Assembly (NCBI GenBank): GCA_023663225.1
Contig: JAMPHU010000018.1
Coordinates: forward strand, 1-53,092
Length of the DNA stretch: 53,092 nucleotides
From: Candidatus Gastranaerophilales bacterium
Lineage (GTDB): Bacteria; Bacillota; Clostridia; Lachnospirales; Lachnospiraceae
Direction of reading: 5' to 3'
The notes under the pieces were generated by a model. That model worked only from the letters and a program-made list of their open reading frames with translations, searched no databases and was not told the DNA's origin. The position numbers and the translations under genes were made by a program. Below are positions 1-53,092 of this stretch, in pieces (the first letter of the stretch is position 1; each line of letters starts with the position of its first letter).

Positions 1-114
1 ATAAGCTGTTCTTTTTGCTGCTGCTCTGAATATGATACTTTCCTTAAGAATTATAACACTTTCATTCCCCATTTACTATAAAAATATAAACCAGACAAAC
101 ACAGACTTTTTTGA

Positions 115-143
115 TTGACAACACCTGCGTTCGCACCTATAAT
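115..143 (+). promoter_or_regulatory. Perfect-consensus sigma-A promoter for the comB-like gene
   Basis: TTGACA at 115-120 and TATAAT at 138-143 are separated by exactly 17 nt, so both hexamers match the housekeeping consensus. Transcription should start near position 150, about 28 nt before the ATG at 178. The -35 box contains a TTG that could be mistaken for an upstream start codon of the following gene. Confidence 0.8.
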
Positions 144-177
144 AAAGTCAAACTTATTTACAAAAGAGGCAAAACAT

Positions 178-867
178 ATGTGCAACATAAATATCCTGCA
201 TCTCATCGAGGGTGCAAAGCAAGCGACGGGACTAACTGTTATTATTGATGTTTTTAGGGCCTTTTCACTGGAATGTTATCTGTATGATATGGGTGTGGCG
301 CAGATACGCCCTGTGGGAACGATAGAGGAAGCTTTTGCTCTGAAACACCGTATCCCAAACAGCCTTCTGATCGGCGAACGACATGGCAAAAAATGTGATG
401 GTTTTGACTATGGCAATTCGCCGTCCACAATTCCTCCAAAAGACGTTGTCGGCAAGACGATTATCCATACCACCAGCGCGGGAACACAGGGCATCATCAA
501 TGCCACCCATGCAGAAGAAATCATTACCGGAAGTTTAGTCAATGCGAAAGCTGTCGCCGAATACATCATCGCCAGACAGCCGCAAACCGTGTCTCTTGTA
601 TGCATGGGCAACGAGGGCGTGAGACCGGCGCCGGAGGATGAATTGTGTGCAAAATATATCAAAAGTATTTTGGAAGGCAAGGAATTATCAGATCTGGAAC
701 AGCAAGTAAACGACTTGAAAAATAACGGCGGCGCACATTTTTTTGACCGCTTCAACCAAAGTGTTTTCCCTGAAGCGGATTTTTATAAGTGCATCGAATA
801 TAATAAATTTCCTTTTGTCATTACAATCGAAAGGGACGAGATTGGATTGATCTCACACAGGATTTAA
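178..867 (+). CDS. 2-phosphosulfolactate phosphatase family protein (ComB-like)
   Basis: A 229-residue protein of the ComB family. ComB hydrolyses 2-phosphosulfolactate to sulfolactate in coenzyme M biosynthesis in methanogens. Clostridia carrying homologues make no coenzyme M, so the true substrate here is unknown. Family-like segments are visible: VIIDVFRAFS near the N terminus, GERHGKKCDGFDYGNSP near residue 66, HTTSAGTQG near residue 97 and CMGNEG near residue 140. The ATG at 178 is chosen because AGAGG lies about 9 nt upstream and because a longer reading would begin inside the -35 box of the promoter. The stop is only 2 nt before the next gene, so the two are almost certainly co-transcribed and translationally coupled. 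Confidence 0.8.
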   Translation: MCNINILHLIEGAKQATGLTVIIDVFRAFSLECYLYDMGVAQIRPVGTIEEAFALKHRIPNSLLIGERHGKKCDGFDYGNSPSTIPPKDVVGKTIIHTTSAGTQGIINATHAEEIITGSLVNAKAVAEYIIARQPQTVSLVCMGNEGVRPAPEDELCAKYIKSILEGKELSDLEQQVNDLKNNGGAHFFDRFNQSVFPEADFYKCIEYNKFPFVITIERDEIGLISHRI

Positions 868-869
868 CT

Positions 870-1652
870 ATGCTATTGCTTTTTGACTTGGACGGCACCT
901 TGTTGAGGAATGATAAAACGTTATCGGAATATACCCTGAAAATATTATCCAAATGTAAAGAATATGGGGATCTCATTGGTATTTCCACATCAAGAGGCGA
1001 ACAAAATTGTCTGGGTTTCTTAAGAGAAATGAAACCGGATATTTTGATTTCCAGCGGCGGCGCATTAGTGCGGGTAAATGGGAAAATCATCTGCTCCGCC
1101 TCTTTTTCAGCATCCGAGACCCAAAACTTTATTGCCTCGGCAAGAAAAATATGCGGCATGGATTGTGAGATCACGGTTGACACCTTAGACGCACATTACT
1201 GGAATTATAAAATCGATCCCAAAGAGCAGGATAAAAGCTGGGGAGATAGTATCTATACAGATTTTACGAACTTTCAGCACGAAGCTTTGAAGATATGCGT
1301 TGAAATATCAAGTCCCGACTTAGCGCAGAAATTACGCGAACATTTTAAAGACCTTGACAGTCAGCGTTTTTCGGATGGCGATTGGTATAAGTTTACCAAA
1401 AGCGGGATTACAAAAGAAAAGGCCATCTTAACAGCATGTGAAGCGTGCCAGGTAGACGTATCTGAAATAATTGCCTTCGGAGACGATTACGCCGATATCG
1501 GCATGTTAAAAATGTGCGGTATTGGCGTGGCAATGGGCAATGCCATACAAGAGGTCAAAGACATTGCGGATAATATAACGCTTTCAAATGAGGAGGATGG
1601 CGTAGCCGCTTATTTGGAAAAATGGAGGATATTACCTTTTTCCTGTTCATAA
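870..1652 (+). CDS. HAD-superfamily hydrolase (Cof-like, subfamily IIB)
   Basis: A 260-residue cytosolic phosphatase-type protein. Motif I is FDLDGTLL with the nucleophile and acid/base aspartates at residues 6 and 8. A conserved lysine region lies at GITKEKA, and motif IV is FGDDYADIGML near residue 208, followed by the usual GVAMGNA. This is the layout of Cof-type HAD enzymes, which act on small phosphorylated metabolites such as sugar phosphates. The exact substrate cannot be read from the sequence. It starts 2 nt after the comB-like stop, so it is the second gene of a two-gene operon. Its last 43 bases overlap the 3' end of the convergent gene at 1610-2350. Confidence 0.88.
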   Translation: MLLLFDLDGTLLRNDKTLSEYTLKILSKCKEYGDLIGISTSRGEQNCLGFLREMKPDILISSGGALVRVNGKIICSASFSASETQNFIASARKICGMDCEITVDTLDAHYWNYKIDPKEQDKSWGDSIYTDFTNFQHEALKICVEISSPDLAQKLREHFKDLDSQRFSDGDWYKFTKSGITKEKAILTACEACQVDVSEIIAFGDDYADIGMLKMCGIGVAMGNAIQEVKDIADNITLSNEEDGVAAYLEKWRILPFSCS

Positions 1653-2350
1653 AATTCAAGGAATTTCGCAGGGTCTTCCTTAAAAAGTTTTTCAAAAAAG
1701 TGGGAGAGGTCGAAGAGTTCCTGCGGGTCGTACCCACTGAAAACATTGGGTATGTACTGGTACAGGTCGTTCGCTATCTTTTTGGTGTGTTCGATGTCAT
1801 TCCCGTCGAAATCGATGAGTTTCTTTTCGGTAAATATGAGCAGGCGCACATAATAAGGGCCGCCTTTATAGCCACCCTGGGCGCAGAGCCAATATATTTT
1901 ATCGCGGGGAATTGCCGTCACCCATCCCATCTCACCGACCAGCAGCAGATAAGTTGGAAGCAGAATAACGCGGTTGGGATAAGGCTTAATCGTCTTGTAA
2001 TTCATAAATTCTTCATACAGAATTTGTCCCGCTGCGACTTCCCGATCGATCAGCGCAGCCACCGCTTCCTTCGTATTTTCCCCGCAGGGAAGTATGAGAT
2101 TTTTGCCGTTTTTGGCAGGCAGGATAGACACGAGCAGTCCGATCGCTGTGCACAACAGCATAATTCCTATCAACAGGCAAAATAGAAAAACGAGTTTCTG
2201 ATCTCCGGGGTCGCTTAAGTCAATCGAATTTTTGGTGGCAAAATATAGAAATCCTGCCATGCAGGCAAAAAACGCAAACATCGATAGAAACAATTTGCGT
2301 TTGCGCTTGTTCGCTTTGATAGATTCCTGTTCCAAAAAACCTTGTGCCAT
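1610..2350 (-). CDS. Hypothetical two-helix membrane protein
   Basis: A 246-residue protein that I do not recognise. A positively charged N terminus (KANKRKRK) is followed by two hydrophobic segments at about residues 20-40 and 53-78. The rest is a soluble region of about 165 residues, expected on the cytoplasmic side if the N terminus is inside. No catalytic motif is evident. It is convergent with, and overlaps by 43 bases, the HAD hydrolase gene. The upstream bases contain GGAGTGACTGCAAT before the ATG, a plausible ribosome binding site. Similar small membrane proteins with a conserved cytoplasmic domain are common in Clostridia. Confidence 0.7.
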   Translation of the reverse strand: MAQGFLEQESIKANKRKRKLFLSMFAFFACMAGFLYFATKNSIDLSDPGDQKLVFLFCLLIGIMLLCTAIGLLVSILPAKNGKNLILPCGENTKEAVAALIDREVAAGQILYEEFMNYKTIKPYPNRVILLPTYLLLVGEMGWVTAIPRDKIYWLCAQGGYKGGPYYVRLLIFTEKKLIDFDGNDIEHTKKIANDLYQYIPNVFSGYDPQELFDLSHFFEKLFKEDPAKFLEFYEQEKGNILHFSK

Positions 2351-2592
2351 ATTGCAGTCACTCCTTTGTGAATTATCCTATCTCGATCACATCCGCCCGC
2401 ATGCGCCACGGTCAACACCCTATGACTTCCCCAAACCAATTACCCGACTTTATGTGCGTTCAGGCACAACACTTGGCTCATTGTTCATGGAGATATGACG
2501 CCTGCAAGCGGATGCTCATTGTTCTGCAAATTCGATTCCTCTGTACTACTCTGCTTCTCTGTATTAATCTGCTTCTATTGACTCCCCTGCCC

Positions 2593-3612
2593 CTATTTCG
2601 CCGCCTGTTCCGCAAACTCTTTTGTCACCAGATCTTCATAGGGCACGCGCTCCTCGATCACCTTTGCGTCCTCCAGAATATTCTGCAACAGATCAAAGGA
2701 CGCCTCCTCAAAGATCAAGTCGGACTTCCAGGTATCCTGGTCATAATAACGCTGTACGATCGTCGTGAGCGTGGCGATATCCGTCTCCGCAAACTGCGGC
2801 GCAATCGCCTTGGCGATCTCCTCGGGAGTGTGCGTCTGCACATAATCCATGCCTTTTTGAAGGGCGTCTGTGAACGCCTGCACCGTGTCTTTATGCTCCT
2901 CTAGATAGCTCTTTTTCGCGGAAAAAGAGGTGTAGGGCACATAGCCGGAATCTTCTCCCAAAGACGCCACCACATAGCCGTCGCCTTTTTCCTCCAACAG
3001 AGTCGCATGTGGTTCAAATTCCACAGTAAAGTCTCCCTGTCCGCCGGAAAAAGCCGCCGCGGTAGAACCAAAATCAATACTCTGATCAATACTTAAGTCA
3101 TTCGCAGGATCAATCCCGTTTTTATCCAGGATATACTCAAACACCATCTGAGGCATACCGCCGGCTCTGCCGCCCAGCACTTCCCTGCCCAGCAGCATAT
3201 CCCAGGTAAAATCTTCCACCGGTTCCCTTGACACCAGGAAATTGCCCGCGCGCTGCGTCAACTGCGCAAAATTGACTACATAATCTTCCGCGCCGCCCGC
3301 ATAGGTATATATGGTGCTCTCGCTTCCCATAAACCCGATATCCGCCTCGCCGGTCAACACCGCCGTCATGGTCTTGTCGGCGCCGAATCCGGTCACCAGC
3401 GTCAACTCAATGCCCGCCTCGTCAAAATACCCTTCCTCGATGGCCACATACATGGGCGCATAGAAAATGGAGTGCGCCACCTCGTTCAACGTGACCTGCG
3501 TCTTTGCTCCCGTCTTTTTGTCACTCTTACCGCCACAACCTGTGAGCATCACCGCAAGCAGGGCTGCAGCCAATATCAGCACACCCGCCCTTTTTAAAGC
3601 ATCTCTTCTCAT
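2593..3612 (-). CDS. ABC transporter substrate-binding lipoprotein (NMT1/SsuA-like)
   Basis: A 339-residue lipoprotein with a signal peptide and lipobox LTGC (Cys26), then an NMT1/THI5-type binding fold. Characteristic segments include SIFYAPMYVAIEEGYF near residue 50, a GADKTMTAVLTGEADIGF stretch and a region resembling the GGRAGGMPQ loop. This family binds aliphatic sulfonates, taurine or thiamine-pyrimidine precursors and delivers them to an ABC permease. No permease or ATPase gene sits next to it, so either the partner is encoded elsewhere or this is an orphan binding protein. The 240 bases downstream, up to 2350, contain no gene that I can support. Confidence 0.85.
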   Translation of the reverse strand: MRRDALKRAGVLILAAALLAVMLTGCGGKSDKKTGAKTQVTLNEVAHSIFYAPMYVAIEEGYFDEAGIELTLVTGFGADKTMTAVLTGEADIGFMGSESTIYTYAGGAEDYVVNFAQLTQRAGNFLVSREPVEDFTWDMLLGREVLGGRAGGMPQMVFEYILDKNGIDPANDLSIDQSIDFGSTAAAFSGGQGDFTVEFEPHATLLEEKGDGYVVASLGEDSGYVPYTSFSAKKSYLEEHKDTVQAFTDALQKGMDYVQTHTPEEIAKAIAPQFAETDIATLTTIVQRYYDQDTWKSDLIFEEASFDLLQNILEDAKVIEERVPYEDLVTKEFAEQAAK

Positions 3613-3697
3613 AGAATCCTCCCAATTTGTTTCGATGCTTTATCCTATGCGCTTTTTTCACAAGATGTGTCTAAATTTTGGAGCAGTCCTTTTTCCT

Positions 3698-4129
3698 TTA
3701 CAGATTGGCCTTAATCTTTTCTATCATTTCCTGATATTCCGCATCGGAAAGAAACGTCTTGCCCGGATTCATCTGGAAGGTTCCTCCCCACTCGTCGCCA
3801 TCCTTATATTTGGGCACCAGATGCATGTGCAGATGGCATCCCGTATCCCCGTAAGCGCCGTAGTTGAGCTTGTCGGGATGAAACGCCGCGTGGATCGCTC
3901 TGGCCGCATGCGCCACATCCGCCATAAAGGCATCTCTCTCCTCATCGCTGATATCCACAATTTCGCTCACATGATCCTTGTAGGCCACAATACATCTGCC
4001 GGGTTTGCTCTGCTCCTTAAACAGGATCAGACTGCTCACCTTCAGCTCGCAGATAAAAATGCCAAACTTCTCCAGCAGCTCTCCTCTCATACAATATCCA
4101 CAGTTAGAATCCTTCATATCCTTCACCAT
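3698..4129 (-). CDS. HIT family protein (histidine triad hydrolase)
   Basis: A 143-residue cytosolic protein with the histidine triad HLHMHLV near residue 101, matching the His-x-His-x-His-x-x pattern of HIT nucleotide hydrolases and transferases. CGYC and a later cysteine near the N terminus are compatible with the zinc site that some HIT proteins carry. The family hydrolyses nucleotide phosphoramidates or dinucleoside polyphosphates. The start at 4129 has AGGAAG about 6 nt upstream; an in-frame ATG at 4117 is a weaker alternative. It is transcribed in the same direction as the radical SAM gene upstream and begins 34 nt after that gene ends. Confidence 0.9.
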   Translation of the reverse strand: MVKDMKDSNCGYCMRGELLEKFGIFICELKVSSLILFKEQSKPGRCIVAYKDHVSEIVDISDEERDAFMADVAHAARAIHAAFHPDKLNYGAYGDTGCHLHMHLVPKYKDGDEWGGTFQMNPGKTFLSDAEYQEMIEKIKANL

Positions 4130-4163
4130 ACCTTTCTTCCTTACTTACCAGACATTTAAACCA

Positions 4164-5393
4164 TTATACTGAGAAATACTTTTGAAATTCATCATAATAA
4201 AGAGACCGAATCTTTTTAATCGCTTCTATCGTATGATATAGCGTACTATCGTCATATATTTTGGGATTGGCAGCAATTTTTTTCGCCTGCAGATCGGCAA
4301 CAAAAAGGGTAATCAGTTTTTGTACGCTACAGCGACTCTTGTCACGCTGCTTAAAATTTTTATTTTTGAGATAATTTGCTCCGGAGCAGGTAGGGCATAT
4401 TGGATAGATATAACAGTCATTAAAACAATCTTCATCTATAAATGCATCATGGTCAGAAAAATCCGTGCTGATGATATCGGAAATTTCGTCCTGTGAAAAG
4501 GTCATTGGCGTAATAAAAGCACAAGGATACATTTTCCCATCTACATCAAAAAATGGGCACCCTGTTCCAATACCACACCATTTACGTCTTTCACGTTCTT
4601 TCGCTTCACAATAACGAATATGCCTGTTGAGCATTTGATTCGGGACAAGATTATCATTTTCAAGATAATATTCAACCAACTCTTTAAGCTGCGGAATTAA
4701 AATCTCTATGTACTTATCGTCGCTCCAATCAAAATCACCTTCCGCCAGATTAACACCCCTGATGGTTTTAAAACCAAGAGAATGAACAAATTTAATATTA
4801 TCAGCCAAACGTGGCAGGGAATATTCTGAAAGCGTCATTTTTACTCCCTGATTCGGCCAGTTCTGTAAAAAAAAGTCTGTATCTATTTTGTCGAATGAAT
4901 TGCTCCTGTTATAGTTATGAGTGTCGCTTGCCCCATCAAGGCTCAATCCCAATATAAATTGCTCCCTGTGCGCAGTAAACCAGGATTTCATTTCGTCCGT
5001 AAGCACCGTACCATTTGTCGTAGCAAAAAAATTATATGGAATATCCCGCTTTTTAGAAGAAGTGTACTCGTAAATATCTTTGAGGAGTGTAAATTCCAAC
5101 AAGGGTTCCCCGCCAATAAAGTCAATTCCAACGCTGTCAGCATTATCCGGAACATGTTCAAATATCCAATCAATAATTGATTTTGCGGTATGAAAAGTCA
5201 TCCTTGCAGACGCATCATGTTTCTGATAGCAATACACGCAATTTAAATTGCAATTATGCGTCACACATATCGACGGCGAATATCGCGGATTTCGTATGAT
5301 TTCACCATTTACGCTTGCTTGATCAGTCTCTCTCCTCACAGTTACCGTGCCTCCATTAAAAGTTATCAGCAGAACAACCTCCGCTACATTCAT
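4164..5393 (-). CDS. Radical SAM/SPASM peptide maturase
   Basis: A 409-residue enzyme. CNLNCVYC (cysteines at about residues 48, 52 and 55) is the CxxxCxxC motif that holds the SAM-cleaving 4Fe-4S cluster, and FIGGEPL is the following SAM-contact segment. The C-terminal half is a SPASM domain with cysteines at CGIGTGC, YPC, CFNDC and CPTC, which would bind auxiliary clusters. Such enzymes install thioether or C-C crosslinks in ribosomally made peptides. It lies directly downstream of three Cys-rich small genes and overlaps the end of the last one by 38 nt, so those peptides are its likely substrates. The start at 5393 is supported by AAGGGAAG 8 nt upstream; longer in-frame starts run into the peptide gene. 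No transporter or protease is linked to it. Confidence 0.85.
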   Translation of the reverse strand: MNVAEVVLLITFNGGTVTVRRETDQASVNGEIIRNPRYSPSICVTHNCNLNCVYCYQKHDASARMTFHTAKSIIDWIFEHVPDNADSVGIDFIGGEPLLEFTLLKDIYEYTSSKKRDIPYNFFATTNGTVLTDEMKSWFTAHREQFILGLSLDGASDTHNYNRSNSFDKIDTDFFLQNWPNQGVKMTLSEYSLPRLADNIKFVHSLGFKTIRGVNLAEGDFDWSDDKYIEILIPQLKELVEYYLENDNLVPNQMLNRHIRYCEAKERERRKWCGIGTGCPFFDVDGKMYPCAFITPMTFSQDEISDIISTDFSDHDAFIDEDCFNDCYIYPICPTCSGANYLKNKNFKQRDKSRCSVQKLITLFVADLQAKKIAANPKIYDDSTLYHTIEAIKKIRSLYYDEFQKYFSV

Positions 5394-5547
5394 ATTGGCA
5401 GCTTCCCTTGCAATCTCCTTCACAGGAACCATCGCACTCGGAACAGCCAAACGATCCGCCCTCGACAACTGCATAAGAAACATTTTTTACAAAAAAAACA
5501 TTTTCTTGAATATCCGCTAATAATTTCATTATTTTCTCATTCAGCAT
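5356..5547 (-). CDS. Cys-rich putative RiPP precursor peptide 3 (short)
   Basis: A 63-residue peptide starting MLNEKIMKLLADIQ, clearly related to the leaders of the two upstream peptides. The core has seven cysteines, mostly at C-x-x-x-C spacing (CDGSC, CEGDC, CKGSC, CSGGC). The start at 5547 aligns with the starts of its paralogues and has GGGTGG about 7 nt upstream; a start 18 nt further out is possible. Its 3' end overlaps the maturase gene by 38 nt, which suggests translational coupling. It is the shortest and most divergent of the three, with FFVKNVSYAVVEGG where the others have LQIN...YAMAG. Confidence 0.75.
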   Translation of the reverse strand: MLNEKIMKLLADIQENVFFVKNVSYAVVEGGSFGCSECDGSCEGDCKGSCQYECSGGCSADNF

Positions 5548-5593
5548 AATACGGCCACCCATCAAAATTTATAATTACCAGATAACTTCAGAA

Positions 5594-5845
5594 TCAGTAA
5601 TCACCGCTTGCACAATTATATGCGCAGTCACTTTCACAGCTTCCTGAACAGCTATCCGAACAGCTTCCGGCGCAGCTACTGGAACAATCCCCCTGACAAT
5701 CTCCAGAACAATCACTGGCACAACTGCTGCGACAACTAAAACCGGCTTCGCCCGCCATGGCATATACGGGCTTTAATTTCGCAGCATTTATTTGTAAACT
5801 ATCTTGTATCCGTACCAATGATTCCATTATCTTATCGGTCAACAT
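5594..5845 (-). CDS. Cys-rich putative RiPP precursor peptide 2 (CXXX repeats)
   Basis: An 83-residue peptide with an N-terminal leader (MLTDKIMESLVRIQDSLQIN, then YAMAG) and a core of eleven cysteines, each separated by exactly three residues rich in Ser, Asp and Gly (CASDC, CSGDC, CQGDC, CSSSC and so on). The regular period of four residues is what a processive crosslinking enzyme would need. The gene has AGGAGG 7 nt before the ATG. It is followed after 46 nt by peptide 3 and the radical SAM gene. The functional assignment is by context. The repeat pattern recalls the CXXX repeat peptide families named from radical SAM neighbourhoods, but I could not check membership. Confidence 0.78.
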   Translation of the reverse strand: MLTDKIMESLVRIQDSLQINAAKLKPVYAMAGEAGFSCRSSCASDCSGDCQGDCSSSCAGSCSDSCSGSCESDCAYNCASGDY

Positions 5846-5859
5846 AAAATCGCCTCCTA

Positions 5860-6126
5860 TCAGTCATTGCAACTCGTACAACTATCAGAACAGTCTGTGG
5901 TACAGTCCCCCGAACAATTTCCGGAACAGTCTCCCGAGCAGCTTCCGTAACAATCTCCATAGCAATCACCATCACAACTGCTGTCACAACTGCCGGAACA
6001 ACTACTGCCATGGCAGCCAAAACTTTCACCGCCTGCCATAGCATATGCGGGCTGCAAGATTTTTGTATTAATTTGCAAGCTATCCTGTATACTTTTTAAT
6101 ATTTCCATTAAGTCTCTCGTCAGCAT
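5860..6126 (-). CDS. Cys-rich putative RiPP precursor peptide 1 (CXXX repeats)
   Basis: An 88-residue peptide, first gene of the cluster. The leader MLTRDLMEILKSIQDSLQIN followed by YAMAGG is nearly the same as in peptide 2, and the core has thirteen cysteines, almost all at C-x-x-x-C spacing (CSGSC, CDSSC, CDGDC, CYGDC, CSGDC). Asp often sits immediately before the next Cys. AGGAGGTG lies 4 nt before the ATG. It is 14 nt upstream of peptide 2. A signal peptide is absent, so export would need a leader-peptide transporter encoded elsewhere, or the product may remain in the cell, for example as a metal-binding peptide. Confidence 0.78.
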   Translation of the reverse strand: MLTRDLMEILKSIQDSLQINTKILQPAYAMAGGESFGCHGSSCSGSCDSSCDGDCYGDCYGSCSGDCSGNCSGDCTTDCSDSCTSCND

Positions 6127-6183
6127 AGAGCACCTCCTGAGTGATTACGATTATTCGCTTTTATCTTATGCTATTTCAAATTT

Positions 6184-6212
6184 ATTCTAGCATAAAAACA
6201 TACTATACGCAA
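6184..6212 (-). promoter_or_regulatory. Putative promoter of the Cys-rich peptide/radical SAM operon
   Basis: Read on the minus strand, TTGCGT (6212-6207) and TAGAAT (6189-6184) are spaced by 17 nt. The predicted start of transcription is about 50 nt upstream of the first peptide ATG at 6126. The -10 matches consensus at five of six positions; the -35 keeps only TTG. Confidence 0.5.
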
Positions 6213-6247
6213 CTTCAAATCTCCCATACCGGCTCCGAGTAACATTT

Positions 6248-6898
6248 TCACTCTTTCTCCTTCCCATTCTTTTCCGCAGTCTTTCCGGCCGCCTCCTTCC
6301 CCAACTCATCGATCATCTTCTCGATCATCATCTTCTTGATATAGACGTCAAAGCTAAGCTCACAGATAAAGGCAAACTTCTGCAGAAAATCTGTTTCTTC
6401 CTCCGGTGCATCCGCAAACGATTCTCCCGCCCGGGTATATTTCCCCCGAACGTCCTCCTTCATCTGCTGCATCATCTCTTTCCCCATGCCAAATACCTCT
6501 CGGTAGACGCTCTCCAGATCAAACTCCTTCCCGTTCTGGAAGAAACGCTCCGTGATCGGGCGCAATAATGTCTGTATGTCGCTGATCGAAAGAATACTTT
6601 TATAATAATAAATAAAGATCAGCACCAACACATGCTCCCTGGAATACTTTTTCTTGACGGGCGGCGGCAGCAGATCATTCTTGGCATAATTATTGATCAT
6701 CGTCTTGGTCAGGATCTTGTCCTCCTGGGGGTCACGCGCCATAGAACGCAGTCTCCGGTCCATGAAGGTGGTCACTTGATCCATATACAGATCGATGTTG
6801 GGTATATCCTCCGGCTTGATATAGTCAATCTTGTCCAGCTCGTCCATTATGCTCTGTAGCAGTTCTTCTGAATGGTTGATCGTCATATTCCCTCTCAT
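6248..6898 (-). CDS. DUF1836 domain-containing protein
   Basis: A 216-residue cytosolic protein recognised as DUF1836, a family widespread in Firmicutes with a helix-turn-helix-like N-terminal half. The segments KTMINNYAKNDLLPPPVKKKYSR and SISDIQTLLRP near residues 66-120 are typical. Its function is unknown; a DNA-binding regulator is often assumed. An alternative start is the ATG at 6886 (MTINHSEELL). The C terminus is Lys/Glu-rich. It is transcribed in the same direction as the Cys-rich peptide genes but is separated from them by their promoter, so co-transcription would be by readthrough only. Confidence 0.8.
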   Translation of the reverse strand: MRGNMTINHSEELLQSIMDELDKIDYIKPEDIPNIDLYMDQVTTFMDRRLRSMARDPQEDKILTKTMINNYAKNDLLPPPVKKKYSREHVLVLIFIYYYKSILSISDIQTLLRPITERFFQNGKEFDLESVYREVFGMGKEMMQQMKEDVRGKYTRAGESFADAPEEETDFLQKFAFICELSFDVYIKKMMIEKMIDELGKEAAGKTAEKNGKEKE

Positions 6899-6983
6899 TC
6901 TGTACGGGTTCTCCTCCCGCAGCGTACCAATTATCGTTGCTCACTCTATTATATAACATTTAAAACTATATGACAAGTAATCT

Positions 6984-9920
6984 TTACACGTCCTCTCTCT
7001 CCCACAAACGGGCGACGATCTCTTTCAATTTGTCCATATCGATAGGCTTGGCCGTATGGGCGTTCATGCCGGCGGTCAAGGCGTTTTGAATATCTTCCTC
7101 AAAAGCGTTAGCTGTCATGGCAATGATCGGAATCGACTTTGCCATCGGGTGGCTGCTGTCGCGAATGGCACGGGTTGCCTCATAGCCATCCATGACAGGC
7201 ATCTGCACATCCATAAAGATCATGTCAAACTCACCCGCCTGGGACCGGACAAAGCGGTCTACCGCCTCCCTGCCGTTGGAGACGACCTCACAGGTAACGC
7301 CCTCCATTTCCATAAGCACCATCAAAATCTCAGCATTGATCTCGTTGTCCTCCGCCGCCAGAACCCGCAAACCCTTGATAGAAATTTCCTGGGCGGGACG
7401 CAGTTTGACAACTGCCTCTCCTGTCAGCAGTTCGTTTACCGCCCGCTGAAAACTGGAGAGGAAAAAGGGTTTGGGCAGAAACAGATCAATACCGGCATCT
7501 ATTCCCGCCTCCTTGGCCTCCTCCAGATCATAGGAGGTCAACACCAAAATAGGCGCCTTTTCTCCAACCGTTTCCTTGATACGCTGTGAAGTCTTCAAAC
7601 CGTCCATACCTGGCATCTTCCAGTCCAACAAAAGGATATGAAAGGGATTGCCCTCGCCTTGTGCGTCGGAGACCATCTTCACCGCCTTCCTGCCGTTTGT
7701 GGCATACAAAACCTCCACTCCCGTGCCTTCCATGGCATCCTGGATATTCAGGCAAATGTCCTCCTCATCGTCCGCCACCAACATTCGGGTAATGCCATTG
7801 CGCTGCCAAAAATCGGCCTCCTGCTGCTGCGTCTCCTCGGGCAGCTCCAACTCGATCATAAAAGTACTGCCCTTGCCCTTCTCACTTTCCACACGGATGG
7901 TGCCTCCCATCAGATCCACGATGTTCTTCGTGATCGCCATACCAAGTCCTGTACCCTGAATCTCACGGGTGACATCCGTGACCTCTCTGGTAAAAGGATC
8001 GAAGATCGTCCGCACAAACGCCTCGCTCATGCCAAAGCCATTGTCCGCCACTATAAAGCGAAGGCGCACACGGTTTGCCGCATTATGCCCAAGACCTTCC
8101 ACGCTCAGGGAAATCTGCCCGCCCTCCTGCGTATACTTTACGGCGTTGGAGAGGAGGTTGATGAGCACCTGATTCAGCCGCAGCTTATCGCCAACCAACC
8201 GCTCGGGCAGGTTTCCTTTGGTGTAAAGATCCAAACTCTGCCCTTTTGCCCTGGCTTGAGGCAGCATCATAGTGTGAAGTCCCTCAATCATCTCCGGCAG
8301 GCTGAATTCTATCATGTTCAAGACCGTCTTGCCGCTTTCAATCTTGCTCATGTCCAAAATATCATTGATCAAACTGAGAAGATGCTGACTGGATGCGGAT
8401 ATCTTCTTGGTATACTCTCTGACCTTCTCCGACTTTTCGGCGTCTTTTTCCAACAGAACGGAAAAACCCACGATCGCGTTCATAGGAGTACGGATATCAT
8501 GGGACATATTGGCCAGGAAATTACTTTTGGCCTCATTCGCAGCCTTGGCCGTGTTGAGAGCCTCTCCCAAAGTCTCGTTCATCTGCCGCTCTTGTGTGCG
8601 GTCCGACAACATGAGGATATACCGCTCCTGCTCCTCCAGAGAGCAATGGTGAAGCAGTTGCTTAAACCATCTGAGTTCGCGCGTCTTGGCGTGAACAAGA
8701 TTGCGCTCACCGGTCCAGATGCCGCCCATGGGAATACGTTCCAACAATGCAGGGGAAAGAATCTCCTGCTCATTCGAGAGAGACGAATCTGCGTCGCCCA
8801 AAAACAGGGGACTGATATCATTGCGTATCGCCTCAATATCCAGTCCCAGAACCCGCTCCAGATTGGGACTGATATATTCCGCCTGAAGGGAACCGGGGGC
8901 AAACAGGACAAAAATATCGTCTGTATTCTCTGTCAGCAAGTCAAAAAGTTTTTCCCGAGAAGAAATCTCACGGTTTTTCTCCAACATGCGGTGACGATTG
9001 TTCAGAATCAAAATCGACACGATTCCCAGAACCAGAACCGCAAACAGCAGACCGATCACCACCAGCGTCACGACCATAAAATCGTTCATACCGGCGTTGA
9101 CGATATCCACCGGCGTGATGCTCACCAGCATCCAGTCTTCAAAAACCACCGGCTGATAAGCCAGATAAAAGGACTCCCCGTCCAATTCACAGATCACGAC
9201 CCGCGAAGTCCCATCCCGCCAATCCTGCGCCACAAAGTCTGCGTCCACGTCTCTGAAACGGGCGTTGTCGCGGAGATGCGCCAACAGATTGTAGGGTTGA
9301 TTTTCCTCGCTTTGAGACGAAAAAAGGACGCGGCCATCCGCATATGTGATAAAACAGTCGCTCTCTCCGGAAAACGCATTGATGCTCAACGCGCTGGTCA
9401 TATCCTCGGAATTAAAGCTGATACCGATCGCGCTGTAAGCAAAACCACGGTAACTCCCAGGCTGGGTCGGAACGGCAAAAATGATGATCTGCTTATCGGA
9501 GGGCAGCGTGCCGTCCACCACAATGTTCTCGCGTTCTTCAACCAGCCGTTCCAAACTGCTGCCCAAGTCCAGATAACCGGTATTTCCCTGACCGGTCATA
9601 TAATTTCCATCTTCAGACAGAAAGTAGAACGTGGTAAATCTCCATTCTTCTTTTTCTTCTTCAATAAAGGCTTGTAAAACATCGGGATCCGTTTCCGCCG
9701 TATCTGCGATGTAATTCCTCCAGCTTCCCAACAGGCGCCAGTTTTTTGTGATTGTACTGCGAAAAGTAGCGTTGATCTGCGTATATATTTCGTCCAAATG
9801 ACTGACGCTCTCCAAAAGAATCTGCTGAGAGGCAAAACGGGAATATGCAAGGCTGATGATGACAGCAATGACAAGCGCCATGCACAGAATAGCGACTTCC
9901 CGCAGTTTCTTTCGGGTCAT
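6984..9920 (-). CDS. Membrane hybrid histidine kinase with two receiver domains
   Basis: A 978-residue sensor. One membrane helix at residues 9-29, an extracellular dCache-like sensor region (about 30-275) and a second helix at about 283-307 lead to a PAS-like domain (about 325-450). The HisKA dimerisation/phosphoacceptor box is NMSHDIRTPMNAI near residue 480, followed by a HATPase domain with NLLSNAVKYT and GTGLGMAI. Two receiver domains follow, with phosphoacceptor aspartates in LLLDWKMPGMDG and IFMDVQMPVMDG. No separate response regulator with a DNA-binding output is nearby. The 3' end of the binding-protein gene lies 18 nt upstream, so the pair is an operon in which the lipoprotein probably presents ligand to the sensor domain. 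Confidence 0.92.
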   Translation of the reverse strand: MTRKKLREVAILCMALVIAVIISLAYSRFASQQILLESVSHLDEIYTQINATFRSTITKNWRLLGSWRNYIADTAETDPDVLQAFIEEEKEEWRFTTFYFLSEDGNYMTGQGNTGYLDLGSSLERLVEERENIVVDGTLPSDKQIIIFAVPTQPGSYRGFAYSAIGISFNSEDMTSALSINAFSGESDCFITYADGRVLFSSQSEENQPYNLLAHLRDNARFRDVDADFVAQDWRDGTSRVVICELDGESFYLAYQPVVFEDWMLVSITPVDIVNAGMNDFMVVTLVVIGLLFAVLVLGIVSILILNNRHRMLEKNREISSREKLFDLLTENTDDIFVLFAPGSLQAEYISPNLERVLGLDIEAIRNDISPLFLGDADSSLSNEQEILSPALLERIPMGGIWTGERNLVHAKTRELRWFKQLLHHCSLEEQERYILMLSDRTQERQMNETLGEALNTAKAANEAKSNFLANMSHDIRTPMNAIVGFSVLLEKDAEKSEKVREYTKKISASSQHLLSLINDILDMSKIESGKTVLNMIEFSLPEMIEGLHTMMLPQARAKGQSLDLYTKGNLPERLVGDKLRLNQVLINLLSNAVKYTQEGGQISLSVEGLGHNAANRVRLRFIVADNGFGMSEAFVRTIFDPFTREVTDVTREIQGTGLGMAITKNIVDLMGGTIRVESEKGKGSTFMIELELPEETQQQEADFWQRNGITRMLVADDEEDICLNIQDAMEGTGVEVLYATNGRKAVKMVSDAQGEGNPFHILLLDWKMPGMDGLKTSQRIKETVGEKAPILVLTSYDLEEAKEAGIDAGIDLFLPKPFFLSSFQRAVNELLTGEAVVKLRPAQEISIKGLRVLAAEDNEINAEILMVLMEMEGVTCEVVSNGREAVDRFVRSQAGEFDMIFMDVQMPVMDGYEATRAIRDSSHPMAKSIPIIAMTANAFEEDIQNALTAGMNAHTAKPIDMDKLKEIVARLWEREDV

Positions 9921-9938
9921 AATTCTAAATCCTCCCTC

Positions 9939-11792
9939 TTATTTGGTTTCACGCAAAGTAATATAGGTTGTGGGGGCAAGCGGCTGTCCGCCCTCTGTCA
10001 GATATTCCGTCCACAGTACTCGGGCGTACTTCTCATTGAGCGAAAAACGCTCCGTCCCGCCAACACCCAAAGCCGTTTCAACCAAAGGCTGAAAACCGGT
10101 GTGAAGATCCGCAATCGCAAAGGAATAGCTTGCGCCATCCTCAAGCGGCCCGTCCTCCGTCTCAAGGCCGGCCAGCCGATAGTTCCCTTCCGGCGTCTTT
10201 TCCACCTCCATGATCAAACCGCTGACAATGGGAAGGGTCTGATCGCTGAAAGGATCGTTGTAAGAACCACAACCCTCCACGGCCAGACGGACAATCTCCC
10301 GAACCTCGGCTCCGGTGAGTTCAGCGGTATAAAGTCCATTGCCGCTGGACTGAACGGACTCCTCCACCCGCTGGGCCGTATAATCCCCTGCGTAGAGAGA
10401 GCAAGGACTGATGGATGAGGGAGCCAGCAGAAAATCGCTGCCGCCAATCTCCCGTAAAGTGTTGGCAATGGCGCTTCCGGCCTGATTGCCCGTATCCGGC
10501 TGGAACCTGACGGGATATCCGGCTTCCAGTGTGGCGACAATCTCTCTGTCGATCACCGGATCCGCCAGCGCCGCGTTCATTTTCTCAAAAGCGCTCCCTG
10601 CGTCCCAATCCTCCAGCAACATTCCCTGTACCGCCTCGTGGGCGGCACTTTGCAGGCTTTCTGAGGACATGAGAATGAACAGACGATTGGCTTCGATTTC
10701 ACCCTGCAAATTATTGATCATTTCAGGAACCTGAATATTCACACCGCGGTTGTAAGGCAGCATATAAAGATAATCGCCGGAAGTCATCGCCTGATAACCT
10801 TCCTCGGAATACATCGCAGCCAAAACCTTCAAAGCCGCTTCCTTCTTTTGCTCGTTCCCCTTTTCGTCCAAAGCGCCGTTTAAGGCCGTACAGAATCGGG
10901 GCACGGTTAAGATCCAGTTATCTTCCGCTGTATCTCCGAAATAGGGAAGCAGGATGCAGTTACAATATGCCGAGTAAGCGGTAATTTCACTGATCATACC
11001 TCTGACCATGGGAATGTTCCCTTCCACAAAGTCATTATAAGTCATCGAATAACCTCTCGCTGCGTCCTCCTGGGGCAGACCCGTGTCGTCCAGCACTTGC
11101 GAGAATCGTTCAAACGCCTCCGTCCACAGCGCCTCATCCAAGCTGTCGGTCTGGCCTTTCTGATAGTTCCGCCTCCACTCGGCGCCCTGACGGCTCATCA
11201 ATGTGGATGCGGCAAAACCCTCCAGCGTGTAAAGAGAAGTATAAGTATATTTGTAGTCGGAAGTGTAGGGTTGGATGCCCAACTCCCGAAACGCCGCACA
11301 GGCGGAAGCAAAACTGGGATAATCCGTGGGAAGCGGAATATTGTACTCCTCGAAGAGATCCACATTAGCGATAATCCCATTGGCCACCCCTCCGGCCGGA
11401 AGCCAATTCACGCTGCCGTCCGGTGCCCGCCAGGCCTCCAGATAAGTATCATAAAAAGACGCCGCCGTCTCCGTCTCACTCAAATCCATCAAATAGCCAT
11501 CCAACTCTTGGGAATCTCGAAGAAACAAACTGCCGCCCATCGTGATGATGTCAGGCAGCTCCCCGTGCTCCTGCTGAAAGAGGTAGAAATCGACAGAGTC
11601 TCTGCCCACTATAAATTCCAAATCCACCTCCGGCACTGCCGCCTGAAGCCACTTGGCATAGTCTCCCAACAAATCAATGTTATGTAGACAGACGGTCAAA
11701 GTGACCTTTTGCGTCCGATTGTTGCCACAACCGACCAAACCCAACATCAACACGACTGTCAACATAACTGCCATCCATTTTTTACATCTCAT
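9939..11792 (-). CDS. Solute-binding lipoprotein fused to a 5'-nucleotidase-C-like domain
   Basis: A 617-residue lipoprotein (signal peptide with lipobox VGC). Residues up to about 425 resemble an ABC-type extracellular solute-binding protein for sugars. The C-terminal part of about 160 residues looks like the C-terminal substrate domain of 5'-nucleotidases (LYAGDYTAQRVEESVQ, then ELTGAEVREIVRLAVEG), without the N-terminal metallophosphatase domain. The start at 11792 has GAGGTG 7 nt upstream and gives a normal lipoprotein signal; longer in-frame readings lack one. No ABC permease is adjacent. The hybrid kinase gene begins 18 nt downstream, which suggests a sensing role rather than uptake. 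The nucleotidase-like assignment is from motif memory and needs a profile search. Confidence 0.75.
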   Translation of the reverse strand: MRCKKWMAVMLTVVLMLGLVGCGNNRTQKVTLTVCLHNIDLLGDYAKWLQAAVPEVDLEFIVGRDSVDFYLFQQEHGELPDIITMGGSLFLRDSQELDGYLMDLSETETAASFYDTYLEAWRAPDGSVNWLPAGGVANGIIANVDLFEEYNIPLPTDYPSFASACAAFRELGIQPYTSDYKYTYTSLYTLEGFAASTLMSRQGAEWRRNYQKGQTDSLDEALWTEAFERFSQVLDDTGLPQEDAARGYSMTYNDFVEGNIPMVRGMISEITAYSAYCNCILLPYFGDTAEDNWILTVPRFCTALNGALDEKGNEQKKEAALKVLAAMYSEEGYQAMTSGDYLYMLPYNRGVNIQVPEMINNLQGEIEANRLFILMSSESLQSAAHEAVQGMLLEDWDAGSAFEKMNAALADPVIDREIVATLEAGYPVRFQPDTGNQAGSAIANTLREIGGSDFLLAPSSISPCSLYAGDYTAQRVEESVQSSGNGLYTAELTGAEVREIVRLAVEGCGSYNDPFSDQTLPIVSGLIMEVEKTPEGNYRLAGLETEDGPLEDGASYSFAIADLHTGFQPLVETALGVGGTERFSLNEKYARVLWTEYLTEGGQPLAPTTYITLRETK

Positions 11793-11912
11793 AACTTTAC
11801 ACCTCGGAACATAAAAATTTTTAGAAGCTGTATGCTTTCTAACTGCACATAATTTTAAATTATATGACCTCACAGGTCAAGTAGAATTTCGCTTTTTACA
11901 GATAGAATCACC

Positions 11913-12635
11913 CTATTCTGAGAGCAACCTGCCCAGCAGTTGCTCTCTATTGTTGATAAACATTTCCGTCACTTTATAACTCTCTGTGTCCTCATAGGCA
12001 CAGGGATGTATCTTCCCATCATCAAACGATATGATACGAGCGTCCGGTATCCCCAGCAAAATGGGAGAATGTGTGACGATGATAAACTGCGAACCCGCTT
12101 TTGCACACGAATCTATCTCCATCAGCAGCGTCAACTGCCTTTGCGGAGACAGCGCGGCTTCCGGCTCATCCAATAAATATAAACCGTTCGGCTTTAATTG
12201 ATTTTGGGCGAGCGCAAGAAAACTCTCCCCATGTGATTTTTCGTGATATTTTTCCGAAGGATGATCGATATCCGCATATTCTTCCTCTTTTGTCGCAACA
12301 TTGTAAAAGCTTTCCGCACGAAGAAAATATCCCCACTTGGCTCTGCGATAACCTTTTACGACCCGAACCGCTTCATGCAGCCGCGAGTGGGAATCATAGG
12401 TGGAAAAGGAATAGTTCTTTGTCCCGCCTTCGGGATTAAAACCATACGCTACTGCAAGCGCTTCCAATAAAGTCGATTTTCCGCTGCCATTCTCTCCCAC
12501 AAAAAAGGTGATGGAGCGATCAAAACACAATTCCTCCAACCCTTTTATCGCGTCAATTTTTCGCAGGTAACTATCTTTTTCGATTTTATTCCAATCTATA
12601 GACAAGCGTTGTATAAATTGTTCATTCATAGGCAC
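11913..12635 (-). CDS. AAA/ABC-type ATPase (AAA_23-like)
   Basis: A 240-residue stand-alone ATPase. Walker A is GENGSGKST near residue 48; the signature region SHGESFLAL and Walker B LYLLDEPEAALSPQ lie near residue 150, and VTHSPILLG holds the switch histidine. This is the compact RecF/SMC-like ATPase family often annotated as predicted ATPase, with no membrane partner. It is co-directional with the small gene upstream (47 nt gap), so they may form an operon. The biological role is unknown. Homologues occur in defence islands as well as in housekeeping contexts, but nothing adjacent here supports a defence role. Confidence 0.85.
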   Translation of the reverse strand: MPMNEQFIQRLSIDWNKIEKDSYLRKIDAIKGLEELCFDRSITFFVGENGSGKSTLLEALAVAYGFNPEGGTKNYSFSTYDSHSRLHEAVRVVKGYRRAKWGYFLRAESFYNVATKEEEYADIDHPSEKYHEKSHGESFLALAQNQLKPNGLYLLDEPEAALSPQRQLTLLMEIDSCAKAGSQFIIVTHSPILLGIPDARIISFDDGKIHPCAYEDTESYKVTEMFINNREQLLGRLLSE

Positions 12636-12681
12636 CAGCCTCCTTTCTCCGCCATCTCATCCCACAGGACATAATTTCCCG

Positions 12682-12960
12682 CTATTGTTCAAGCTGTGCA
12701 AACCATACAATATTTTTGCCATGGCCATCATCCGCAGCCTCCATACATTCCTTTGCGGAATCCCACAAGCTGTCCGTTTCCACTTCTTTCCTCTCATTAC
12801 AACAAAACAAATAATACCCGTCACAATTCGCATATTTGCAGATTGCCAGATATTTAAAATGGGATGCGATCCCGCCCGTATCATATTCCAACACACCATA
12901 GTCACCCTCGGGAGTGAAGTACAAAACTTTCGCGCCGTCCAGTTCCTTTGGGAACGTCAT
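12682..12960 (-). CDS. Small hypothetical protein (92 aa)
   Basis: Begins MTFPKELDGAKVLYFTP and contains several aromatic and cysteine residues (CKYANCDGYYLFCC). No signal peptide or membrane segment is seen, and I do not recognise the family. The ATG at 12960 is preferred over an upstream one at 13020 because GAGG lies 6 nt before it. The gene sits 46 nt upstream of the AAA ATPase gene on the same strand and is probably co-transcribed with it. Confidence 0.6.
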   Translation of the reverse strand: MTFPKELDGAKVLYFTPEGDYGVLEYDTGGIASHFKYLAICKYANCDGYYLFCCNERKEVETDSLWDSAKECMEAADDGHGKNIVWFAQLEQ

Positions 12961-13059
12961 TGCATCCTCTTTGTCGCTAATACGTTTCCTTCCCTGCATA
13001 TCATTTATCTCCATATCCATACGCTCATATATATATGACGTCTCTTATTTTACCTACGG

Positions 13060-13373
13060 GTTACTTTTCACACCCATGCCAGTACATCAGTGCCAGCGAG
13101 GTGAACAGCCTTGGAACAGCCTTGTGTAGGTTGGAGCATTTTCTTACAGCGCGGTTGAGTTTCCCAGGGGGAAAAGCACATGGATGTGCTTTTCAGGTTT
13201 CATCGAGCATGGATGCCCGTTGAAACCGACCCGAAAGCTGCAATATTCCATAGCAAACGGTATGCCGTTTGCTATAATTCGCGCTGTTAGAAAACGCCCG
13301 ACCGAAACTCGGCTGTTCCAAGGCTGTTCACCTCGCTGGCACGTACCTTGCCGGCTGCTTTGTGAAAAGTAAC
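13060..13373 (+). repeat. Palindromic repeat element, copy 1 (MITE-like or structured repeat)
   Basis: A 314-bp element bounded by a perfect 13-bp inverted repeat (GTTACTTTTCACA at 13060-13072 and its complement at 13361-13373). The two halves are also complementary over longer stretches (GCCAGCGAGGTGAACAGCC against GGCTGTTCACCTCGCTGGC). Internal hairpins include AAAAGCACAT/ATGTGCTTTT and AGCAAACGG/CCGTTTGCT. The whole would fold as one long branched stem. ACCTAC occurs just outside the left end (13052-13057) and directly after the right end (13374-13379), a possible target duplication. It has no convincing coding sequence. A related inverted copy is at 19811-20099. Confidence 0.75.
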
Positions 13374-13412
13374 ACCTACTGGTTCATTTTGCAATCCGTC
13401 TGTTTTTCATAC

Positions 13413-13441
13413 TTGTATTTTTCTACTGTATATGTTATAGT
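13413..13441 (+). promoter_or_regulatory. Putative promoter of the antitoxin RNA
   Basis: TTGTAT (13413-13418), a 17-nt spacer and TATAGT (13436-13441) on the plus strand, facing the toxin gene. Transcription would begin near 13448 and run antisense into the 3' end of the toxin mRNA. Confidence 0.45.
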
Positions 13442-13447
13442 TGAAAC

Positions 13448-13552
13448 ATAAAAGGGAACGCCAGAGAAGCGGCTACCCTTGAGTAGATTAACTGTTACTT
13501 ATGAACAGCCGTCACTATTCACAGTAGTGGCGGCTATCGTCTTTTCCCCTTG
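13448..13552 (+). ncRNA. Putative type I antitoxin RNA
   Basis: Predicted from three elements: a plus-strand promoter ending at 13441, an ending at the hairpin GCCGTCACTA/TAGTGGCGGC followed by TATCGTCTTTT, and its position overlapping the 3' part of the convergent toxin gene. This convergent 3'-overlap arrangement is that of the TxpA/RatA and BsrG/SR4 type I systems of Bacillus, where the antisense RNA pairs with the toxin mRNA. The exact ends are estimates. Confidence 0.5.
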
Positions 13553-13629
13553 AAAATTGTATAACACAATCCAATCAGGGCAACAATGAATATTCCAGTC
13601 TGAACTAAATCAGCATATGTAATCATCAT
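13534..13629 (-). CDS. Holin-like type I toxin peptide (31 aa)
   Basis: A 31-residue peptide starting MMITYADLVQTGIFIVALIG and ending in a basic tail (KGKRR). One hydrophobic helix spans about residues 9-25, with charged ends, which is the pattern of Firmicutes putative holin-like toxins (TxpA/BsrG class). These insert in the membrane and depolarise it when the antisense RNA is absent. AAAGGAGGG lies 8 nt before the ATG, an almost ideal ribosome binding site. A promoter TTGTTT-17-TATACT at 13746-13718 would drive it. A convergent plus-strand RNA candidate overlaps its 3' end. Confidence 0.75.
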   Translation of the reverse strand: MMITYADLVQTGIFIVALIGLCYTIFKGKRR

Positions 13630-13637
13630 TGACACTT

Positions 13638-13672
13638 CCCTCCTTTCTTTCGTCTGGAGGGTAGACCCCTCC
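13638..13672 (-). promoter_or_regulatory. Shine-Dalgarno-sequestering element in the toxin 5' leader
   Basis: In the toxin mRNA the leader reads GGAGGGG-UCUA-CCCUCC (13672-13656), a hairpin. Its CCCUCC arm is also complementary to the toxin Shine-Dalgarno AGGAGGG (13638-13646, plus coordinates). CCCUCC can therefore pair with either partner, which could keep the ribosome site closed until the mRNA is processed, as known for several type I toxin mRNAs. This is inference from complementarity only. Confidence 0.45.
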
Positions 13673-13717
13673 AAAAAAGAGGGTACGCCGCCTGGCTCTC
13701 TGGTTTCCCATATTCAA

Positions 13718-13746
13718 AGTATATCACAACATCTCATTGTAAACAA
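13718..13746 (-). promoter_or_regulatory. Putative promoter of the toxin gene
   Basis: On the minus strand TTGTTT (13746-13741) and TATACT (13723-13718) are 17 nt apart. This gives a leader of about 80 nt before the toxin ATG, enough to include the CCCUCC hairpin. Confidence 0.5.
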
Positions 13747-13987
13747 TCTCACATTTTTGTGATTTGCCGCTAAATTTTTTACAGGTTGTTTCTTGAAATT
13801 TTCTCAAATCAATTAACAACTAATAAAGTCCTAAGCGCTCTATCATTTCTAAATTTGTGCCAGGGGTTCTCTTACTGTTTTTAGTAAATTTCTGGTAAAA
13901 TCTTCCCTTAGAGTCCAAAATATGCAATTAATTCAGCATTGAGGATATTTGATATACACAGAGTAAGCAATTTCACCATCCGAAAAC

Positions 13988-14016
13988 TTTACTTTACGAC
14001 TTTAATATGTTAAAAT
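13988..14016 (+). promoter_or_regulatory. Putative promoter of yerC
   Basis: TTTACT (13988-13993), 17 nt, TAAAAT (14011-14016). Transcription would begin near 14023, which favours the ATG at 14051 as the start of yerC. The stretch 13750-13985 otherwise shows no gene that I can support. Confidence 0.45.
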
Positions 14017-14050
14017 CACAGCATAGACAATGAAAGGTATGGTGTCCCTT

Positions 14051-14344
14051 ATGAATAAGAAAATAAAAACGGAGTCCGTAGACTCCCTGTTTGACGCAAT
14101 CTTAAGCTTGGAAGACCGAGATGAATGTTATCGTTTCTTTGAAGATCTGTGCACTGTCAACGAGCTTCTATCCCTGTCCCAGCGCTTTGAGGTCGCATCT
14201 ATGTTGAAGGAACACAAGACCTATTTGGAGATTGCGGAAAAGACAGGAGCGTCCACCGCCACAATCAGTCGGGTCAATCGCTCCCTAAACTACGGCAACG
14301 ACGGCTACGAACTGGTCTTTTCCAAGCTGGACGCTCCAAAATGA
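14051..14344 (+). CDS. yerC: YerC/YecD family TrpR-like regulator
   Basis: A 97-residue protein of the TrpR superfamily. The helix-turn-helix is in YLEIAEKTGASTATISRVNRSLNYG near residues 58-82, and the preceding LSLSQRFEVASMLKEHKTY is typical of YerC/YecD proteins. These are small DNA-binding proteins of Firmicutes whose ligand is not established. In-frame ATGs at 14030 and 14039 exist but fall too close to the predicted transcription start. The stop overlaps the first readable codon of the phosphorylase remnant that follows. Confidence 0.88.
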   Translation: MNKKIKTESVDSLFDAILSLEDRDECYRFFEDLCTVNELLSLSQRFEVASMLKEHKTYLEIAEKTGASTATISRVNRSLNYGNDGYELVFSKLDAPK

Positions 14345-14633
14345 CAAGCTGATTTCTCCGGTACACACTGACGAAACGGGATTGGATGAGACAAAAGACA
14401 TGATATTGAAAAATCAGTATCCTATATGTGAATTTGATACCAGTAAAAAACCAATGATTCAGGCGGCGGCTCTTTTTGCGGTGTCTCAATATCACAATAT
14501 TCCACTTGCCCAGTTATTATATGCCGGCGATGATGTAAGCGGCGAAGTGTGGGATTCCAGAAACTGGAAAATGCAAAAGAATGTGCGGTATCATTTAATT
14601 ACCTTTGCGATTGAAATTGTAAGGAAATTATAA
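14343..14633 (+). pseudogene. C-terminal remnant of a nucleoside-phosphorylase-like protein
   Basis: A reading frame without a proper start encodes ISPVHTDETGLDETKD, then CEFDTSKKPMIQAAALFAV and LLYAGDDVSGEVWDSRNW. The last segment resembles the C-terminal part of bacterial nucleoside phosphorylase-like proteins (AGDDVSGE...WDSR). About 95 codons remain, whereas the family is about 250 residues, so the N-terminal two thirds are gone. A TTG at 14382 could in principle start an 83-residue peptide, but it has no ribosome binding site. It begins exactly at the yerC stop, suggesting a deletion that joined the two. Confidence 0.55.
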
Positions 14634-14672
14634 GGTTTTTCTATCCAAACCCCAACCGCTCCATAACTGAAT

Positions 14673-16562
14673 TTATTCGATCGCGTCTGTCTCTATGATA
14701 AATCTCACGCTTCCGCTCTGTCCTTCCCGAATACCCGCATAGTTTTCGTACAGATCCTCCGCCGTTCTCAGCGCCCGTATGCGGGTTATGAGTCCGGCGA
14801 GCTCATCTCCCGCCAATTCCGCCAATTTTTCTATTCCTTCCTCGCGATATTCCCGAATACCGTCCCGCAGCGCGCCTGCCCCTTTCGTCAGCTCTCCATA
14901 ACCCTGACTCAGTTTCTCTCCGGCATCCTCCAACTGAACCGTGCCATCCCGCAGCGCCACCGTGCCGTCGTACACCATCCCAATTCCGTCACAGAAAGAC
15001 CCAAGTCCCGACCGCAGCGCAGCGCTTCCCTCCGCCAACTGAGCCGTGCCGTCCTTCATGGTCTGCAATCCTGCTCCCAACCCCTGCAACTGTGCCGTCA
15101 TACCGGCAAGCGCGCTTAATCTCTCCTGCAGAGCCGCAAACTGCACGCTCATGTTCTCGAGCTGCTCTTTCATGCTTTCTGCCAATGCGGCCGCAGCCAA
15201 AGCCTCATCCCCTGTGAGACTTTGACTGAGCGTCTCAAGCTGTGCGATCTGCTCCTGCAGGGCCATGACAGCGGCCGCCATACTTGTCATTTCCGCCGCC
15301 AGTTCCTCTTGAGAACTGCCCACTTCAGCGGGAAGCGCAAACGACTCCCACGCGCCGTTCATATTTTCCAGACCGCTCTGCAGCGCGTCCGCGCCTTCCA
15401 AAAGCTGCCACTTGGCATTATTCAGCTCCCACATGCCTTCCGTCAGCTCTCCCGCACCCTGATTGAGCGAGTCCACACCCTCCAGAAAACTGTTCAGATA
15501 TTCGCCAAAACTCCCTGCTCCCTGATACAGCTTGGAAGCTCCCTCTTCCAGTTTATCCGTGGCCTCCGTGAGTTTTGTCATATCTCGGATCAGCTCATCC
15601 AAGTCTTCCAAACTCTCCTCATCCACATCCTCAAAGATACCGGTGGTGACAATGGTAGCTGTAAATTCCAGAGAAAAATCCACTGCGTAGGCCGACATCT
15701 CCACATGATCCTGTATGGCGATATCCTCCGTAGGCTCGTACTCCTCCAGGCAAAGGGACTCCGCGAGTCCTGGATAAGCCGTTCCCACCACCAGCATGGT
15801 ATCCTCCAGCTCGATCAGCTTTCCGCCGTCCACCTCAATATTGAAAAACTTGTCGGCGGGCAGCGCCAAGAGCGTCATCGCCGTAAAAGGCACACACACA
15901 GAAAGTTCCTCCCCATCCGCTTCCACTGTCCGCATCTCCCTGTTTTCATAGTCAAAGCAGATTCGGATCTCGCCGGTCTGGCCCGCCAGTTTTTGCGGTT
16001 CGATCCTGCTGCCGTTCAAATAATAGCTGATCTGCACCGTCACAGGCAGCTCCTCTGTACTCTCGCCCTTATAGTAGATATCTTCCCCGTGATTCTCCCA
16101 CACAAGACTGCCGTCCTCCCCTTCTGTGACCTCCTCGTCCCCCTTTGTATTCCGGATATTCTGCAAAAGGGAGTAATCCGCAATCGCAGTAGAACCCCTT
16201 GCGCGCAACACCGTCTCCACTTCAATCTTTTTCACATTGCCGCCGGCGTCGGCCATGACATAGACCGTCTCAGCCTTATCTACCCGATCTTCCTCTTCCC
16301 TGCGCGCCTCAATCGCCGCAGTGCCTTCACCGTAAGAAGCCGCCGCCCTGACGCTTTCGCTCCCCGACAGAAGAACTTCCTCCTCGGGGACGTCTTTTGC
16401 CGCACTGTCCGCTTGTATATCTCCATCTGCTTGTACGCCCCCATCCGCCTGTACGCCCTCATTCTCCCGCACGCCGCAGGCTGTCAAACACGCGCACAGA
16501 AAACAACATGCACTCAACCGCACAAGGCTTCCCATCCATTTTTGTCCCGTCATTTTCTTCAT
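14673..16562 (-). CDS. Secreted lipoprotein with YhgE-like helical repeats (exporter accessory)
   Basis: A 629-residue lipoprotein (signal peptide with lipobox LTAC). After a beta-rich region of about 300 residues, the C-terminal half is dominated by heptad-like repeats of the form G-A-x-x-L-x-x-G (KLEEGASKLYQGAGSF, GADALQSGLENM, GTAQLAEGSAALRSGL). These are typical of YhgE/Pip and related surface proteins and likely form long helices. The start at 16562 has GGGAGG 8 nt upstream; a longer start at 16595 overlaps the permease gene. It is the last gene of a three-gene operon with an FtsX-like permease and an ATPase, so it probably acts as the extracellular partner of that ABC system. Confidence 0.75.
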   Translation of the reverse strand: MKKMTGQKWMGSLVRLSACCFLCACLTACGVRENEGVQADGGVQADGDIQADSAAKDVPEEEVLLSGSESVRAAASYGEGTAAIEARREEEDRVDKAETVYVMADAGGNVKKIEVETVLRARGSTAIADYSLLQNIRNTKGDEEVTEGEDGSLVWENHGEDIYYKGESTEELPVTVQISYYLNGSRIEPQKLAGQTGEIRICFDYENREMRTVEADGEELSVCVPFTAMTLLALPADKFFNIEVDGGKLIELEDTMLVVGTAYPGLAESLCLEEYEPTEDIAIQDHVEMSAYAVDFSLEFTATIVTTGIFEDVDEESLEDLDELIRDMTKLTEATDKLEEGASKLYQGAGSFGEYLNSFLEGVDSLNQGAGELTEGMWELNNAKWQLLEGADALQSGLENMNGAWESFALPAEVGSSQEELAAEMTSMAAAVMALQEQIAQLETLSQSLTGDEALAAAALAESMKEQLENMSVQFAALQERLSALAGMTAQLQGLGAGLQTMKDGTAQLAEGSAALRSGLGSFCDGIGMVYDGTVALRDGTVQLEDAGEKLSQGYGELTKGAGALRDGIREYREEGIEKLAELAGDELAGLITRIRALRTAEDLYENYAGIREGQSGSVRFIIETDAIE

Positions 16563-16582
16563 TCTCATCGCCTCCCGCAATT

Positions 16583-18901
16583 CTATTCCACGCATTTGAG
16601 CGCCTCCTCCATAGGGACTCTCCGAATCCTCCCGTATTCCATGATTGCCACAATCCCGTAAGTGGCGATCCCGATCGCAAACATCTTGACATAGACATCA
16701 TTTTCCACCACCAGGGGCAGCCATCCTGTCATGCTGGTGGACAACATCGCCCGAAAGATCACCAGAAGAATCTTGTGCACCAGCGGCAGGCTTACTAACA
16801 GAGACACCGCCACCACGACAGAGGTGGACGCGATATACAGGCGGGCGATCTCGCTGTTTTGATATCCCAGAATCTTGGCCATCGAGATGGATTGCGCATT
16901 TTTCTCTATAATGATCTTGGACAGCAGATAGATGAGGACAACAAACATGATCACAGAAAAGCCGTCCACCAAGGTCATCATGCTTCCCATGGAAACCTTC
17001 AACTGCCTGGAAATCTTGGTCAACGCCTCCAAGTCTATGACAGAAGCGATATATTCCTCATCGATATCCGTGATCGGCGTATCCGAAAGATAGCCGCAAA
17101 AATAATCCTCGCCCAGATCAAAAACCTCATTTAACGCCGCCTGATTCATAAAGACGGCCACCGATCCCATGTAATCGTAAATCCCCGCCACATAAAAAGT
17201 ATACTGTTCCTCCTCATATCGCTCCTTCAAAGTGATGGAGTCGCCCTCAGAGAGCTGATATTTGTCCGCGTAGGCGGACGATATGTACACCTCCTGACCG
17301 CTTGTGTCTATGGGGATATAGCGGCTGTCCTGCTGCACACCGTAAAACAGAATCTCCTCCGCCCGAATCGTTTCCTCTATGGTTTGCAGGGAATAAGAGC
17401 TGAATTTTTCGGCGTCTTCATTTTCTGTCTCCACAGCGCTTCGAAACATCAACATGCGGATCATACTCTGCAGTTTGCGCTCCTCGTTCATGGCATCCAT
17501 CGGTATCTGCAGCAGATATTGATATTCACAGAGCATATTCTCCTCCAGCTCTCTCTGGTAATAGTCCAGCAGCTCCGGCAGCGCCAGTCCAAACATAAGC
17601 AAAATATTGGCAAACAAAATCCCCAGAAACAGCACCGCGTAATTTCCCATATTCTGAAAGACCACGCGCAGACGAAAGCGCGAGAAAAAAGGCAGAAACG
17701 GCGGCAGCGGCAGACTTTTTCTCTGCTTTCCGCGACGCAGATCCCGACGCAGAAACTTGAGCGGCGAAAGCGTCAACTTGCGCTTCAGCAGTGCAAAAGA
17801 AATTGCCGCCATCAAAAGCACCGGCACGGCGGTGGTCATCCAAAAGGCTTCCGCGTTCCAAACCGTCTCATATGTGGGCAGACTGTAACTGCCATAATAC
17901 ATCCCCGCACACACATCCTTAAACCAGGTATACCCCAGCAGATTGCCCAAAAGCGCGCTGATGAACGTGACTGTCAAGGGCATGGTCATGTAATGCAAAA
18001 GCAGCTCCCCTCTGGTATAACCGGACGCCCGCAGCGTCCCGATCACATTGGCTTCTCTGGTGATCGTATTGCCTTCCGTCACCCCAAACACAAAAGCCAG
18101 AATCACAATGACAATATATAAAAGCGTCGTCATCATCGCCTTGTCGCTGCCCATATCTTCCCCTGTAAAACAGATGGCCTGATTGGCATACCGCGGGACG
18201 AAACTTTCAAGTTTCAGCTCCGCAGTCATCTTTTTCATCAGCTCCTTTGCCCATTCCCGCTCCTGCTCCTCACTCATGGGCGCCTCGTCATATTTCCAGG
18301 CGTAACAGTAGGTAAGCATGTCGCTGTCAAATTCCAAAAAAGCTTCCTCGGTCACAACCGCCACGCCGAACTTCACGGCGTCAAACATAGAATCGTTATT
18401 GTCCGCAAACAGACAACTGTAGTCGGGCAGCGCCACCAGACCGGTCACTCTCCAGCTTCTCTCCTCGCCCTCCAGGATATCGCCTGGCCGGATCCCGTTG
18501 TTATCCGCATACATGCGATCCACCGCGATCTCATCCGCACGCTCGGGCATCGTTCCCTCCATCAGACACACCAGATTCACTTCCTCCCGATCCATGTAGA
18601 TACGCAGGGTGCTCCCGTTGTTTTGCGCTTCCTCCGCATAATAGAGATCGTAAAGGCTGATTCCCAATGCCTGTATTTCCTTTCTCTGCGCCCGATTCAG
18701 ACTCCTTTCTGTGCGGAAATTGCCGTCCTCCACATTGTATTTTTCAAATCCCTCCTGATAAGCGAGAATCATACTTCCGTCCGCCACCAAAAAACCTGAC
18801 ACAAAGCCGATGGTTCCCACCATCAGCACCAAAATCACCAGATATTTGCCCAACTCCTGCCGCAATTCTCTGGGAATACGTTTTCTTAAAGGATTCTTCA
18901 T
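16583..18901 (-). CDS. FtsX-like ABC transporter permease
   Basis: A 772-residue membrane protein. A first helix near residues 18-40 (YLVILVLMVGTIGFVSGF) is followed by a large extracellular domain. Helices then cluster around residues 255-375 (the first FtsX unit, YIVIVILAFVFGVTEGNTI), 415-440 and the C-terminal 640-760 (second FtsX unit, SVIMFVVLIYLLSKIIIEKNA). This two-unit layout is that of MacB/LolCE-type or peptide-exporter permeases. The start at 18901 (MKNPLRKRIPREL) is preferred; the longer frame overlaps the ATPase stop. It is 14 nt downstream of the ATPase gene and reaches almost to the lipoprotein gene, so the three are one operon. Confidence 0.88.
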   Translation of the reverse strand: MKNPLRKRIPRELRQELGKYLVILVLMVGTIGFVSGFLVADGSMILAYQEGFEKYNVEDGNFRTERSLNRAQRKEIQALGISLYDLYYAEEAQNNGSTLRIYMDREEVNLVCLMEGTMPERADEIAVDRMYADNNGIRPGDILEGEERSWRVTGLVALPDYSCLFADNNDSMFDAVKFGVAVVTEEAFLEFDSDMLTYCYAWKYDEAPMSEEQEREWAKELMKKMTAELKLESFVPRYANQAICFTGEDMGSDKAMMTTLLYIVIVILAFVFGVTEGNTITREANVIGTLRASGYTRGELLLHYMTMPLTVTFISALLGNLLGYTWFKDVCAGMYYGSYSLPTYETVWNAEAFWMTTAVPVLLMAAISFALLKRKLTLSPLKFLRRDLRRGKQRKSLPLPPFLPFFSRFRLRVVFQNMGNYAVLFLGILFANILLMFGLALPELLDYYQRELEENMLCEYQYLLQIPMDAMNEERKLQSMIRMLMFRSAVETENEDAEKFSSYSLQTIEETIRAEEILFYGVQQDSRYIPIDTSGQEVYISSAYADKYQLSEGDSITLKERYEEEQYTFYVAGIYDYMGSVAVFMNQAALNEVFDLGEDYFCGYLSDTPITDIDEEYIASVIDLEALTKISRQLKVSMGSMMTLVDGFSVIMFVVLIYLLSKIIIEKNAQSISMAKILGYQNSEIARLYIASTSVVVAVSLLVSLPLVHKILLVIFRAMLSTSMTGWLPLVVENDVYVKMFAIGIATYGIVAIMEYGRIRRVPMEEALKCVE

Positions 18902-18915
18902 AGCCGTCCCCTCTC

Positions 18916-19614
18916 CTACCAATCCAACATCTCGGCGGACAACTTTTTCTCATTTTTGGTATTTTTGCGTATCATTCCGTCCCGCAGACGCACGACTCTG
19001 TCCGCCATATCCTTGATCGCGTCATTGTGTGTGACCATGACCACCGTGTTGCCATACTTTTGATTGACCGTCTCGATCAGCTTCAAGATTTCCTTGGAGG
19101 TATTGTAGTCCAGCGCTCCCGTAGGTTCATCACACAACAGGATGTCAGGATTCTTGACGATGGCTCTGCAGATGGCCGTCCTCTGCTGCTGCCCGCCCGA
19201 AAGCTGATTGGGACGTTTATTTCTGTGCTCGTAAAGTCCCAGCGTGCGCAGCAGCTCCTCCACGTTCAAAGGCTCCTTGCTCAGATACGCGCCCACCTCA
19301 ATATTTTCTCTCACCGTCAGATTCGGAATCAAATTATACATCTGAAAAATATAACCCAAATGCCTTCTGCGGTACAAAGTCAGCTTTTTCTCATTCATAT
19401 CCGCCATGCGCTCCCCACCGATACAGATATTTCCGGAGTCCGCGCTGTCGATTCCGCCGATGATATTTAAAAGCGTGGATTTGCCGGAACCGGATGGCCC
19501 TAACAACACGCAAAACTCCCCTTTTTCAATCTCCAAGTCGATTCCACGCAGCACCTCCACACGGCTGCTCCCCTCTCCAAAAGCCTTTTTCACCTGCTTG
19601 ATCTCAAGAAACAT
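18916..19614 (-). CDS. ABC transporter ATP-binding protein (MacB/LolD-like)
   Basis: A 232-residue ATPase. Walker A is GPSGSGKST near residue 39, the Q-loop is IFQMYNL, the signature is LSGGQQQR near residue 138, Walker B with its D-loop is ILLCDEPTGALD, and the switch histidine is in VMVTHN. The GALDYNTSKE segment is typical of the LolD/MacB/FtsE branch that pairs with FtsX-like permeases. It is the first gene of a three-gene operon. An inverted repeat about 100 nt upstream may be its operator. The family moves lipoproteins or peptides or senses cell-wall antibiotics; the substrate here is unknown. Confidence 0.92.
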   Translation of the reverse strand: MFLEIKQVKKAFGEGSSRVEVLRGIDLEIEKGEFCVLLGPSGSGKSTLLNIIGGIDSADSGNICIGGERMADMNEKKLTLYRRRHLGYIFQMYNLIPNLTVRENIEVGAYLSKEPLNVEELLRTLGLYEHRNKRPNQLSGGQQQRTAICRAIVKNPDILLCDEPTGALDYNTSKEILKLIETVNQKYGNTVVMVTHNDAIKDMADRVVRLRDGMIRKNTKNEKKLSAEMLDW

Positions 19615-19714
19615 ATGCCCTCCTCAAACCAAACTGCCCCGTGACAAGTGTCCAAATGATATGTAAGGATGCAGAGTGGTATGTTATTTGCAACTCATGT
19701 TTTTGTTCGCAAAC

Positions 19715-19738
19715 ATAAGTTAGTTATTTCTAACTTAT
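19715..19738 (+). promoter_or_regulatory. Inverted repeat, possible operator of the ABC operon
   Basis: ATAAGTTAG-ttattt-CTAACTTAT is a perfect 9-bp inverted repeat with a 6-nt spacer. It lies about 100 nt upstream of the ATPase start within a very AT-rich stretch that would carry the promoter. The size is that of TetR- or MarR-type operators. No cognate regulator gene is adjacent. Confidence 0.5.
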
Positions 19739-19810
19739 AATATTATATTACTTCCCATAGGAGATTGTCAATATGGAAGGTGAAATTTGGAATTGGTGTA
19801 GTAACAGTTT

Positions 19811-20099
19811 GTTACTTTTCACAGGGTAGCAAGCAAGGTACGTGCCCGCGAGGCAAAGAGCCTTAGAACAGCCGAGTTTCGGTCGGGTGTTTTCTAACAG
19901 CGCGGAATCAAAATGTTGCAACTTTCGGGGCGGTTTCAACGGGCATCCATGCCCGATGAAACCTGAAAAGCACATCCATGTGCTTTTCCCCCTGGGAGAC
20001 TTAACCGCGCTGTAAGAAAACGCTCCGACCTGCACAAGGCTGTTCTAAGGCTCATTGCCCCACGGGCACTGATGTACTGGCATGGGTGTAAAAAGTAAC
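19811..20099 (-). repeat. Palindromic repeat element, copy 2
   Basis: A 289-bp element related to the one at 13060-13373 but in the opposite orientation: its right end (CACTGATGTACTGGCATGGG) is the complement of the left end of copy 1. The 13-bp terminal repeats pair with one mismatch. Internal features are shared, including the AAAAGCACATCC/ATGTGCTTTT hairpin and the arms GGTTTCAACGGGCATCC and GATGCCCG. Copy 1 has an extra hairpin (AGCAAACGG) where copy 2 is shorter. No protein is supported. Confidence 0.72.
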
Positions 20100-20110
20100 A
20101 AACAATTGAA

Positions 20111-20160
20111 CCTTTTGAAATAGTTGCAGTAAGTGTCATTGTGCGAATGGTATACTCCAA
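20111..20160 (+). repeat. Direct repeat unit a
   Basis: About 50 bp beginning CCTTTTGAAATAGTTGCAG and ending near GGTATACTCC. It recurs with several substitutions at 20301-20350, 190 bp downstream. GGTATACTCC occurs again near 20270. It lies directly beside palindromic element copy 2. Confidence 0.5.
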
Positions 20161-20300
20161 CACAGTGCAAAAATACCTGTCATTGCCGGATACTGAGCTC
20201 CAGCGGGGTAATCGGCAATGTCATGTGTTCTTGCCAAATGTAGTAATCCGAACTGTGTGGACGGTATACTCCAAAAGCAGACGCTAGCGAGCTATCCCAC

Positions 20301-20350
20301 CCTTTTGAAATAGTTACAGCGAGTGCTATTATAAAGATGGTGTACTTTTG
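20301..20350 (+). repeat. Direct repeat unit b
   Basis: Begins CCTTTTGAAATAGTTACAG and is the partner of the unit at 20111-20160. The space between the two holds further small palindromes (CATTGCCG/CGGCAATG near 20180-20220). No coding sequence is seen in 20100-20580. Confidence 0.5.
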
Positions 20351-20374
20351 GGAATTGCAGGATACAGGAGCATA

Positions 20375-20514
20375 GGTTACAGAGAAGGCTTTCTGTGACG
20401 TGAGTCAGATGTGGAGATGAGACTCCGGCGATGCCCGTCCAATGGCGGGCATTGCCGTGCATGAGGCTCATCGGAACGCCTATCTGGCCGTCACAGAAAG
20501 CCTTCTCTGTAACC
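20375..20514 (+). repeat. 140-bp hairpin with perfect 26-bp arms
   Basis: The arms 20375-20400 and 20489-20514 are exact reverse complements over 26 bp (starting GGTTACAGAGAAGG). Between them is a nested hairpin, GGCGATGCCCG/CGGGCATTGCC, plus GATGAG/CTCATC. It resembles a small palindromic intergenic element of a different family from the copies at 13.1 and 19.8 kb. No reading frame is supported. Confidence 0.7.
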
Positions 20515-20587
20515 TTTTGCTCCGTCCCTATGTGTCCCCAACTCGAAACCCAACCCCTTTATAGCTGAACTATTCCCCCCCACACCC

Positions 20588-20616
20588 TTGACAAAAAATA
20601 TCCCGCCCCATAAAAT
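20588..20616 (+). promoter_or_regulatory. Promoter of the lipoprotein-LysM operon
   Basis: TTGACA (20588-20593), 17 nt, TAAAAT (20611-20616). The -35 is perfect and the -10 has one mismatch. The start would be about 80 nt upstream of the lipoprotein ATG at 20702. Confidence 0.65.
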
Positions 20617-20701
20617 AATACCAAAACCTGCAATATGTCGGCCTTGTCACACCATTACAGCCAGGCGGCTCTCACAAATACCGCCGCGGAAATGAGGAAA
20701 T

Positions 20702-21688
20702 ATGAATCAAAACACAAACTTGTCTTTACAGAAAACAGAGACAACAAGAGAAAAAGGAAAGAAAAGCTTGCGAAGGAACAGGACCGGCGGCGTGTGTGTG
20801 ATGACGCTGGCGCTTTCCGGCCTCCTCTGCGGCTGTCAGGCGGACTCCTCCGCCAAGGGATATCAGGATTACACAGTACAGTTGGAACAATATTTTGTGG
20901 AATACTCAGACCAATATGATTATTGGGATGTGATCACAGTGGAATATCCCCGCCTGGAGGGGATCGATGAGACGCTCCAGGAGCAGTTGAACGATATGCT
21001 GTATCGTTCTGCTATGGACAGAGTGAACTACTGGCATCTGGAACCGGACGAGGAAGTCCTCGCCTTTCAGGAACAGAATTTTTCGCTATTTTGCAGCGAT
21101 GTGCTATGCCGCGTGGGCTATCACAGCCAATATCTGTTCAGCGTAAACTTTTGCGAACTTTACGCGCCGGGCAATCCCGTCTGGCTGACCAAGCATACGG
21201 ACAGAGGCCTCACCGTAAATCTGTTGACGGGAGAAGCTTACGAACTTGCGGATATCTTTGATATGGATTTGGAATTTGCAAGACTCTGGAGTCAGGCTTT
21301 CAATGAAGCCAATCCTGACGGCACCTACTTTCCCGACGACGATGAGAGCTGCCAGGTCGTTTTGTCCTGGTTTTGCGGGACAGACGAAGAATTGAATGTG
21401 GATTACCAGTGTAAACCCTTTTATTACCTGACGGAGGACAAAAATTTTGTCATAGGACTGTCCTTAGATCCAAAGCCTTCCGCCGCGATCTCCACCACCC
21501 TGCAAAACGACACCTACTATATCAGCATAGACGCGCAGGATTTGGAGGCCTATCGCACTGACTCTGATTTCTGGGAGCTGTATGAGGAATCCGTCCCGGC
21601 GGGAGAAGTGCTCGAATGTGAAGATCGACAGGAAAATCTTTGGTTGGGAGAGGAGGCCAGCGTATGGGATTATTGGAGCGAGCACTAA
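20702..21688 (+). CDS. Hypothetical lipoprotein (DUF3298/RsiV-like fold possible)
   Basis: A 328-residue protein with a basic N terminus, a hydrophobic segment and lipobox LLCGC near residue 45. The mature part is acidic and rich in Tyr and Trp. The segment TVNLLTGEAYELADIFDMD resembles the conserved strand of DUF3298/RsiV-type domains, a weak similarity from memory only. GAGGAAAT precedes the ATG at 20702. The last 25 bases overlap the LysM gene, so the two are translationally coupled. The unusually long 30-residue basic N-terminal extension could be cytoplasmic, or a start further in may be used. Confidence 0.65.
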   Translation: MNQNTNLSLQKTETTREKGKKSLRRNRTGGVCVMTLALSGLLCGCQADSSAKGYQDYTVQLEQYFVEYSDQYDYWDVITVEYPRLEGIDETLQEQLNDMLYRSAMDRVNYWHLEPDEEVLAFQEQNFSLFCSDVLCRVGYHSQYLFSVNFCELYAPGNPVWLTKHTDRGLTVNLLTGEAYELADIFDMDLEFARLWSQAFNEANPDGTYFPDDDESCQVVLSWFCGTDEELNVDYQCKPFYYLTEDKNFVIGLSLDPKPSAAISTTLQNDTYYISIDAQDLEAYRTDSDFWELYEESVPAGEVLECEDRQENLWLGEEASVWDYWSEH

Positions 21689-22695
21689 AGCAGATCTGTA
21701 GTATGACGCTGCCTGTGGTGATGGCGGTCATGCCGGTCCAGGCAAAAGAGGCATATCCTCTTCTTTACGACAGTGACCTGGTAAAACAGGAAGATTCCGT
21801 CATCCGATTGTATTCGGACGGCGACACCTATGAAGTGCTCCCCGGAGACTGCCTTTGGAGTATTTCCCAAAAGTTGTTGAGAGAAGGCAGCCGCTACATG
21901 GAGTTATACTCCTCAAACTCCGACATCCTCTCCGACCCCGACATGATTTATCCCGGCACGCTGCTGCAACTACAGACGAAACGTACCGGCTTTATCAGGC
22001 GCAACGGCGGAAACAGCGGTTTCTCTATGGGAGAGTACTATTTTGACTATCCGTCCCGATGGAGCGTGGGCACTTTCGGTTCGGGAGATCTGTGGTCCAA
22101 TCTCTCCTTATCCGGCGACGGCATCTGCAATATTGCCTGTCTGGTACAGGACAAATTGGACGACACAATAGAGACTACCCGGGATTGGGAAGCCTGCTCT
22201 CAACTCATAAGGGACTATGTGGACGCCAATTACTCTGATTCCGTGTCCGACCTTACTTTTGAACACTATCAGACTGAACAGTCAGAAGACATTTATCTGT
22301 ATGCATACACCTATGACGTGGATATGTCCGCCTTTGGCCCGGACAGTTCCATGACGATCAACGTCTGCGCCGGACTGAGGCTGACAGATCACATTCAAGC
22401 CGAATTTATAGGGTTTGCCCACGACTATGACATACACGGCGCCGTCCGGTACGCCGCCGCAAGCTTCCAGGAATATCCCTCGGAAGATGAGAATTTTACC
22501 GTCAACGATAACAATATGATGATCTCACCCGAGTATCCCTGGGAGGCAGCCGGTATGTTCAATCCGTTCCCCTGGGTGGACACCTTTTTCACGGACCTGG
22601 CCAGAGCGGCCGCAGGTGTCGCCAGGGAGGACGAGAGCGCCAGAGACAGGCTGCTCAACAATATGCATGACCCTGACAATTTTACAGGAAGGTGA
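21664..22695 (+). CDS. LysM-domain secreted protein
   Basis: A 343-residue protein with a signal peptide (ICSMTLPVVMAVMPVQA then KEAY). A LysM domain follows at about residues 50-100 (YEVLPGDCLWSISQKLL, then IYPGTLLQL), which binds peptidoglycan. The remaining region of about 240 residues is unrecognised and acidic. The ATG at 21664 has GAGAGGAGG 7 nt upstream and lies inside the end of the preceding lipoprotein gene. The pair probably works at the cell envelope. An alternative start at 21640 lacks a better site. Confidence 0.8.
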   Translation: MGLLERALKQICSMTLPVVMAVMPVQAKEAYPLLYDSDLVKQEDSVIRLYSDGDTYEVLPGDCLWSISQKLLREGSRYMELYSSNSDILSDPDMIYPGTLLQLQTKRTGFIRRNGGNSGFSMGEYYFDYPSRWSVGTFGSGDLWSNLSLSGDGICNIACLVQDKLDDTIETTRDWEACSQLIRDYVDANYSDSVSDLTFEHYQTEQSEDIYLYAYTYDVDMSAFGPDSSMTINVCAGLRLTDHIQAEFIGFAHDYDIHGAVRYAAASFQEYPSEDENFTVNDNNMMISPEYPWEAAGMFNPFPWVDTFFTDLARAAAGVAREDESARDRLLNNMHDPDNFTGR

Positions 22696-22713
22696 ACCGA
22701 TATCTATCTTACC

Positions 22714-23178
22714 TTATCCCTCCTGTTGGCTCTCCCCTTCCACGTCTTTGAGTGCGTCATTCATCGCAGCCTGCGCCGCCTTTTTGTCTGCGCGGGCTGC
22801 AGACCGCACGGCTCCCCTTGCTTTTCTGTCATTCACATCCTGATTCATATTGCATCCACCCTGGAAAACAGCAAACTCGTCGATCACGACAACATTGGTA
22901 TGTATATCCCCAAACACTCTCGCCGTGCTGGTCAATTCGGTCCGGTCTGTGGCGTCAATATTGCCCAAAACCTCTCCGCCGATCAGAGCAGAAGCCGCAT
23001 TGATATTGCCCTCGATCAGTCCTGTGGCGCCCAGAATCAGATTTCCCGTCACCGACACATTGCCATGAATCTTTCCATCCAACCGTACAGAGCCTTCCGC
23101 ATGGAACTCACCGTTTATCTCTGCGCCTTGACCCAATAAAGTGCTAATTCTCGTTTCTGTGCTTTTCTTTCCCAACAT
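22714..23178 (-). CDS. Bactofilin (polymer-forming cytoskeletal protein)
   Basis: A 154-residue protein with a bactofilin beta-helix core: repeated short strands such as GEFHAEGSVRLDGKIHGNVSVTG, GLIEGNINAASALIGGEVLGNI and VFGDIHTNVVVIDEFAVFQG (about residues 15-110). The C-terminal tail is charged and likely unstructured. Bactofilins polymerise without nucleotide and position cell-wall enzymes. The ATG at 23178 has GAGGAGG 5 nt upstream; a longer frame to 23217 is possible. An M23-like gene lies 56 nt upstream on the same strand, an association seen in many bacteria. Confidence 0.9.
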   Translation of the reverse strand: MLGKKSTETRISTLLGQGAEINGEFHAEGSVRLDGKIHGNVSVTGNLILGATGLIEGNINAASALIGGEVLGNIDATDRTELTSTARVFGDIHTNVVVIDEFAVFQGGCNMNQDVNDRKARGAVRSAARADKKAAQAAMNDALKDVEGESQQEG

Positions 23179-23234
23179 ATTTTCCTCCTCATCTAAATCT
23201 CTATCATCATTTTGCAAACATGCCGTTATCTGCT

Positions 23235-23954
23235 CTATCCGCTGATAGACAGTACTTCCATCGGATCGATATACTCGCTGTCTCTCATCATTTGGTATCC
23301 CATCTTGTCGTTATCCTCTCCTATCACAAAAAGCGTCGTACCCTGCACCACAGTTTCTCCCTGTTTTACGATAGACTCACCCTGATTGCGGTAGATTGTA
23401 ATATAGCCGTTTCCATGATTGATCCATACATTGTGACCGTATTCCGTATCATCATTGACCGACATCACAGTTCCGTTGGCGGTCGCTACCACCGTCATCC
23501 CCTCAGACGCGGTAAAGATAAGCATGGGATCACCCTCTGTCGTCTCCTCCATGGAAGCCAATCCTCCCTTGAGCGGATATCCCGAAGGAAGACTCTGCTG
23601 CTCCAACTGTTCCGCCAACACGCTCTCGCTCTGTGTTTTTTCATTGACCGTGGCGCTCAAGATCTGAACCTGTTCGCTCAGCGTCCTGACTTCCGCCTCC
23701 AGAGCCGCTTTTTCCTCCTCCAAGGCCTGCACGACGGCTGACTGTTCCGTATTTTGCGACTGCGCCATCTCCCACATTTTCTGCCTGTAGGGGAAGTAAG
23801 CGATCAACACTCCTATCCCGACACATATCACAAAAGTAAACATATGAAGCAGCCAAGGCTTGATGCGGTACTGCTTCAGTTTCGCATTGGTGGCATCGGA
23901 TGTAACAAGCACTACATGATTCATTTTTCGTTTATGTTTTCTTCGATGCATCAT
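23235..23954 (-). CDS. M23/LytM-domain membrane protein, probably non-catalytic
   Basis: A 239-residue protein with a basic cytoplasmic N terminus, one membrane helix (about residues 34-52), a coiled coil (about 65-115, EEEKAALEAEVRTLSEQVQ) and a LytM/M23 fold (about 140-230, GMTVVATANGTVMSV, YGHNVWINHGNGYITIYRN, VVQGTTLFVIG). In active M23 peptidases zinc is held by HxxxD and HxH. Here the terminal part reads GYQMMRDSEYIDPM and the HLS segment is replaced by YRN, so zinc ligands are missing. It may therefore act as a scaffold or activator, as degenerate LytM proteins such as EnvC do. It is co-directional with bactofilin. Confidence 0.8.
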   Translation of the reverse strand: MMHRRKHKRKMNHVVLVTSDATNAKLKQYRIKPWLLHMFTFVICVGIGVLIAYFPYRQKMWEMAQSQNTEQSAVVQALEEEKAALEAEVRTLSEQVQILSATVNEKTQSESVLAEQLEQQSLPSGYPLKGGLASMEETTEGDPMLIFTASEGMTVVATANGTVMSVNDDTEYGHNVWINHGNGYITIYRNQGESIVKQGETVVQGTTLFVIGEDNDKMGYQMMRDSEYIDPMEVLSISG

Positions 23955-24068
23955 AAGTCACCTCCGGTAAACTATATCATTTTACCACAAGAAACCTCAT
24001 CCATCAATATATTGTTAACATTTTTGTAATACTTTCCAAAAAAAACCTCGCTTATTCAGCGGAATATA

Positions 24069-25151
24069 CTATACATCGAGCGCCATATCTCCCTGCATGA
24101 TCCATCCCTTTTTCCTCATCCATTCCGATAGGATCAAAGTCAAAGCTGCCGGCAGGATAAAATGCATCAACAAGATCAGCAAGAGTGCGGTGACGCCGCT
24201 CATGCCGCCCTCCGTCATGGAACCGTAGGCAGCGATTTGACCCACCAAACCGGCAGAGCCCATGCCGGAACCGATGGGCGTGCTGGTCATGCCAAACACC
24301 GCCGACGCCAGCGGGCCCAATATGGCGCTGGAAAGGATGGCAGGCAGCCAGATTATGGGTTTTTTCACAATATTGGGCACCTGTAACATGGAGGTCCCCA
24401 CTCCCTGTGCCACCAGGCCGCCCAGCTTGTTCTCGCGATAGCTTGCCACCGCAAACCCCACCATATTGCAACAGCATCCCACGGTGGCCGCACCGGCCGC
24501 CAGTCCGCTGATACTCATGGATACGCCGATGGCGGCGGAGCTGATCGGCAGCGTCAGAATCATGCCCATCAGAACTGACACCACCACCCCGCCGATGACA
24601 GGATGCATTTCCACGTTGAAATTCACCAGCGCGCCCAGCCAACCCATAAAAGCGGTGATGGGCGGGCCAGCTATCAGTCCTGCCGCCGCGCCGGATAAGA
24701 TGGACACCAGAGGCGTCACCAGAATATCGATCTTGGTCTTCCCCGCCACCAAATGTCCGATCTTGATGGCCACAATCGCCCCGATAAAAGCCCCCAAGGG
24801 TTCCCCCGCGGCGCCAAGCTTTAGATTTTCTAAAACCGCCGCCGTGGGAAATGCCCCGATCATGCCCGTGACCGCGGCCGACACAGTCACCAAGGGTCCC
24901 TCCTTAAACTTACACGCCACGCCTGCGCCGATCCCTGCGCCCGTGACAGTCTTAGCCACATTGCTGATGGCGATCAGATAAGCGCCGACCGTTCCTCCTA
25001 AAAGCGTGCCGATCTGAGAGAGAATGGTACCGATGATCAGCGTTGAGAACAGCCCCAAAGCCATACCACTCAATCCGTCAATAAAAATCTCCTGCAAGAA
25101 ACTTTTCACTTTGTTTTTCACTTTTGACATTCCGCCAACACATCCTCCCAT
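24069..25151 (-). CDS. PTS-type transporter subunit IIC (PTS_EIIC_2-like)
   Basis: A 360-residue polytopic membrane protein with about ten glycine- and alanine-rich helices. GMALGLFSTLIIGTILSQIG near the N terminus, TGAGIGAGVACKFKEGP and CCCNMVGFAVASYRENKLGG are recognisable for the PF13303-type family. Members are annotated as PTS sugar permease subunits, but many, like this one, have no IIA or IIB partner nearby, so phosphotransfer-coupled transport is not assured. The start may be at 25151 or, seven codons later, at 25130 (MSKVKNK). It overlaps the end of hisA by 13 to 34 bases, so the two genes are probably translationally coupled despite unrelated functions. Confidence 0.82.
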   Translation of the reverse strand: MGGCVGGMSKVKNKVKSFLQEIFIDGLSGMALGLFSTLIIGTILSQIGTLLGGTVGAYLIAISNVAKTVTGAGIGAGVACKFKEGPLVTVSAAVTGMIGAFPTAAVLENLKLGAAGEPLGAFIGAIVAIKIGHLVAGKTKIDILVTPLVSILSGAAAGLIAGPPITAFMGWLGALVNFNVEMHPVIGGVVVSVLMGMILTLPISSAAIGVSMSISGLAAGAATVGCCCNMVGFAVASYRENKLGGLVAQGVGTSMLQVPNIVKKPIIWLPAILSSAILGPLASAVFGMTSTPIGSGMGSAGLVGQIAAYGSMTEGGMSGVTALLLILLMHFILPAALTLILSEWMRKKGWIMQGDMALDV

Positions 25152-25894
25152 TTTAGTATCCCACCGAAGAGATCCAGCGCGCTTCCCACGGTGACGTTCA
25201 CCAGTCCCCGTCCCAGCTCTCTAATCTGTTTTAGATCCTCCAGACTGTGAACGCCGCCCGCATAGGTCACGGGACAGGCACAGTTTGCTCCCAAAAACTT
25301 CACCAGGTCTCTCTCGATCCCTTCCGCCTTTCCTTCCACATCCACCGCGTGAATCAAAAATTCATCGCAATATTTTGCAAGTTCTGCAAGCAGTGCTCTA
25401 TCCAACGCCTCCTTTGTCTCCTTTTGCCATCGGTCCGTCATCACGATATAGCCGTCCTTCTTTTTCTTACAGCTCACATCCAGCACCAGCCGGTTTTTTC
25501 CCACTGTCTGCACCAGTTCTCTCAACCTGTCGAAATGGATCCTGCCATCCCGAAAAACATAAGACGTGACGATCACATGGGATGCGCCCGCGTCCAAATA
25601 TTCCGCCGCGTTCTCTTTCGTGACGCCGCCTCCCACCTGCAATCCGTCCGGATAAGCGCCCAGCGCCTCAAGCGCCTGTTTTTTAGTCTCCGCAAAATAT
25701 TCACTGTCCGCACTGTTTAATAAGATCACATGACCGCCCTTCAAACCCGCATCCCGGTATATCCTTGCAAAAAAGGCGGCATCCTGCTCTGCCACAAAAT
25801 TCTCTTTGGCCCGATCTCCCTGATCTCGCAGGCTTCCCCCGACAATCTGCTTCACCTTGCCGTTGTGTATGTCAATACAAGGACGAAATTCCAT
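25118..25894 (-). CDS. hisA: HisA, phosphoribosylformimino-AICAR-phosphate isomerase (eukaryote-like type)
   Basis: A 258-residue TIM-barrel enzyme of histidine synthesis that converts ProFAR to PRFAR. It matches the HisA subfamily first known from fungi and plants: FRPCIDIHNGKVKQIVGG at the N terminus, LQVGGGVT near residue 85, VLDVSCKKKKDGYIVMTDRWQ near residue 140 and YAGGVHSLEDL near residue 213. The first-barrel Asp (D8) and the aspartate in the VLDVS strand are candidate acid/base residues. No other his gene is adjacent, so it stands outside a his operon. The PTS-type gene overlaps its 3' end. Confidence 0.85.
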   Translation of the reverse strand: MEFRPCIDIHNGKVKQIVGGSLRDQGDRAKENFVAEQDAAFFARIYRDAGLKGGHVILLNSADSEYFAETKKQALEALGAYPDGLQVGGGVTKENAAEYLDAGASHVIVTSYVFRDGRIHFDRLRELVQTVGKNRLVLDVSCKKKKDGYIVMTDRWQKETKEALDRALLAELAKYCDEFLIHAVDVEGKAEGIERDLVKFLGANCACPVTYAGGVHSLEDLKQIRELGRGLVNVTVGSALDLFGGILKWEDVLAECQK

Positions 25895-26026
25895 TTTTTT
25901 CTACCTCTCTTTTTTTATTTAATGGCTTTTTTTCAAGATTTTTACGGCCGAATAAATTTTTTCACTTTGCACATACTATCTGCGGACCATCCAAAATGGT
26001 CAAAACAGAGCAAAATGGAGGATCCT

Positions 26027-26821
26027 ATGAAAAAGACAAAGCACATGAAAAAAATTCTTGTGCTGGGGCTGGTCGTGGCATATATGTGCATCGCCAGCGC
26101 CTGCGCAGGAGGTGACAAGAACAACACAAGCAGCGGCGACATGGCAGGAACCGGATCTCAATCCGGAACTGCCACTGGCACCGACAGCAACAGTACCGGA
26201 AACGGCACCGACAACAACAATAACAATGCCGATGACAATAGCGGCGTTGACGACGGCATGAACAATGGCTCGGATGACAATGGCCAAAACGGCAACGATG
26301 TCAACGGCACAGGCAACACAGGTGATGCCGGCAACAATGCCAATGGCAACAGTACCAATGGCAGCAACACCACCAACGGCAGCAACGCCAACGGCACTAA
26401 CAACACCAATGGCAGCAACGCCAACGGCACTAACAGCACCAATGACAACAACACTAACGGCACCAATGGCAACAACACCAACGGCACCAATGGCAGCAAC
26501 ACCAACGGCACTAACAGCACTAACAGCACCAATGGCAACAACACCAACGGTAACAATGCCAACAGCACTAGCAACACCAATGGCAACGGCAACAACAATA
26601 CCAACGGCACTAACAATGCCAATGGCACTAACAATGCCAATGGCAACAACGGCGCAGACGACGGCAACGTCTTAGAGAACGCCGGCAGGATGATCGACAA
26701 TATGTTTGACGATACCGCCGACGGCCTGTTTGATCTGACTGGCAATGGAAGCCGCGGCAGCGCCGACTATTACAACAATAGCGTGACCAGCGGCACGGAC
26801 AACAACAACCTTTTCCGGTAA
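26027..26821 (+). CDS. Asn/Gly/Thr-rich low-complexity lipoprotein
   Basis: A 264-residue lipoprotein (signal with lipobox SAC, then AGGDKNN). Residues about 40-215 are a low-complexity tract of Asn, Gly, Thr and Ser in imperfect short repeats (NGTNGNN, NGSNANGTN). It is encoded by AAC, GGC, ACC and AAT codons in near-repeats of 18 to 24 bp, which could expand or contract by slippage. A short C-terminal region (ENAGRMIDNMFDDTADGLFDLTG) looks folded or amphipathic. The ATG at 26027 has GGAGG 5 nt upstream; the open frame extends further upstream but without a signal peptide. The function is unknown; the tract may act as a cell-wall spacer. Confidence 0.75.
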   Translation: MKKTKHMKKILVLGLVVAYMCIASACAGGDKNNTSSGDMAGTGSQSGTATGTDSNSTGNGTDNNNNNADDNSGVDDGMNNGSDDNGQNGNDVNGTGNTGDAGNNANGNSTNGSNTTNGSNANGTNNTNGSNANGTNSTNDNNTNGTNGNNTNGTNGSNTNGTNSTNSTNGNNTNGNNANSTSNTNGNGNNNTNGTNNANGTNNANGNNGADDGNVLENAGRMIDNMFDDTADGLFDLTGNGSRGSADYYNNSVTSGTDNNNLFR

Positions 26822-26829
26822 CAGGACGA

Positions 26830-26882
26830 AAAGCACCTTCTGCACCGACAATCGAACGCCGGCGACGGAAGGTGCTTTCTTT
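26830..26882. terminator. Bidirectional terminator between the Asn-rich gene and dapB
   Basis: The arms AAAGCACCTTC (26830-26840) and GAAGGTGCTTT (26868-26878) form an 11-bp stem. The plus strand continues CTTTG and the minus strand continues TCGTCC after a TTTT run formed by the arm. It serves the lipoprotein gene from the left and, on the other strand, the dapA-dapB transcript that ends at 26884. Confidence 0.65.
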
Positions 26883-26883
26883 G

Positions 26884-27642
26884 TCAGCCTTCGATCACGT
26901 TGCTCATATCATACAGACCAGGCCCGCGGCCCGCAAGAAACTTGGCCGCCTGAACCGCACCTTTCCCAAACGCTGCTTTGGAGTAGGCTCTGTGGGAGAA
27001 TGTGACCACCTCGTCCTCCCCCGCAAAAACCACATCGTGATCGCCCACAATCGTGCCCCCGCGCAACGCGCTGATACCGATTTCCTTCTTGGGCCTTTTC
27101 TCTCTCCTGCCGCTTCTGTCATATATGTATTCATAAGAATTGTCAAATTCTTCATTGATGGCGTCCGCCAACGCCAGAGCCGTTCCGCTGGGCGCATCCA
27201 GTTTCAGGTTGTGATGCTTCTCCACAATCTCGATATCAAAACCCGCCGGAGCCAAAACGGCAGCCGCCTCCTTGAGAATCTTAAAGAGCATGTTGATCCC
27301 TACGGACATGTTGGCAGATTTTAAGACCGCCGTTTTTTGGGACGCCTCCTGCACTTTTTTCAACTGCGCCTCGTTTAAACCTGTGGTGCAGAGTACGCAG
27401 GGCAGCTTGTGCGCCACACAGTAATCCAACATGCCGTCCACGGCGTCCGCCACAGAAAAGTCGATCAGGCAGTCCGCCTCTATATCGCATTGTCTGATGT
27501 CGGTAAACACCGGATACGGGTTGTGTCCGTCGTCTCTCGCGTCGATTCCCGCCGCCATCTGGGTGTCGGGATCCTCCTCGATCATTTTGCTGATCACCTG
27601 ACCCATTTTCCCGTTACATCCGTGCATGATGATTCTTATCAT
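26884..27642 (-). CDS. dapB: 4-hydroxy-tetrahydrodipicolinate reductase
   Basis: A 252-residue NAD(P)H-dependent enzyme of lysine/diaminopimelate synthesis. The Rossmann motif GCNGKMGQ is near residue 8, the substrate-binding E(K)HHNLKLDAPSGTA segment near residue 157 holds the catalytic HH and the Lys, and the IGISALRGGTIVGDH motif follows. Length is normal. It follows dapA by 50 nt on the same strand and is under the same lysine riboswitch, so the two early steps of the branch are controlled together. Confidence 0.95.
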   Translation of the reverse strand: MIRIIMHGCNGKMGQVISKMIEEDPDTQMAAGIDARDDGHNPYPVFTDIRQCDIEADCLIDFSVADAVDGMLDYCVAHKLPCVLCTTGLNEAQLKKVQEASQKTAVLKSANMSVGINMLFKILKEAAAVLAPAGFDIEIVEKHHNLKLDAPSGTALALADAINEEFDNSYEYIYDRSGRREKRPKKEIGISALRGGTIVGDHDVVFAGEDEVVTFSHRAYSKAAFGKGAVQAAKFLAGRGPGLYDMSNVIEG

Positions 27643-27692
27643 TTCAACCTCCTCATCGTTCTGACAGTTTCACCTATTCTCCGTACTTCTCT

Positions 27693-28580
27693 TCACCCCA
27701 ATAATCCATATTTTCTCATTTCTTCCTCAAGCTTTTTCGCGTTGGCCTCCTCCATCGGCGTCAAAGGCATACGCAGCGTTCCCGTGCACATTCCCATCAG
27801 TTGCAGAGCCTTCTTGACCGGAATCGGATTGACCTCGCAAAACAGGGCGCTGCACAGATCAAGCGCCTCCAACTGCATCCTGCGGCTGCCCTCGATGTCC
27901 CCGTCAAAAAACTTTTGACAGATCTCATGGGTCTGCCTGGGCGCAATGTTGGAGAGCACGGAGATCACGCCGGAACCGCCCAGGGCCAATATGGGAAGAA
28001 TCTGATTGTCGTCCCCGGAGTAAATGTCCACATAGCCATGGGACAGCGCCGCCAGATGCGCAATCTGCCCGATATTGCCGCTTGCCTCCTTGACGCCTAT
28101 GATATTGTCCACATCCTTGCACAGTCTCACGATCGTCTCCGGCAGAATATTGCAGCCTGTGCGCCCGGGAATATTGTAAAGGATCACCGGAATCTTCACG
28201 GACTCCGCGATGGTCTTGAAATGTCCGTACAGGCCGTTCTGAGTCGCTTTATTATAATAGGGAGATACCAGCAAAAGGCCGTCCGCTCCATACTTCTCCG
28301 CCTCCGTGGAGAGATACACCGCCGTGGACGTACAGTTGGAGCCGGTTCCTGCGATCACAGGAATCCTTCCCGCCACGACCTCCACACAATAGCGGATCGT
28401 CTCTAAATGCTCCTCATGGGTCAAAGTGGACGCCTCGCCCGTGGTGCCGCACACAATAATCGCATCTGTGCCGTTTTCCACCTGAAATTCAACCAGTTTG
28501 CGAAACTGCTCGAAATCCACCTCGCCGTTTTCCTTCATGGGTGTGACGATCGCCACGCCTGCTCCTTTAAAAATTGCCAT
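27693..28580 (-). CDS. dapA: 4-hydroxy-tetrahydrodipicolinate synthase
   Basis: A 295-residue TIM-barrel aldolase that condenses pyruvate with aspartate semialdehyde. Visible are GTTGEASTLTHEEH near residue 46, the tyrosine in SPYYNKATQNGLYGHF near residue 107, YNIPGRTG near residue 135 and the Schiff-base lysine in IGVKEASGNI near residue 163. The start at 28580 has GGAGGAAGG upstream. A lysine riboswitch with terminator and its own promoter lie between this gene and the cobalamin adenosyltransferase gene, so expression falls when lysine is abundant. Confidence 0.96.
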   Translation of the reverse strand: MAIFKGAGVAIVTPMKENGEVDFEQFRKLVEFQVENGTDAIIVCGTTGEASTLTHEEHLETIRYCVEVVAGRIPVIAGTGSNCTSTAVYLSTEAEKYGADGLLLVSPYYNKATQNGLYGHFKTIAESVKIPVILYNIPGRTGCNILPETIVRLCKDVDNIIGVKEASGNIGQIAHLAALSHGYVDIYSGDDNQILPILALGGSGVISVLSNIAPRQTHEICQKFFDGDIEGSRRMQLEALDLCSALFCEVNPIPVKKALQLMGMCTGTLRMPLTPMEEANAKKLEEEMRKYGLLG

Positions 28581-28621
28581 AATCCTTCCTCCATTCTGCT
28601 TCGTCTATGGGAGATACGCCC

Positions 28622-28656
28622 ACACAAAACACCGCCGACACCCTACGGCGCCGGCG
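28622..28656 (-). terminator. Riboswitch expression-platform terminator
   Basis: On the minus strand CCGCCGGC pairs with GTCGGCGG (one G-U) and is followed by TGTTTTGTG. It lies directly downstream of the lysine aptamer and upstream of the dapA start, as expected for transcription attenuation. Confidence 0.65.
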
Positions 28657-28681
28657 GATAGTATACAAAACCCAATCCTCT

Positions 28682-28848
28682 GATAGCGCCCCATCTATCG
28701 CTAGATGACAGTCATGAAGCTGTTGACCCCATGCCCAAGGAAACGATCCGCAGTACACCGTCCCTTTCGGCGTATTCCCCTTTCCCACTCCCTCGACTGT
28801 GCCTGCCACATCAGGAGAGATACTCTTGAAATACGCAACCTCTATCTT
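28682..28848 (-). promoter_or_regulatory. Lysine riboswitch (L box)
   Basis: The minus strand from 28848 carries the conserved L-box segments in order: GATAGAGGTTGCG, AGAGTA, CAGTCGAGGGAGTGGGAAAGG, then CGCCGAAAGG, CCTTGGGCATGGGGTCA, ATGACTGTCAT and the closing GGGGCGCTATC that pairs with the first segment to form P1. The aptamer is 167 nt, the usual size. It precedes dapA and is followed by an intrinsic terminator. Lysine binding should favour termination. An apparent reading frame across it is not a gene. Confidence 0.92.
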
Positions 28849-28861
28849 TCTGATTACATGT

Positions 28862-28890
28862 ATGATAGCATTTTGCCCTTTGTATGTCAA
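28862..28890 (-). promoter_or_regulatory. Promoter of the lysine-regulated dapA-dapB operon
   Basis: TTGACA (28890-28885), 17 nt, TATCAT (28867-28862) on the minus strand. Transcription starts near 28855, a few bases before the aptamer. The -35 lies only 5 nt from the stop of the adenosyltransferase gene. Confidence 0.75.
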
Positions 28891-28895
28891 TGCTT

Positions 28896-29393
28896 TTATT
28901 CCCAAACCTTGAATTTTATCGTCTCGATCTTGGACACCTCGTCCGCAAGGATACAGATCTCATCATTTAAATGGATCCCCGTCATAATAATGCTGGTATC
29001 TTCCCTGCACTTTAAAAGCGCCTTCAGCTCCTCCACGGAGAGGATATCATTCTCCACCAATCCCAACACCTCGTCCAGCACCAAAAGATCGCACTCTCCC
29101 GTGCCGAGCACCTTCTTGGCATAGTTGAGGCCGTTCTTGATGTTGCAGATCTCGTCCTGCTTTTTGTCCTCTGAAAGTTCCTCATAATTTCCGCCGGATT
29201 TCTCAAAGCGGAATACCTTGATCTCCGGCTCCAGTCTCTTTAAAAACTCCGAATCGCTGAGTCCTTTGCCCTTTAAAAACTGAATGATCACTACGCTTTT
29301 GCCTTCGGCAGCCGCCTGTATCGCGCGCCCCACAGCCGCCGGCGACTTGCCGCGGCCGTCGCCCGTATAAATATCAATCCTTCCTTCTCCCAT
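28896..29393 (-). CDS. Corrinoid (cobalamin) adenosyltransferase, CobA/CobO/BtuR type
   Basis: A 165-residue P-loop protein that transfers the adenosyl group of ATP to cob(I)alamin. The P-loop is TGDGRGKSPAA near residue 10, where many homologues have GKGKTTAA. FLKGKG near residue 40 and LLVLDEVLGLVENDI near residue 103 correspond to the Walker B region, and TGIHLNDEI follows. No other cobalamin gene is adjacent. The gene ends just before the dapA promoter and is co-directional with it. Confidence 0.88.
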   Translation of the reverse strand: MGEGRIDIYTGDGRGKSPAAVGRAIQAAAEGKSVVIIQFLKGKGLSDSEFLKRLEPEIKVFRFEKSGGNYEELSEDKKQDEICNIKNGLNYAKKVLGTGECDLLVLDEVLGLVENDILSVEELKALLKCREDTSIIMTGIHLNDEICILADEVSKIETIKFKVWE

Positions 29394-29479
29394 ATCCGTA
29401 CCTCACAGTAGATGCAGCCATACACATTTATTGCTGTGAGTATAACATATTTTCACATTTTTGGCAACTTTTGAACCAT

Positions 29480-30142
29480 TCAGCCGTATTCGTCCATTCC
29501 CGCTTCCTCCTGATCCTCCGCAACGAGTTCCAGTTTGCTCACGGACACTTCAAACGCCACCCTTTTTTCCACATGCTCCTCATCCAGCTTTTTCATGTAC
29601 TCCCTGCTCTGGATACGCCCCCATATGGTGCAGCGTTCGCCCACTCTGAAATTGTTTGCATAACGCGCGTTACGCCCCCAGCAGATACAAGGGATATAGT
29701 CCGATTTCCCATAGGGTCGGTTGACGGCCAGAAGCAGATCGGCGATCTCCCTCCCCAAAGGCGTCTTACGGTAGATGGGTTCCTTACAGATATAGCCGTC
29801 CAGATAGATCTGATTGGTCTTGGAACTCTCCTCCACCTGCTCCACAAATTCTATCTCTCTGGCAAAGACCGACAAAACCAGCCTGTTTTTTTTCTCCTCA
29901 TGGCGGTTGTAAGAGCGAAACTGCCCATTCACACAGATCAGCATCCCCACATAGTCGCCGGACACATCCAAAAGCCTCTCCGACACCATCACCGGAATGA
30001 TATCATAGCTCTCGCTCAGCCGCTTCACGCTCACGTCCACCATGTAAAATCCTTCCCCGAAAATCTCATGGCTGTAAGAGAAACCGCTCACGATCTCCCC
30101 CATCACCGTTACCTGGTTGTTTTCAATTACCTTATCTGTCAT
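29480..30142 (-). CDS. Single-stranded DNA-binding (SSB-like) protein, two OB folds
   Basis: A 220-residue cytosolic protein. Two related OB-fold-like halves are seen: ENNQVTVMGEIVSGFSYSHE then YVGMLICVNGQFRSYN, and NQIYLDGYICKEPIYRKTP then DYIPCICWGRNARYANNFRVGERCTIWGRIQSREY. The second half carries the pattern typical of SSB (W-G-x-x-A, G-x-x-x-x-x-x-G-R-I-Q-S-R). Such proteins in Lachnospiraceae are annotated as SSB but lack the acidic SSB tail tip; this one ends EEAGMDEYG. A role in DNA metabolism is likely, but the main SSB is probably elsewhere. Confidence 0.75.
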   Translation of the reverse strand: MTDKVIENNQVTVMGEIVSGFSYSHEIFGEGFYMVDVSVKRLSESYDIIPVMVSERLLDVSGDYVGMLICVNGQFRSYNRHEEKKNRLVLSVFAREIEFVEQVEESSKTNQIYLDGYICKEPIYRKTPLGREIADLLLAVNRPYGKSDYIPCICWGRNARYANNFRVGERCTIWGRIQSREYMKKLDEEHVEKRVAFEVSVSKLELVAEDQEEAGMDEYG

Positions 30143-30341
30143 TTTTGTTCTCCCTTCTTACACTTTAAGATTTTTTCTTAACGCGCATATGATACTATTT
30201 ATACATTTATACTATACTTCGATGGAAAATAATACTCGATTTCATCGCGCAAAACGACGCTTTTCGAGCGTATTCCGTTTTGTTCTGCATTAAAAACCGT
30301 TTGTAAAAGCAATCATTCCGTCCAAAACCGCCCTTTCCTCT

Positions 30342-30369
30342 TGCACCGGCAAAAAAATGGTGCTATACT
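30342..30369 (+). promoter_or_regulatory. Putative promoter of typA
   Basis: TTGCAC (30342-30347), 16 nt, TATACT (30364-30369). The resulting leader of about 130 nt before the typA ATG contains no open reading frame that I would support. The 30180-30340 stretch shows nothing else. Confidence 0.5.
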
Positions 30370-30505
30370 GTAACGGTTTGAAATATGAGTTTTAAAAAAA
30401 ATCGACGAAATCGGAACGGTTTCGCGCTTTTGCACGGTCTGTCGGCAAGGTTCGGCAGCGTTCGGGCCGAAGCCTTCCATCCTATAACAGAAAGGCAGGA
30501 ATCAA

Positions 30506-32341
30506 ATGAGACAAAAGAGAGAAGATATCAGAAATGTTGCGATTATCGCGCATGTAGACCACGGCAAGACCACCCTGGTGGACGAGCTGTTAAAACAGAG
30601 CGGCGTATTCCGCGAGAATCAGGAGGTTGCCGAGCGCGTCATGGACTCCAACGACATCGAGCGCGAGCGAGGCATTACCATTCTCTCCAAGAACACCGCG
30701 GTCACCTACAAAAATACCAAGATCAACATTATAGATACCCCCGGCCACGCGGACTTTGGCGGCGAGGTGGAACGCGTACTGAAGATGGTCAATGGCGTCA
30801 TACTGGTGGTAGACGCTTTCGAGGGTTCCATGCCCCAGACCAAATTCGTACTGCGAAAGGCTTTGGAATTAAAACTTCCCGTTGTGGTGTGCATCAACAA
30901 GATTGACCGCCCCGAGGCGCGTCCGGACGAAGTGGTGGACGAGGTTTTGGAGTTGTTTTTGGAGCTGGACGCGGACGACGCCCAGTTAGACTGCCCCTTC
31001 GTCTATGCATCCGCCAAAACGGGGATCGCCTCCCTGGATCCGGCTGCCCCCGGCACCAGTATGGAACCGCTCTTTGAGACGATTTTGGACTATATTCCGG
31101 CCCCTGAGGGCGATCCCGATGCGGGCACACAGGTGTTGATCAGCACCATCGATTACAACGAATATGTGGGGCGCATCGGTGTGGGCAAAGTGGACAACGG
31201 CTCCATTCGGGTCAATCAGGAAGTCGTCATCTGCAACCACCACGAACCCGACAAGCAGACCAAAGTCAAAGTCAGCAAACTTTATGAGTTCGACGGACTG
31301 AACAAGGTGGAGGTGAAGGAGGCCGGCATCGGCTCCATCGTCGCCATATCCGGCATCGCGGACATCCATATCGGCGACACGCTCTGCTCCCCTGAGGCGG
31401 TAGTCCCCATCCCCTTCCAGAAGATCAGCGAACCCACGATCGCCATGGACTTTATGGTAAACGATTCTCCCCTGGCCGGTCTGGAGGGAAAATATGTCAC
31501 CAGCCGTCATCTGCGGGACAGGCTGTTTAAAGAGTTGAACACGGATGTATCCCTGCGGGTGGAAGAGACGGACTCTGCGGATCGTTTCAAGGTATCGGGC
31601 CGCGGCGAACTGCATCTGTCCGTGCTGATTGAAAATATGCGGCGCGAAGGCTTTGAATTTGCAGTCAGCAAGGCGGAAGTGCTCTACCGCACAGACGAAA
31701 ACGGCAAAACATTGGAACCCATGGAGCTTGCCTATATTGACGTGCCCAACGAGTTCGCGGGCGCCGTCATCGAAAAGCTGGGCCAGAGAAGGGGAGAACT
31801 GCGCAACATGGGTTCCATCGCAGGCGGCACTTACACCCGCCTGGAATTTTCTATCCCTGCCAGAGGACTGATCGGTTACAGAGGCGAGTTTTTGACGGAT
31901 ACCAAGGGTAACGGCATCTTAAACACCGTGTTTGACGGTTACGCCCCCTTTAAAGGAGACATTCAATATCGCAAACAAGGTTCTTTGATCGCTTTTGAGG
32001 CGGGCGAGTCGATCACTTACGGACTGTTCAACGCCCAGGAGCGCGGCATCCTCTTTATCGGCCCCGGTGAGAAGGTCTACTCCGGCATGGTGGTGGGTCA
32101 GACCGGCAAGGCGGAGGACATCGAAATCAATGTCTGCAAGAGAAAGCAACTGACCAACACCCGAGCTTCCAGCGCCGACGAAGCGCTGCGCCTGACGCCG
32201 CCCAAGATCCTCTCCTTAGAGCAGGCTTTGGACTTTATAGACACGGACGAACTTTTGGAAGTCACCCCCGGCAAACTCAGGATCCGCAAAAAGATTCTGG
32301 ACGCCACCCTGAGAAAGAGAGCGGCGATCTCCAAAAAATAG
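30506..32341 (+). CDS. typA: Translational GTPase TypA/BipA
   Basis: A 611-residue ribosome-binding GTPase. G1 is [10 protein letters not shown] near residue 15, switch regions include ERERGITI, G3 is [12 protein letters not shown] near residue 72, G4 is NKID near residue 127 and G5 is SAK near residue 164. The C-terminal EF-G-like domains and the TypA-specific C-terminal domain ([17 protein letters not shown]) are complete. TypA associates with the 50S or 70S ribosome and supports ribosome assembly at low temperature or stress. AGGCAGGAA precedes the ATG. It is monocistronic and followed by a strong hairpin. Confidence 0.96.
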
Positions 32342-32351
32342 GCGTTTTGAA

Positions 32352-32381
32352 AGTGGGGACTGTCGCATGACAGTCCCCACT
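32352..32381. terminator. 13-bp hairpin shared by typA and the opposite-strand CRISPR trailer
   Basis: AGTGGGGACTGTC-GCAT-GACAGTCCCCACT is perfect. On the plus strand it follows typA but is trailed only by CTATT. On the minus strand it is followed by TTTCAAAACG, so it can also end transcripts arriving from the CRISPR array side. Confidence 0.65.
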
Positions 32382-32412
32382 CTATTAAAGAACAGCCGTT
32401 TCTACCTCAAAG

Positions 32413-32628
32413 TCAAAAGTCACCAATCTTCACGATGATATAGTCGTCAAACTCTCTGACAGATCCTTCCAGCGGCCAAATCTGCATATCCTCACTGTCC
32501 CTATAGGCGGAAGGCATCATGTCTCCATTTGGCGGCCCCTGAAAGTTCTGAAACCCCAATGTCCTGAAAAAACCCAAAATACGGTGTGTGCTAAAAAAAT
32601 AATATGGTTCAAATCCGAGGCAAGCCAC
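32413..32628 (-). pseudogene. Fragment of an unrecognised gene abutting the CRISPR trailer
   Basis: An open frame of 71 codons ends IWPLEGSVREFDDYIIVKIGDF-like (residues about 50-71) at 32413 and stays open to the edge of the array at 32631. The apparent ATG at 32628 has no ribosome binding site. It looks like the C-terminal part of a minus-strand gene whose upstream part is missing, with a terminator hairpin 30 nt downstream. I do not recognise the family; a chance reading frame is the alternative. Confidence 0.35.
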
Positions 32629-32631
32629 TAC

Positions 32632-35600
32632 ATTTCAACCCACGTCCCCACAGGGGGGACGACATGGGATGCTTTCCATCTGCGTCTAAGTACAGTCATT
32701 TCAACCCACGTCCCCACAGGGGGGACGACCGCTTTGCGCAGGGAGGATATCAAAGCACAGGTTATTTCAACCCACGTCCCCACAGGGGGGACGACATTTT
32801 TTCGTCTCATTTTCTACTTCTAACCGATTATTTCAACCCACGTCCCCACAGGGGGGACGACATAATATCCCCAGATTGATGTAAAACTTCATATATTTCA
32901 ACCCACGTCCCCACAGGGGGGACGACGCCGACAGGGCGACCGCTGACCTACCACACCGAGGATTTCAACCCACGTCCCCACAGGGGGGACGACTGCTTTT
33001 GCGGCAAGCTGATTGATCCTTTCTGGAATTTCAACCCACGTCCCCACAGGGGGGACGACCTCAATGGGTTCCGTATGATCCCATACCACAGTGAATTTCA
33101 ACCCACGTCCCCACAGGGGGGACGACAACATCATCATAAGTAACAAAGTCGTGGTTGGCTATTTCAACCCACGTCCCCACAGGGGGGACGACTCTATATG
33201 GATGTCAGAAATATCAGAGGGAGCGGATTTCAACCCACGTCCCCACAGGGGGGACGACTTGGGCAGTTGGCAAAAATGGCACTACAAGATGATTTCAACC
33301 CACGTCCCCACAGGGGGGACGACCACGGCGGTATTTGAGTTGAACAGTCGTGATAATATTTCAACCCACGTCCCCACAGGGGGGACGACAAACGCACATG
33401 TCCAATGTCCGGCAACTATTCAGATTTCAACCCACGTCCCCACAGGGGGGACGACAAATTTTCAATGATTCAAGAATGAATCGGAAAGATTTCAACCCAC
33501 GTCCCCACAGGGGGGACGACCCCATGGGCGTGGTGACAGTGCTGGAGACAGAGGAATTTCAACCCACGTCCCCACAGGGGGGACGACTGCAATGCACTTA
33601 ATATGTGGATTGAATCGGCTATTTCAACCCACGTCCCCACAGGGGGGACGACAACAGTTAGCGCAAATTACATTAAGCATACAGATATTTCAACCCACGT
33701 CCCCACAGGGGGGACGACGTCGAATATGGCGGCATTGATAAGTTCAACAATATTTCAACCCACGTCCCCACAGGGGGGACGACCTCAATGTTCCGTATGT
33801 CGCGGACAAGCTGGAGATTATTTCAACCCACGTCCCCACAGGGGGGACGACCCGCTTGCAACAATGCAAATATCGGTTACGATCAATTTCAACCCACGTC
33901 CCCACAGGGGGGACGACTTGTATCTGATGCAAGCCATTACGAAACAGACAATTTCAACCCACGTCCCCACAGGGGGGACGACCCCAGTTGCACAGATCAG
34001 TCAATGATTCAATATTATTTCAACCCACGTCCCCACAGGGGGGACGACAAAGAGTACGACAAATACAAATCGGGAGCAGGAAATTTCAACCCACGTCCCC
34101 ACAGGGGGGACGACAGGCAGGTGGGTAGTATTCGGCCGTTATTTAGAAATTTCAACCCACGTCCCCACAGGGGGGACGACTAGAGCAGACACTCATAGTA
34201 GCTTAAAGCTTCTTATTTCAACCCACGTCCCCACAGGGGGGACGACATCATCAATACTTTGGAGCACAGAGAGCTGATCAATTTCAACCCACGTCCCCAC
34301 AGGGGGGACGACACATGCCTACGCCGTATCCTGCAATGAGCAAGAGATTTCAACCCACGTCCCCACAGGGGGGACGACTTCCACGGTCATCTTGACACCC
34401 TCCGGTCACTCGAATTTCAACCCACGTCCCCACAGGGGGGACGACGAGTTGGAGACTACTAATGTCTCCGATCACGGCTAATTTCAACCCACGTCCCCAC
34501 AGGGGGGACGACAAGCAGAATACTTGCAGACGCATCATTTGCCGATATTTCAACCCACGTCCCCACAGGGGGGACGACTACTCGTGGTAAAGAATACGAT
34601 CAACGATACAGAATTTCAACCCACGTCCCCACAGGGGGGACGACTTCCACGATCATCTTGACACCCTCCGATTAATAAAATTTCAACCCACGTCCCCACA
34701 GGGGGGACGACTCCGGTGCGTCTTTCTCGTTCTGAAAAAGCAATTTTATTTCAACCCACGTCCCCACAGGGGGGACGACAAAGATCAGTATAATACATAT
34801 TATTGGTCTTAGTATTTCAACCCACGTCCCCACAGGGGGGACGACACTTTTTGGCGATAAAATTGTTTTGCGGGGGGTGTATTTCAACCCACGTCCCCAC
34901 AGGGGGGACGACCTTTTTGGCGATAAAATTGTTTTGCGGGGGGTGTATTTCAACCCACGTCCCCACAGGGGGGACGACGATGTATCTTTATTGGGTGATT
35001 ACGTATTTCCAATTTCAACCCACGTCCCCACAGGGGGGACGACGTATTTCCCGAACATTCTGTATGTTTTATCGATATTTCAACCCACGTCCCCACAGGG
35101 GGGACGACGCATGGGGCACTTTAGTGCCCCATGCAGTACATAAATTTCAACCCACGTCCCCACAGGGGGGACGACATCAATCACACGATCAAAAACATCA
35201 ATGGTGGTAATTTCAACCCACGTCCCCACAGGGGGGACGACAGCGCCATCGTAACTTTTTTTATCCTGTCGTTTTATTTCAACCCACGTCCCCACAGGGG
35301 GGACGACCCCGCTCCCTCAAATACCTTATCAGGAGATTGAGATTTCAACCCACGTCCCCACAGGGGGGACGACCCCCGCTCCCTCAAATACCTTATCAGG
35401 AGATTGAGATTTCAACCCACGTCCCCACAGGGGGGACGACTTTGGTGCACGGTACTGTTGTTTATTTTCCTTGTGTATTTCAACCCACGTCCCCACAGGG
35501 GGGACGACTCTTTTAAGGGGGTGATGTTATTCTTCTCACTCAATTTCAACCCACGTCCCCACAGGGGGGACGACCTGAGTTTCAGGTTGCATAAATCTCT

Positions 35601-38600
35601 GCGTTTTTATATTTCAACCCACGTCCCCACAGGGGGGACGACTTGCTGATAATCTGGAGTTTGTATCACCTCTCTGATTTCAACCCACGTCCCCACAGGG
35701 GGGACGACAACATAATCACAAAACCCTATAAACTGGGTAGCAATTTCAACCCACGTCCCCACAGGGGGGACGACATACTCGTGGTGAAGAATACGATCGA
35801 CAATACAGATTTCAACCCACGTCCCCACAGGGGGGACGACAACAAACCACACATCAAACCTCCTCAAGTATCAAAATTTCAACCCACGTCCCCACAGGGG
35901 GGACGACTGGGGGAGGTAATCGAATTACTATACTCATGGTATTTCAACCCACGTCCCCACAGGGGGGACGACATCATACTCATGGTGGAGAATACGGTTA
36001 GCAATGCAAATTTCAACCCACGTCCCCACAGGGGGGACGACTGCTTTTGAGGATGTTTGTATTTTTTGCATTAAAATTTCAACCCACGTCCCCACAGGGG
36101 GGACGACCGCATCTTCGTAAATGCGCTGGACAATACGACGGAATTTCAACCCACGTCCCCACAGGGGGGACGACGGAAAAAGGTACATATCAAAATCACC
36201 ATACGGAATTTCAACCCACGTCCCCACAGGGGGGACGACCCCGCTCCCTCAAATACCTTATCAGGAGATTGAGATTTCAACCCACGTCCCCACAGGGGGG
36301 ACGACGATCGCCATAACACGCTGTTTTGATCTATGAGTTATTTCAACCCACGTCCCCACAGGGGGGACGACCCGATAGAAAGACCACCGAATATCTCATA
36401 ACCGAATTTCAACCCACGTCCCCACAGGGGGGACGACTCTGTTCTTCGCCGTATCGTTCAGCGCATTTATATTTCAACCCACGTCCCCACAGGGGGGACG
36501 ACAGCCTGTCCTTCGACAATCTGGAAGGGGTATGTGAGATTTCAACCCACGTCCCCACAGGGGGGACGACATAATCGAGGAAGTGGCGTTCCAGAAGGTC
36601 GCTATATTTCAACCCACGTCCCCACAGGGGGGACGACAGGATCCGGATATATTCATCTGGCGACGTTTAAGATTTCAACCCACGTCCCCACAGGGGGGAC
36701 GACGGTCAAGGCAGTTCCGCTTCAGGGCGGCGAAACATACATTTCAACCCACGTCCCCACAGGGGGGACGACAATGACGGCGCAGGAAATTGAAAACCGG
36801 AATTTATTTCAACCCACGTCCCCACAGGGGGGACGACGGTTCGATGACGAACAGGAAGCGCGGGACTTTATCATTTCAACCCACGTCCCCACAGGGGGGA
36901 CGACCTAAAGTGCTGAATGTAACGGTTGACTGGCTTCTGATTTCAACCCACGTCCCCACAGGGGGGACGACTCGTCTATCTGTATAAAACAAATGACGAA
37001 TTCCGTATTTCAACCCACGTCCCCACAGGGGGGACGACGGCAAAAGCGTTTCTTTTCACAAAGGATCAAGTCGAATTTCAACCCACGTCCCCACAGGGGG
37101 GACGACCGTTCGCCCCGTCGGACGCAACGGTCGTTGACGCAATTTCAACCCACGTCCCCACAGGGGGGACGACCGTTGATTCAGGACGTCAACTACAACA
37201 TGGCGAAATTTCAACCCACGTCCCCACAGGGGGGACGACTTTCTGTTATGGAATTTCATTGAGATGTACGGAATTTCAACCCACGTCCCCACAGGGGGGA
37301 CGACGGCAAACGACCTGCAGCCGCAGTATGACAGGATATTTCAACCCACGTCCCCACAGGGGGGACGACAATGTTCGCATTGAGCTGACACAGGGCGCAA
37401 ACATATTTCAACCCACGTCCCCACAGGGGGGACGACGACCGGGACACCTACAAAGGGCAGCTTGACACGGCATTTCAACCCACGTCCCCACAGGGGGGAC
37501 GACAATCTACATCAACGGCAAAAAGACACCGAAAGAGATTTCAACCCACGTCCCCACAGGGGGGACGACAAAAATGTGCTATAATACGTATGTGGGAATA
37601 GGATTTCAACCCACGTCCCCACAGGGGGGACGACGGAAAACGAGAGCGGGAACGTCTGGGAAATGATATTTCAACCCACGTCCCCACAGGGGGGACGACG
37701 CCTAATTCTCAATGCTTTCTTGGCAAAGAAGGATTTCAACCCACGTCCCCACAGGGGGGACGACTGTACAGGGTGGCACAGAGGTAACGGTATCCGGCAT
37801 TTCAACCCACGTCCCCACAGGGGGGACGACACCTTATGCAGAGTTTTTACAACCAGCCACAGCAATTTCAACCCACGTCCCCACAGGGGGGACGACCGTG
37901 TGCATATATAGAGCAACCGCAAGTAGACGTATTTCAACCCACGTCCCCACAGGGGGGACGACGAGGCGATGTATTTAATGGGACAGAGAGTCAGAGTATT
38001 TCAACCCACGTCCCCACAGGGGGGACGACCTGGTATGATCGCAATGATGGGTTACTCCACCCATTTCAACCCACGTCCCCACAGGGGGGACGACGATATA
38101 ATACAAGAAATGATGAAGATATTTGATATTTCAACCCACGTCCCCACAGGGGGGACGACGAAAGCGTGGTGGATATTAAGGATATGGAGGTATTATTTCA
38201 ACCCACGTCCCCACAGGGGGGACGACCTGATACCGAGGTTTGAGATTGGAGGGAGATAATATTTCAACCCACGTCCCCACAGGGGGGACGACGGGGAAAA
38301 ACTGGAAGCATTGGCGGCAGAAATGGAATTTCAACCCACGTCCCCACAGGGGGGACGACGATGCGATTTATGAGAGGATCCTCGATCTGGCGATATTTCA
38401 ACCCACGTCCCCACAGGGGGGACGACATCGAGCGGTTGTCCGAGCATAAGATTAAGCTGGAATTTCAACCCACGTCCCCACAGGGGGGACGACGGCAGAA
38501 GTAGCATCTGTCAGAACAACATCAAAATTTCAACCCACGTCCCCACAGGGGGGACGACGGGATGTTTTGGCAGGAACACCAGTAACAGGTGTATTTCAAC

Positions 38601-41600
38601 CCACGTCCCCACAGGGGGGACGACTTTCATCTGGCGTATACGGACACTATCCGGCATATTTCAACCCACGTCCCCACAGGGGGGACGACTCCGTTATGGG
38701 CGGCAAAATGGGAAGAATGGGCGATTTCAACCCACGTCCCCACAGGGGGGACGACAAATCCCGAAAATAAGCCGCAAGTGAATCATAAATTTCAACCCAC
38801 GTCCCCACAGGGGGGACGACTGCACCGATACCCACGAAGCAGATGAAACAGCCATTTCAACCCACGTCCCCACAGGGGGGACGACTGGCCATCCAGTCCC
38901 AAAACATATGTACCATGTGGATTTCAACCCACGTCCCCACAGGGGGGACGACGCAAACGCACAAGCGAAACACGGTTCTGTGACTGATTTCAACCCACGT
39001 CCCCACAGGGGGGACGACATTCAGCGGCATCAGCTATACAATCCCACTCTTTATTTCAACCCACGTCCCCACAGGGGGGACGACGGTACAACTCCAGATA
39101 CATTTCCGCCGGAAGTTTTATTTCAACCCACGTCCCCACAGGGGGGACGACCCCGCGGGTGCGAATGTGTACAAAACTTCAGATGGATTTCAACCCACGT
39201 CCCCACAGGGGGGACGACGGATAGTTCACACTGTTTCTCAACGCCCCCTGCTATTTCAACCCACGTCCCCACAGGGGGGACGACCATGCGATAGGATAGG
39301 CGGTCATAGTCCTTTTGCAATTTCAACCCACGTCCCCACAGGGGGGACGACCGACCGAAGTAAACAGTGTGATCTCCATCATTGAATTTCAACCCACGTC
39401 CCCACAGGGGGGACGACGATGTTTTAACTCCTGACTGTACGGAGTTAAACATTTCAACCCACGTCCCCACAGGGGGGACGACGCCAAAAAGACAATGAGC
39501 GAAATACCTATCACTATTTCAACCCACGTCCCCACAGGGGGGACGACTCCATGATTTCTTTGTCGATATCAATATCAACAGATTTCAACCCACGTCCCCA
39601 CAGGGGGGACGACGGAAAGAAGATGTGCCGATTGCAGACCGCATTAAATTTCAACCCACGTCCCCACAGGGGGGACGACTCGGAATCCAGACATCCGTAC
39701 TCATAGCCACGTTATTTCAACCCACGTCCCCACAGGGGGGACGACGGCGCATGGATTTATTCCAATGTCCACCAGCCGATTTCAACCCACGTCCCCACAG
39801 GGGGGACGACTGGGAAAATGAAGAAAGTAGAACATTACATCTGTATTTCAACCCACGTCCCCACAGGGGGGACGACTTCCTTTGACACAGATTTCTTTTT
39901 TGCAGATAGGAATTTCAACCCACGTCCCCACAGGGGGGACGACAGTTGCAAGGCGTAACCCAAACGGAAATGTGATATTTCAACCCACGTCCCCACAGGG
40001 GGGACGACTCAGCCACAGCCTTTAATTTCTTTACAGTCGGATTATTTCAACCCACGTCCCCACAGGGGGGACGACCGCGGGTGCGAATGTGTACAAAACT
40101 TCAGATGGATTTCAACCCACGTCCCCACAGGGGGGACGACAAGTTTTTTGGAATGTCAACGGATGGATGATACAAATTTCAACCCACGTCCCCACAGGGG
40201 GGACGACGACAGAGTATGAAGCATATTTAATTCTGCAAACAAATTTCAACCCACGTCCCCACAGGGGGGACGACAGAGCAGATGCCGGAAGAAGGTGGAC
40301 TCTATGGAATTTCAACCCACGTCCCCACAGGGGGGACGACGGAGCAATGCAGGGGCAAGGAGATATAAAAAGGAATTTCAACCCACGTCCCCACAGGGGG
40401 GACGACGCGATGGCTATACGCAAAAATACAAGGGTTAGAAGATTTCAACCCACGTCCCCACAGGGGGGACGACAGGGGAGGATTGCGGACAGGCTATTGA
40501 CTGGACGATTTCAACCCACGTCCCCACAGGGGGGACGACTTTACCATGATAACCATAGGAATTGACTTCGGCGATTTCAACCCACGTCCCCACAGGGGGG
40601 ACGACCACAGTGGCCGGAGACGCCGCCGGAGGTTAAAGATTTCAACCCACGTCCCCACAGGGGGGACGACTGCCATATGCACCCAATATCCTAAATCCTT
40701 GCGATTTCAACCCACGTCCCCACAGGGGGGACGACGATGTGACCTTTGACATGCAGACAGGCATCCTGACATTTCAACCCACGTCCCCACAGGGGGGACG
40801 ACGTGGAAAATGGAGGTGTTTCGATATGTCCGAAAAAATTTCAACCCACGTCCCCACAGGGGGGACGAACGGCTCAAAGGAAGAGATTAACACCGGGATA
40901 TCATTTCAACCCACGTCCCCACAGGGGGGACGAAAAATAGCTATCTCACAGGTGGGGCGACATTTCAATTTCAACCCACGTCCCCACAGGGGGGACGAAT
41001 CGTGAAATGCTTCTTTGCAAATTCCGCTAACAATTTCAACCCACGTCCCCACAGGGGGGACGAGCCGCTTTTCCGATACATCAAAACACCAGTGCCATTT
41101 CAACCCACGTCCCCACAGGGGGGACGTGGCCATCCAGTCCCAAAACATATGTACCATGTGGATTTCAACCCACGTCCCCACAGGGGGGACGAATTTACGT
41201 CATTTACCGCCGTCTCGTCGCTGGGAATTTCAACCCACGTCCCCACAGGGGGGACGAACGACATAGCGGTACTGATTATCGGGGCGATAACATTTCAACC
41301 CACGTCCCCACAGGGGGGACGACTTACTTCCTCACGTTTCCCCTTTGTCAATGTCAATTTCAACCCACGTCCCCACAGGGGGGACGAAAGAGTCATAAAA
41401 ACAAATTTTAGGAGGAAATGGATTTCAACCCACGTCCCCACAGGGGGGACGAGAAAGCGTCATTGATGATACGAGTTCTGTTAGCGATTTCAACCCACGT
41501 CCCCACAGGGGGGACGATTAAATGGCTTATATACTATGTTGGTTATCTTTTCATTTCAACCCACGTCCCCACAGGGGGGACGACCGAGCGCACAAATCGT

Positions 41601-42366
41601 CACAAAGGCGCGAAGATATTTCAACCCACGTCCCCACAGGGGGGACGAGGCTTCGTGCCGGATCTATGCCGGAGGAAATGCAATTTCAACCCACGTCCCC
41701 ACAGGGGGGACGACCGAGCGCACAAATCGTCACAAAGGAGCGAAGATATTTCAACCCACGTCCCCACAGGGGGGACGACTTAAATGGATTCAAAAAGCTG
41801 ATAGTGCTTGATATTTCAACCCACGTCCCCACAGGGGGGACGACGAGAATGATCCGCAAGAGGGATTGTTTGAGGAGATTTCAACCCACGTCCCCACAGG
41901 GGGGACGACGGCGGCACAGCGGCGCATGGTGGAGATTTTTGAATTTCAACCCACGTCCCCACAGGGGGGACGACTTGCAAGTCATACCGACAAAATGCAA
42001 GGCTTTTATTTCAACCCACGTCCCCACAGGGGGGACGATGATGTTGACCCCGCTGTAAAAAGGAGGTTCACGATTTCAACCCACGTCCCCACAGGGGGGA
42101 CGACTTGCAAGTCATACCGACAAAATGCAAGGCTTTTATTTCAACCCACGTCCCCACAGGGGGGACGACTTGTGGCGTTGGCAATCTTTTGAGTGTGTTC
42201 CCCATTTCAACCCACGTCCCCACAGGGGGGACGAAGTAATCTGCAAGATTAGGAATGCTTTGACCTGTATTTCAACCCACGTCCCCACAGGGGGGACGAC
42301 ACGGCCATGTCATCATTCACAAGCCCGTCTTTCGATTTCAACCCACGTCCCCACAGGGGGGACGAA
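32632..42366 (-). CRISPR. Type I-C CRISPR array, 148 repeats and 147 spacers
   Basis: Counted by hand, the array has 148 copies of a 32-nt repeat. In the transcribed (minus) direction the repeat begins GTCGTCCCCCCTGTGGGGAC and ends GTGGGTTGAAAT, with a 7-bp stem (CGTCCCC/GGGGACG), a 5-nt loop and an 11-nt handle TGGGTTGAAAT. The transcribed direction and the leader at the right end are set by cas2 and by the repeat 3' motif. Repeats 1-124 from the left (old end) are identical; from about 40838 to the leader the first base varies. Spacers are mostly 33-37 nt. Several occur more than once. Open frames across the array are artefacts of the repeat. Confidence 0.99.
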
Positions 42367-42536
42367 GCAAAACTAACTAATAATTTACCTTTTTATATGC
42401 AGTCTCTTTACAATATTCACAAAAAAATAAATATTATATATATTCATAAGCATCTGCATATTAAATTTCTATTAATTTAGTACCAGAAACCTACGCGAAT
42501 AAATACCATTTTTAATGGGCGCTTGGCTCTCGCGCA
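42367..42536 (-). promoter_or_regulatory. CRISPR leader
   Basis: 170 bp, very AT-rich, between the cas2 stop and the first repeat. Read on the minus strand it starts TGCGCGAGAGCCAAGCGCCC right after cas2, and ends TTAGTTAGTTTTGC before the leader-proximal repeat. It should hold the pre-crRNA promoter (TATAAA near 42395 is a possible -10) and the Cas1-Cas2 integration signals. The leader-proximal repeat starts with T where most repeats have G. Confidence 0.75.
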
Positions 42537-42827
42537 TTAACAGATTAGTGTTCCCGAAGGATCAACTCCCCTATCATGTCCCACATGTTCTATCCGGTTT
42601 TTATATTGCTCACCCAAAACATAATATCTGACGCTGTCTTCTTCCTCGTCAATAATATCCAAAATTTGCTTTTTTATCATGGCAAACTGCGTATTATCAA
42701 CCAGACATTCAAATACCGAATTCTGCACCCGCCGCCCGTAATTTACACATACTCGGGCCACTTTTGCCAGACGCTTTACACCTTGACTGGTCTTTGTATT
42801 TACATCATATGTAATCAATACCAACAT
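42537..42827 (-). CDS. cas2: CRISPR-associated endonuclease Cas2
   Basis: A 96-residue ferredoxin-fold protein that dimerises and bridges two Cas1 dimers during spacer integration. MLVLITYDVNTKTSQG at the N terminus contains the conserved first-strand Asp, and RRVQNSVFECLVD and VRYYVLG follow in the family order. The ATG at 42827, 4 nt after the cas1 stop, gives the standard N terminus; an upstream in-frame ATG at 42860 lies inside cas1. It is the last gene of the operon, directly before the leader. Confidence 0.96.
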   Translation of the reverse strand: MLVLITYDVNTKTSQGVKRLAKVARVCVNYGRRVQNSVFECLVDNTQFAMIKKQILDIIDEEEDSVRYYVLGEQYKNRIEHVGHDRGVDPSGTLIC

Positions 42828-42831
42828 ATTT

Positions 42832-43860
42832 TTACCTCTTAAAAAATGGCGGATATGCATCTAAATCTCCCCGCAGATACCTAGCAAGCAGCAATGCCTG
42901 AACATAGGGCAGTAGTCCCACTGGCACCTTTTCCTTTAAAAAAGGATGCTGTATCACCTCCTGCTTTGTCTCCTGCCATCTCTGAATAACGACCTTTCTG
43001 CCGGAATCTGTCATAATGACCGCATGATCTTCCATTTTCAGAAAATCAGATGGCGCAACTTGCCGTTTGTTTATAAGCGTCAGTACAAATCTATCCGCAA
43101 TGGGACTCCTCAATTCTTCCATCAAATCCAACGCCAGCGACTTTCTGCCTGGCCTGTCACGATGCATAAAACCTACATATGGATCCAAACCGACAGAGTA
43201 TGCCGCTCCAGCACATTCATTCGCTAAGAGGGAATACGCAAATGACAAAAGCGCGTTCACATTGTCAAGCGGCGGACGCTTATTTCTTCCATCAAATCGA
43301 AATTGCTCTTTATTTTGCAAGATCAATTCGTCAAATACATGAAAGTAAACTGTCGCCGCCTCCCCTTCATATCCTCTTAATTCGTCCAGACCCTGACAAT
43401 TCCTGATATTCTCAACGGCATTTTGCAGCAATTCAGAAGCATGACGCATTTTTTCAACATTGACTCTCATTTCATGATCTCGTATAGCGCGATTGACTAC
43501 ATAGCGCTCATTATAAACTTTTCCAAGAATCATATTTCGTGCAATGTCCAAGCATTTCTGCGCATCGTCCGAAAACCGGTACTGCGTTTTACGCAAAATA
43601 ACATTTCCGTTTTCCTGCCCGACAAACCTTCCGCAGTATTGATTCCCCAAAAAGAAACTTATCGACACATTATTTTCCGTACACTTTTTCATCAGTGCCG
43701 GACTGACGCCGGTATAATTGAATGTCACCACTGCTTCAAGATTATGAATGGGAAGGCGCATTGCGATTTCCTCATTTTTCCTGACCACAATATTTTCCCC
43801 ATCCAGACTCAGGTAAGCATCAGGCGAAGTCACATAGAGCGTATTAAGAAGCTTCTTCAT
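42832..43860 (-). CDS. cas1: CRISPR-associated integrase Cas1 (type I-C)
   Basis: A 342-residue integrase. The N-terminal beta domain (LLNTLYVTSPDAYLSLDGENIVV) and the helical catalytic domain are intact. The metal site is formed by Glu in GYEGEAATVYF near residue 165, His in GFMHRDRPGRKSLALDLMEE near residue 232, and Asp/Glu in the same segment. Size is normal. Its start overlaps cas4 by 4 nt (ATGA). With Cas2 and Cas4 it makes the complete adaptation module, consistent with the very long, apparently recently growing array. Confidence 0.97.
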   Translation of the reverse strand: MKKLLNTLYVTSPDAYLSLDGENIVVRKNEEIAMRLPIHNLEAVVTFNYTGVSPALMKKCTENNVSISFFLGNQYCGRFVGQENGNVILRKTQYRFSDDAQKCLDIARNMILGKVYNERYVVNRAIRDHEMRVNVEKMRHASELLQNAVENIRNCQGLDELRGYEGEAATVYFHVFDELILQNKEQFRFDGRNKRPPLDNVNALLSFAYSLLANECAGAAYSVGLDPYVGFMHRDRPGRKSLALDLMEELRSPIADRFVLTLINKRQVAPSDFLKMEDHAVIMTDSGRKVVIQRWQETKQEVIQHPFLKEKVPVGLLPYVQALLLARYLRGDLDAYPPFFKR

Positions 43861-44522
43861 CTCGTTTCCTCCCCAAGCACGGCTTCTATATAGTTTTTAA
43901 CACCGATACGACTGCCAAGATCCGGTACGCATATATTTTGCAGTGAACACTGTTTGCACTTTGCTCCGGCTTTTACCTTCGGAGTGTAGCTGCTTTCATA
44001 ATACCGATGCATCTCTTTCAGGGAATCCTTTACCTTCTCCCGAAGAGCTGCTGTTAATTCCACTTCCTTTCTGTGCTTCGTCTCTCCATAATACAAATAA
44101 CCCAGTTCAATTTCCGTTTGCAACATTTCTTCAAGACACATTGCCTGCGCCGTCAATTGCAGTTCATCCGCGTCGTGGCTTTTAGGTGCCCCGCGCTTAT
44201 ATTCTACAGGCACTACCCTGTAAAGGCCCTCACGGCCGCTTAATGGAACTCCCTGAGGGTCCGCATGAAACTCAACCAAATCACATTCTCCGCTGACCCC
44301 CAGGCTTCTGGAAAAGACCTTCATTGCACGAACAGACAATATCCCTCCCCTCTTTTCTTTATAGAATGGATTATGTGCATTTTCATGCATACTTCTTCCT
44401 TCAAAGGTTCTGACATTTTCCTCCCACTGCTGTTCGATATGAATCAATGCCCACTGTCTCCTGCAAAATGCAAAATGCTGAATACCGGACAACAGCAAAA
44501 AATCCTCTTCTTCGTATTCCAT
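43857..44522 (-). CDS. cas4: CRISPR-associated exonuclease Cas4
   Basis: A 221-residue RecB-like nuclease that trims prespacers and selects the PAM-proximal end. Four cysteines for a 4Fe-4S cluster are visible: C near residue 18 (FAFCRRQWAL), and KCKQCSLQNIC near residue 190. The nuclease core includes GECDLVEFH (motif II, about residue 78) and VPVEYKRG (motif III, EYK). It overlaps cas1 by 4 nt and starts 5 nt after cas7. Confidence 0.95.
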   Translation of the reverse strand: MEYEEEDFLLLSGIQHFAFCRRQWALIHIEQQWEENVRTFEGRSMHENAHNPFYKEKRGGILSVRAMKVFSRSLGVSGECDLVEFHADPQGVPLSGREGLYRVVPVEYKRGAPKSHDADELQLTAQAMCLEEMLQTEIELGYLYYGETKHRKEVELTAALREKVKDSLKEMHRYYESSYTPKVKAGAKCKQCSLQNICVPDLGSRIGVKNYIEAVLGEETR

Positions 44523-44527
44523 ATCGA

Positions 44528-45415
44528 TTATTCCTTACAGATGCAGGTTACACCGTCCGGCAGATTTGTATCGATTTCCACTGTGTAGTCACCGAATTCC
44601 CTGACAATCTCCACCCCAGCCTTTCTCTCTACTTTTACACCGTCAAACAGCTTGTGAGCCGGTGCACATCCAAGTTCACTGTCATGTCTGAAAATAATCA
44701 GTTTTCGGACAGCCATCTTACCTCTCGCCGCAGAATGATCATTCTCAAACATATTTAAAATTGCCTGCCACAAAAGTTCAAGATCCTCCTCTGAAAATCC
44801 TGTGACCTTCCTTGCAAGATTTGCTGAAATATAACCCTCTGCGCGATACAATGCATATGGTACAATAAATTTTCTTCCCATTTCCGTACCCTTATTCTCC
44901 GCATCACTTTCCGTAGTAATAGCCACTCTGGTAATCGTGATCTCCTGCGGCAATACAGGATCTACTGACCTGGCAAAACCAATCTGAACCGGCCCCCTCA
45001 CCTGCCCGCAATTCAGCTTATCCTTTACAAATGTTGTCATTACCGCGCCAAAAGTCCTGATGTCATAAAAATTTTCACACATAAAATCCCTTATCTTTCG
45101 ATCCAATTCGGGATCCTCTTTTTTCTTTGCCTTGATATCGCCTGTGGCCACACCCACATAATCATATGCTTCCTTATCGCTGCGGTTTAAGGGAACATTT
45201 TCCTTGATATAAATGCGATATCCTTTTTCATCTTCCTTTACTGTTTCCACATAATTACGAATTTTTCTCTTTAAACAGACATCTGTTACAAGGCCATACC
45301 CGCTCTCCGGATCAACTCGCGGCATATTTCCTGCATCAGGATCGCCGTTGGGATTTCCATTCTCCACGTCAAATAAAATCACAAAATCATATCTGTTTTT
45401 TATTACTTCACTCAT
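44528..45415 (-). CDS. cas7: Cascade backbone protein Cas7 (Csd2/Cas7c)
   Basis: A 295-residue RAMP protein that coats the crRNA in several copies. Family segments include NRYDFVILFDVENGNPNGDPD at the N terminus, DVCLKRKIRNYVE near residue 45, DIRTFGAVMTTF near residue 117 and RGPVQIGFARSVDPV near residue 135. Length is normal for type I-C. It starts 2 nt after cas8c ends. Regularly spaced thumb loops of this protein are what flip out every sixth base of the guide, relevant to the guide-like element near 48.0 kb. Confidence 0.96.
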   Translation of the reverse strand: MSEVIKNRYDFVILFDVENGNPNGDPDAGNMPRVDPESGYGLVTDVCLKRKIRNYVETVKEDEKGYRIYIKENVPLNRSDKEAYDYVGVATGDIKAKKKEDPELDRKIRDFMCENFYDIRTFGAVMTTFVKDKLNCGQVRGPVQIGFARSVDPVLPQEITITRVAITTESDAENKGTEMGRKFIVPYALYRAEGYISANLARKVTGFSEEDLELLWQAILNMFENDHSAARGKMAVRKLIIFRHDSELGCAPAHKLFDGVKVERKAGVEIVREFGDYTVEIDTNLPDGVTCICKE

Positions 45416-45417
45416 TT

Positions 45418-45780
45418 TTACTTCTCCTCCATTTTCTGATAACGTTTCTGCGTTTGATGATAATAACCCAAATGAAAGGAACCCTGCTGTGGCATTGTCA
45501 TCCGCACCGGATACTCTTCTCCCAGCTTGTCCACGATTTCCTGAACCTGTTTCTGAAAAGAAATCCGGCTTCCTTCGGTTCTTAATTTTCTCAAATGCTT
45601 CTGTGCCAGGTTTATAAGCATCGGGAAAGTGTTTGCAGGGGCAGATGCAGCAGAATTAAAATATTTATCTTTTATCGTTGAATTAATCCCTGGATTTGCT
45701 TCCTGCTGAATATGCTCCAGCACTGCAAACAATCTTCCCAAGTTGTAAGGCACATTCCCGCTTTCTTCATTTAATGCCAT
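45418..45780 (-). CDS. Cas11c small subunit from an internal start in cas8c
   Basis: An in-frame ATG inside cas8c at 45780 is preceded by a perfect AGGAGGT (plus coordinates 45788-45794) with 7 nt spacing. It gives a 120-residue protein starting MALNEESGNVPYNLGRLFAV. In type I-C systems the small subunit Cas11c is known to be made from an internal start within cas8c and to be about this size; it stabilises the belly of Cascade. The AGGAGGT strength and the length both fit. It shares frame and stop with cas8c. Confidence 0.75.
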   Translation of the reverse strand: MALNEESGNVPYNLGRLFAVLEHIQQEANPGINSTIKDKYFNSAASAPANTFPMLINLAQKHLRKLRTEGSRISFQKQVQEIVDKLGEEYPVRMTMPQQGSFHLGYYHQTQKRYQKMEEK

Positions 45781-47175
45781 CTGTAATACCTCCTCTGGAC
45801 ACTGTATGTTTCTGTTTTTCAAATAATAAGCCTTGATAATTGCCGCTCTGCCTCGGGTCACCTCGTGTTCCGCCCGAATGCGCAGCATCACTCCGTTCAA
45901 TAAAGATGCAGGGTATGCACCTCCTGTCAATATAGCCTTCATCATATCTGCGGCCATCTGTGGCGAGGGCGTTTTATCCCTTGCATTTTGATTAACTGTT
46001 TCCTGCAGCAGTTCCCAACATGGAAGTCTTTTATATCTGTCATAAACCGGCTTTACGATTTCCAGTCTGTCATAATGTCTCCCCACATTGCGCAGCATAT
46101 TTCCAAAGGAATCCTGCCAGAAAAACCGGACAGACAAACGTGCCGCATTCGGCGCCACTCCCAGAATATAAAAATGCCGGTTCTCATCCAGTCTCAGGTT
46201 CTCCAGTTCAATCGGTTTCCCTTCAAGGGCCACATTCAAAATGGCGCTCAGATTTTCATCCGTTACCTTTCCCTCATCTTCCACTCCGAACATTGCGGCA
46301 ATACCCACATCCTGATATTCTTTTTCACCTCCGTCCGCCCAACAGACAATCGTGGTATCGCCAATCCATTTACTATGTTCTCTGTCACTTAACAGACTGT
46401 TCAGGGCTGCACCATAGGCCGCCGCCGCATATTCTCCGACGGAAGCGTTTTCACCCTGTTCCTTTCCATAAGAGCAAAAGGCCTGTGCATTAAAGGATAC
46501 CAGAGAGGTGCCCATTGCCTGTGCCCCATATACTCCTTTGATAACAGGATGCAATGTTGCAATATGTGCCGGTTTCCCGATAATCATACAGAATCCGTTC
46601 GGTTCCGCTCCCCGGTTATCATAATACTGCTGCCAGCAGTTTCTGACGGCGGTATCCTCCGTTACCGGTTTGCCCTCATAGCAAAAAAGAATGTTGGCAC
46701 CGGCCATTAATTCCTTCCAGGCCTCCTTTATACATGGATGCTCTGATGCTCCTTCCGGATCCCATTTCTGCAAAAAGAACAGAACTGCTTTTGCCGCATC
46801 TGATTGTACCTCCTGCAGCAATTCTCTGTGCAATTCACAGAACGCATTAAAACACTGCCCGGTTCTTTCCGGGTTACCTTTTTCATCCACTCCCAGAATA
46901 TAGGTTGCATTATCACACAGGAAATTAGGACTGATATTTACTGAGCGCTTCACGGACTGCGGCACTATCATCTCCCGAGGCTCATCGACAACTTTTTTAC
47001 CTTTTTCCTTCTGAACCTTCAGCGAAACCAAATCAATGATATTCCCTTCCTTATCCAGATTCATTCCAAAGGAAACTCTTGCAGTTCCCCAGCCGGGTCT
47101 GGGGATTTCCCCTTTTTCCAACAGGTCTTCATAATGTTTTACCAAAGCCTGCAATATCACATAACCACCTCGCAA
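45418..47175 (-). CDS. cas8c: Cascade large subunit Cas8c (Csd1)
   Basis: A 585-residue protein that recognises the PAM (usually TTC in type I-C) and recruits Cas3. The N terminus reads MRGGYVILQALVKHYEDLLEKGEIPRPGW, and the rest has the Csd1 order: PNFLCDNATYILG, an internal SVRFFWQDSFGNML near residue 350 and the C-terminal Cas11-like helical region from about residue 465. Its start overlaps cas5 by 19 nt. Length is normal and I see no disruption. An internal translation start yields Cas11c. Confidence 0.95.
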   Translation of the reverse strand: MRGGYVILQALVKHYEDLLEKGEIPRPGWGTARVSFGMNLDKEGNIIDLVSLKVQKEKGKKVVDEPREMIVPQSVKRSVNISPNFLCDNATYILGVDEKGNPERTGQCFNAFCELHRELLQEVQSDAAKAVLFFLQKWDPEGASEHPCIKEAWKELMAGANILFCYEGKPVTEDTAVRNCWQQYYDNRGAEPNGFCMIIGKPAHIATLHPVIKGVYGAQAMGTSLVSFNAQAFCSYGKEQGENASVGEYAAAAYGAALNSLLSDREHSKWIGDTTIVCWADGGEKEYQDVGIAAMFGVEDEGKVTDENLSAILNVALEGKPIELENLRLDENRHFYILGVAPNAARLSVRFFWQDSFGNMLRNVGRHYDRLEIVKPVYDRYKRLPCWELLQETVNQNARDKTPSPQMAADMMKAILTGGAYPASLLNGVMLRIRAEHEVTRGRAAIIKAYYLKNRNIQCPEEVLQMALNEESGNVPYNLGRLFAVLEHIQQEANPGINSTIKDKYFNSAASAPANTFPMLINLAQKHLRKLRTEGSRISFQKQVQEIVDKLGEEYPVRMTMPQQGSFHLGYYHQTQKRYQKMEEK

Positions 47176-47849
47176 TCCCTCAGATCCAGCATCCCATCCT
47201 TCATCTGTGCCCTGAAAAATCTGGGACAGATTCCTGCCGGATTATCGTAATCCATACTGTGAAGCATATATCCGAAATCCTTCGTCAACGGAACAACAGG
47301 TATCTCGCCGCCTTCCCATTCTCGAAAATGTGCCGGAAATTCCCTGCACCCAAAATACGGCTGATGATAACACTGCCCTTTCCGCAAACGCCGTTTCATA
47401 ATATCCTGGAATTTTCCCGGATTATCTCCGGGACTGGCATCCGGAGTCATATCAAAATGAGCTTCAATCACATAATGTACATCCTGCAATATCAGGGAAG
47501 AGCGCTGATTCCTCTCAACCGCCGTATTCAGATACAGACTGCCTGTTCCTGTTGTCATAACAGTTCGCACAGTACTGGCCGAAATTTTTGATTTCACTTC
47601 ATTTCGTTTGACACTTGTCATTTTAATGCCTGTAGGGTTAATTTCCGCCTCCTTCTGTCTTTCCAACTGGATCGGCGCCATCAGATAAATCTTATCCGCC
47701 ACCCAGTTTAATCCAGGATGCCAATAGATCGCTTCCAAGAGTCCCCTTGCGGCGGAAGGTGTAATAATATCATAGGACACTCTTTCTGTTTTCATCTCCG
47801 GTCTGGAAAAGCATGCATTTTTCCCCCATACTTCCACCATAACTGACAT
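47157..47849 (-). CDS. cas5: Cas5c/Cas5d, crRNA-processing Cascade subunit
   Basis: A 230-residue RAMP protein. In type I-C it replaces Cas6: it cuts the pre-crRNA at the base of the repeat stem, leaving the 11-nt 5' handle, and stays bound to it. The N terminus SVMVEVWGKNACFSRPEMKTERVSY and SAARGLLEAIYWHPG are characteristic. Further family segments are RNQRSSLILQDVHYVIEAHF and YFGCREFPAHF. AAGGAGGGG lies upstream of the ATG at 47849. It is the first gene of the cas5-cas8c-cas7-cas4-cas1-cas2 transcript, so the guide-like target upstream would affect all of them. Confidence 0.95.
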   Translation of the reverse strand: MSVMVEVWGKNACFSRPEMKTERVSYDIITPSAARGLLEAIYWHPGLNWVADKIYLMAPIQLERQKEAEINPTGIKMTSVKRNEVKSKISASTVRTVMTTGTGSLYLNTAVERNQRSSLILQDVHYVIEAHFDMTPDASPGDNPGKFQDIMKRRLRKGQCYHQPYFGCREFPAHFREWEGGEIPVVPLTKDFGYMLHSMDYDNPAGICPRFFRAQMKDGMLDLRDCEVVM

Positions 47850-47867
47850 TTCATTCCCCTCCTTTCA

Positions 47868-47904
47868 TTCAATAGTTTAAATTGTAAATTTTTATTCTTA
47901 ATAA
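47868..47904 (+). promoter_or_regulatory. Putative Cascade-binding operator in the cas5 leader (PAM plus pseudo-protospacer)
   Basis: TTC (47868-47870) is followed by AATAG.TTAAA.TGTAA from 47871, where dots are positions that differ from the guide-like RNA at 47976-48058. Matches are at 1-5, 7-11 and 13-17, mismatches at 6, 12 and 18, with no useful pairing beyond. The site lies between the predicted -10 of the cas5 promoter and the cas5 ribosome binding site, so a bound Cascade would block initiation or early elongation. Partial pairing would not be expected to trigger Cas3 cleavage. Confidence 0.75.
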
Positions 47905-47932
47905 TTGTATTATAATCTTATACTACTGTCAA
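47904..47932 (-). promoter_or_regulatory. Promoter of the cas5-cas8c-cas7-cas4-cas1-cas2 operon
   Basis: TTGACA (47932-47927), 17 nt, TACAAT (47909-47904) on the minus strand. Transcription would start near 47897, about 48 nt upstream of the cas5 ATG. It lies back to back with the predicted promoter of the guide-like RNA. Confidence 0.7.
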
Positions 47933-47940
47933 TACTAATA

Positions 47941-47969
47941 TTGCATTTTCTTTCACAAAACGTTACACT
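47941..47969 (+). promoter_or_regulatory. Putative promoter of the CreR-like RNA
   Basis: TTGCAT (47941-47946), 17 nt, TACACT (47964-47969) on the plus strand. The predicted start, 7 nt after the -10, is about 47976, exactly where the pseudo-repeat begins (GTCATC). The boxes are weak, which would suit a regulator expressed at a low level. Confidence 0.5.
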
Positions 47970-47975
47970 ATTTAT

Positions 47976-48058
47976 GTCATCAGATTGATGTGGATTGAAA
48001 TAATAGGTTAAACTGTAATACTCATTCAGGCGACAGACAATATCTGTCGCCTGAACAT
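47976..48058 (+). ncRNA. CreR-like guide RNA: degenerate CRISPR repeat, pseudo-spacer and terminator hairpin
   Basis: The 26-nt pseudo-repeat at 47976-48001 begins GTCATC (true repeat GTCGTC), keeps a shorter hairpin (CATCA-GAT-TGATG) and ends with the 11-nt handle TGGATTGAAAT (true handle TGGGTTGAAAT, one difference). The handle starts directly after the hairpin, as Cas5d cleavage requires. The pseudo-spacer begins at 48002 (AATAGGTTAAACTGTAA). It matches the cas5 promoter-proximal site at 47871 at all positions except 6, 12 and 18 over the first 18, next to a TTC PAM. A 13-bp hairpin (TTCAGGCGACAGA/TCTGTCGCCTGAA, 48025-48055) closes the element in place of a second repeat. CreR RNAs with this logic are known for other CRISPR types and repress cas transcription through Cascade. 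Transcription here is not shown. Confidence 0.78.
48025..48055 (+). terminator. Terminator-like hairpin of the CreR-like RNA
   Basis: A perfect 13-bp stem with loop CAATA, followed by CATTTCG. The T-tract is poor, so termination may be partial. It could alternatively stabilise the RNA 3' end. It lies between the pseudo-spacer and the convergent 3' end of cas3. Confidence 0.55.
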
Positions 48059-48102
48059 TTCGCCCCGCTGTTATACTATATACCGTTATTTCCATCTTCC
48101 GA

Positions 48103-50316
48103 TCATATCAATATTCCATATCCGGTTTCTACATCCATCTTAAGTCCGGTATCCCTGCTATATTGATTGCTATCACGCAGCACAAAAACATCCTTGTTGA
48201 TTTCTTCCAAACAGCCTGCTTCCCAAAGCATCTCAAAATGATTTTCATAAACATCGACACCATACTGCCCCAGTTTTCTGTATGTATTTCTGTCTGCAGC
48301 ACCTGTCTCTGCCTGTTTCAGCATGTCATATGCTCCTTCCAGTGGTATGTAAACTGTTTTCATCGCATTCTCAATCAAATGGAACTTTTGGCTGACAGTC
48401 GCAAAGGGGAAACAACCGCCTCCTATGCCTTTTCTCCACGCTGCCATAATCTCCTTTTGATCCAGATTTTCTTTTCCCAAAAGTTCTCTGAAATATTGAA
48501 AATAAAAAGAAATTGCTTCAGGCTCATCGATTGCTTCATATCTGCGCCACGCTTCCCTTAGCGCTGCAATGCTTTGAGCCGCATACCTGCTCTCCTCACC
48601 TTCCAGACGAAAAGAATAGACTATCTGCTCCTCCCGCGGCCGTTTTCCTTCCCGATTGCATCTGCCCGCAGCCTGAATCAGAGAATCAAGTCCCGCTTCC
48701 TGCCTGTATACCTGTGGGAAATCCAGATCAACTCCCGCTTCCAGCAGCGATGTTGCTATCACCCTGCACTTTTCTCCCGCATGCAGCCGTTCTCTGATTT
48801 CTGCAAATTTAAGTTTCCTGTCAGCAGGGCACAATAAGGTTGTCAGACAGAAAACCCCGTCCTCTTCCAGCGCCTGATATAGTTCCTGTGCTGTTTTCCT
48901 CTTGTTGACAATACAAAGCACCTGCTCCCGGCTGCACAAACGTTCTTCCAATTCTTCCGCAGATAATGAATTAATATTTTTAATTATATTCCTCTTGAAA
49001 AAGGCAAACAATTCTTCGGTGCCACTGCAAATCTCCCGAATACGACATTCCGGTATATAGGTCTGAAACCTTTCCTCCAGAGCAGGCTGTGTCGCTGTAC
49101 ACAGTACAACCGTTGATCTGTAATTCTCTGCCAGTTGTGCCATTGCGGCCACACATGGTTCCAGATAAGGCACCGGCAATGTCTGCGCCTCGTCAAAAAT
49201 AATTACGCTGTTTGCAATATTATGAAGTTTTCTGCACTTCCCGCTTTTGTTGGCATACAACGACTCAAAAAACTGTACCGCCGTAGTTACAATAATCGGA
49301 GCGTCCCAGTTTTCCGCAGCCAATGCTTTCCTGTAATTATTCTCTTCTCCTTCATCCTCGCTTACATCATACAAAACGCCGGAATGATGTTCCAGAACAT
49401 TTTCCTGTCCGAAAATGTGTTCAAAAACCGCCGCATTTTGATCGATAACTGATGTATAAGGTATTACATAAATAATTCTTTTCAGACTGTGTGTACAGAT
49501 ATGGTTCAGTGCAAATCCCATAGATGCTGTAGTCTTTCCGCCTCCCGTAGGCACAGTCAAGGTATACAGTCCTCTGGAATACTCTTTTCCCTTCTTCATA
49601 CACTCCCTCAGTATCCTGTTGCGTTGCCTGCACAGTTCTGTATTTGTCCCTGTTCCTGACCCTTCCGTTTCCAGCCAGCTGCTGACATATTCTTCAAAGC
49701 AATGCAGTAAAGTCTCCGGAGAATCATAGCCGCCTCTTTCTGCCTGAATTCCGTTCATAAAAGCTTCTGTATCCAGATAATCCGCATCCACCAGACAGGA
49801 AAAGATCATGCGGATAAAAAAGGACATATTAAAGCTGCTCTTATTACAAAATGCCGGAAATGCCACTGGGCAAATGTCGGAAATTTCCTGTTGCAAATCC
49901 ACCTTCCACCTGCTGTAATCCTCCAGTGCCCTTTTATGCCGCCCGAAGTAAGTTCCATCCTCCGGGTTTGCAGTTGTAATATTTCCTCCATCCAACAACC
50001 CGCTGTGATGTCCCGCCACTGCCATGCCCAATGCAATATATCTTTTGTCCAGCTTCTGTATTTCCACTGCTCCTGCAGTAGAGTGATCCACGCGATTGGA
50101 AGACAGAGGATTCCTTATTCGTTTTTGAAATGCTTCCGAATATTTTCCTATATCATGCAGTAGTCCGCACAAATACGCCGCATTTTCGCAGCCAAATTCG
50201 GAGGCAAACTCTTTTGCTCTTCTTGCCGTACCAAGCAGATGAGCCTTCACCTCCTGAATATTTCCCTCAACATCTATATGCGCAATCAGAATATCCTCAC
50301 TTTTCTCACTTTTCAT
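48103..50316 (-). CDS. cas3: CRISPR-associated nuclease/helicase Cas3 (HD fused, type I-C)
   Basis: A 737-residue effector. The N-terminal HD nuclease has H in KAHLLGTA near residue 25, LLHDIGKYSEAF (HD, about residue 52), HSTAG (about 78) and HHSGLLDGG (about 103). The helicase follows with motif I LTVPTGGGKTTAS near residue 250, motif II IIFDEAQTLP (DEAQ in place of DEAH) near 375, motif III LCTATQPA near 400 and motif VI IQAAGRCNREGKR near 550. It degrades DNA marked by Cascade. It has its own probable promoter and is separated from cas5 by 250 bp that hold the guide-like element. Confidence 0.96.
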   Translation of the reverse strand: MKSEKSEDILIAHIDVEGNIQEVKAHLLGTARRAKEFASEFGCENAAYLCGLLHDIGKYSEAFQKRIRNPLSSNRVDHSTAGAVEIQKLDKRYIALGMAVAGHHSGLLDGGNITTANPEDGTYFGRHKRALEDYSRWKVDLQQEISDICPVAFPAFCNKSSFNMSFFIRMIFSCLVDADYLDTEAFMNGIQAERGGYDSPETLLHCFEEYVSSWLETEGSGTGTNTELCRQRNRILRECMKKGKEYSRGLYTLTVPTGGGKTTASMGFALNHICTHSLKRIIYVIPYTSVIDQNAAVFEHIFGQENVLEHHSGVLYDVSEDEGEENNYRKALAAENWDAPIIVTTAVQFFESLYANKSGKCRKLHNIANSVIIFDEAQTLPVPYLEPCVAAMAQLAENYRSTVVLCTATQPALEERFQTYIPECRIREICSGTEELFAFFKRNIIKNINSLSAEELEERLCSREQVLCIVNKRKTAQELYQALEEDGVFCLTTLLCPADRKLKFAEIRERLHAGEKCRVIATSLLEAGVDLDFPQVYRQEAGLDSLIQAAGRCNREGKRPREEQIVYSFRLEGEESRYAAQSIAALREAWRRYEAIDEPEAISFYFQYFRELLGKENLDQKEIMAAWRKGIGGGCFPFATVSQKFHLIENAMKTVYIPLEGAYDMLKQAETGAADRNTYRKLGQYGVDVYENHFEMLWEAGCLEEINKDVFVLRDSNQYSRDTGLKMDVETGYGILI

Positions 50317-50443
50317 GCTGACGCCTTTTGTTTTTATTCTTTCTTACCAAATAAATACTGTTGAATTTCCTGTAATTTCATTGCCTTCCAAATCTCTTTT
50401 GCCGACCATTCAGCAGACACTGTATATTCCAAGTCTTTCATTC

Positions 50444-50472
50444 ATAATATCATAATTTTATATGAGCCACAA
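50444..50472 (-). promoter_or_regulatory. Putative cas3 promoter
   Basis: TTGTGG (50472-50467), 17 nt, TATTAT (50449-50444) on the minus strand, giving a cas3 leader of about 120 nt. The leader contains a 35-codon frame (50334-50441) whose ATG lies too close to the -10 to be read from this promoter. Confidence 0.4.
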
Positions 50473-50514
50473 TAAAAAAATCTTTATCCTGTCCCCTTCA
50501 CTGCCCGGACTTTA

Positions 50515-50700
50515 GTGTTCCAACATATTTTCGATAAAAATCTCATATCCCTTCGTGCTGTCCTATACCAGCACATGCGTGACGGCGCCGATGATCTTTC
50601 CGTTTTGGATGATCGGACTGCAAAAGAAGCCTTCAACATACCTGTCAAAAGCTTCTTCTCTGTACCTTATTCATGGTTTTGTTGCATCATACTTTCTGCT
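50515..50700 (-). pseudogene. Decayed fragment of unknown origin
   Basis: The minus strand reads EEAFDRYVEGFFCSPIIQNG, then KIIGAVTHVLV, a stop, then DSTKGYEIFIENMLEH and a stop. It looks like the end of a sensor- or PAS-like domain broken by an in-frame TAG, but the match is weak. It is placed between cas3 and the recombinase fragment. Confidence 0.3.
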
Positions 50701-50799
50701 TGGGTCTTACAAGCTCGGCAAACTCTCCACCTGTGGTTCAGCCAAATCATCCATCATAGAATATTCTCTTTCAACTGTTTTGTTCATGTTGTGCCTGCT

Positions 50800-50919
50800 T
50801 CCTATTGATAATACAGTCTGTAATACATACTTTACGGTCTCAGCCGCCACCGGGTCGATCACAATCGTATTTTTTACCCCGCCCTTCTGATAGCCAAACG
50901 GCACAGTGCCTTGTCTACA
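50800..50919 (-). pseudogene. Serine recombinase fragment
   Basis: The minus strand encodes GTVPFGYQKGG, then IVIDPVAAETVKYVLQTVL. This is the start of the Recombinase domain of large serine integrases (VPxGY...IDPxAAxxV). Only about 35 codons remain. Neither the catalytic resolvase domain nor the DNA-binding C terminus is adjacent. The frame then runs into unrelated sequence. It is a relic of a mobile element next to the CRISPR-Cas locus. Confidence 0.55.
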
Positions 50920-52266
50920 TTACCTCTCCCGCCTTTTTAAATAAGTCTTTACCAGGAACGCGCAGAAATATGGGAACGAATAAATATTATCGGCAAATCC
51001 TACATTCCCGGCTGTTAGTTTCAAACCATATTGAATATCCGGATACTTGTCACTGCCGATCAGAGTCCGCAATGATTTTGCCGTTCCCCTTTTCGCCTTC
51101 ACTTCAACAGGCAGAAGATTTTTCTGCGTCCGGATAAAAAAATCCTCCTCCAGCGTGGAATTTTCCCGTTTATAATAGTACAGCCCATACCCGCACTTTG
51201 TCAGAGCCTCCCCGATAATGTTCTCATACAAAGCGCCTTTATAGACATCTAAGTTTTTGTTTGCCCGCAAATCTTCCTGAGCCTCCTCATCCAGCATGGC
51301 AACAAAAAGACCTGTGTCAAAAAAATACAACTTATACTTTGTATCCTCATAATTCCCCTTCAGCGGAAGTTCCGGGAAATTCAGGCAATAACAGATCCGG
51401 ACGAGTCCTGCGTCTCTCAGCCATTCAATACATCCCCGGTAATCCTTAAATCTTGCACCCTTCGCCACTTTAGATATCTGGAATTTCTTGTTCTCCTTAG
51501 CCAACTGTACGGGAATCTGTTCAAACACATTCAAAATCCTTGTCTGATCCATTCCATCCGCATATTTTCGGATATCTTCCCGATAATCTTCCAAAAGCTG
51601 TCTCTGAATATCCAATGTCCCCTCGAATGTACCCCTGCGGATATATTCCCTTACAACCGCAGGCATACCGCCCAAAATACAATAATCCAGAAAAATATCG
51701 CTGAACGTTTTCATTTCCGTCTGATTAAAGGGCTGCAGGGTTTCCATGTGCCGCAGCATCTCTTCAATGACAGCATTGTCATATCCTTTCGCCCACAAGA
51801 ATTCCTCAAAATCAAGGGAAGTCATCTCATAATCTGTTTTATAACCTACGCTGTTGCTCTCAATCTGTCTGTAATGGATTCCCAAAAGAGAGCCGCTGCA
51901 GATTACGTCAAACCGACCGTCTGTCTTAAAAAATTTCAGCGCTGTGGCAATGTCCGGAAATTCCTGCAGCTCGTCAAAAACAATAACCGTTTCATCCGGC
52001 TCAAAACGCTTGGACGGGTCTATCCTTGAAATATTCCGTATAATATCTTCCGCCCTGTACCCATCCTCCGTTATGGATTTGTATTTGGGTTCCTCCACAA
52101 AGTTGATGTACACAATATGCTGATAATTGCTCTTGACAAACCGCATTATGGATTCTGTCTTGCCGACTTGCCTTGCTCCTTTTACAATCAACGGTTTTCT
52201 GTCCAAATCTTCCTTCCATGATATTAGATATCGGTCAATTTTCCGGGTTAAATAGGTACCTGCCAT
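50920..52266 (-). CDS. AAA_14/DUF4143 ATP-binding protein
   Basis: A 448-residue P-loop ATPase. Walker A is VKGARQVGKTE near residue 28, Walker B is VIVFDELQEFP near residue 90, and SGSLLG follows with the sensor serine. The C-terminal DUF4143 region, a PD-(D/E)XK-like fold, shows EDFFIRTQKNLLPVEVKAKRGTAKSL near residue 370, with the V-E-V-K-A core. These proteins are abundant in gut bacteria and of unknown function, possibly mobile or defence-linked. The ATG at 52266 (MAGTYLTRKID) is preferred; the frame opens 30 nt earlier. It lies between recombinase debris and other broken genes. Confidence 0.88.
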   Translation of the reverse strand: MAGTYLTRKIDRYLISWKEDLDRKPLIVKGARQVGKTESIMRFVKSNYQHIVYINFVEEPKYKSITEDGYRAEDIIRNISRIDPSKRFEPDETVIVFDELQEFPDIATALKFFKTDGRFDVICSGSLLGIHYRQIESNSVGYKTDYEMTSLDFEEFLWAKGYDNAVIEEMLRHMETLQPFNQTEMKTFSDIFLDYCILGGMPAVVREYIRRGTFEGTLDIQRQLLEDYREDIRKYADGMDQTRILNVFEQIPVQLAKENKKFQISKVAKGARFKDYRGCIEWLRDAGLVRICYCLNFPELPLKGNYEDTKYKLYFFDTGLFVAMLDEEAQEDLRANKNLDVYKGALYENIIGEALTKCGYGLYYYKRENSTLEEDFFIRTQKNLLPVEVKAKRGTAKSLRTLIGSDKYPDIQYGLKLTAGNVGFADNIYSFPYFCAFLVKTYLKRRER

Positions 52267-52628
52267 ATTCACATCCCTGCCTTTCCATAATTTCATTATA
52301 GAAAAAACGAGTGTGTTTTTTAAGCATTTTACAAAAATATGAGCGAGCTTTTACAACTATATCACAAAAAAATGAGTGAGTTTTTCTTTTATCATCGCAT
52401 TTTCCTGCCATTCAGTGAAATATATTTTAACGCCAGCTTGCACTGCATCTTTTTTCTTCCTGTCCTGCCCAGCCTTTAGTGCTGCAGCATATTTTTGAAG
52501 AAAATAATAAGCATTTGTCGAAATAGTACATATTCGGCCACTTTTGACTTGCCTTAAGAACAATAGAAGCTCCCGGTGATATTCCCCGCCGGAAGCTTTC
52601 TTTTGTACTGCTTGCTATTTTGTTGATT

Positions 52629-52805
52629 TCAGAAGAACCGCAAATTTTCCCCATATGAAGCAATCAGGACTCTATTCTTTTCTATTGCGGCTCTAACCGC
52701 TTCCTCATCCGGAACATAATCACTTGTATCAATCACACCGTCAAATTCCGGCCACATCTCCCCACTATCCAAAATTGCTCAATATCTCTCTGTTGTTGCA
52801 GCCAT
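52629..52805 (-). pseudogene. Small gene interrupted by an in-frame TGA
   Basis: From an ATG at 52805 with AGAGAGG upstream, the frame reads MAATTERY, TGA (52779-52781), then AILDSGEMWPEFDGVIDTSD and ends NRVLIASYGENLRFF. Without the TGA it would be a 58-codon gene. I do not recognise it; size and position behind another gene suggest a small partner protein such as an antitoxin. A sequencing error is possible. The 52297-52628 stretch upstream of the ATPase shows no gene that I can support. Confidence 0.4.
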
Positions 52806-52913
52806 AACAATACCTCTCTATCTGTAAAAAAGTCCTACTTCATTCATAAACTATGTATTCAAAGTTTAGGTTTTCAAAACTCCATACCTTCCCATCAGCC
52901 TGCAATCCCATAT

Positions 52914-53092
52914 TCATACATCAATCTCTGCAAACCTTCTCAACCCATTTATGAACATTTGAAAGCTAACGGAAGTATTATTTTCAATGTTGATAATAGG
53001 AGCAATCTTCTTAGCTCCGGCAATCTGCTGATGTCCTGGCAATAACCGCCGCAATTCCGTTTTAGGATTCACGATTGCATCAGGAATCCTGT
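52914..53092 (-). CDS. Partial gene running off the right edge (C-terminal 59 residues)
   Basis: The frame is open from the window edge to a TGA at 52914 and reads PDAIVNPKTELRRLLPGHQQ, IAGAKKIAPIINIENNTSV and ends GLRRFAEIDV. The start lies outside the window. No family is recognised. It ends about 108 nt upstream of the small interrupted gene on the same strand, so they may have formed an operon. Confidence 0.5.
   Translation of the reverse strand, partial: RIPDAIVNPKTELRRLLPGHQQIAGAKKIAPIINIENNTSVSFQMFINGLRRFAEIDV

Follow-up and report, generated by a model that had tools for sequence, protein, structure and literature searches.

The window (the whole 53,092-nt stretch of DNA analysed here) belongs to a 3.29 Mb draft genome that is 94.5% complete. 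The closest named relative found was a metagenome-assembled Acetatifactor muris, with a Cas5 identity of 97% (locus L026). The window carries a type I-C cas locus in which cas3, cas5c, cas8c, cas7c, cas4 and cas1c all lie on the minus strand, and each exceeded its curated family cut-off in a profile scan:

48103..50316, minus strand: cas3 (TIGR01587 and TIGR01596)
47157..47849, minus strand: cas5c, the first gene past the target described below (TIGR01876, 154.5 bits against a cut-off of 85)
45418..47175, minus strand: cas8c (TIGR01863)
44528..45415, minus strand: cas7c (TIGR02589)
43857..44522, minus strand: cas4 (TIGR00372)
42832..43860, minus strand: cas1c (TIGR03640)
32757..42367, minus strand: CRISPR array with repeat GTCGTCCCCCCTGTGGGGACGTGGGTTGAAAT in the crRNA sense (read directly; outer limits approximate)

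Array spacers are duplicated near the cas end (41580-42140), where one pair is nearly identical and another identical. Elsewhere in the window, Rfam matches consist of two TwoAYGGAY RNAs and a lysine riboswitch, at 13144-13268 (plus), 19874-20037 (minus) and 28676-28852 (minus), and positions 26330-26651 hold low-complexity tandem repeats whose units are 9-90 bases long.

The gap between cas3 and cas5 spans 253 nt. On its plus strand, opposite the cas genes, lies an element made up of a short hairpin, a handle, a 23-nt guide and a 13-bp hairpin, and the guide matches a site near cas5. The relevant features are:

47868..47870, plus strand: target PAM, TTC (read directly)
47871..47887, plus strand: protospacer, matching at 15/15 readable positions and 15/17 overall (guide-target comparison)
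47904..47932, minus strand: predicted cas5 promoter, TTGACA-17-TACAAT, start near 47897 (11/12 consensus matches; prediction only)
47941..47969, plus strand: possible element promoter, TTGCAT-17-TACACT, start near 47976 (-10 box 27 nt before the handle, a spacing also found in relatives)
47976..48001, plus strand: truncated, degenerate type I-C repeat, GTCATCAGATTGATG-TGGATTGAAAT (read directly)
47991..48001, plus strand: 11-nt handle, TGGATTGAAAT (counterpart in the array repeat, TGGGTTGAAAT)
48002..48024, plus strand: guide, 23 nt up to the hairpin, of which the first 17 pair with the target
48025..48055, plus strand: 3′ hairpin, 13 bp with a loop of 5 and no T-run (z of -5.6 against shuffles)

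Direct reading confirmed that a pseudo-repeat on the plus strand has its hairpin right before the 11-nt handle, as first noted. The stem, CATC/GATG (or CATCA/TGATG), abuts the handle, which differs from that of the array by 1 mismatch. It is the sole handle within 1 mismatch on the plus strand of the window; the minus strand has 148 such handle-like sites, chiefly in the array. The handle joined to the start of the guide occurs once in its own genome, and at 2 mismatches five array handles and two unrelated sites appear. The element had been described as lacking a second repeat, and indeed no second handle was found in the cas3-cas5 gap, where the guide runs instead into a hairpin unrelated in sequence. 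It had also been said to end in a terminator hairpin, which held in part: the hairpin is present but has no T-run, and a scan of 47700-48300 found no terminators. At gathering thresholds, no Rfam family was found at the element. Its possible promoter has a weak -35, read by eye, and is absent from the promoter-prediction list.

Aligned from 48002 and 47871, respectively, guide and target match at positions 1-5, 7-11 and 13-17 (the readable positions) and differ at 6, 12 and 18; this agrees exactly with the match first noted, as does the adjoining TTC, which is the reported type I-C PAM in PMC11640852. When TTC followed by AATAGNTTAAANTGTAA was searched in the draft genome with up to 3 mismatches, there was one perfect site, and three other sites all had 3 mismatches, one of them being the guide itself. 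Relative to the predicted cas5 start, pairing covers 10-26 nt downstream, ahead of the cas5 ribosome-binding site. The placement of the target at the predicted cas5 promoter or leader holds.

For comparison, cas5 loci were drawn from 101 genomes of the genus, from genome contigs (61 loci), from a class draw of 391 genomes and from a family draw of 250 genomes. With further stretches included, this gave 195 loci and 189 usable regions, or 180 after near-duplicates were removed. In an unbiased search of the 180 regions, we compared every pair of positions and kept TTC-preceded pairs that matched at a minimum of 14/15 readable positions, with no handle required. Among the 39 pairs recovered, 26 have a GAAA handle in front, and all 26 lie on the strand opposite the cas genes; of the remaining 13, most are low-complexity stretches, inverted repeats or reverse readings.

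A set of 30 elements was defined by two conditions, a TTC target matching at 11/15 or better and no more than 2 mismatches in the handle, which excluded 4 of 34 handle-bearing loci, with scores of 7-8. Ten elements scored 15, sixteen scored 14 and one scored 13; the weakest members are L008 and L158 at 12/15 and L052 at 11/15. In L052, whose element lies in the cas3-cas5 gap, guide and target fit far better with one base skipped near position 10-11. When any PAM was allowed, the best site of all 30 selected elements carried TTC. Gaps between cas3 and cas5 that contain an element measure 117-498 nt (29 measured, with L007 probably mis-measured), and in loci without one the gap is below 100 nt in 128/147 measured.

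The match between guide and target had been judged very unlikely by chance, and dinucleotide shuffles upheld this. Each of the 180 regions was shuffled 20 times, and no handle ever came with a TTC target at 13/15 or above, compared with 27 regions observed; at 11/15 or above, 0.35 of 180 were expected and 31 observed. Swapping guides among the 30 elements (870 combinations) gave a mode of 8/15, and scores of at least 13 were reached in 9, 8 of which were between near relatives. Because TTC had helped to choose the set of 30, we also ran a blind test without it, in which sites were chosen by handle alone, with any PAM and no mask, and identity was taken over 17 nt. This yielded 57 handle-like sites, 38 opposite the cas genes and 19 on the cas strand. 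The best site reached 14/17 or more in 29/57, and TTC was present in 28 of these 29, the exception being L194 (GTC). On the shuffles, the swapped guides and the blind handle test, we rejected a chance match. The blind test also returned a 31st candidate, L137, which lies upstream of cas5 on the cas5 strand (14/17, TTC).

The identity profile of the blind sites is informative in its own right. Among the 42 that scored 12/17 or higher, 36-41 were identical at positions 1-5, 7-11 and 13-15, with only 20 at position 6 and 14 at position 12. Identity was found in 32 at position 16, 26 at 17, 12 at 18 and 7-17 at positions 19-24. Positions 6 and 12 are thus exempt even when no mask is imposed, and pairing stops around 16-17. 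The exemption agrees with the flipping of every sixth base described for class 1 complexes (PMC11127173). All three mismatches in the window had been attributed to such flipping; for positions 6 and 12 the attribution stands, whereas position 18 is no evidence of flipping, because pairing fades from 17 onward across the whole set. Pairing in the elements is shorter than the match of at least 27 bp that was needed for type I-C function in Xanthomonas (PMC11640852).

Comparison of cas3-cas5 gaps in relatives had been proposed as a check. There, seed and PAM matching is conserved, so the lack of conservation named beforehand as refuting the idea was not observed, and pseudo-spacer and target covary, in line with the original prediction. 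L029 and L035 share an identical 3′ hairpin, and guide and target have both changed at readable positions 3, 7, 10 and 11, with each pair still matching. Coordinated changes also occur between L029 and L031, L031 and L035, L050 and L061, and L051 and L061, and at one position between L050 and L051. The guide of L002, the window's nearest relative, differs just at exempt position 6; in L003, guide and target both differ at position 10 without matching there. These observations bear on a reading in which the element is a non-functional relic of a CRISPR repeat, or a solitary repeat that, in the manner of an anti-CRISPR, merely sequesters Cas proteins. It is a single degenerate repeat, and solitary type I-C repeats are described as acting as anti-CRISPR RNAs (PMC10651486), but TTC and a placement within the cas locus that recurs in many genomes speak against either origin, and the covariation of guide and target led us to reject both. 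We consider this very improbable, and the least probable of the readings weighed here.

Relatives share a usual layout of a -10 box, a truncated repeat, a guide of ~23 nt and a hairpin, without a second repeat. Element promoters were judged on the -10 alone, as an earlier combined score overweighted the -35. The best -10, searched from -60 to -16, lies 25-35 nt before the handle in 22/30 elements, most commonly at -27 or -28, so the expected start falls on the initial bases of the truncated repeat. In 8/30 it falls outside -35 to -25, and in four it is at -48. A -10 at the right place in 22/30 might hint that an RNA is made and processed. For 11 element loci with an array available, inspection by eye showed the full 11-nt handle to be common to element and array in 7, and to differ at one or two positions in 4; the stems differ in all of these loci except L052, again by eye. 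The hairpin comes after a median of 23 nt of guide, with a range of 14-31. Against shuffles, the 3′ hairpin has a median z of -5.0 and is weakest in L003 (-1.3) and in L071 and L162 (-2.0). In many cases the cas3 stop is close by (median distance 12 nt, with a wide spread), and the hairpin may double as the end of the cas3 message. T after the hairpin stem is raised on the element strand, at 0.47 against 0.36 overall.

Where the targets lie helps to separate the remaining explanations. The protospacer is at most 50 nt from the best predicted cas5 start in 28/30 elements. In the window, guide and predicted cas5 leader are complementary, as would be expected of a plain antisense sRNA that pairs with the cas5 mRNA near its ribosome-binding site and blocks translation without Cascade. 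Such an RNA does not fit with a conserved TTC beyond the paired stretch or with exemption of positions 6 and 12. Moreover, targets are on the other strand in L008, L178 and L184, and also in L077, L233 and L234, and the protospacer precedes the predicted start in L037, L039, L046, L050, L051 and L061. We rejected an antisense sRNA on the strength of these other-strand and upstream targets in several relatives, and view it as very improbable.

The same guide logic operates in CreTA (PMC9458426), and the element could conceivably be the CreA of a CRISPR-regulated toxin-antitoxin pair, with Cascade repressing a toxin (RNA or gene) within the gap and not the cas genes. Relatives L037, L064 and L113 have room for this between target and cas5. 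In many others, however, the protospacer begins 14-30 nt before cas5, and in the window ~48 nt separate the predicted start from cas5 (a distance that depends on that prediction), with no space for a separate gene. A toxin-antitoxin pair was rejected for the window on the latter ground, and we give it, like antisense pairing, only a very slim chance. Repression of the cas genes by a Cascade-bound guide is the reading we retain.

The leaders of three relatives merit description. In L037, the stretch from ~180 nt before cas5 up to cas5 has a promoter-like TTGAAA-17-TATACT between target and cas5, followed by a very small frame (ATGCCACCATAG) and a hairpin rich in GC; by analogy with CreTA, this is possibly a separate small RNA. 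In L113 and L064 the target is 250-320 nt before cas5, and the long leader could hold another product. The L113 target overlaps a TTGACA-17-TACAAT promoter.

Elements also occur upstream of cas3. Among 45 loci with 3.5 kb or more of upstream sequence, cas3 was recognisable in 43, and six have an element upstream of it: L055, L067 and L075 at 13/15, and L069, L072 and L077 at 11/15. L083 also reaches 11/15 upstream of cas3 but resembles array repeats. In the class draw, 60/61 places were examined, the window's own being left out. We recognised cas3 in 56 and an element in 13 (9 in the gap, 4 upstream of cas3), which are not independent, since L233 and L234 come from one genus. The other 43/56 cas3 loci have no element, and 6/56 had less than 250 nt searchable upstream of cas3. 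Among the elements upstream of cas3, T-rich DNA comes after a hairpin, or arms, in L055, L067, L069, L072, L075, L233, L234 and L263, and the elements of L250 and L261 have no strong hairpin. L263, which belongs to the class draw, has an element at both places: the one in the cas3-cas5 gap scores 15/15, and the one upstream of cas3 scores 14/15 and has a terminator-like end. In L045, a stem, a perfect handle and a strong hairpin stand in that order ~220 nt upstream of cas3; the best TTC site within the stretch scanned scores just 7/15.

Beyond these draws, 29 new loci from a phylum draw, which are part of the matches in 79 genomes, were searched over 1.5 kb upstream of cas5 only. L202 scored 14/15 and L209 13/15, and L200 scored 12/15 with a poor handle. 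No accepted element was found in 10 plasmid-borne I-C loci, 8 of them outside Bacillota, the scan of L292 and L295 being limited to the stretch before cas5; L295 has a borderline 11/15 site on the cas strand with no stem in front. By these sequence searches, the element is frequent yet optional in Clostridia, and its absence elsewhere is based on a small sample.

Taken together, the conserved seed and PAM, the covariation of guide and target, the exemption of positions 6 and 12 and a target at the cas5 promoter or leader support the original interpretation. The element is very probably a stand-alone crRNA-like gene, a type I-C CreR, that guides Cascade to repress its own cas operon. From these features we infer transcription, processing, Cascade binding, repression and sensing, as follows. 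An RNA would start near 47976 and consist of the degenerate repeat, a guide of ~23 nt and the 3′ hairpin. Cas5c, which in the type I-C structure from D. vulgaris grips the 5′ handle of the crRNA (PMC7684278), would hold the 11-nt handle of the degenerate repeat, and the RNA would load into a Cascade of Cas5c, Cas8c and Cas7. The loaded complex would bind the cas5 leader at 47871, next to TTC, over ~15-17 nt, with every sixth base unread. Such pairing would suffice to bind and to block cas5-cas8c-cas7-cas4-cas1 and what follows, and would be too short for cutting by Cas3. A shortage of Cascade, its occupation by ordinary crRNAs or its block by an anti-CRISPR would lower repression, and the operon would be refilled.

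Clostridial type I-C systems might further have a compact CreR design of their own, a proposal that we regard as possible though not quite probable. In it, transcription would begin with the initial bases of the truncated repeat, processing by Cas5c would release the handle, and the 3′ end would be set by a hairpin only ~17-25 nt further on. The resulting Cascade, short and with a reduced number of Cas7 subunits, would bind and repress without licensing Cas3, and separate guides could serve separate promoters of one locus, as in L263 with its elements in the gap and upstream of cas3.

If correct, the interpretation would extend RNA-guided autorepression to type I-C and provide tens of natural guide-target pairs that can be read from sequence. 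These pairs would serve as an evolutionary readout of how type I-C Cascade reads its targets (TTC, ~15-16 paired bases, no demand at positions 6 and 12), and of the amount of pairing with its own chromosome that a cell can bear. The interpretation also suggests that the enlarged cas3-cas5 gaps of Clostridia are regulatory, and would offer a testable route by which a type I-C system could answer anti-CRISPRs.

A full-text search, with most subscription papers outside its coverage, found no paper combining CreR, I-C, Cascade and CRISPR, and we do not present the type I-C elements as new to the literature. On CRISPR-derived regulatory RNA elements, Shmakov et al. 2023 (NAR) reportedly found standalone repeats conserved near cas genes, mainly of type I, with partial matches to cas promoters. 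Among systems with solitary repeats, the Racr units described in PMC10651486 are viral, lie away from cas genes and inhibit Cas assembly, and type I-C is represented among them. The window element resembles them in being a solitary repeat, which in Racr often lies just downstream of a predicted promoter (PMC10651486), but it differs in its location between cas3 and cas5 of a host cas locus and in its matched guide. CreA of CreTA has one or two ectopic repeats through which Cascade is directed to a promoter and represses it (PMC9458426), and like the window element it has a degenerate repeat; CreTA represses a toxin RNA, whereas the predicted promoter in the window leads straight to cas5.

The closest likeness is to CreR (Liu et al. 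2023, Cell Host Microbe), described as a crRNA-like RNA of the cas locus with a partial cas-promoter match and proposed to direct autorepression by Cascade (PMC13131331, PMC12737573, PMC12948488). For autorepression through partial promoter complementarity, the excerpted text of PMC13131331 names I-B, I-E and V-A, and I-C is not among the types named there. By its sequence, the window element is likewise a putative crRNA-like RNA with a repeat-derived handle, and it combines partial complementarity to a predicted cas promoter region with a PAM (15/15 readable positions and TTC, kept in relatives). It differs in belonging to type I-C and in having one repeat and a 3′ hairpin end, in place of a mini-CRISPR layout with a second repeat; CreR is termed a mini-CRISPR RNA in PMC12948488. 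The missing repeat is not decisive, because the related CreA has one or two (PMC9458426). Judged by these features, all of which are present except the second repeat, the element probably works like CreR.
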